From Hyphomicrobiales bacterium (lineage in GTDB: Bacteria; Pseudomonadota; Alphaproteobacteria; Rhizobiales; BM303): a stretch of DNA of 37,271 nucleotides. The DNA lies in contig PKTQ01000286.1 in NCBI GenBank assembly GCA_002869085.1, forward strand, positions 1 to 37,271, written 5' to 3'. Below, piece by piece: positions 1 to 37,271 of this stretch (the first letter of the stretch is position 1; the number at the start of each line of letters is the position of its first letter). Under the pieces are notes generated by a model. The model searched no databases. It had not been told where the DNA came from and was given only the letters and a program-made list of their open reading frames with translations. Position numbers and translations under genes: made by a program.

Positions 1-1
1 C

Positions 2-157
2 CGCCCGTTCCGCGCCGACAACTGGCTGCTCTATGTGCATGACAGCCCCAGCGCCGCCAGCTCTTTGGGGCTGACCCGCGGCCATATCTACACCCGCGAT
101 GGGGTGCTGGTGGCCACGGTGGCCCAGGAAGGCCTGATCCGCCGCCGCAGCCGCTGA
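2..157 (+). CDS. tesB: acyl-CoA thioesterase II, C-terminal fragment (truncated by window start)
   Basis: Manual translation RPFRADNWLLYVHDSPSAASSLGLTRGHIYTRDGVLVATVAQEGLIRRRSR* matches the TesB C-terminal pattern (DSPSA...RG.I.TRDG.LVA.VAQEGL.R); tesB commonly neighbours glnK-amtB. Confidence 0.85.
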   Translation, partial: RPFRADNWLLYVHDSPSAASSLGLTRGHIYTRDGVLVATVAQEGLIRRRSR

Positions 158-182
158 TCCGGTTAAAAATTGTGCGATTAAA

Positions 183-212
183 TATTAGGCGTATACCGTT
201 ATCTGCCTAATA
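183..212. repeat. inverted repeat TATTAGGC-N14-GCCTAATA upstream of glnK
   Basis: Perfect 8-bp arms at 183-190 and 205-212. Confidence 0.7.
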
Positions 213-279
213 ATTGATCATTAACCGATCCTTCATCCTGATTTCCCGACCGGTCATGGTCGTCATAAGCTGTTTATAA

Positions 280-723
<444 letters not shown>

Positions 724-797
724 CCCAATTTCTTGAAACAGATATTTCGGATGCCGGCTTTGGGGCGCGGCATTCCATCAGTAAAGGGAAGACAATC

Positions 798-2177
798 ATG
801 AATCACCTTAAACGATATGCCGTCCCCGTGGCGGCCGGTCTGGCGTTCGGTCTGCTTGCGGACAGCGCGCTGGCCCAGGATGCCGCCAAGGCGGCTGAAG
901 CGGTCGATGTACCGAAAAACAGCGTCTATGTTCTCAACACCCTCCTGTTCCTGATCGGTGGCTTCCTGGTCATGTGGATGGCCGCCGGCTTCGCCATGCT
1001 GGAAGCCGGCCTGGTGCGTACCAAGAACGTCGCCATGCAGTGCACCAAGAACGTGGCGCTCTATGCGATCGCCGGCCTGATGTTCTGGGTGGTGGGCTAC
1101 AATCTCATGTATAACGAGGTGGCCAGCCATATGGGCCTGTTCGGCACCTTCACGCCCAAGGACATTCCCGATCCGGCCAAGGATACCGGCGATTATGCCG
1201 CCGCTTCCGACTGGTTCTTCCAGATGGTGTTCTGCGCCACCACCGCTTCGATCGTCTCCGGCACCCTGGCCGAGCGCATCAAGCTGTGGCCGTTCCTGAT
1301 CTTCACCGCCATTCTCACCGGCATGATCTATCCGATCGAAGGCGCCTGGAAATGGGGCGCGGGCTGGCTGGCCTCGGGTGAGGACGTGAGCTGGATCAAA
1401 TCCGTGGCCGGTGCTGAATTCCAGGACTTCGCCGGTTCCACCCTGGTGCATTCCGCCGGCGGCTGGGCCGCTCTGGCTGGTGTGCTGCTGCTCGGCGCCC
1501 GTCGCGGCAAATACGGCAAGGACGGCTCGGTGCATCCGATCCCCGGTTCCAACATGCCGCTCGCCACGCTCGGCACCTTCATTCTGTGGCTCGGCTGGTT
1601 CGGCTTCAATGGCGGCTCGCAGCTCGCCATGGGTTCGCTCGAGGACGCCTCGGCCGTCTCGCGCATCTTCGTCAACACCAATCTGGCCGCTGCGGCCGGC
1701 GCGGTTGTGGCTCTGATCCTGGCCCAGGTCATCTACAAGAAGGTTGACCTGACCTTCGTGCTCAACGGCGCCCTGGCCGGCCTTGTGTCGATCACCGCCG
1801 AGCCCCTGACCCCGTCACCCCTGCTCGCCATCATCATCGGCGGTGTCGGCGGTGCCATCGTGGTGTTCGCGGTGCCGATGCTCGACAAGCTGAAAATCGA
1901 CGATGTGGTCGGCGCCATTCCGGTCCATCTGATGGCCGGCATCTGGGGCACCCTGGCGGTTCCGATCACCAATTCCGACGCCAGCTTCCTGGCTCAGATC
2001 ATCGGTATTCTCGCCATCGGCGTGTTCACCTTCGTGGTCAGCCTGGTGGTGTGGTCCATCCTCAAATTCACCATCGGTATCCGCGTCAGCGCCGAGGACG
2101 AAGATATGGGCCTCGACATGGCGGAGATCGGCCTGGAAGCCTATCCGGAATTCGGAACCGGCTCCCAGCGCATGTAA
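798..2177 (+). CDS. amtB: ammonium transporter with N-terminal signal-like segment
   Basis: AMT family motifs AGFAMLEAGLVRTKN, DFAGSTLVHSAGGW, GAIPVHLMAGIWG; linked to glnK. Confidence 0.95.
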   Translation: MNHLKRYAVPVAAGLAFGLLADSALAQDAAKAAEAVDVPKNSVYVLNTLLFLIGGFLVMWMAAGFAMLEAGLVRTKNVAMQCTKNVALYAIAGLMFWVVGYNLMYNEVASHMGLFGTFTPKDIPDPAKDTGDYAAASDWFFQMVFCATTASIVSGTLAERIKLWPFLIFTAILTGMIYPIEGAWKWGAGWLASGEDVSWIKSVAGAEFQDFAGSTLVHSAGGWAALAGVLLLGARRGKYGKDGSVHPIPGSNMPLATLGTFILWLGWFGFNGGSQLAMGSLEDASAVSRIFVNTNLAAAAGAVVALILAQVIYKKVDLTFVLNGALAGLVSITAEPLTPSPLLAIIIGGVGGAIVVFAVPMLDKLKIDDVVGAIPVHLMAGIWGTLAVPITNSDASFLAQIIGILAIGVFTFVVSLVVWSILKFTIGIRVSAEDEDMGLDMAEIGLEAYPEFGTGSQRM

Positions 2178-2231
2178 CACGAGCTTCCTGTAGCAAGGTG
2201 GGCCTACCTTCCCCGCCTTGACACCAACTAG

Positions 2232-2263
2232 CCGGGAACCCTACCCAGGGTTCCCGGTCTTTT
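2232..2263 (+). terminator. Rho-independent terminator after amtB
   Basis: CCGGGAACCCT-ACCC-AGGGTTCCCGG followed by TCTTTT; perfect 11-bp stem. Confidence 0.9.
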
Positions 2264-2293
2264 GCTTTAAAATTAAGCATCCTGCCGCTTTAT

Positions 2294-2314
2294 TCTGCCC
2301 AAAATTTAGGCAGA
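2294..2314. promoter_or_regulatory. inverted repeat TCTGCC-N9-GGCAGA (NtrC-like TGC-N11-GCA geometry) upstream of second amtB
   Basis: Perfect 6-bp arms; centre about 86 bp upstream of the putative -24 element. Confidence 0.5.
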
Positions 2315-2388
2315 TTTACCTGGCGCTGTTTTCAGCAGCACCGGAGTTCCCGCTGAAATTACTGAAACTTCCCGCTCCATCCGGTCTC

Positions 2389-2403
2389 TGGCACGGGGTT
2401 TGA
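2389..2403 (+). promoter_or_regulatory. putative sigma-54 promoter for second ammonium transporter
   Basis: TGGCACGGGGTTTGA: perfect -24 TGGCACG, -12 TTGA instead of TTGC, N10 spacing kept. Confidence 0.65.
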
Positions 2404-2497
2404 TAGGGCCATGCCAGCTCAGTGCCGGATCCAACCGGCCGGCTACAGGAAGTTTCATGAGACCGGCGCCAGCCGGACCAGCACAGGGGGAAGGGTG

Positions 2498-3721
2498 ATG
2501 GACAGCCAGCTCAACGGCGCGGACGTCTTTTTTGTTTTATTGGGCGCGATATTGGTATTCGCCATGCATGGCGGATTTGCCTTTCTGGAGGTCGGCACCG
2601 TCCGCCACAAGAACCAGGTCAACGCCCTGATCAAGATTCTGGTGGATTTCGCCATCTCCACCCTGGTTTATTTCTTCATCGGCTATCTGATCGCCTATGG
2701 GGTGCATTTCTTCGCTTCGGCCGCTTTCATCAGCGGTGAGGGCGCCGGCTTCGAAAATCAGGGCCTCAGCCTGGTGAAATTCTTCTTCCTCGCCACTTTC
2801 GCCGCCGCGATCCCGGCCATCATCTCCGGCGGCATTGCCGAGCGCGCCAGCTTCTGGCCGCAATGCATCGCCACCGGCCTGATTGTCGGCCTCGTATATC
2901 CGCTGTTCGAGGGCCTGGTGTGGAACGGCAATTTCGGAGTTCAGGCCTGGCTGGAAAAGCTCACCGGCGCCTCTTTTCATGACTTTGCCGGCTCCGTGGT
3001 GGTGCATGCGGTCGGCGGCTGGCTCGCCCTGGGCGCGGTGCTGCTGCTCGGTCCGCGCCTCGGCCGCTATACCCGTTCCGGCAAGCTGATCGGCATTCCG
3101 CCTTCCTCCATTCCGTGGCTGGCGCTCGGCTCCTGGCTGCTCTGCACCGGCTGGTTCGGGTTTAACGTCATGTCGGCCCAGTCCCTCAAGGGCATCACCG
3201 GCCTGGTGGCCATGAACTCGCTGATGGCGATGATCGGCGGCGTGCTGTCGGCGCTGGTCTTCGGCAAGAAGGACCCTGGCTTTGTCCACAATGGCGCCCT
3301 GGCCGGCCTGGTGGCGGTCTGCGCCGGCTCCGACATCATGCATCCCATGGGCTCGCTGGTGGTCGGCACCGTTGCCGGCTGGATCTTCGTTACCTTCTTC
3401 ACCCTGTGCGAGACCCGCTGGAAAATCGACGATGTGCTGGGCGTCTGGCCGTTGCATGGCCTGTGCGGCGCCTGGGGCGGGGTTGCCGCCGGCATTTTCG
3501 GCCTCGAGGCCCTGGGCGGCATGGGCGGGGTGTCCCTCATCAGCCAGGTTATCGGCACGCTCGCCGGCGCCCTCTATGCCCTGGCGGCCGGATTTGTCAT
3601 CTATGGCGCCCTGAAAGCCACCATCGGCATCCGCCTCAACGAGGACGAGGAATTCCGCGGCGCCGATCTGACCATCCACAAGATCAGCTCCAACCCCGAG
3701 GCGGATATGACCGCAAAATAG
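2498..3721 (+). CDS. second ammonium transporter (AMT family paralogue)
   Basis: MDSQLNGADVFFVLLGAILVFAMHGGFAFLEVGTVRHKNQVN...DFAGSVVVHAVGGW...GVWPLHGLCGAWGG; start chosen at ATG preceded by gggggaaggg. Confidence 0.92.
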   Translation: MDSQLNGADVFFVLLGAILVFAMHGGFAFLEVGTVRHKNQVNALIKILVDFAISTLVYFFIGYLIAYGVHFFASAAFISGEGAGFENQGLSLVKFFFLATFAAAIPAIISGGIAERASFWPQCIATGLIVGLVYPLFEGLVWNGNFGVQAWLEKLTGASFHDFAGSVVVHAVGGWLALGAVLLLGPRLGRYTRSGKLIGIPPSSIPWLALGSWLLCTGWFGFNVMSAQSLKGITGLVAMNSLMAMIGGVLSALVFGKKDPGFVHNGALAGLVAVCAGSDIMHPMGSLVVGTVAGWIFVTFFTLCETRWKIDDVLGVWPLHGLCGAWGGVAAGIFGLEALGGMGGVSLISQVIGTLAGALYALAAGFVIYGALKATIGIRLNEDEEFRGADLTIHKISSNPEADMTAK

Positions 3722-3750
3722 GCCGCCCGCCAATATTTGGCCGATTTCAG

Positions 3751-3780
3751 CGCCCGGGAAAGCGATTTCCCGGGCGTTTT
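3751..3780 (+). terminator. Rho-independent terminator after second amtB
   Basis: CGCCCGGGAAA-GCGA-TTTCCCGGGCG then TTTT. Confidence 0.9.
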
Positions 3781-3961
3781 CGTGCCCGCAGGCGAGGGGC
3801 GCTTTCAGCCTGGGTTTAACCCGGGCTTAACCCTGTGCGCCTTACCCTGAACCCTGCGGCGGCGGCTTTGTGTGAAGCCCGGCCAGACAGTTCGGTTTGC
3901 GCGGCTCCCGCTTCGGTTCAAGGGCGTGGGGGGCGCGCCCATATGTATCAGATTGAGTATC

Positions 3962-5143
3962 ATGACCGCTTCACGGTTTCATAATCTGCCCGAATCGCCC
4001 TTTGTGCGCCTGCGTGCCCTGCTCAGTGAGGATCCGCCCGGCGCCGATATCATCGATATGACCATCGGCGAGCCCCGCCACCCTCAGCCCGGTTTCATCG
4101 CCGACGCGATCGCCCGCGAGGCCGAGGGCTTCGGCCGCTATCCGCCGATCAACGGCACATCTGAGCTGCGCGCCGCCATCGCCGCCTGGGCCAACCGGCG
4201 CTACGATCTTGGCGAGGCGCTGGATCCGGACCGGCACATCGCGCCGCTCAGCGGCACCCGTGAGGGCCTGTTCTATGCCGCCGCCTTCCTGCTGCCGGAC
4301 AAATATAATCCGGTCATGCTGCTGCCCAATCCCTATTATCCGGTCTATGCCGCCGCCGCCATGAATGCGGGCGCCGAGCCGGTCTATCTGAATTGCGGCC
4401 CCGGCACCGGCTTTCTGCCCGACCTTGCCGCCCTCACGCCCGAACTGCTTGCCCGCACCGCCGGTTTTTACATGTGCTCGCCCTCCAACCCCCAGGGCGC
4501 GGTGGCGCCGCCTGAATATCTGGCCGAGCTGCTGCGCCTTGCCAGGCGGCACGATTTCGTGCTGATCATGGATGAATGCTATGGGGAGATTTACACCGGT
4601 GCACCGCCGCCGGGCAGCCTCGCCGTGGCCGCGAAAAGCGGCGGCTTTAAAAATCTGCTGGCCTTTCACTCCCTGTCGAAGCGCTCCAACCTGCCGGGCC
4701 TGCGCTCGGGCTTTTGCGCCGGGGATGAGGATCTGGTGGCGCGCTTTTTAAGGCTGCGCAATGTCGCCGGCCCGCAAACACCGCTGCCCCTGCAGACTGC
4801 TGCTGCGGCGGCCTGGTCCGATGAGGACCATGTCGAGCAAAACCGCCGCCTCTACCGGGCCAAATTCGACGCCGCCGATGAGATTCTGGGCAGCCGTTTC
4901 GGCTATCGCCGCCCCGGCGGCGGCTTTTTCATCTGGTTGGATATGCGCGCCCATGGCGGCGGCGAGGCCGCCGCGCTGGAGCTGTGGCGCGGCGCCGGTC
5001 TGCGCACCATACCGGGCGCTTATCTCGGCGCCGATACGCCCGGGGGAAATCCGGGTGCCGATTTTCTGCGCATTGCGCTTGTTCAAAACGAAGAGCTGAC
5101 CCGCGAGGGCCTGACCCGGCTGGTCGGCGTGTTGGAGGAATAG
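3962..5143 (+). CDS. class I/II PLP-dependent aminotransferase (succinyldiaminopimelate aminotransferase DapC-like)
   Basis: MTIGEPRHPQPGF, MCSPSNPQGAV, MDECYGEIY, SLSKRSNLPGLRSGF (PLP lysine). Exact substrate not determinable. Confidence 0.85.
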   Translation: MTASRFHNLPESPFVRLRALLSEDPPGADIIDMTIGEPRHPQPGFIADAIAREAEGFGRYPPINGTSELRAAIAAWANRRYDLGEALDPDRHIAPLSGTREGLFYAAAFLLPDKYNPVMLLPNPYYPVYAAAAMNAGAEPVYLNCGPGTGFLPDLAALTPELLARTAGFYMCSPSNPQGAVAPPEYLAELLRLARRHDFVLIMDECYGEIYTGAPPPGSLAVAAKSGGFKNLLAFHSLSKRSNLPGLRSGFCAGDEDLVARFLRLRNVAGPQTPLPLQTAAAAAWSDEDHVEQNRRLYRAKFDAADEILGSRFGYRRPGGGFFIWLDMRAHGGGEAAALELWRGAGLRTIPGAYLGADTPGGNPGADFLRIALVQNEELTREGLTRLVGVLEE

Positions 5144-5146
5144 ACC

Positions 5147-7759
5147 GTGGCGATCTGGAATACATTGGGCTTGCTCGGCGATCAGGACACCGACCGGGAT
5201 GGGCTGGGTTTCACCCGCAAACGGGTCTATGAGGTTGCCGGCACCTTCATCTTCCTGCTTTGCGTCGCGGCGCTGATCAGCCTGCTGAGCTGGTCCCATG
5301 ACGATCCCAGCTTCAACCATGCCACCGGCGCGGCGCCCGGCAATCTGCTCGGACTGCCCGGCGCCCAGACCGCTGATCTCATGATGCAGATGTTCGGGCT
5401 GGCCGCGCCGATGCTGATCTTCGTGGCCGCCCTGTGGGGCTGGCGCCTGACCGCCCACCGCCCGCTCAGCCATATGGTGTGGCGCCTGCCGGCTCTGCTG
5501 CTCGGGGTCACCGGCCTGTCCGGCCTTGTCGCCGTGCTGCCGGCGCCCGGCGTATGGCCGCTGCAGACCGGGCTCGGCGGCGCCTCGGGCGAGCTCGCCC
5601 TGGCCAATCTTTCCGCCCTGTTCGCCGCCCTCTTGCCCAATATCGGCGGCCAGCCTTTCGCGCTGCTGCTCTTGTTGCCGCTCACCGCCGTGCTGCTCCT
5701 TTATGCCGCCGATCTGCGCCTATCGGAATTGCTGTCGGTGATGCGCCTCTTTGGCGAGGAGGGGCGCGATGCCGCCCTGCGCAGCTATGGCGCCGCCGAC
5801 CATATGCGCCTCAGCATGGCCGCCGCCTGGCGCCGCTGGCGCCGCCGCCTGTCGGCGCTGAAGGCGCGGCTGCCCTTTGTCCGGGCGGCCGAGCCGGCTG
5901 CTGCCGAAGAGGCCTTTGAAGACTATGACTATGACGAAACCGGCGCCGAGGATTATGACGAGGCGGATTGGGACGAGGCGGAACCCGCCCCCTCCTGGCT
6001 GGCGCGTTTGCGGCAAAGGGTTCTGGGGGCTGAGAGCCCGGCGGTTCCCGACCCGAATCATGGGCGCATCGAGCCGGTGTTTTTCGACAATTACCGCCCC
6101 AATCTGGCCAATGAGCCGGACCCCGCCGCCTCGCAGCAGGATCTGCTCAGCGCCGCCCAGCGCGTCGAGCGCAGCGCCAAGCGCATCCGCCCCGGCAAGC
6201 GCGCCCGCAAGGAGGCCGAACCGGAATTCCCGTTCTGCCCGCCCGAATCCTATCAGCTGCCGTCTCTGAGCTTTCTGGTGGCGCCGAAAAAACCGGCCCG
6301 CAAGGCCAGCGGCAACGACCGGGCGCTGGAGCAGAATGCTCGCCTGCTGGAAGCGGTGCTGGACGATTTCGGCATTCGCGGCAAAATTCTGAAAGTGCGC
6401 CCCGGTCCGGTGGTCACCCTTTATGAGCTGGAGCCCGCTCCCGGCATCAAATCTTCACGGGTGATCGGCCTCGCCGACGACATCGCCCGCTCGATGAGCG
6501 CCATTTCCGCCCGCATCGCGGTGGTGCCGGGCCGCAATGTCATCGGCATCGAGCTGCCCAATGCGGCGCGCGAAACCGTCTATCTGCAGGAATTGGTCGC
6601 CTCCAGCGATTACGACAATTCCAAGGCCTCGCTGCCGCTGATACTCGGCAAGACCATCGGCGGCGAGCCTGTGATCGCCGATCTCGCGCGTATGCCTCAT
6701 CTGCTGATCGCCGGCACCACCGGCGCCGGCAAGTCGGTCGGGGTCAACACCATGATCCTGTCGCTGCTCTACCGGCTGCCGCCGGACAAGTGCAAGCTGA
6801 TCATGGTCGATCCGAAAATGCTGGAATTGTCGGTCTATGACGGCATTCCGCATCTGCTCACCCCGGTGGTGACCGACCCGAACAAGGCGGTGGTGGCCCT
6901 GAAATGGACCGTGCGGGAAATGGAAACCCGCTATCAGAGCATGTCGAAGCTGGGGGTGCGTAATATTGACGGCTATAATGCCCGGGTTGAGACCGCCGCC
7001 AAGCGCGGCGAGGTGCTGACCCGCAAGGTGCAGACCGGCTTCGAGCCCGAGACCGGCCAGGCCATCTATGAGGAAGAAGAGCTCAATCTGGAGCCGATGC
7101 CCTATATCGTGGTGGTGGTCGACGAGATGGCCGATCTGATGATGGTGGCCGGCAAGGATATCGAGGGGGCCATCCAGCGCCTGGCCCAGATGGCCCGCGC
7201 CGCCGGCATCCACATGATCACCGCCACCCAGCGCCCCAGTGTCGATGTCATCACCGGCACCATCAAGGCCAATTTCCCCACCAGGATCAGCTTTCAGGTC
7301 ACCTCCAAGATCGACAGCCGCACTATTCTGGGCGAGCAGGGCGCCGAGCAGTTGCTCGGACGCGGCGACATGCTCTATATGGCCGGCGGCGGCCGCATCA
7401 CCCGCGTGCACGGCGCCTTTGTCACCGACGAGGAGGTCGAGGACATCGTCGCCCATCTGAAAACGCAAGGGGTGCCGGAATATCTCGAGGCGGTCACCGA
7501 GGAAACCGAGGAGGAGGCCGGTGCGGCCTTCGGCCTCAGCGGCGGCACCTCAAAGGAGGACCAGCTGTTTGATCAGGCCATCGCCATTGTGGCGGCGGAT
7601 CGGAAAGTTTCCACATCTTATATTCAACGCCGCCTGTCAATTGGCTATAACCGGGCCGCAACCATTATCGAACGGATGGAGGAAGAGGGCGTTATCGGCC
7701 CCGCCAATCATGCCGGAAAACGTGAAATCCTGCTGCCGGACCCGGAAGACGCCTTTTAG
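5147..7759 (+). CDS. ftsK: DNA translocase FtsK
   Basis: N-terminal TM segments, Walker [27 protein letters not shown]-terminal winged-helix gamma domain ([24 protein letters not shown]). Confidence 0.96.
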
Positions 7760-7798
7760 GCGTCATTGGCCCCGACCGGCCGCTGCGGGTCAGGGCTC

Positions 7799-9370
7799 AT
7801 GAACCTGATCAAGGCCGGCGCCACCGTCGGCGGCCTGACCATGGTCAGCCGGGTGCTGGGCTTTGCCCGCGATGTGCTGATCGCCATGGCGCTCGGCACC
7901 GGCCCGGTGGCGGATGCATTTTTCGTCGCCTTCCGCTTTCCCAATCTGTTCCGGCGCCTGTTTGCCGAAGGCGCCTTCAACTCGGCCTTCGTGCCGCTGT
8001 TCTCAAAGCGCCTCGAGGGCGAGGGCGTACCGTCCGCCCGCCAGTTCGCCGTCGCGGTGCTCAGCGTGCTGGTCACCACCCTGGCCATCTTCACCGCCAT
8101 CGCCGAAATCTCCATGCCCTGGCTGATGATGATCATCGCGCCGGGCTTCCTCGAAGACCCGCACAAATACGACCTGGCGGTGCTGCTGACCCAAATCGCC
8201 TTTCCCTATCTCTTGTTCATGTCCCTGACCGCGATGATCAGCGGCGTGCTGAATTCCATGGGCCGCTTCGCCGCCGCCGCCGCCGCGCCGATCCTGCTGA
8301 ATGTGATCCTGATCGCCGCTCTTCTGGGTATTGTCCGGCTCGGCCTCAGCAACACAAATGAGGCCGGTGTCATCCTGGTGTGGGGCGTGGCGCTGGCCGG
8401 GCTTGCCCAGGCCGCCGCCCTCTGGTTCGCCAGCCGCCGCGCCGGCATCACATTGGGGTTCACCCGCCCGCGCCTCACCCCCGGCGTGATGAAGCTGGTG
8501 CGGCTTGGCATTCCCGGCATCATCGCCGGCGGCATTACCCAGATCAATCTGCTGATCGGCACCATCATCGCTTCATTGCAGGCCAGCGCCGTTGCCTGGC
8601 TCTATTATGCCGACCGCATCTATCAATTGCCCCTGGGGGTGATCGGCGTCGCCATTGGCGTGGTGCTGCTGCCGGACCTGTCGCGCCGGCTGCGCGCCGG
8701 CGACGGTTCCGGCCTGCATTCCAGCCAGAACCGGGCGCTGGAACTGTCGATGCTGCTCACCATCCCGGCCGCCGCCGCCCTCGTTGCCATGCCCGCGCCG
8801 ATCATCCAGACCCTGTTCGAGCGCGGCGCCTTTGCCGCCGCCGATACCGAAGCCGCCGCCCTGGCGCTGGCCGCCTTTGCCCCCGGCCTGCCGGCCTTCG
8901 TGCTGATCAAGGTGTTCTCGCCCGGCTTTTTCGCCCGCGAGGACACCCGCACACCGATGTATTTCGCCGGCATTTCGGTGGCGGTGAATATTACCGGCTC
9001 TTTGGGCCTGTTTTTCATTCTCGGCCATGTCGGCATCGCCGTCGCCACCTCGCTCGCCGGCTGGATCAATGCCGGCCTGCTCGGCTGGACCCTCTATCGG
9101 CGCGGCGGCTTCCAGCCCGACGCCCGCCTGAAACGGCGCCTGCCCCGCATCCTGGCCGCCTCGGTGCTGATGGCCCTGGTGCTGTGGTGGATGGGCGGCG
9201 AGCTCGAAGGGGCCTTCCAGGCCGGCGTGCCGCTGGCCATGCGCGCCACCTTGCTGGCCGGCATGATCTTCGGCGGCATGATGACCTTCTGGGCCCTGGC
9301 CGAATTTTCCGGCGCCGCCCATATCGGCGAAGTGATCGCCCGCTTTCGCCGCCGCCCCCCGCCCCGATGA
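7799..9370 (+). CDS. murJ: lipid II flippase MurJ (MviN)
   Basis: MNLIKAGATVGGLTMVSRVLGFARDVLIAMALGTGPVADAFFVAFRFPNLFRRLFAEGAFNSAFVP is the MurJ N-terminal signature. Confidence 0.95.
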   Translation: MNLIKAGATVGGLTMVSRVLGFARDVLIAMALGTGPVADAFFVAFRFPNLFRRLFAEGAFNSAFVPLFSKRLEGEGVPSARQFAVAVLSVLVTTLAIFTAIAEISMPWLMMIIAPGFLEDPHKYDLAVLLTQIAFPYLLFMSLTAMISGVLNSMGRFAAAAAAPILLNVILIAALLGIVRLGLSNTNEAGVILVWGVALAGLAQAAALWFASRRAGITLGFTRPRLTPGVMKLVRLGIPGIIAGGITQINLLIGTIIASLQASAVAWLYYADRIYQLPLGVIGVAIGVVLLPDLSRRLRAGDGSGLHSSQNRALELSMLLTIPAAAALVAMPAPIIQTLFERGAFAAADTEAAALALAAFAPGLPAFVLIKVFSPGFFAREDTRTPMYFAGISVAVNITGSLGLFFILGHVGIAVATSLAGWINAGLLGWTLYRRGGFQPDARLKRRLPRILAASVLMALVLWWMGGELEGAFQAGVPLAMRATLLAGMIFGGMMTFWALAEFSGAAHIGEVIARFRRRPPPR

Positions 9371-9430
9371 CTTGCTTACCGGCGCCGGACAGGGCATAAG
9401 GCTTTCCAAAATCAACCAAGGTCAGGTCTC

Positions 9431-10465
9431 ATGAGTTCTCACCCCCCGCGCGTCTTCTCCGGTGTGCAGCCGACCGGCAATCTGCATCTGGGCAATTATC
9501 TCGGCGCCATCACCCGTTTCGTCACCCTTCAGGACAGCCATGACTGCATTTATTGCGTGGTCGACCTGCACGCCATCACCCTGTGGCAGGACCCGAAGGA
9601 ACTGACCCATAATATCCGCGAGGTCACGGCGGCCTTTCTCGCCGCCGGCATCGACGCGGACAAGCATATCGTGTTCAACCAGAGCCAGGTGTCGGCCCAT
9701 GCCGAACTTGCCTGGGTGTTCAACTGCGTCGCCCGCATGGGCTGGCTCAACCGCATGACCCAGTTCAAGGAAAAGGCCGGCAAACACAAGGAAAACGCCT
9801 CCGTCGGCCTGTTTTCCTACCCCAATCTGATGGCGGCGGACATCCTGGCCTATCGCGCCACCCATGTGCCGGTGGGCGAGGACCAGAAGCAGCATCTGGA
9901 ACTGTCGCGCGACATCGCCCAGAAATTCAACACCGATTTTGCCGAATCCATCGCCGCCAATGGCCATCAGGGCGGGTTTTTCCCGCTGCCCGAGCCGCTG
10001 ATCACCGGCCCGGCCACCAGGGTGATGAGCCTGCGCGATGGCTCCAAGAAGATGAGCAAGTCCGACCCGTCCGACTATTCGCGCATCAACCTGACCGACG
10101 ATCAGGACATGATCGCCAAGAAAATCCGCAAGGCCCGCACCGATCCCGAGCCGCTGCCTTCCGAAACCGCCGGTTTCGAGGGCCGGCCCGAAGCCGCCAA
10201 TCTGGTCGGTATCTATGCCGCCCTTGCCGGCAAGAGCCACGAAGAAGTGCTGCACGATTTCGGCGGCCAGCAGTTTTCGGTGTTCAAGCCGGCCCTGGCC
10301 GAACTGGCCGCCGAGACCCTGGGGCCGATCAGCACCGAGATGAAAAAGCTGATGGCCGCGCCCGATCACATCGACGATATTCTGCGCGCCGGCGCCGCCC
10401 GCGCCCGGGCCATCGCCGCGCCCATATTCGACGATGTGCGCAGGATCATCGGTTTTGTGAGCTAG
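9431..10465 (+). CDS. trpS: tryptophanyl-tRNA synthetase
   Basis: Class I aaRS motifs [11 protein letters not shown] and KKMSKSD; TrpRS family features. Confidence 0.96.
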
Positions 10466-10490
10466 GGTGCTGATCCAGGGCTTTGCGGCT

Positions 10491-10523
10491 TGAACCGGGG
10501 GGCGGTGCGCCCCATCTGGTTCA
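10491..10523 (+). other. strong hairpin after trpS (no U-tract)
   Basis: TGAACC...GGGGCG-GTG-CGCCCC...GGTTCA, nested stems. Confidence 0.6.
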
Positions 10524-10548
10524 GGAGATGACGAATTCCAGGAATTAT

Positions 10549-10565
10549 GTTAGAATAATTCCAAA
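10549..10565 (+). promoter_or_regulatory. ICE/Irr-like box overlapping putative -10 of nfuA
   Basis: GTTAGAATAATTCCAAA versus TTTAGAANNNTTCTAAA (12 of 14 defined positions); putative ATGACG-N17-TAGAAT promoter overlaps. Confidence 0.45.
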
Positions 10566-10599
10566 TTAACCGCATACCGACACTTATTAAGGACAGATC

Positions 10600-11148
10600 A
10601 TGTTTATCCAGACCGAAACCACGCCGAACCCGGCCACACTGAAATTCCTGCCCGGCCAGGATGTGCTCGGCCAGGGCTCGCAGGATTTCCGCAGCCCCGG
10701 CGAGGCCAGCATTTCCCCGCTGGCCAGCCGCCTGTTCGAGGTCGACGGCGTCATCGGCGTTTTTCTGGGCGCCGATTTCGTCTCGGTCACCAAGGCCGGC
10801 GGCGACTGGGACTATCTGAAGCCGGCGCTGCTCGGCGCCATCATGGAGCATTACCTCTCCGGCGCCCCGGTGATCGAAGGCGAGGGCGCCGCGATCGATG
10901 AGAGCTTCAACGCCTCCGATGCCGAAACCGTGGCCCAGATCAAGGAGCTGCTGGAAACCCGGGTGCGCCCGGCCGTGGCTCAGGACGGCGGCGACATCGT
11001 GTTCCAGGGCTTTCGCGAGGGCATTGTCTATCTGCACATGCAGGGCGCCTGCTCCGGCTGCCCCAGCTCGACCGCCACACTGAAAAACGGCATCGAGAAC
11101 CTGCTGCAGCATTTCCTGCCTGAAATCAAAGAAGTTCGGGCCGTCTGA
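10600..11148 (+). CDS. nfuA: NifU-family Fe-S scaffold protein (NfuA-like)
   Basis: MFIQTETTPNPATLKFLPG N-terminal Nfu domain and C-terminal GACSGCPSSTATLKNGIE (CxxC). Confidence 0.93.
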   Translation: MFIQTETTPNPATLKFLPGQDVLGQGSQDFRSPGEASISPLASRLFEVDGVIGVFLGADFVSVTKAGGDWDYLKPALLGAIMEHYLSGAPVIEGEGAAIDESFNASDAETVAQIKELLETRVRPAVAQDGGDIVFQGFREGIVYLHMQGACSGCPSSTATLKNGIENLLQHFLPEIKEVRAV

Positions 11149-11150
11149 TT

Positions 11151-11867
11151 TTGTCCCGGCTTCTGGCCATCGACACCACCACCGGCGCCTGTTCCGCCGC
11201 CCTTTATGAGCCGGCGGCCGGCACCATCGAGGCGGCGCGTTACAGGGCTATGCCCCGTGGCCATGCCGAGGCGCTGGCACCGATGGTGGCCGAGGTCATG
11301 GACGAGGCCGGCGCGGCGATGCGCGATGTGTCCCGCGTGGCCGTGACGGTGGGCCCCGGTACCTTCACCGGCTGCCGCATTGGCCTGGCTTTCGCCCGCG
11401 CTCTTGGCGCCGCGCTTGGCTGCCCGGTCATCGGTGTCTCGACCCTGCGGGCCATTGCCGCCAATGTGTTTCTGGGCGGCGACCCGGACGCCCCCCCGGT
11501 TGCCAGCGACATCGCCGCGCTGATGGATGCAAGGCGCGGCGAGCTATATCTGCAGCTTTTCGCCCAGGGTGGCGCCCCGCGCACCGCGCCCCGGCTCATC
11601 AAAGTGCTGGACGCGGTAGAGGAACTGGGGGGTGAGGGACTGATGCTCGCCGGCACCGGCGCCGATGTGCTGATCAATGCGGGCGCCGCCCCCGGCTGGA
11701 CCCGCGCCGCCGCGCCCGATTTTCCCGATGCCCGCCTCATCGCCCGCCTCGCCGCCGCCATGCCCGATCCGGACACCATGCCGGAGCCGCTTTATCTGCG
11801 GGCCCCCGATGCCAAGCTGCCGCAAAACAAGCCGCAATTGCGCGCGGGGCCGGCCCCCCTTGCCTGA
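11151..11867 (+). CDS. tsaB: tRNA threonylcarbamoyladenosine biosynthesis protein TsaB (TTG start)
   Basis: LLAIDTTTGACSAALYE, VGPGTFTGCRIGLAFARALG; followed by rimI. Confidence 0.93.
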   Translation: MSRLLAIDTTTGACSAALYEPAAGTIEAARYRAMPRGHAEALAPMVAEVMDEAGAAMRDVSRVAVTVGPGTFTGCRIGLAFARALGAALGCPVIGVSTLRAIAANVFLGGDPDAPPVASDIAALMDARRGELYLQLFAQGGAPRTAPRLIKVLDAVEELGGEGLMLAGTGADVLINAGAAPGWTRAAAPDFPDARLIARLAAAMPDPDTMPEPLYLRAPDAKLPQNKPQLRAGPAPLA

Positions 11868-12366
11868 TACTGCCGCCCCCGACACCGCCGCCCCTGACAC
11901 CGCCGCCATTCTGACCGCGCTGCCCGGCCATCTGGTCGGGGCCGATCTCGCCGCGGCGGCGGCGGTCCTGCACAGGGCCTGTTTTTCGCCCGGCTGGGAC
12001 CAGGCGGCGCTGGCGGCCCTGCTCGCCATGCCGGGGGCTGGCCTTTATGTGCTGAGCCGGGGCGAGGATGATGATCGGCTGGCCGCCATGCTGCTGGCCC
12101 GCGCGGCGGCGGACGAGGCGGAAATCATCACCCTCTGCGTCGATCCTTCCTGCCGCGGCAACGGTTTCGGCAAGCGTCTGATCCGCGAGATGGGCGAGCA
12201 TCTCGGCCGCGATGGCGTCCGCACCCTGTTTCTGGAAGTGGCCGATGGTAACCGGGCCGCCAAAGCGCTCTACCGCGATTGCGGTTTCCGGGTTATCGGC
12301 CGCCGCCGCGCCTATTATGCGGACGGCGACGATGCCATAATCATGCGCCGCGCCGATATGATTTGA
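11860..12366 (+). CDS. rimI: ribosomal protein alanine N-acetyltransferase (GNAT)
   Basis: LCVDPSCRGNGFGKRLI, LEVADGNRAAKALYRDCGF; probable TTG start overlapping tsaB stop by 8 nt. Confidence 0.88.
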   Translation: MPDTAAPDTAAPDTAAILTALPGHLVGADLAAAAAVLHRACFSPGWDQAALAALLAMPGAGLYVLSRGEDDDRLAAMLLARAAADEAEIITLCVDPSCRGNGFGKRLIREMGEHLGRDGVRTLFLEVADGNRAAKALYRDCGFRVIGRRRAYYADGDDAIIMRRADMI

Positions 12367-12381
12367 AGACATGATCTGAAA

Positions 12382-12398
12382 TTGCTACACATTAGCAA
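12382..12398. promoter_or_regulatory. inverted repeat TTGCTA-CACAT-TAGCAA upstream of fur
   Basis: Perfect 6-bp arms 33 bp upstream of the fur-family ATG; candidate autoregulatory operator. Confidence 0.5.
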
Positions 12399-12430
12399 AT
12401 CACCGAGGAACTTTTGAGCCGGATAGCACC

Positions 12431-12853
12431 ATGAGCGGACAAGCCATCAGCAAGATTGAGAAACTGTGCATCGATAAAAACATGCGCATGACCGAGCAAC
12501 GCCGGGTCATTGCCCGGGTGCTGTCCTCGGCCAAGGACCATCCCGATGTGGAGGAGGTCTATCGCCGCACCGCCAAGATCGACCAGAAGATATCGATCGC
12601 CACGGTCTATCGCACCGTGCGCCTGTTCGAGGAGGCCGGCATTCTGGAGCGCCATGATTTCCGCGATGGCCGCGCCCGCTACGAGCTGGCCGAATCCCAT
12701 CATCACGACCATCTGATCGATCTTGAGACAGGCAATGTGATCGAGTTCCAGAGCGACGAGATCGAACGCCTGCAGGAAAAAATCGCCGCCGAGCTTGGTT
12801 TCGAACTGGTCGATCACCGGCTCGAGCTCTATGGCTCGCCCAAAAAGGGCTGA
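12431..12853 (+). CDS. fur: Fur family transcriptional regulator
   Basis: MRMTEQRRVIARVL...HPDVEEVYRR...ISIATVYRTVRLFEEAGI...HHHDHLIDLETGNVIEF. Confidence 0.92.
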   Translation: MSGQAISKIEKLCIDKNMRMTEQRRVIARVLSSAKDHPDVEEVYRRTAKIDQKISIATVYRTVRLFEEAGILERHDFRDGRARYELAESHHHDHLIDLETGNVIEFQSDEIERLQEKIAAELGFELVDHRLELYGSPKKG

Positions 12854-12905
12854 CCCGTTGATGTCCGGCTCACTCCGTTCCCGCCGTTCCGGTTGCTGAA
12901 GGCCG

Positions 12906-13715
12906 ATGTCCCGCCTGCGCGGCACCGCCCTGGCCGCCGGCTATCTCGGCCTGACCCTGCCCTCCATGCTGGTGCAGGCGCTGCTGCTGAAATCGGGCTC
13001 GCGCCTGCAGGCCTCATTCCCCATGTATTACCACCGGGCGGTGACCCGCATGCTCGGCATCCGCGTCCATGTTGAGGGCGCGCTGCCCAAAGCCGGGCCG
13101 GTGCTGATCGCCGCCAATCATGTCTCCTGGCTCGACATTCCGGTGATGAGCACGGTGATGCCCCTGTCCTTCGTCGCCAAGAGCGATGTCGCCGCCTGGC
13201 CGTTTTTCGGCTGGCTGGCCAAATTGCAGCGCTCGGTGTTCATCGACCGCACCCGCCGGGTGCGGGCCATGCACCAGAAGGCCGAGATCGAAAAGCGCCT
13301 GTCCGCCGGCGATGTGCTGGTGCTGTTCGCCGAGGGCACCAGTTCCGACGGCAACCGGGTTCTGCCTTTCCGCAGCGCCCTGCTGTCCGCCGCCGGGGCG
13401 GATGGCCAGGATGGCGGCCCGCCGGTCTACCCGGTGTCCATTGCCTATACCCATCGCTGGGGCCTGCCCATGGGGGTGCAGGGCCGCCCCGAATATGCCT
13501 GGTATGGCGACATGGAATTGCTGCCCCATCTGTGGAACGTGTTCAAGCGCGGGCCGATCGATGTCACGGTGTGTTTCCACCCTCCCGAAACCGTGGGCAG
13601 CGCCGGCGGTCGCAAGGCACTGGCCGAGCTGTGCCGCCAGCGCGTGCGCGGCGGCCTGGCCGAGGCCCTCACCGGGCGCCGCGCCGCGCCGGCCGAGCGC
13701 GCGGCTGGCGCATGA
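12906..13715 (+). CDS. plsC: lysophospholipid (1-acyl-sn-glycerol-3-phosphate) acyltransferase
   Basis: NHVSWLDIPV (HX4D) and FAEGTSSDG motifs. Confidence 0.9.
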   Translation: MSRLRGTALAAGYLGLTLPSMLVQALLLKSGSRLQASFPMYYHRAVTRMLGIRVHVEGALPKAGPVLIAANHVSWLDIPVMSTVMPLSFVAKSDVAAWPFFGWLAKLQRSVFIDRTRRVRAMHQKAEIEKRLSAGDVLVLFAEGTSSDGNRVLPFRSALLSAAGADGQDGGPPVYPVSIAYTHRWGLPMGVQGRPEYAWYGDMELLPHLWNVFKRGPIDVTVCFHPPETVGSAGGRKALAELCRQRVRGGLAEALTGRRAAPAERAAGA

Positions 13716-13782
13716 GTGTTTTCTTGTCTATATGGGGGCAGGCGGCCCGCATAGGGCGGGCGCCAATGTGTGACGGACGGAT

Positions 13783-15174
13783 ATGCCAGTGAGCCGCAAA
13801 CTGTTTATCAAAACCTTCGGCTGCCAGATGAATGTCTATGATTCTGGCCGCATGTCCGATGCGCTGGCCGCGTCGGGCTATGTGGAGGCCGCCAGTCCGG
13901 ATGAGGCGGATCTGGTGATCCTGAACACCTGCCACATCCGCGAAAAGGCGGCGGAAAAAGTGTTTTCCGAATTGGGCCGGCTGCGGCTGCTCAAATCCCG
14001 CCGCCTTGAAGAGGGCCGGCGGATGATCATCGGCGTCGCCGGCTGTGTCGCCCAGGCCCAGGGCGAGGAAATTCTCGACCGGGCCCCGGTGGTGGATCTG
14101 GTGCTCGGCCCTCAGGCCTATCACAAGCTGCCGGAAATCGAGCAGCGCGTGCGCTCCGGCGAGCGGGTGATCGAGATGGATTTCCCCGCCGAGGAAAAAT
14201 TTGAGCGCCTTCGCGGGGTCGATCGCCGCGCCGCCGCCGCCCCGGTCAGCGCCTTTCTGGCGGTGCAGGAGGGCTGCGATAAATTCTGCACTTTCTGCGT
14301 GGTGCCCTATACGCGCGGCGCCGAATATTCCCGCCCCAGCGGACAGATTCTCGAAGAGGCCCGCAAACTGGCCGGGCAGGGGGTGCGCGAGATCACCCTG
14401 CTGGGCCAGAACGTCAATGCCTGGAGCGGGGGCGGCGAGCATGGCGGTAACTGGCGGCTGGCGGATCTGCTGGGGGCGGTGGCGGCACTGCCCGGCATCG
14501 AGCGCCTGCGCTACACCACCAGCCATCCGCGCGACATGGATGACAGCCTGATCGAGGCCCATGGCGCGCTGCCCCAGCTCATGCCCTATCTGCATCTGCC
14601 GGTGCAGTCGGGCTCGGACCGGATTTTGCAGGCCATGAACCGGCGCCATAATGCCGAAGATTACTTACGCATTCTCGAGCGGGTGCGCCGCGCCCGCCCC
14701 GGCATTGCGCTCGCCTCTGATTTTATCGTCGGCTTTCCCGGTGAGACCGATGCGGATTTCGAGGCCACCATGGATCTGGTGCGCGAGGTGAACTACGCCC
14801 AGTCCTATTCCTTCAAATACAGCCCCCGGCCCGGCACCCCGGCGGCCGAGCGCGATGATCAGGTCGATGAAGCGCTGAAGGCCGAGCGCCTGGAGCGCCT
14901 GCAGACCCTGATCAACGCTCAGCAGCTTGCCTTCAATGCCGCCTGCGAGGGCCGTGAAATGGCGGTGCTGTTCGACCGCCCCGGCCGCCGTCCCGGCCAG
15001 ATGGCGGGCCGCTCGCCCTATCTGCAGGCGGTTCATGCCGAGGCCGGCCCCGAGCTGGCCGGGCAGGTCGCCCGCGTGCGCATCGTCAATGCCGGCGCCA
15101 ACAGCCTGACGGCGGAACTGGCCGGACCGGCCGCCGCCACCCGCAAGGAGGCAGAGCTTGAAATCCGATCCTGA
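13783..15174 (+). CDS. miaB: tRNA-2-methylthio-N6-dimethylallyladenosine synthase MiaB
   Basis: [14 protein letters not shown], radical [19 protein letters not shown]-terminal TRAM-like domain. Confidence 0.96.
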
Positions 15175-16120
15175 TGTCCTGACCGTCAGTTTTGACGACA
15201 ACCGGGTTCTGAGCCAGATATTGGGCGAGCATGACCGCCATCTCGCCCTGATCGAGGAGCGCCTCGGCATTGCCGCCAGCCCGCGCGGCAATCTGTTGTC
15301 CCTGCGCGGCAATCCCGAGGCGCTCGCCCAGGCCTCGGCGGTGTTCGAGCGTTTGCGCGCCCGGCTTGAGGGCGGCCATCACATCGCCATGGCCGATGTG
15401 GAGGGCGCCATCCGCATGGCGGCCCGGCCGCCGGACGATGCGGACGGCGCCGAGCTCAGGACCCGCAAGCGGGTGATCACCCCGCGCTCGCCCATGCAGG
15501 CGGCCTATCTGAAGGCCATTCAGGATAAGATTCTGGTGTTTGCCGCCGGTCCGGCCGGCACCGGCAAGACCTATCTGGCGGCGGTGGCGGCGGCCTCGGC
15601 GCTGGAGCGCGGCTTTGTCGATCGCATCGTGCTGTCGCGCCCGGCGGTCGAAGCCGGCGAGCGGCTTGGCTTCCTGCCCGGCGACATGCGCGAAAAGGTC
15701 GATCCCTATCTGCGCCCGCTTTATGATGCGCTCTATGACTGCATGCCGGCGGCCCAGGTCGAGCGCGGCATTGAATCCGGTCAGATTGAAATCGCCCCGC
15801 TCGCCTTCATGCGCGGCCGCACCCTCAACCATGCCTTCGTCATTCTCGATGAGGCCCAGAACTGCACCCCGATGCAGATGAAGATGTTTCTCACCCGCCT
15901 CGGTGAGGGCAGCCATATGGTGGTCACCGGCGACCCCAGCCAGATCGATCTGCCCGGCGGCGGCGAATCCGGCCTGGTGCAGGCGATGAATCTGTTGCAC
16001 ACCGAAAGCCAGATCGCCCAGATCCGGTTCAGCAAGGCCGATGTGGTCCGCCATCCGCTGGTCAGCCGCATCGTCGAGGCCTATGACCGCGCGGACGCGG
16101 CCCGGAAAAACGCCGAATGA
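15158..16120 (+). CDS. PhoH family ATPase (TTG start, overlaps miaB end)
   Basis: Walker [41 protein letters not shown]. Confidence 0.93.
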
Positions 16121-16608
16121 CCATGCCGGCCGCCCTCACCATCGATATCGCCTTTGACGACGCCGGCTGGCCCGGCCCACCGGCATTGGAGGCGTTGGCG
16201 CGCAAGGTTCTTGCGCTCGCCTGGGCGCGGGCGCGGCGCGGCGCCGATAGCGAGGTCGCGGTGCTGTTTTCCTCCGATGAGCGCGTGCGCGGGCTCAATC
16301 GTGACTTTCGCGCACAGGACAAACCGACCAATGTGCTGTCCTTCCCGGCCGGGGAGGCGCCCGCCGTCCTGCCGGGGCCGCGCCCGCTTGGCGACATCGT
16401 GCTGGCTTTTGAGACCACCTCGTGCGAGGCCGGCGAGGCGGGCCGGGCGCTGGAGGCCCATGCCGCCCATCTGGTGGTGCATGGTTTTCTGCATTTGTTA
16501 GGATATGATCATCAGGATGATTCGCAGGCTGCACAGATGGAGCGGGAAGAAACCCTGATCCTGGCCGAAGCCGGCTTTGATGATCCTTACAGGTTGAACC
16601 ATGTCTGA
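16117..16608 (+). CDS. ybeY: rRNA maturation RNase YbeY
   Basis: HLVVHGFLHLLGYDH metal-binding motif; ATGA overlap with phoH. Confidence 0.95.
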   Translation: MTMPAALTIDIAFDDAGWPGPPALEALARKVLALAWARARRGADSEVAVLFSSDERVRGLNRDFRAQDKPTNVLSFPAGEAPAVLPGPRPLGDIVLAFETTSCEAGEAGRALEAHAAHLVVHGFLHLLGYDHQDDSQAAQMEREETLILAEAGFDDPYRLNHV

Positions 16609-17587
16609 AACCGATAGCCAGTCCCGGGAGCACGAATCGATCTGGGAGCGGGCCGCGCATCTGATCCGCCATGCCCTGCGCATCGGCGACCCGGCCAAAT
16701 TACGCGAGGATCTGCAAGCCACATTGGAGGAAGACCAGGAGGACGAGGATACCTTCTCCGCCTCCGAGCGCGCCATGATGCGCAACATCCTGCGTTTTTC
16801 CGAGGTCAAGGTCGAGGATGTGATGGTGCCCCGCGCCGATATCATCGCGGTGGAGGATACCGCCAGCCTCGACGAGTTGCTGCGCACCTTCCGCTCCGCC
16901 GGCCATTCGCGCCTGCCGATGTTTCATGAAACCCTCGATGACCCGCGCGGTTTCATCCATATCAAGGATCTGCTCGGCTGGCTGATGGACAAGGCCGGCG
17001 CCGGTTCCGACGGCGGAGAGCATGCCGAAGCGCCCGATTTCAGCGCCATCGGCTTTTCCGACCCCATCAGCCGTCTCGGCATCAACCGGCCGATCCTCTA
17101 TGTGCCGCCCTCCATGCTGGTGGCGGATCTGCTGCTGAAAATGCAAAGCGGCCGCCTGCATCTGGCCATCGTGGTGGATGAATATGGCGGCACCGACGGT
17201 CTGGTGTCGATCGAGGATCTGGTCGAGGAAATCGTCGGCGAGATCGAGGATGAGCATGATGCGGTTGACGGGCCGATGATCCGCGAGGAAGGCCCATCGG
17301 TCTATATGGCCGACGCCCGCACCCCGATCGAGGAGCTTGAGGAACTGGTCGGCATCGATTTGCTGCCCGATGAGCGCGACGAGGACACCGACACGCTGGG
17401 CGGGCTGATCTCCTCGCTGGCCGGGCGTATCCCGGTGCGCGGCGAGCTGATCTTTCATGAGGCGGGGCTGGAGTTTGAAATTCTGGAAGGGGATTTGCGC
17501 CGGGTCAAATGCGTGCGGGTGCGTCTCAAGCCGCCCTCAAGCCGCAAACAGCCCCCCGCCGAGCCCGCGGCGACCGGGGATGATTGA
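16601..17587 (+). CDS. CorC/HlyC family protein with CBS domain pair
   Basis: [49 protein letters not shown]. Confidence 0.93.
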
Positions 17588-19181
17588 GAACATTGCCGTC
17601 CGTCTGACCAGCCTGTGGGGCTGGCGGCGCCTTGCCATGGCCGCCCTGATGGGCGCGCTTTCGGCCCTGGCCATGCCGCCCTTCTTTGCCTTTCCGGTGC
17701 TGTTTCTGACCCTGCCGGGGCTGATCTGGCTGCTCGACGGCGCCAGCGAGGGCGAGGGCGGGCGCATCGGGCCGGCGCTTGGCGCCGCCTTTGCCATTGG
17801 CTGGGCCTTCGGCATGGGCTATTTCCTGGCCGGCACCTATTGGATCGGCGCGCCCTTTCTGGTCGAGTTCGATAGCTTCGGCTGGGCCATGCCGCTGGCG
17901 CTGGTGCTGTTTCCGGCCGGGTTGGCCCTGTTCCCGGCCCTGGCCTGTGCCGGCGCCCGGCTCTATTGGAAGCCCGGCTGGCCCCGCATCGTGGTGCTGG
18001 CGCTGGCCTGGACCCTGGCGGGGCTGCTGCGCGGCCACATCTTCACCGGCCTGCCCTGGAACCTGATCGGTTACGGCTTCACCGGTTCGCCGCAATTGCT
18101 GCAATCGGTCAGCGTTATCGGCATTTACGGCCTCACCCTGCTGGCGGTGCTGCTATCGGGCGCGCCCGCCGCGCTCGGCGATGTCGATCCCGCCGCGTCG
18201 GGGGCCCGCCCCTGGTTGTTTCCGGCGCTGATGGTGGCGGTGTTCGCGCTGCTGTTCGCCGGCGGCGCCCTCAGGCTGTCCGGCGCACCCGCCGCCTATG
18301 TCGATGGGGTTTCGCTGCGCATCGTCCATCCCAATATCGACCAGATCGAGAAATGGAAGCCCGAAAACCGCAACCGCATTTTGGAGCTGATGCTGGATCT
18401 CAGCGACCGGGCGGTCTCGCCGGAGCATTCCGGCGTCGCGGATGCCAATGTGCTGATCTGGCCGGAAGTGGCGCTGCCGTTTCTATTGCTGGAGGATGAC
18501 AACGCCCGCTCAGCGATCGCCGCCCTGCTGCCGCCCCAGACCCGCCTGTTCACCGGCGCCATCATCCGCGAAAAGGTGGCGGCCGGCCAGCCGGCGAAAT
18601 TCTACAATGGGCTGCTGGTCATCGATGACACGGGCGCGCTGACCGGGCGCTATGACAAGGTGCATCTGGTGCCGTTTGGCGAGTTTCTGCCCTTTCAGGA
18701 AGCGCTGGAAAGCATCGGCCTGCGCCAGCTCACTCGTTTGCGCGGCGGCTTCACCCCGGGGCCGGGGCCAAAAGTCATGGCAATGGAAGGCCTGCCCCCC
18801 TTCAGCCCGCTGGTGTGTTACGAGGCGATCTTTCCCGGCGCCGTCACCCCGCCGGGGGCGCGCCCCGCCTGGCTGCTGAATGTCACCAATGATGCCTGGT
18901 TTGGGAACAGTACCGGGCCGCGCCAGCATTTTCAGCAGGCGCGGGTGCGGGCTGTCGAGGAGGGTCTGCCGCTGGTGCGCGCCGCCAATGCCGGCATCTC
19001 GGCGGTGATCGACCCCTATGGCCGGATAATCCGCGCCATGGGGATGAACCGGCGCGGCGTGGTGGATTCGGCTCTGCCGGCCGCCTTGCCGACGACTGTT
19101 TTCGCCCGTTTCGGCCTGATTCCCCTATTTATTTTCATAGGGGGGCTTAGTGGCTTGTTATTCATATCCAGACGGGGATAA
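17580..19181 (+). CDS. lnt: apolipoprotein N-acyltransferase
   Basis: Multi-TM N-terminus plus nitrilase domain with WPEVALPF (Glu), YDKVHLVPFGEFLPF (Lys), PLVCYEAIFP (Cys). Confidence 0.94.
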   Translation: MIENIAVRLTSLWGWRRLAMAALMGALSALAMPPFFAFPVLFLTLPGLIWLLDGASEGEGGRIGPALGAAFAIGWAFGMGYFLAGTYWIGAPFLVEFDSFGWAMPLALVLFPAGLALFPALACAGARLYWKPGWPRIVVLALAWTLAGLLRGHIFTGLPWNLIGYGFTGSPQLLQSVSVIGIYGLTLLAVLLSGAPAALGDVDPAASGARPWLFPALMVAVFALLFAGGALRLSGAPAAYVDGVSLRIVHPNIDQIEKWKPENRNRILELMLDLSDRAVSPEHSGVADANVLIWPEVALPFLLLEDDNARSAIAALLPPQTRLFTGAIIREKVAAGQPAKFYNGLLVIDDTGALTGRYDKVHLVPFGEFLPFQEALESIGLRQLTRLRGGFTPGPGPKVMAMEGLPPFSPLVCYEAIFPGAVTPPGARPAWLLNVTNDAWFGNSTGPRQHFQQARVRAVEEGLPLVRAANAGISAVIDPYGRIIRAMGMNRRGVVDSALPAALPTTVFARFGLIPLFIFIGGLSGLLFISRRG

Positions 19182-19262
19182 AATGCGGGATGGATCGGGC
19201 TTTCATTTTGTAATATAACGGAAGTCTTAAATTTGCAGCCGGTTTTTTAGCGCTGAGTGCGC

Positions 19263-19291
19263 TTGACCCGAACGGAGCGGGCGGATAGAAC
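19263..19291 (+). promoter_or_regulatory. putative sigma-70 promoter for the HTH gene
   Basis: TTGACC-N17-TAGAAC, flanked by CGAACGG/CCGTTCG inverted repeat (19269-19275 / 19295-19301). Confidence 0.55.
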
Positions 19292-19308
19292 AGCCCGTTC
19301 GAGAATGG

Positions 19309-19773
19309 ATGCGGTTAGAAATGAGCAATTCCATGAGTAACGAGTCAAATGAGAAAATGATCACGAAACAACCCCATCACGTAGATGTGCATGTCGGCGG
19401 GCGCGTCAAACAGCGCCGCTTGCTGCGCGGATTGAGTCAGGAACAGCTGGGCACCAGCCTTGGTCTGACATTTCAGCAAGTCCAGAAATATGAAAAAGGC
19501 ACCAACCGGATCAGTTCCAGCCGGTTGTGGGAAATCGCCACCATTCTCGGTGTTCCGATCAGCTTCTTCTATGAAGGGCTGAAGGAAAAGGCCAATGCCG
19601 CCGGTTTTGCCGAACAGTCTCAGGACCCGTTCGTGTCGGCAGCCTCGAGCACCGAAGGGCTGAAGCTGAACCGCTATTTCATCCAGATCACCGATGCTCA
19701 GGTCCGACACAAGGTCCTCGAACTGGTGAAGACCCTGGCCAAGGCCAGCCAGTCGGCCACTGAGAAGAAATGA
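19309..19773 (+). CDS. XRE family helix-turn-helix transcriptional regulator
   Basis: GGRVKQRRLLRGLSQEQLGTSLGLTFQQVQKYEKGTNRISSSRLWEIATIL. Start could be 19309 or 19321. Confidence 0.9.
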   Translation: MRLEMSNSMSNESNEKMITKQPHHVDVHVGGRVKQRRLLRGLSQEQLGTSLGLTFQQVQKYEKGTNRISSSRLWEIATILGVPISFFYEGLKEKANAAGFAEQSQDPFVSAASSTEGLKLNRYFIQITDAQVRHKVLELVKTLAKASQSATEKK

Positions 19774-19810
19774 TGCGGTTCTGGCGGCTGCGGGGCGGGC
19801 AAAGAAACAC

Positions 19811-19840
19811 TTGACGCTCCACCCGTGATCTGCTTGTTAC
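19811..19840 (+). promoter_or_regulatory. putative sigma-70 promoter for metK
   Basis: TTGACG-N18-TGTTAC. Confidence 0.4.
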
Positions 19841-19930
19841 AGCGCTGTGCATTTTTGTCAGCTCTTCAGGATAATTATGCGCTGACGTCAGCAAATCCCC
19901 ATCTAGCTTCAAGCGGCTCAGTGTTTTTCC

Positions 19931-21100
<1,170 letters not shown>

Positions 21101-21108
21101 ACCGCGTC

Positions 21109-21840
21109 ATGGACGGCCCCCATCGCAAGCGGCTGTTCGGCCGCAGGCAGGGCCATCGGCTGAGCCCGCGCCGCCAGCGCCAGCTGGAGGAGCATCTGCC
21201 GCGTCTCGGCCTCGACCCCGCCGCGCTGTCCGCCGCCCCGCCCGCCAGCCTGTTTCCGGTGCCGGTCGGTGAGATTCATCTCGAGATCGGCTTTGGCGGC
21301 GGCGAGCATCTGGCCCATCAGGCGACGCGCCATCCGGGCACCGGCTTTATCGGCTGCGAGCCCTTCATCAACGGCGTCTCCAGCCTCGTCGATCTGATCG
21401 TCACCAACCGGCTGTCCAATGTGCGTCTCTATGACGATGACGCCGCCGATATTCTGGACGCCCTGCCGCCCGCTTCGCTTGACCGCGTCTATCTGTTGTT
21501 TCCCGACCCCTGGCCGAAAAAGCGCCATAACAAGCGCCGCTTCATCGGCCCCGAAAACATCGCCCGCCTGGCGCGGGTACTGAAACCGGGCGGCTGTTTT
21601 ATTTTCGCCAGCGATATCGCCGATTACGTCACCTGGACCCTGCGGCATATGCGGGCTTGCCCGGATTTTGTCTGGACCGCCGAAGGCCCCGGCGACTGGC
21701 AGGCCCATCCTGAAGCCGCGCCGCCCACCCGCTATGAGGCCAAGACCCGCGCCGCCGGGCGCATCCCCGCCTGGTTGATTTATCAGCGGATCGGGAAATC
21801 GAATGAGCGGGCCGGGAAGGGCTCAAGCTTCAATTTGTAG
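21109..21840 (+). CDS. trmB: tRNA (guanine-N7-)-methyltransferase
   Basis: LEIGFGGGEHLAHQA, LLFPDPWPKKRHNKRRF. Confidence 0.94.
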   Translation: MDGPHRKRLFGRRQGHRLSPRRQRQLEEHLPRLGLDPAALSAAPPASLFPVPVGEIHLEIGFGGGEHLAHQATRHPGTGFIGCEPFINGVSSLVDLIVTNRLSNVRLYDDDAADILDALPPASLDRVYLLFPDPWPKKRHNKRRFIGPENIARLARVLKPGGCFIFASDIADYVTWTLRHMRACPDFVWTAEGPGDWQAHPEAAPPTRYEAKTRAAGRIPAWLIYQRIGKSNERAGKGSSFNL

Positions 21841-22586
21841 TGCCACCACTCGCCGGAAAAATTCACGAACCCCGCCCCGCGCATCACCCGCAGCAATAAT
21901 TGCCGATTGGCCCTGGCCGCCGCGCCGACCCGCTGGCTGGCTGTGGCGGAAAGCTTTGAGAAACAGTCAAAATCAGTGCCCATGTCCAGTTCGCCCGGGC
22001 GCGCCCGGCGCCCTGCGGGGGTGGGGGCATCGCATCTGAGCCCGTCGCGTTCGGTCGCCCGGCCTATCGCTGCGGCGGGTGCCGGGGCCGGCAGCCGGAC
22101 CAAGGTGATGTCGACCGCGCTGCCGCGCGAATGGGACGAGCGCCGGGCGATGAAGCCGGCCCGGAACAGGCCCGGCTTGGTGTAGGCGGGGAAATAATAG
22201 GCGCGGGTCGGGGCCGGGCGCTTGTCCTTCGCCCAGGCGATAATATCGCGCACCGCCCGCGCCGGGCGGGTGCAGTCCAGCACTTTCAGCCCCAGCCCCC
22301 GCGATTGGAGCTTATCGGCGGCGCGTTTGAGCGCCGCCGCCGCGGCCCGGGTCAAAATGCAGCGCGGCGCAAGATAGCCCTTGAGCCGCCGGCCGGTGAA
22401 ATTATCCGCCCCGGCATAACGGATATCCTGCGCCACCGAAGGCGCGATGTCTTCCAGATAGGTAAAACCCGGCGGCAGTGAGTCCGCCCCCGCCGCCGGC
22501 AGCGCCGCCATCAGGCTCAGGACCAGGCCCGGCAGCGCCCACTTGCCCGGCCACCGCACGCCCGCCGCCCTGCCGGGGCGCATCAC
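21783..22586 (-). CDS. VanX-like D-alanyl-D-alanine dipeptidase (M15), predicted secreted
   Basis: Signal-like N-terminus, DIRYAGADNFTGRRL, SSHSRGSAVDITLV, EWWHYKL (zinc/catalytic motifs of the M15D family). Confidence 0.88.
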   Translation of the reverse strand: MMRPGRAAGVRWPGKWALPGLVLSLMAALPAAGADSLPPGFTYLEDIAPSVAQDIRYAGADNFTGRRLKGYLAPRCILTRAAAAALKRAADKLQSRGLGLKVLDCTRPARAVRDIIAWAKDKRPAPTRAYYFPAYTKPGLFRAGFIARRSSHSRGSAVDITLVRLPAPAPAAAIGRATERDGLRCDAPTPAGRRARPGELDMGTDFDCFSKLSATASQRVGAAARANRQLLLRVMRGAGFVNFSGEWWHYKLKLEPFPARSFDFPIR

Positions 22587-24049
22587 TCAAAGCCCATATA
22601 GGACAGAGCGGTGTCGGTATATTTGCGTCCCTGATAGACGCTGCGAATGGTCAGGCGGATCCAGGTCACTTTTTCCGGGTTTTTCAGGGTATAGACCTGC
22701 CGGCGCGCATGGTCACCCAGCCGGATCGGATAACGCTTTCCGGTCGAAGTTTCCAGCAGCGCCCGCGCGATGCGGTTATTGCTGGAGAAGGTCTTGCCGG
22801 TGCGCCCATAGCCGTTGCGGAACACAATCCGCGACACCAGCCTTTCGGCGCCGAAATCGAACAGCACCCATTGGCCGATGCCGTGGCCGGCGGCGTTTTC
22901 CACCCAGGCCATGCCGTCATTCCGGGTCAGGTTGCGCATGCGGTAATTATATTTGCCGCTTCCTTGCGGGCGCAGCATGGACGAGGCGCAGACCCGCCCG
23001 CGCCCGGCATGGTCGCACAGCCCCGCGCCGAGCGGCGGCAGGGCGGCATGGCGCTGCACCGGGCGCGCCGGCTCCGGCGGCAGCGGGTTGATGGCCGGGG
23101 CGACGGGGCCGGGCAGGGGCCTTGGATTGACAACCGGCGGGGCGGGGGCGGCCTTGTAGGTCGGGGCGCCGGGGCTTTCCACCAGGGAGGCGAAGCGGGG
23201 GTTTTGCATCAGCGCGCTGAGAGGCGTGCCGCTATTGAACGAGGTGCGCGAGCCTTCGGTCAGCCCGCCGGAATGATGCAGCGCCACCGCCTCGAAATCC
23301 AGATTGAAAATCAGCGAGCCGGAACTGCCGCCCAGCGTGTCGCAGCGGTGGCGGAAACGCGGCCCCGCATAGGGCTGTGGCGCATAGGCCTTGCAGCGGA
23401 ACCGGGTCAGGCGCTTGGGCATGCCGGCCGGATGATGGACGATGAACAGGGACTGGTTGGGCCGCGCCTTGCTCAGTTTCAGCTTGAAGGTGCCGAATTT
23501 CCGCTCCGGGCTGCCCTCGACCCGGAGCAGGGCATAATCCATCTTCCGGTTGGCGCTGATCGGGCGCACATCCACCTTGTAGCGCGGCGCTTTGGTCTGG
23601 TCCTCGCGCAGATAATCGAACACCGCCAGCGCCTTCAGGGTGCGCACGCCCGGCTTTTTGCCCGGGATGCAGTGGTAATTGGTCAGCAGAATGCCCGGGG
23701 CGATCAGATTGGTGGTGCAGGTGGCGACGAATTTGCGCCCGTCCGGGCGCTGTTTCAGCATATCGAGCCGGGCGATCGGTTTGCTGAACTGCCGGTAGCG
23801 GTCATCAATATTGAACTCGGAAATGGGCTCGAACGCACCGCCCTTCTGTGCCTGCAGCAGCGCATCATTACCCCCGGTGCTCTGGTTCGGCACCAGCAGC
23901 AATTCGCCGAAACTGTCGGCCGGAAAGGTGAAATCCACTGCCCTCGCGCCGGTTGCGCCGGCCAGTGGCATCAGCGCCGCCAGAGCGATGAGCGCCACAA
24001 GCCCCGCGCGCCGGGCCGCTTGCGGTTCATGCCGGATTTTCGCTGCCAT
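22583..24049 (-). CDS. secreted trypsin-like serine protease with C-terminal NADase-type (discoidin-like) glycan-binding domain
   Basis: Triad contexts LTNYHCI (His), MDYALL (Asp), GGSSGSL (Ser); Pro-rich linker; C-terminal ASSMLRP...DGMAWVENAAGHGIGQWVLFDF...RNGYGRTGKTFSSNNRI...IRSVYQGRKYTDTALSYMGFE. Confidence 0.8.
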   Translation of the reverse strand: MAAKIRHEPQAARRAGLVALIALAALMPLAGATGARAVDFTFPADSFGELLLVPNQSTGGNDALLQAQKGGAFEPISEFNIDDRYRQFSKPIARLDMLKQRPDGRKFVATCTTNLIAPGILLTNYHCIPGKKPGVRTLKALAVFDYLREDQTKAPRYKVDVRPISANRKMDYALLRVEGSPERKFGTFKLKLSKARPNQSLFIVHHPAGMPKRLTRFRCKAYAPQPYAGPRFRHRCDTLGGSSGSLIFNLDFEAVALHHSGGLTEGSRTSFNSGTPLSALMQNPRFASLVESPGAPTYKAAPAPPVVNPRPLPGPVAPAINPLPPEPARPVQRHAALPPLGAGLCDHAGRGRVCASSMLRPQGSGKYNYRMRNLTRNDGMAWVENAAGHGIGQWVLFDFGAERLVSRIVFRNGYGRTGKTFSSNNRIARALLETSTGKRYPIRLGDHARRQVYTLKNPEKVTWIRLTIRSVYQGRKYTDTALSYMGFE

Positions 24050-24163
24050 TGTCACATCCCCCAAGCCGCCTGTCCTGCTTTCTGCCCAGACTATCCCCGA
24101 GGCGCCGGCCAAGTCCAGAGAGGCCCGAATGCGGCGAGGAATAGCCGCGAGGCAAACAAAGTC

Positions 24164-25939
24164 CTAATTCAGCCCGTAATACCAGGGCGCAAACAGCGAA
24201 AACGTTGCCCAGATCACCAGCACCAGCGGCCCGCCCGAGCGCAGATAATCGGCAAAGCGGTAATTGCCCGGCGCCATCACCAGCAAATTGGTCTGGTAGC
24301 CGATCGGCGAGGCGAAGGAGCAATTGGCGGCGAAGATGATGGCATGCACGAACACCAGCGGCGGGATGTTGAGCGAATGGGCCATGCCGATGGCGATCGG
24401 GGTCAGCAGCAGGGCGGTGGCATTGTTCGAGAGCACATTGGTCAGCACCGCGGTCAGCAGGAACAGCGCCGACAGGATCACCGCCGGATGCACCCCCATC
24501 AGGCTGCGCACCAGATTGTCGGCCAGATATTGTGCCCCGCCGGTATGCTCCAGGCTGAGCGCCATGGCGATACTGGAGGCGATCAGCATGATGATCTTGC
24601 CGTCGATCGCCCGCCCGGCCTGCTGAATATTGACACAGCCGCAGGTCAGCATGCCCAGCGCCCCCAATGTGGCCGCCAGCACCATCGGCACCAGGCCGCT
24701 GGCGGCGGCGGCGATCACCGCGCCGAAAATCAGCAGCGAATGATTGGCCAGCGAAAAGTCGCGGATCGTCGAGACCGAACCCTGCAGCACCATCAGGTCA
24801 CGATTGAGGCGCAGCTTGCGCAAATGGACGCGCGAGCCGGCGATCAGCAGCACATCGCCCGGGCGGATCCGCACCCGGTTCATCGGCAACCGCTTCATGC
24901 GCTTCAGCCGCTGCAGGCCGATCAGATGGCAGCCGGTGCGCTCGAAAAACGCCTCGTCATGGGCCGGCTGGCCCGCCAGCCGCGAACCGGGCGCCACGGC
25001 GGATTCGGCGATGAACAGATGCTCGCCGTCGGTTTCCAGTTTCAGCAGCGCCATCACCGCGTCCCGGTCGCCCGAGATATGCACCTGATCGCCGGGGGCG
25101 AGCACCACATCCTCATAGGGTGCCAGCAAGGTGTGCCCGGCCCGGTCGATTCCGATCACCGAAACCGTGGTCAGGCTGCGGAACAGCCCGGCCTCATTTG
25201 CCTCCCCCGCCATCGGGTGGTGGTCGGTGATATGCAGCCGCGCCAGAAACTGCTTGCCGCTGCGGCGCGCGCCATCCTCGCTCGCTCCGGCCCGGCGCCG
25301 CAGCAGGCGCGGCATCACCAGCCCCACATAGAGCCCGCCGACCCCCGCCAGCAGCAGGCCGGGGATCATCAGATCGAAAAACCCGATCCTGATGCCGTGA
25401 TCCGTTTCCAGCAGCCCGGCCACCAGCAGGTTGGTCGACGAGCCGATCAGCGTCGTCATGCCGCCCAATATGGTGATATAGGACAGGGGCAGCAGCACCG
25501 CGCCGGCCCCAGGCCCATAGCGATTGGCCAGCGCCGCCACGATCGGGATGAAGATCACCACCACCGGCGTGTTGTTCATGAAGGCGCTCAGGAAGCCCGC
25601 CCCGGCCAGGATCACAAAGAGCAGCACCCGGGTCTGAGAGGCGCTGCGCCGGCTGGCCGAGAGAATCTGCATCAGCCCGTCCAGCGCCCCGGTCTGCTGC
25701 AGGCCCTGTCCGATCACCAAAAGCGCCAGAATGGTAATCAGCGCCGGATTGGCGAAGCCGGACAGCAGCGTGGCCGCACCCAGCAGATTGGTGCCGCTCT
25801 CGCCGGCCACCGGAAACAGGTGAAACACCAGCAGCAGCGCGGTGATGACCCCCAGCGATGTGATCTCGAGCCGCACCCATTCGGTCGCGAACAGAATCAC
25901 CGCCCCCAATATGATGGCGAATGTCAGCCACATAAGCAT
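24164..25939 (-). CDS. SLC13/DASS family permease with central TrkA-C (RCK_C) domains
   Basis: Multi-TM, FMNNTPVVVIFIPI and LSNNATALLLTPIAI repeat motifs, GMTTLIGSSTNLLV, central soluble TrkA-C-like region. Confidence 0.9.
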   Translation of the reverse strand: MLMWLTFAIILGAVILFATEWVRLEITSLGVITALLLVFHLFPVAGESGTNLLGAATLLSGFANPALITILALLVIGQGLQQTGALDGLMQILSASRRSASQTRVLLFVILAGAGFLSAFMNNTPVVVIFIPIVAALANRYGPGAGAVLLPLSYITILGGMTTLIGSSTNLLVAGLLETDHGIRIGFFDLMIPGLLLAGVGGLYVGLVMPRLLRRRAGASEDGARRSGKQFLARLHITDHHPMAGEANEAGLFRSLTTVSVIGIDRAGHTLLAPYEDVVLAPGDQVHISGDRDAVMALLKLETDGEHLFIAESAVAPGSRLAGQPAHDEAFFERTGCHLIGLQRLKRMKRLPMNRVRIRPGDVLLIAGSRVHLRKLRLNRDLMVLQGSVSTIRDFSLANHSLLIFGAVIAAAASGLVPMVLAATLGALGMLTCGCVNIQQAGRAIDGKIIMLIASSIAMALSLEHTGGAQYLADNLVRSLMGVHPAVILSALFLLTAVLTNVLSNNATALLLTPIAIGMAHSLNIPPLVFVHAIIFAANCSFASPIGYQTNLLVMAPGNYRFADYLRSGGPLVLVIWATFSLFAPWYYGLN

Positions 25940-26044
25940 GACCGACAGGCTACTTTATTCCGCCGCCGATTGGTATTTGCTTTGTGCAAAAAAATGATGC
26001 GCCCGGTGGCCGGCCCGCCGGCGGCGCGGCGGCGCAAATAGACC

Positions 26045-26072
26045 TTGCATTTTTTGCCCAATGTTCTATTTT
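26045..26072 (+). promoter_or_regulatory. putative sigma-70 promoter of the rimP-nusA-infB operon
   Basis: TTGCAT-N16-TATTTT upstream of the structured leader. Confidence 0.4.
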
Positions 26073-26100
26073 GCGCCTGTCGCATTGACGGCTCTCATAC

Positions 26101-26154
26101 AGGTCCGCTGGTTCGGACATATTCGGAGAGCGGGCCGGGAGGTCCGCTTTTTTT
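26101..26154 (+). promoter_or_regulatory. attenuator-like leader upstream of rimP
   Basis: Hairpin GTCCG-CTGGTT-CGGAC (26103-26118), then terminator GCGGGCC-GGGA-GGTCCGC-TTTTTTT (26130-26154); AGGTCCGCT repeated exactly at 26101 and 26140. Confidence 0.7.
26130..26154 (+). terminator. intrinsic terminator within rimP leader
   Basis: 7-bp stem (one G-U) with GGGA loop followed by seven T. Confidence 0.8.
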
Positions 26155-26167
26155 GTTGGTTTCAATG

Positions 26168-26239
26168 TCCGGCCCGGACGGGAAGATAGAGTCCGGCCGG
26201 GACGGGATGATAGAGTCCGGCCCGGACGGGATGATAGAG
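26168..26239 (+). repeat. three tandem 24-bp repeats immediately before the probable rimP ATG
   Basis: TCCGGCCCGGACGGGAAGATAGAG / TCCGGCCGGGACGGGATGATAGAG / TCCGGCCCGGACGGGATGATAGAG; in frame would encode (SGPDGMIE)n. Confidence 0.95.
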
Positions 26240-26806
26240 ATGTCACAGGCAGGTGAGCAGCAGGCCCCGGAGGCCCGGTTCTATTCAGAAACCGGCCCGG
26301 CCCTGGCGGTGGCCCGGCTGGCCGAGCCGGTGATCGAGGATATGGGCTACCGGCTGGTGCGGGTGCGCATCTCCGGCGAAAACGGCTGCACGGTGCAGGT
26401 CATGGCCGAGCGTCCCGACGGCACGCTGAACATCGATGATTGCACCGAAATTTCCCGGGTGCTCTCGCCCCTGTTCGACGTGGAGGAGCCGGTGTCCGGG
26501 ACCTATCATCTGGAGGTGTCCTCGCCCGGCATCGACAGACCCCTGGTGCGGGCGTCGGATTTTGGGCGCCATGCCGGCGAGGAGGCCAAGCTGGAGCTGA
26601 AAGCCCCGATGGCCGGCCGCAAGCGCTTTCGCGGGCGCATCGAGGGCGCAGAAGGGGGCGAAGCCCGGATCGTTGTGGATCTGGACGAATTTGAGGAGCC
26701 GCAGGTCATCGGCCTGCCGCTGAATGAGATTGCCGAGGCCAGGATCGTCTTTGATCCCCAGCCTCACAAACCCGGCCGCGCCGGCAAACACCGCAAGAAG
26801 CGGTAG
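26240..26806 (+). CDS. rimP: ribosome maturation factor RimP (start uncertain: 26240, 26231, 26207 or 26165)
   Basis: RLAEPVIEDMGYRLVRVRIS..., IDDCTEISRVLSPLFDVEEPVSGTYHLEVSSPGIDRPL. Confidence 0.94.
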   Translation: MSQAGEQQAPEARFYSETGPALAVARLAEPVIEDMGYRLVRVRISGENGCTVQVMAERPDGTLNIDDCTEISRVLSPLFDVEEPVSGTYHLEVSSPGIDRPLVRASDFGRHAGEEAKLELKAPMAGRKRFRGRIEGAEGGEARIVVDLDEFEEPQVIGLPLNEIAEARIVFDPQPHKPGRAGKHRKKR

Positions 26807-26850
26807 GGCGCGCCCCGGACGGTGGTTATGGAAAACGGAGAATAAGAGCT

Positions 26851-28488
26851 ATGTCGCAGACAGGCGTAAGCGCAAACCGGCTGGAGCTGTTGCAGATCGC
26901 GGATGCGGTGGCACGGGAGAAGAGCATTGACAAGGGCATTGTGATCTCCGCCATGGAAGAGGCGATTCAGAAGGCGGCCAAATCCCGCTACGGCATGGAA
27001 AACGAAATTCGCGCCGAGATCGACTCCAAGACCGGCGAGATCCGTTTGCAGCGCCTGCTCGAAGTTGTCGAGAATGTGGAGACCGAAGCCACTGAGATCA
27101 GCCTCGAGGAAGCGCTGGCGCGCAATCCGGCCGCCAAGGTCAGCGATTATATCGCCGAGCCGCTGCCGCCGGTGGATTTCGGGCGCATCGCCGCCCAGAG
27201 CGCCAAGCAGGTGATCGTGCAGAAGGTCCGCGACGCCGAGCGCGAGCGCCAATTTGAGGAATATAAGGACCGTACCGGCGAGATCGTGCACGGGCTGGTC
27301 AAGCGGGTCGAATATGGCAATGTGGTGGTGGATCTGGGCCGCGCCGAGGGCGTGGTGCGCCGCGACGAATCCCTGCCGCGCGAGAACTTCCGCAATGGCG
27401 ACCGCATCCGCGCCTATATTTTCGATGTGCGCCGCGAGCAGCGCGGGCCGCAGATCTTCCTGTCGCGCACCCGGCCCGAATTCATGGCCAAGCTGTTTGC
27501 CCAGGAAGTGCCGGAGATTTATGACGGCATCATCGAAATCCGCTCGGTGGCCCGCGATCCGGGCAGCCGCGCCAAGATCGCGGTCATCTCCAATGACAGC
27601 TCCATCGACCCGGTGGGCGCCTGTGTCGGCATGCGCGGCAGCCGCGTCCAGGCGGTGGTGAACGAGCTGCAGGGCGAAAAGATCGACATTATCCCCTGGT
27701 CGCCCGACGCGGCCACCTTCATCGTCAATGCGCTGGTGCCGGCCGAGGTCGCCAAGGTGGTGCTGGACGAGGATGCCGAGCGCATCGAGGTGGTGGTGCC
27801 CGACGAGCAACTCAGCCTGGCCATTGGCCGGCGCGGCCAGAATGTGCGTCTGGCCTCCCAGCTCACCGGCTGGGATATCGATATTCTCACCGAAGAGGAG
27901 GAATCGACCCGCCGCCAGGCCGAATTCAATCAGCGCAGCGAAATGTTCATGGAGGCGCTCGACGCCGACGAGCTGATCGCCCAGCTCCTGACCTCGGAAG
28001 GGTTTTCCTCGGTGGAGGAAGTCGCCTATGTCCAGCTCGAGGAGATTGCCGGCATTGAGGGCTTTGACGAGGACATCGCCGAGGAAATCCAGACCCGCGC
28101 CCGCGAATATCTCGACCGGCAGAACCGGGAGAACGACGCCCGCCGCAAGGAACTGGGCGTGGAGGACGAGCTGATCTCCATCACCGGCATGAACATGGCC
28201 ATGATGGTGGCGCTCGGCGAGGACGGCATCAAGACGGTTGAGGATTTCGCAGGCTGCGCCACCGACGATCTGATCGGCTGGAACGAGCGCGACCGCGAAA
28301 AGGGCGAGAATGTGCATAATGACGGCATTCTGGAAAGCTTCAAGCTGTCGGCAGAGCAGGCCAATGAGATGATCATGGAAGCGCGCATCACGGCGGGCTG
28401 GATCACCGAGCAGGATCTGAACGCCGATGCGGAAGCCGGCGAGGCCGGGGAGGCCGAGGCTGAAGCTGAAACGGAAGCCGAGGGGTAA
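26851..28488 (+). CDS. nusA: transcription termination/antitermination protein NusA
   Basis: S1 domain, KH domains ([53 protein letters not shown]), C-terminal HhH repeats. Confidence 0.97.
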
Positions 28489-28499
28489 GAGTTAGCGGA

Positions 28500-29135
28500 T
28501 TGAGTGAGCGCACCTGCATCATTACCCGCCGCCAGGGGACGCCGGATGAGATGATCCGTTTTGTCGCCGCGCCTGACGGCGAGGTGGTGCCGGATCTGAA
28601 GGCCCGGCTGCCCGGCCGCGGCGCCTGGGTCACAGCCAGAACCGATCTGGTCGCCCGGGCGGCGGCCAAGGGCGCTTTTGCCCGGGCGCTGAAGATGAAG
28701 GTGCGGGCGCCGGAAGATCTGGCTGAGCGGGTCGCCGGACTGCTGAAACAACAGGCCCTCGGCGCCCTCTCCATGGCGACGGGGGCGGGCCAGGTGGTGG
28801 CCGGCTTCGCCAAATCCGAAGCCGCCATCGCCGCGGGCAAGGCCGGTGTCGTGCTGCACGGCGCCGACGGCGCCCCGGACGGGCTGCGCAAGCTGCGCCA
28901 AGCCGCGCGCCGCGTCTCAGATGAAGGCGCGGCCGGTCCGCAATGGATCACCGGGTTCAATTCGGATGAATTGGGCTTGGCCATGGGGCGTGAAAGTGTG
29001 GTACATGCTGTCGTGAAACCGGGACGCATGGCCGCGGCTTTTGCGCGAAAAGCCATGAAATGGCATCATTTTGTCGATGCCGATGGAATTGAGGATGATA
29101 TGACGGTGCCGGCTGGCAGCACCGCACGGGAATGA
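28500..29135 (+). CDS. YlxR/DUF448 domain RNA-binding protein with C-terminal L7Ae-like domain (TTG start)
   Basis: [20 protein letters not shown]...PGRGAWVTA; nusA-ylxR-infB synteny. Confidence 0.9.
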
Positions 29136-31669
29136 GTATGAGCGATAAAGACGATACCGAAGGCAAGAAACTTTCAGCCCCGGGCAAGCGACTCAGCCTG
29201 ACGCGGACCGTGGATGCGGGCCGGGTCAAGCAGAGTTTTTCCCATGGCCGCAGCAAGTCTGTGGTGGTTGAAAAACGGCGCAAGCGCGTCATGCGTCCGA
29301 TGGACGGCCCCGCGGCGGCTGAAAAGCCGGCGGCTCCGGCCGCCAAGCCGGCTGCGCCTGCCCCCGCCTCCGCCAGGACCGAGCCCGCCAAGGCGCCGGC
29401 GCCGCGTCCGGGCCGCGATGCGCCGAGCCTGACCGATGATGAGATGAAAGCCCGCGCCCATGCGCTGGAAGAGGCCCGCACCCGCGAGGTCGAGGACCGG
29501 ATTCGCGCCGAGCGCGAGGCCAAGGAGCGCGCCGAGCGCGAAGCGATCGAGAAGCGCGAGGCCGAGGAACGGGCCAAGCGCGAGGCCGAAGAGGCAGCCC
29601 GCCTGGCCGCCGAGCGCGCCGAGGCCGAGCGCCTCGCCGCCATCGAGCAGGCCAAGGCGCCGGCCCCGTCCGAGAAGCCGGCCGCCAAGCCGGCACCGGC
29701 GGAAAAGAGCGACGATGACGCCGCGCGCAAGAAGCGCCAGCGCCCCGAAGTCAAACAGCCGGCCCGCAAGGCTGCGACCGGCGACCGCCGGCGCGGCAAG
29801 CTGACCATTGCCAATGCGCTGGACGATTCGCCGCGCCAGCGCTCGCTGGCCTCGATCCGCCGGCAGCAGAAAAAGAACAAGCAGACCGCCACCGCCGAGG
29901 CCCGGCAGAAGATCGCCCGCGAAATCGTCATCCCGGAAGCCATCACCATTCAGGAACTGGCCAACCGCATGGCCGAGCGCGCTGTGGATGTGATCAAGAT
30001 TCTGATGTCTCAGGGCCAGATGATGAAGATCAACGACATTCTGGACGCCGACACCGCCCAGATCATCGCCGAGGAGATGGGCCATCACGTCAAGCGTGTC
30101 GCCGAGGCCGATGTGGAAGAAGGCCTCTACGGCGAGGATGACGACAGCGAAGACATGCTGCCGCGCCCGCCGGTGGTGACCATTATGGGCCATGTCGATC
30201 ACGGCAAGACCTCCCTGCTCGACGCCCTGCGCGAAACCGATGTGGTGGCCGGCGAGGCCGGTGGCATCACCCAGCATATCGGCGCCTATCAGATCGAGGT
30301 CGGCACGGGCCAGAAGGTGACCTTCCTGGACACCCCCGGCCATGCCGCCTTTACCGCCATGCGCGCCCGCGGCGCCAAATCGACCGATATCGTGGTGCTG
30401 GTGGTGGCTGCCGATGACGGGGTCATGCCCCAGACCATCGAGGCGATCAACCACGCCAAGGCGGCCGAGGTGCCGATCATCGTCGCCATCAACAAGATGG
30501 ACAAGCCCGATGCCGATCCGAGCCGCGTGCGCAATGAATTGCTGCAGCACGAAGTGTTCGTCGAAAGCATGGGCGGCGACATTCTGGAAGTGGAGGTCTC
30601 CGCCCTCAAGCGCCAGAATCTCGACAAGCTGGTCGAGACCATCCTGCTGCTGGCCGAAGTGCAGGAATTCAAGGCCAATCCGAACCGGCTCGCCGAGGGC
30701 AGCGTGATCGAAGCCAAGCTCGACAGGGGCCGCGGCCCGGTGGCCACGGTTCTGGTGCAGCGCGGCACGCTGCATACCGGTGAGATTTTCGTGGCCGGCT
30801 GCGAATGGGGCAAGGTACGCGCCCTGCTCGACGACAAGGGCCGCCAGGTGGCCGATGCGCCGCCCTCTCTGCCGGTTGAGGTGCTGGGGCTGGGCGGTAC
30901 GCCCGAAGCGGGCGATCTGTTCGCCGTGGTCGAGTCGGAAGCCCGCGCCCGCGAAATCACCACCTATCGCCAGCGCAAGGACCGTGACCAGCGCGCCGCC
31001 GGTCTCGGCCGCACCTCGCTGGAGCAGATGATGCACCAGATCGGCCAGACCGGGAAGAAGGAACTGCCCATCCTCATCAAGGGCGATGTGCAGGGCTCGG
31101 TCGAAGCCATTAACGGGGCGCTCGACAAACTCGGCACCGACGAGGTCGTCGCCCGCATCGTCCATTCCGGCGTCGGCGGCATCACCGAATCCGATGTCAC
31201 CCTGGCCACCGCTTCCAATGCGGTCATCGTCGGCTTCAATGTGCGCGCCAATAGCCAGGCCCGCCAGGCCGCCGAGCAGGAAGGCATCGAAATCCGGTAT
31301 TACGCGGTCATTTACGACCTGGTCGACGATATCAAGGCGGCCATGTCCGGCCTGCTCGATCCGACCCTGCGCGAGACCTTCTTCGGCAATGCCGAGGTCC
31401 AGGAGGTGTTCCACATCTCCAAGGTGGGCAAGGTGGCCGGCTGCCGGGTGACCGAGGGCGTGGTGCGCCGCGGCGCCCAGGTGCGCCTCATTCGCGATGA
31501 CGTGGTGATCCATGAGGGCACATTGTCGACCCTGAAACGCTTCAAGGACGAGGTGAAGGAAGTCAATGCCGGACAGGAATGCGGCATGGCTTTCGAAAAA
31601 TACCAGGATTTGAAAGCCGGCGATGTGATCGAATGTTTCGAGGTGGAAACCATCGAGCGCACGCTCTAA
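29132..31669 (+). CDS. infB: translation initiation factor IF-2
   Basis: [36 protein letters not shown]; long charged N-terminal region. Confidence 0.97.
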
Positions 31670-31696
31670 TCCCTTGATTGCTAGATAAAACCGCCT

Positions 31697-31729
31697 GCCG
31701 GGAAGATGGCGTTTCGCCTTCTGCCCGGC
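31697..31729 (+). other. infB-rbfA intercistronic hairpin
   Basis: GCCGGGAAGATGGCG-TTT-CGCCTTCTGCCCGGC; 13/15 pairs, no T-tract. Confidence 0.7.
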
Positions 31730-31755
31730 CGGAGCGGGAATATGGGCTGAATATC

Positions 31756-32148
31756 ATGAGCCGAAACCGCGAACCGAGCCAGAGACAATTGCGGGTGGGG
31801 GAATTGCTGCGCCATGAACTGGCCAGCCTGCTGGCTCGCGGCGAAATTCACGAGCCGGTGCTGCAGAGCGTGGCGGTGACGGTGAGCGAAGTGCGCGTCA
31901 GCCCCGATCTGAAACAGGCCACCGCCTATATCGTGCCGCTCGGCGGCGCCCATCTGCCCGAGGTGCTGGAGGCGCTGATGCGCGCCCGCAAATATATCCG
32001 TGGCTGTGTCGGCCATGCGGTCGGGCTCAAATATGCGCCGCAAATCGCCTTCGAGGCCGATACCAGCTTCGACTATTCCGATCGCATCGAGGCCATTTTG
32101 CACAGCCCGGCGGTGGAACGCGACCTGAGTGCGGACGAAGACGGCTGA
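31756..32148 (+). CDS. rbfA: 30S ribosome-binding factor RbfA
   Basis: SQRQLRVGELLRHELASLL...VSEVRVSPDLKQATAYIVPLGG. Confidence 0.94.
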   Translation: MSRNREPSQRQLRVGELLRHELASLLARGEIHEPVLQSVAVTVSEVRVSPDLKQATAYIVPLGGAHLPEVLEALMRARKYIRGCVGHAVGLKYAPQIAFEADTSFDYSDRIEAILHSPAVERDLSADEDG

Positions 32149-32149
32149 G

Positions 32150-33076
32150 ATGGGGCGCAGGCGCAAGGGGCGGGCGGTCAGTGGCTGGCTCGCCCTCGAC
32201 AAACCCATCGGTATGACCTCGACCCAGGCCCTGGGCAAGGCGCGCTGGCTGTTCGGCGCCGCCAAGGCCGGCCATGGCGGCACCCTCGACCCGCTGGCCT
32301 CGGGCCTGCTGCCGATCGCTTTCGGCGAAGCCTGCAAGACCGTGAATTATGCCATGCAGGGCCGTAAGGTCTATCGCTTCACCATCGCCTGGGGCGCCCA
32401 GACCAGCACCGACGATACCGAAGGCGAGATCATCGCCGCCAGCGACAAGCGCCCCTCGCTAGGTGAGATCGAGGCGGTACTGCCGCGCTTTCGCGGCTGC
32501 ATCTCCCAGGTGCCGCCGCAATTCTCCGCCCTCAAGGTGGACGGCGCCCGCGCCTATGATCTGGCCCGCCAGGGCGAGCATGTCGAACTGGCGGCCCGGC
32601 AAGTCGATATTGACAGCCTGACCCTTGTCGATATGCCGGATGCGGATCATTGCCGGCTCGAAGCGGTGTGCGGCAAGGGCACTTATGTGCGCGCCCTGGC
32701 GCGCGATATTGCCCTGGCGCTCGGCACTTGCGGCCATGTCACATCCCTCAGGCGCGTCGCCGTCGGCGCCTTTGCCGAAGCGGATATGATTTCTCTGGAA
32801 GTTTTGCAGGAAATGCGCCATATTGGCGCGCCTTTTGAGGAGTTCGACAGACTGCTCAAACCCGTTGCGACCGTGCTGGACGACATCCCGGCGCTGGCCG
32901 TCAACAAAATGGAGGCTGCCCGTCTGAAACAGGGGCAGCCTGTTTTCGTACACGGACAAGGCGATTTCCCTGTCGAAGGCACGGTTTATGCCCAGTCGCA
33001 CGGTGTCCCCGTCGCGATCGCCGAGATGAGGGAAGGTCTGCTGCATCCGTTGCGTGTTTTTAACCTGCCCGTCTGA
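32150..33076 (+). CDS. truB: tRNA pseudouridine(55) synthase TruB
   Basis: [40 protein letters not shown]. Confidence 0.95.
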
Positions 33077-33114
33077 AGCACTGCTTGACGGGCGCATATA
33101 TGAAGGAGTTATCG

Positions 33115-33384
33115 ATGTCGGTTTCACCCGAGCGCAAGCAGGAACTGATCAAGGAATTTGCTTTGCAGGAAGGCGACACAGGTTCGCCGGAAGTTCAGGT
33201 TGCCATTCTCACCGAACGGATCACCAATCTGACCGAACACTTTAAGAGTCACAAAAAAGACAACCATTCCCGCCGTGGGCTGCTGAAAATGGTCAGCCAG
33301 CGCCGCCGCCTGCTTGACTATGTCAAAGCTGGCGATGAGGAAAGGTACAAAAAACTGATCACGCGCCTCGGCATTCGCCGCTAG
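33115..33384 (+). CDS. rpsO: 30S ribosomal protein S15
   Basis: [52 protein letters not shown]. Confidence 0.97.
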
Positions 33385-33425
33385 CCTGATCACCCTATCA
33401 ACCACCGCGTTGATTCTGTTTGAGT

Positions 33426-33514
33426 TCCGTACCAGTACGATTGCCGGGCATCCTGCCCGCTATGGTCCGATTCGAGGATAAACAAGAAGATGCCGCCGGG
33501 TACGGAGCGGCATC
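33426..33514 (+). promoter_or_regulatory. structured pnp leader (two hairpins plus long-range complementarity)
   Basis: Hairpin CGGGCA-TCC-TGCCCG (33445-33459); hairpin GATGCCGC-N10-GCGGCATC (33489-33514); TCCGTACC (33426-33433) complementary to loop GGTACGGA (33499-33506). Confidence 0.65.
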
Positions 33515-33523
33515 GAAGCAGGT

Positions 33524-35665
33524 ATGAAAATGTTTGAAATTCACAGAGAAGAAATTGAATGGGGCGGCCGCCCGCTGGTGATGGAAACCGGCAAGGTCGC
33601 ACGCCAGGCCGACGGCGCCGTCGTCGTCACCTATGGCGAGACCACCGTGCTGGCCACGGTCGTCGCCGAGCACCAGCCGCGTCCGGGGATCGATTTTTTC
33701 CCCCTTTCGGTGCACTACCAGGAGAAATTCTATGCTGCCGGCAAAATCCCCGGCGGTTATCTGAAGCGCGAGGCGCGCCCCTCCGACAAGGAAACCCTCA
33801 CCTCGCGTCTGATCGACCGGCCGATCCGGCCGCTATTCGCCAAGGGCTTCAACAATGAGACCCAGGTGATCATCAATGTGCTCAGCCACGACATGGAAAA
33901 CGACCCTGATGTGGTGGCCATGGTCGCCACTTCGGCCGCGCTGACCATTTCCGGCATTCCCTTTCTCGGTCCGATCGGCGGCGCCCGCGTCGGCCTGATC
34001 AACGGCGAATATATTCTCAACCCCAATATCGACGAAATGCCCGAGAGCAAGCTCGACCTTGTGGTCGCCGGCACCAGCGATGCGGTGCTGATGGTCGAAT
34101 CCGAAGCCAGCGAGCTGTCCGAGGACGACATGCTGGGCGCGGTGACCTTCGGTCATAAGGGCTTCCAGCCGGTGATCGAGGCCATTGTCAAGCTGGCCGA
34201 GAAATGCGCCAAGGAACCGCGCGATCTCGTGGTGTCGGACAATTCCGAAACCGTCGCCAAGGTCGAGGAACTGGTCGCCGAAAAATTGCAGACCGCCTAT
34301 CAGATCGCCGACAAGATGGACCGCCAGGCCGCCGTCGCCGCAGCCCGCACCGTCGTCACCGAGGCCCTGTGCCCGGAAGATGGCGAAGGGCTCGATTCCG
34401 GCGAAGTGTCCGGTGCCTTCAAAACGGTTGAAAAGCGCATCGTGCGCGGCTCGATCCTGAAAACCGGCAAGCGCATTGACGGGCGCGGCCTGGAAGATGT
34501 GCGCCCCATTCTCGCCGAGGTTGGGGTTCTGCCCCGCACCCACGGCGCCGCCCTGTTTACTCGCGGCGAAACCCAGGCCCTGGCCGTGACCACCCTGGGC
34601 ACCAGCGATGACGAGCAGTTCATCGATTCGATCGAGGGCACCAAGCGCAACCATTTCATGTTGCACTACAACTTCCCGCCGTTCTCGGTGGGCGAGGCCG
34701 GCCGTGTCGGTTTCACCGGCCGGCGCGAGATTGGCCATGGCAAGCTGGCCTGGCGGGCGCTGAACCCGGTCATGCCGACCAAGGAAGAGTTCCCCTACAC
34801 CATCCGCATCGTCTCGGAGATCACCGAATCCAACGGTTCGTCCTCCATGGCCACCGTGTGCGGCTCTTCCCTGTCGATGATGGATGCGGGCGTGCCGCTC
34901 AAGCGTCCGGTTTCGGGCATTGCCATGGGCCTGATCAAGGAAGGCGACGAGTTCGCCGTCCTGTCCGATATTCTGGGTGATGAAGATCATCTGGGCGATA
35001 TGGACTTCAAGGTCGCCGGCACCGAAAACGGCATCACCTCCCTGCAGATGGACATCAAGATCACCGGCATCACCGAGGAAATCATGCACAAGGCTCTGGC
35101 TCAGGCCAAGGGCGGCCGCATGCATATTCTGGGTGAAATGTCCAAGGCTCTGACTGAAAACCGGGCCGAGGTCGGTGAATTTGCCCCGCGCATCGAAGTG
35201 ATGCAGATTCCGGTCGACAAGATCCGCGACGTCATCGGCACCGGCGGCAAGATCATCCGCCAGATCGTCGAGGAAACCGGCGCCAAGGTGAATGTCAATG
35301 ATGACGGCGTCATCAACATCGCCTCCAGCGACAAGGACTCGATTGCCGCGGCGATGAAATGGATCAAGGGCATCACAGCCGAGCCGGAAGTTGGCGAGAT
35401 CTATGACGGCAAGGTGGTGAAAGTGGTCGATTTCGGCGCTTTCGTGAACTTCTTCGGCCCCAAGGACGGCCTGGTTCACATCTCGCAGCTCGCCCCGCAG
35501 CGGGTCGGCAAGGTCACCGATGTGGTCAATGAGGGCGATGACGTCAAGGTCAAGCTGCTCGGCTTCGACGATCGCGGCAAGGTGCGCCTGTCGATGAAGG
35601 TTGTCGATCAGGAAACCGGCGAGGAAATCCCCGCCGAGCCGCGCCAGCCCCGCAACGAGGACTGA
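33524..35665 (+). CDS. pnp: polyribonucleotide nucleotidyltransferase (start 33524 or 33530)
   Basis: Two RNase PH domains, KH ([30 protein letters not shown]) and S1 domains. Confidence 0.97.
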
Positions 35666-35696
35666 TCCTGGTCAGACCTCGGTGCAATGACAATTC

Positions 35697-35728
35697 AGCC
35701 CCGGCGGAGCGATCCGCCGGGGCTTTTT
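35697..35728 (+). terminator. Rho-independent terminator after pnp
   Basis: AGCCCCGGCGGA-GCGA-TCCGCCGGGGCT-TTTT; perfect 12-bp stem. Confidence 0.93.
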
Positions 35729-35742
35729 CCTGGCCTGATGGC

Positions 35743-36669
35743 TTAGTTGACCCGCAGGGCGGTCATCGCCGGCGCGGCCGCCGGCTTATTGCCGAAATGG
35801 GTGAGATAGCGCTTGTCGATGCCTGAAACCGGCATCACCACCGCCACATCGATGGTGCGGAACTGGTGGTCGATCACCGCCCCGTCGCCGATTTTGGCGC
35901 CGACCCTGAGATAGCCCTTGATCAGCGGCGGCAGCGCCCGCAGCGCCGCCCTGGGGTCTATATCCGCCGCATCCATCAGGTTCATCTCCGTGCGCAGATG
36001 GGCATGCGGGCGCACCAGCCAGTCCGCCTCGGCGCGGGCATGGTGGTAGAGGAAGCTAAGGCCCAGCGCATGCGCCCGCGGCTCGGTTCCGGCAAAGCTG
36101 GCGCAGCCGAACATGGCGTCGATCCTGTGCCGGCAGGCATAGGCCCAGATACCCTGCCACAACAGCTCCAGCGTGCGCCGGTTGCGATAGGGTTTCAGCA
36201 CGCAGGAGCGCCCCAGCTCCAGAAAGCGGAAATCCGCCGGCCGCCCGGCCAGCAACGGCGTGAGCTCGAACTCGCTCTGGCTATAAAAGCCGCCATGGCG
36301 CGCCGCCATGTCCTGGCGCAGCAGCCGGTAGGTGCCCACCACCTTGGGCCGGCGCCGGTTTTTGCCGCCATGATCGAGCACCAGCAAATGGTCGCATATG
36401 GCGTCGAACCCGTCCGCATCGCGCCGCCGCACCCGTGTTACCGCATCGGCCTCGGCCGCCAGTTCCTTGTAGAACACCCGGTATCTGAGCTTCTGCACAT
36501 GGTGCAGGTCCTTGCGCGTGGCCGCCAGCCGCACCTCCAGCTCGCCGAGCCGCCCCAGCGTCAGTTGTGGCTCATGGGGCGGCCACCAGACAGCCCCCGG
36601 GCGGCGACGGAACAGGCGCTTGAAACTGCCGGCGGTGCCGGCGGCGGAAAAATCGGATGAGGGTTTCAT
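35743..36669 (-). CDS. GNAT-type N-acyltransferase, OlsB (ornithine-ACP acyltransferase)-like
   Basis: LEVRLAATRKDLHHVQKLRYRVFYKE...DAICDHLLVLD...FLELGRSCVLKPYRNRRTLELLWQGI...MFGCASFAGTEP typical of the OlsB/hemolysin-like family. Confidence 0.8.
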   Translation of the reverse strand: MKPSSDFSAAGTAGSFKRLFRRRPGAVWWPPHEPQLTLGRLGELEVRLAATRKDLHHVQKLRYRVFYKELAAEADAVTRVRRRDADGFDAICDHLLVLDHGGKNRRRPKVVGTYRLLRQDMAARHGGFYSQSEFELTPLLAGRPADFRFLELGRSCVLKPYRNRRTLELLWQGIWAYACRHRIDAMFGCASFAGTEPRAHALGLSFLYHHARAEADWLVRPHAHLRTEMNLMDAADIDPRAALRALPPLIKGYLRVGAKIGDGAVIDHQFRTIDVAVVMPVSGIDKRYLTHFGNKPAAAPAMTALRVN

Positions 36670-36815
36670 TATCGCCAGATCTGCAATTGGTCCTGGCGCC
36701 ACCAAACCCGATTCATGTGACCGCCATGTGACGCGGCCTGCCCGCACGGGCCAATTTGCGAGTGTTTAACCTCTCTGTGCTTTAATCCGCCGATAAAAAC
36801 ACCGAAGGGAGCGTC

Positions 36816-37271
36816 ATGCAGCCAGCCAATCCAGCCGCCGGAACGGTCTTCGCCCGGCAATTCAGCCATTGGTTTCAGTCCTTGCGGGCTGGGTTTATCG
36901 GCCGTTTCCGCGCCCATCTGCTCGGCTACCAGGCCGCCGGCGCGTTGCTGCTGATCGCCATTGCCGCCACATTGCTGACCGGCCAGCCCTTCAGCGTGTT
37001 CCTGTTCTTCTCCTCCTCGCTGGCCGCGGTGCTGCTGGGCATTTTGGGGGCGGCTTCGCTCTATAAATTCTGGCGCATGCTGTGGACCGAACGCCCCGCC
37101 AGCCCCCTGGCCGAGTTTGGCCGCTGGCTGCGCCACGAGATTCTGGACCCGGTGCGCCTCGCCAACGGTCTTCACGCGGTGCTGATCGTCAATTTCATGG
37201 GTATGGGCTTCGGCCTGCTCAAAGCCTCGATTCCCCTGCTGGTGCCGTTTTTCTGGGACCGGCATTTCAGC
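36816..37271 (+). CDS. membrane protein, N-terminal fragment truncated by window end (possibly PAP2-superfamily phosphatase)
   Basis: Manual translation MQPANPAAGTVFARQFSHWFQSLRAGFIGRFRAHLLGYQAAGALLLIAIAATLLTG...ASIPLLVPFFWDRHFS, open at window end; K/S-IP-L-PF-WD pattern is reminiscent of a PAP2 family. Confidence 0.45.
   Translation, partial: MQPANPAAGTVFARQFSHWFQSLRAGFIGRFRAHLLGYQAAGALLLIAIAATLLTGQPFSVFLFFSSSLAAVLLGILGAASLYKFWRMLWTERPASPLAEFGRWLRHEILDPVRLANGLHAVLIVNFMGMGFGLLKASIPLLVPFFWDRHFS

Follow-up and report, generated by a model that had tools for sequence, protein, structure and literature searches.

A predicted attenuator in the rimP-nusA-infB leader of Hyphomicrobiales: a conserved intrinsic terminator and a competing upstream hairpin

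The leader ahead of the essential genes rimP-nusA-infB in a genome of the Hyphomicrobiales is probably a transcription attenuator, as judged from its sequence and from the leaders of its relatives. The general anatomy of such an element, namely a promoter, a terminator in the leader and a mutually exclusive antiterminator, all before the genes, can be recognized here, and we infer that termination and readthrough actually take place at this site. The terminator belongs to a known and widespread kind of leader, while the competing hairpin, which is conserved across the order, appears to be previously undescribed.

The window, meaning the whole stretch of 37,271 nucleotides analysed, contains the operon downstream of the leader on the plus strand, with the genes assigned by Pfam domains: rimP, the first gene (26240-26806; RimP_N, DUF150_C), nusA, whose product is the proposed regulator (26851-28488; NusA_N, S1, KH_5), ylxR (28500-29135; YlxR), infB, for translation initiation factor IF-2 (29132-31669; IF-2, GTP_EFTU, IF2_N), and rbfA (31678-32148; RBFA). 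The upstream neighbour (24164-25939) lies on the minus strand and is divergent from rimP, so that a plus-strand terminator between the two can act on the rimP transcript only; this rules out that the hairpin is the terminator of an upstream gene. A plus-strand open reading frame at 22478-26041 (1187 aa) is antisense to the genes in that region. A predicted promoter, found by pattern match, occupies 26044-26072 on the plus strand, with a -35 element CTTGCA(T) and a -10 element TATTTT; the pattern CTTGCA-N15-19-TATTTT has this single match in the window and none in 100 shuffles. Transcription would then start at about 26079, with the U tract ending roughly 75 nt farther on. Upstream of the terminator, the form CTTG(C/A)-N14-19-TA.. 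is present in 66 of 92 non-redundant leaders, against 1.8 expected, and a stricter form in 46 of the 92, never between the terminator and the gene; the median distance from the -10 element to the terminator 5' arm is 39 nt in these leaders.

Between the terminator and the rimP ATG, positions 26167-26239 hold three tandem 24-nt copies of GTCCGGCCCGGACGGGATGATAGA, a repeat found nowhere else in the genome. The copies are in frame with rimP and are preceded by an ATG at 26165; they may extend RimP by 25 residues (SGPDGMIE repeats), or may instead be a young untranslated expansion.

The earlier note on this DNA had described an intrinsic terminator with a T7 tract in the rimP leader, and fold energy, shuffles and conservation all confirm it. 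Its 5' arm, GAGAGCGGGCC (26126-26136, plus strand), contains the near-invariant GAGAG(T/C)GGG of the order; its 3' arm and U7 tract (26148-26154) form GGUCCGCU (26141-26154, plus strand), the stop predicted from the fold and the stem conservation. The hairpin has an energy of -19.0 kcal/mol (z -4.1), reached by none of 200 shuffles, and its stem in the window is GGGCC..GGUCC with one G-U pair; a plain scan for terminator patterns would be expected to return about 1.2 matches per kb in shuffled sequence here. The T tract ends at 26154, 86 nt before the rimP ATG at 26240.

We collected the regions upstream of rimP from 60 other genomes of the order and from 80 named records, which include Hyphomicrobium, Methylobacterium, Microvirga, Bosea, Roseibium and Pseudovibrio; some leaders are common to both sets (L131 of Bauldia litoralis is L015, and L079 of Hyphomicrobium sp. 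is L007), which assigns the window to the Hyphomicrobiales. The terminator, as GAGAGYGGGnCC..GGnCCCGCTCTTTTTT, stands ahead of rimP in 131 of 141 regions; two of these matches (L050 and L135) are probably spurious and were excluded from later analysis. The alignment of relatives that the earlier note had called for bears the stem out: across 77 aligned leaders, standard pairs fill 94.2% of terminator stem cells, and both sides have changed in 6 of the 11 pairs. A model of the terminator finds matches in 51 of 61 genomes of the order, and the stem G(U/C)GGG..CC(C/G) recurs throughout the order and the class. Of 108 leaders from other orders of the class, 69 have a hairpin of the G(T/C)GGG type with a T tract ahead of rimP, and the exact form GTGGG..CCGCTYTTTTT has 19 matches in 143 class genomes, 12 of them at rimP. 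These comparisons establish the terminator as both genuine and conserved.

Near the top of the stem, one pair (26135:26142 in the window; alignment A3 columns 54/67) is non-standard in 28 of the 77 leaders, often C with A, with all of its neighbours conserved; as read from the alignment, the stem may be deliberately kept weak. A second match of model R2 in the genome (C171:1234-1306) was set aside as an ordinary terminator after a porin-like gene, the gene having been identified by eye. In a genome of another order (G177), the terminator model matches contig C5 strongly at two places separated by 2.7 kb, 26599-26673 and 29315-29389 (L187, L163), neither of them at rimP.

The conserved alternative to this terminator is a helix between CUC(A/U), near the 5' end of the transcript, and GAGAG, the first bases of the terminator 5' arm. 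In the window, folds of truncated transcripts pair GCUCUC (26091-26096, plus strand), which contains the conserved CUC element, with GAGAGC (26126-26131), so that the two structures hold 26126-26131 in common. The helix encloses an inner hairpin, GUCCG-N6-CGGAC (26103-26118, plus strand), which is predicted from folding and from stem covariation in one clade; the earlier note had proposed this hairpin (its 1:2 pairing), and it does fold, as the inner stem of the conserved ON structure, but the outer helix 26091-26096:26126-26131 had been missed. The calculated energies for the window are -29.1 kcal/mol for the terminator and -28.5 kcal/mol for the antiterminator, a difference of 0.6 that comes from a simple model at 37 C and is not a measure of termination efficiency.

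Across the 92 leaders, CTCA is present in 64, compared with 29 in shuffles, and the arm has a paired probability of 0.81 versus 0.65 in dinucleotide-shuffled leaders (Wilcoxon p 5e-12, a value that is optimistic because the leaders are related). The strongest evidence for the antiterminator is an arm-swap test, since kinship alone makes no complementarity between two separate segments: the fold of a leader is more stable with the arm native to it than with one from another genome (interaction -1.04 kcal/mol, z -5.6 in the order; none of 5000 permutations as strong), and the same holds in other orders (z -3.8). Leaders shuffled with dinucleotides preserved gave a mean of -0.12 (sd 0.17), and none of 32 reached the observed value. 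In the sequence-aligned Microvirga/Bosea/Methylobacterium clade, the outer helix is 99% paired and 4 of the 5 inner-helix pairs carry compensatory changes; pairing falls to 37-39% when the structure is slid by 1-2 columns. No outer-helix pair has changes on both sides in this clade alignment, so support for the outer helix comes from the shuffles and the arm-swap test. Across the order the sequence of the inner hairpin is unconstrained, and some leaders, such as L022 and L047, are exceptions with no clear CUC:GAG helix. The clade model R1 was rejected as a general detector of the antiterminator, being too sequence-bound (4 weak matches).

The earlier note had built its switch on a different feature, the repeat AGGTCCGCT, of which copy 1 would pair with GCGGGCC (1:3), or copy 2 with CGGAC (2:4), to allow readthrough. 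The repeat does occur exactly twice, at 26101-26109 and 26140-26148, with no other copy on either strand of the window, and CGGAC (26114-26118), GCGGGCC (26130-26136) and the T7 tract (26148-26154) lie exactly where they had been placed; the 1:3 fold is also feasible in this genome, at -28.0 kcal/mol, near the energies of terminator and antiterminator. However, none of the other leaders has the repeat, that of the other genome of the genus included, and among the 92 leaders the window alone shares more than 6 nt between the terminator 3' arm and the upstream leader. It is also at chance level in this GC-rich window, where exact 9-mer direct repeats at offsets of 15-60 nt occur in 46 places, AGGTCCGCT included. 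Thus it is the terminator and its competitor, both conserved, that exceed chance, and the repeat does not. We consider a switch of the 1:3 or 2:4 kind very improbable; the comparisons support a mutually exclusive alternative to the terminator but not these two ON foldings. In this species alone, the repeat may nonetheless contribute to readthrough.

A more serious alternative, which we nevertheless think unlikely, is that there is no RNA switch: the terminator would be weak and constitutive, a protein such as NusA would modulate it directly, and the upstream hairpin would be incidental. In its favour, conservation is far higher in the terminator than elsewhere in the leader, and the same proposal was published for the general rimP-leader, which shows no antiterminator (PMC2965389); against it, each upstream segment suits its own arm more closely than composition explains, and arm pairing exceeds that of shuffles. 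Control by a ribosome translating a leader peptide, or by a ligand-binding aptamer, seems to us the least probable of all. An ATG precedes the arm in 44 of 92 leaders and one group of leaders has CTCATGATCATCTCAAC in common, yet a Shine-Dalgarno-like motif with a start is found in only 8 of the 92, and the frame after the shared ATG is not preserved (L007, L063). An aptamer, for its part, would have to fit into a median of 39 nt between the -10 element and the arm, which is too short; the sequence of the inner hairpin is unconstrained, and no Rfam family matches in the window or in 20 relatives. The block CTCATGATCATCTCAAC itself is near-invariant directly before the terminator arm in ten leaders (L007, L010, L044, L056, L060, L063, L064, L075, L094 and L109) from Hyphomicrobium-like and related genomes, and is far more conserved than the other leaders of the order.

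In the attenuator that we favour, once RNA polymerase had passed 26131, nascent GCUCUC (26091-26096) would pair with GAGAGC (26126-26131) around 26103-26118, and the antiterminator would occupy the lower half of the terminator 5' arm. If it persisted, polymerase would read through into rimP-nusA-infB; if it were melted, if its 5' strand were covered, or if polymerase paused long enough for refolding, the terminator (26126-26136/26141-26148) would form and, with the U7 tract, end transcription near 26154. The antiterminator would be complete at 26131 and the terminator 3' arm only 10-17 nt later, so readthrough would be the fast-folding outcome, and termination would thus require that the outer helix be opened or prevented.

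Our guess is that the switch provides product feedback, most likely by NusA, a protein known from other bacteria to promote intrinsic termination. CUCAAU reportedly occurs in the RNA to which the KH domains of M. tuberculosis NusA bind, and NusA might bind the CUCA element here and favour termination. It is a tentative idea, with the odds against it, that CUCA is a KH-domain site in the antiterminator 5' strand, at which free NusA would block the antiterminator and force termination; if true, the leader would be a direct RNA sensor of the NusA level in Alphaproteobacteria. Such capture of CUCA by NusA would fit the reported NusA control of the operon in E. coli (PMC6511841, PMC2965389).

In E. 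coli, NusA reduces expression of the rimP-nusA-infB operon (PMC6511841; PMC2965389), and the metY-rimP-nusA-infB leader has terminators t1 and t2 upstream of rimP, with NusA control reported (PMC6511841). The operon core and the terminators upstream of rimP are shared with the present leader; the E. coli leader also has a tRNA gene, several promoters and RNase III sites, whereas here there is one predicted promoter and a leader of about 75 nt. Rfam family RF01770, the gammaproteobacterial rimP leader, likewise has a terminator and a potential antiterminator before the same gene, but its 102-position tandem structure is its own: neither the window nor any of 61 genomes of the order gave a match at its gathering score (47 bits), while the E. 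coli control was positive. The broader Rfam search that the earlier note had suggested returned no family match in the window or in 20 relatives; a weak match to L20_leader (16.8 bits, against a cut-off of 58.7) consisted mostly of the terminator. We found no description of a rimP/nusA leader in this clade in the literature searched, which took in few subscription papers, and one may exist elsewhere.

The closest relative is the 'rimP-leader' attenuator of Naville & Gautheret 2010, whose general form (their Figure 2b), upstream of rimP-nusA-infB, has a G-rich 5' arm, a C-rich 3' arm, a GGGc..gCCC core, a U tract and 4-130 nt to the gene, and for which a termination response to NusA was proposed (PMC2965389). 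The present leader is alike in its site upstream of rimP, its arms, its GGGc..gCCC stem, its U tract and its distance to the gene, which falls within that range from the second in-frame ATG at 26165 as well. On these sequence features its terminator is an alphaproteobacterial form of the published attenuator, which settles in part whether the element had been described, a question that the earlier note had left open: the terminator had been, but the general form has no visible antiterminator (PMC2965389). The rimP-leader has been called the most ubiquitous transcription attenuator, and its mechanism was left open because no antiterminator was visible. The competing helix, conserved in one order and with hints of the same in other Alphaproteobacteria, offers a concrete and easily mutated switch that would govern the operon making NusA and IF2, with the CUCA element as a candidate place where NusA reads its own level. 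The absence of an antiterminator from the general form was given as an observation and not as a requirement (PMC2965389), and it is here that the present leader departs from it, having a conserved antiterminator as well as a GAGAGYGGG arm that is longer and specific to the order.
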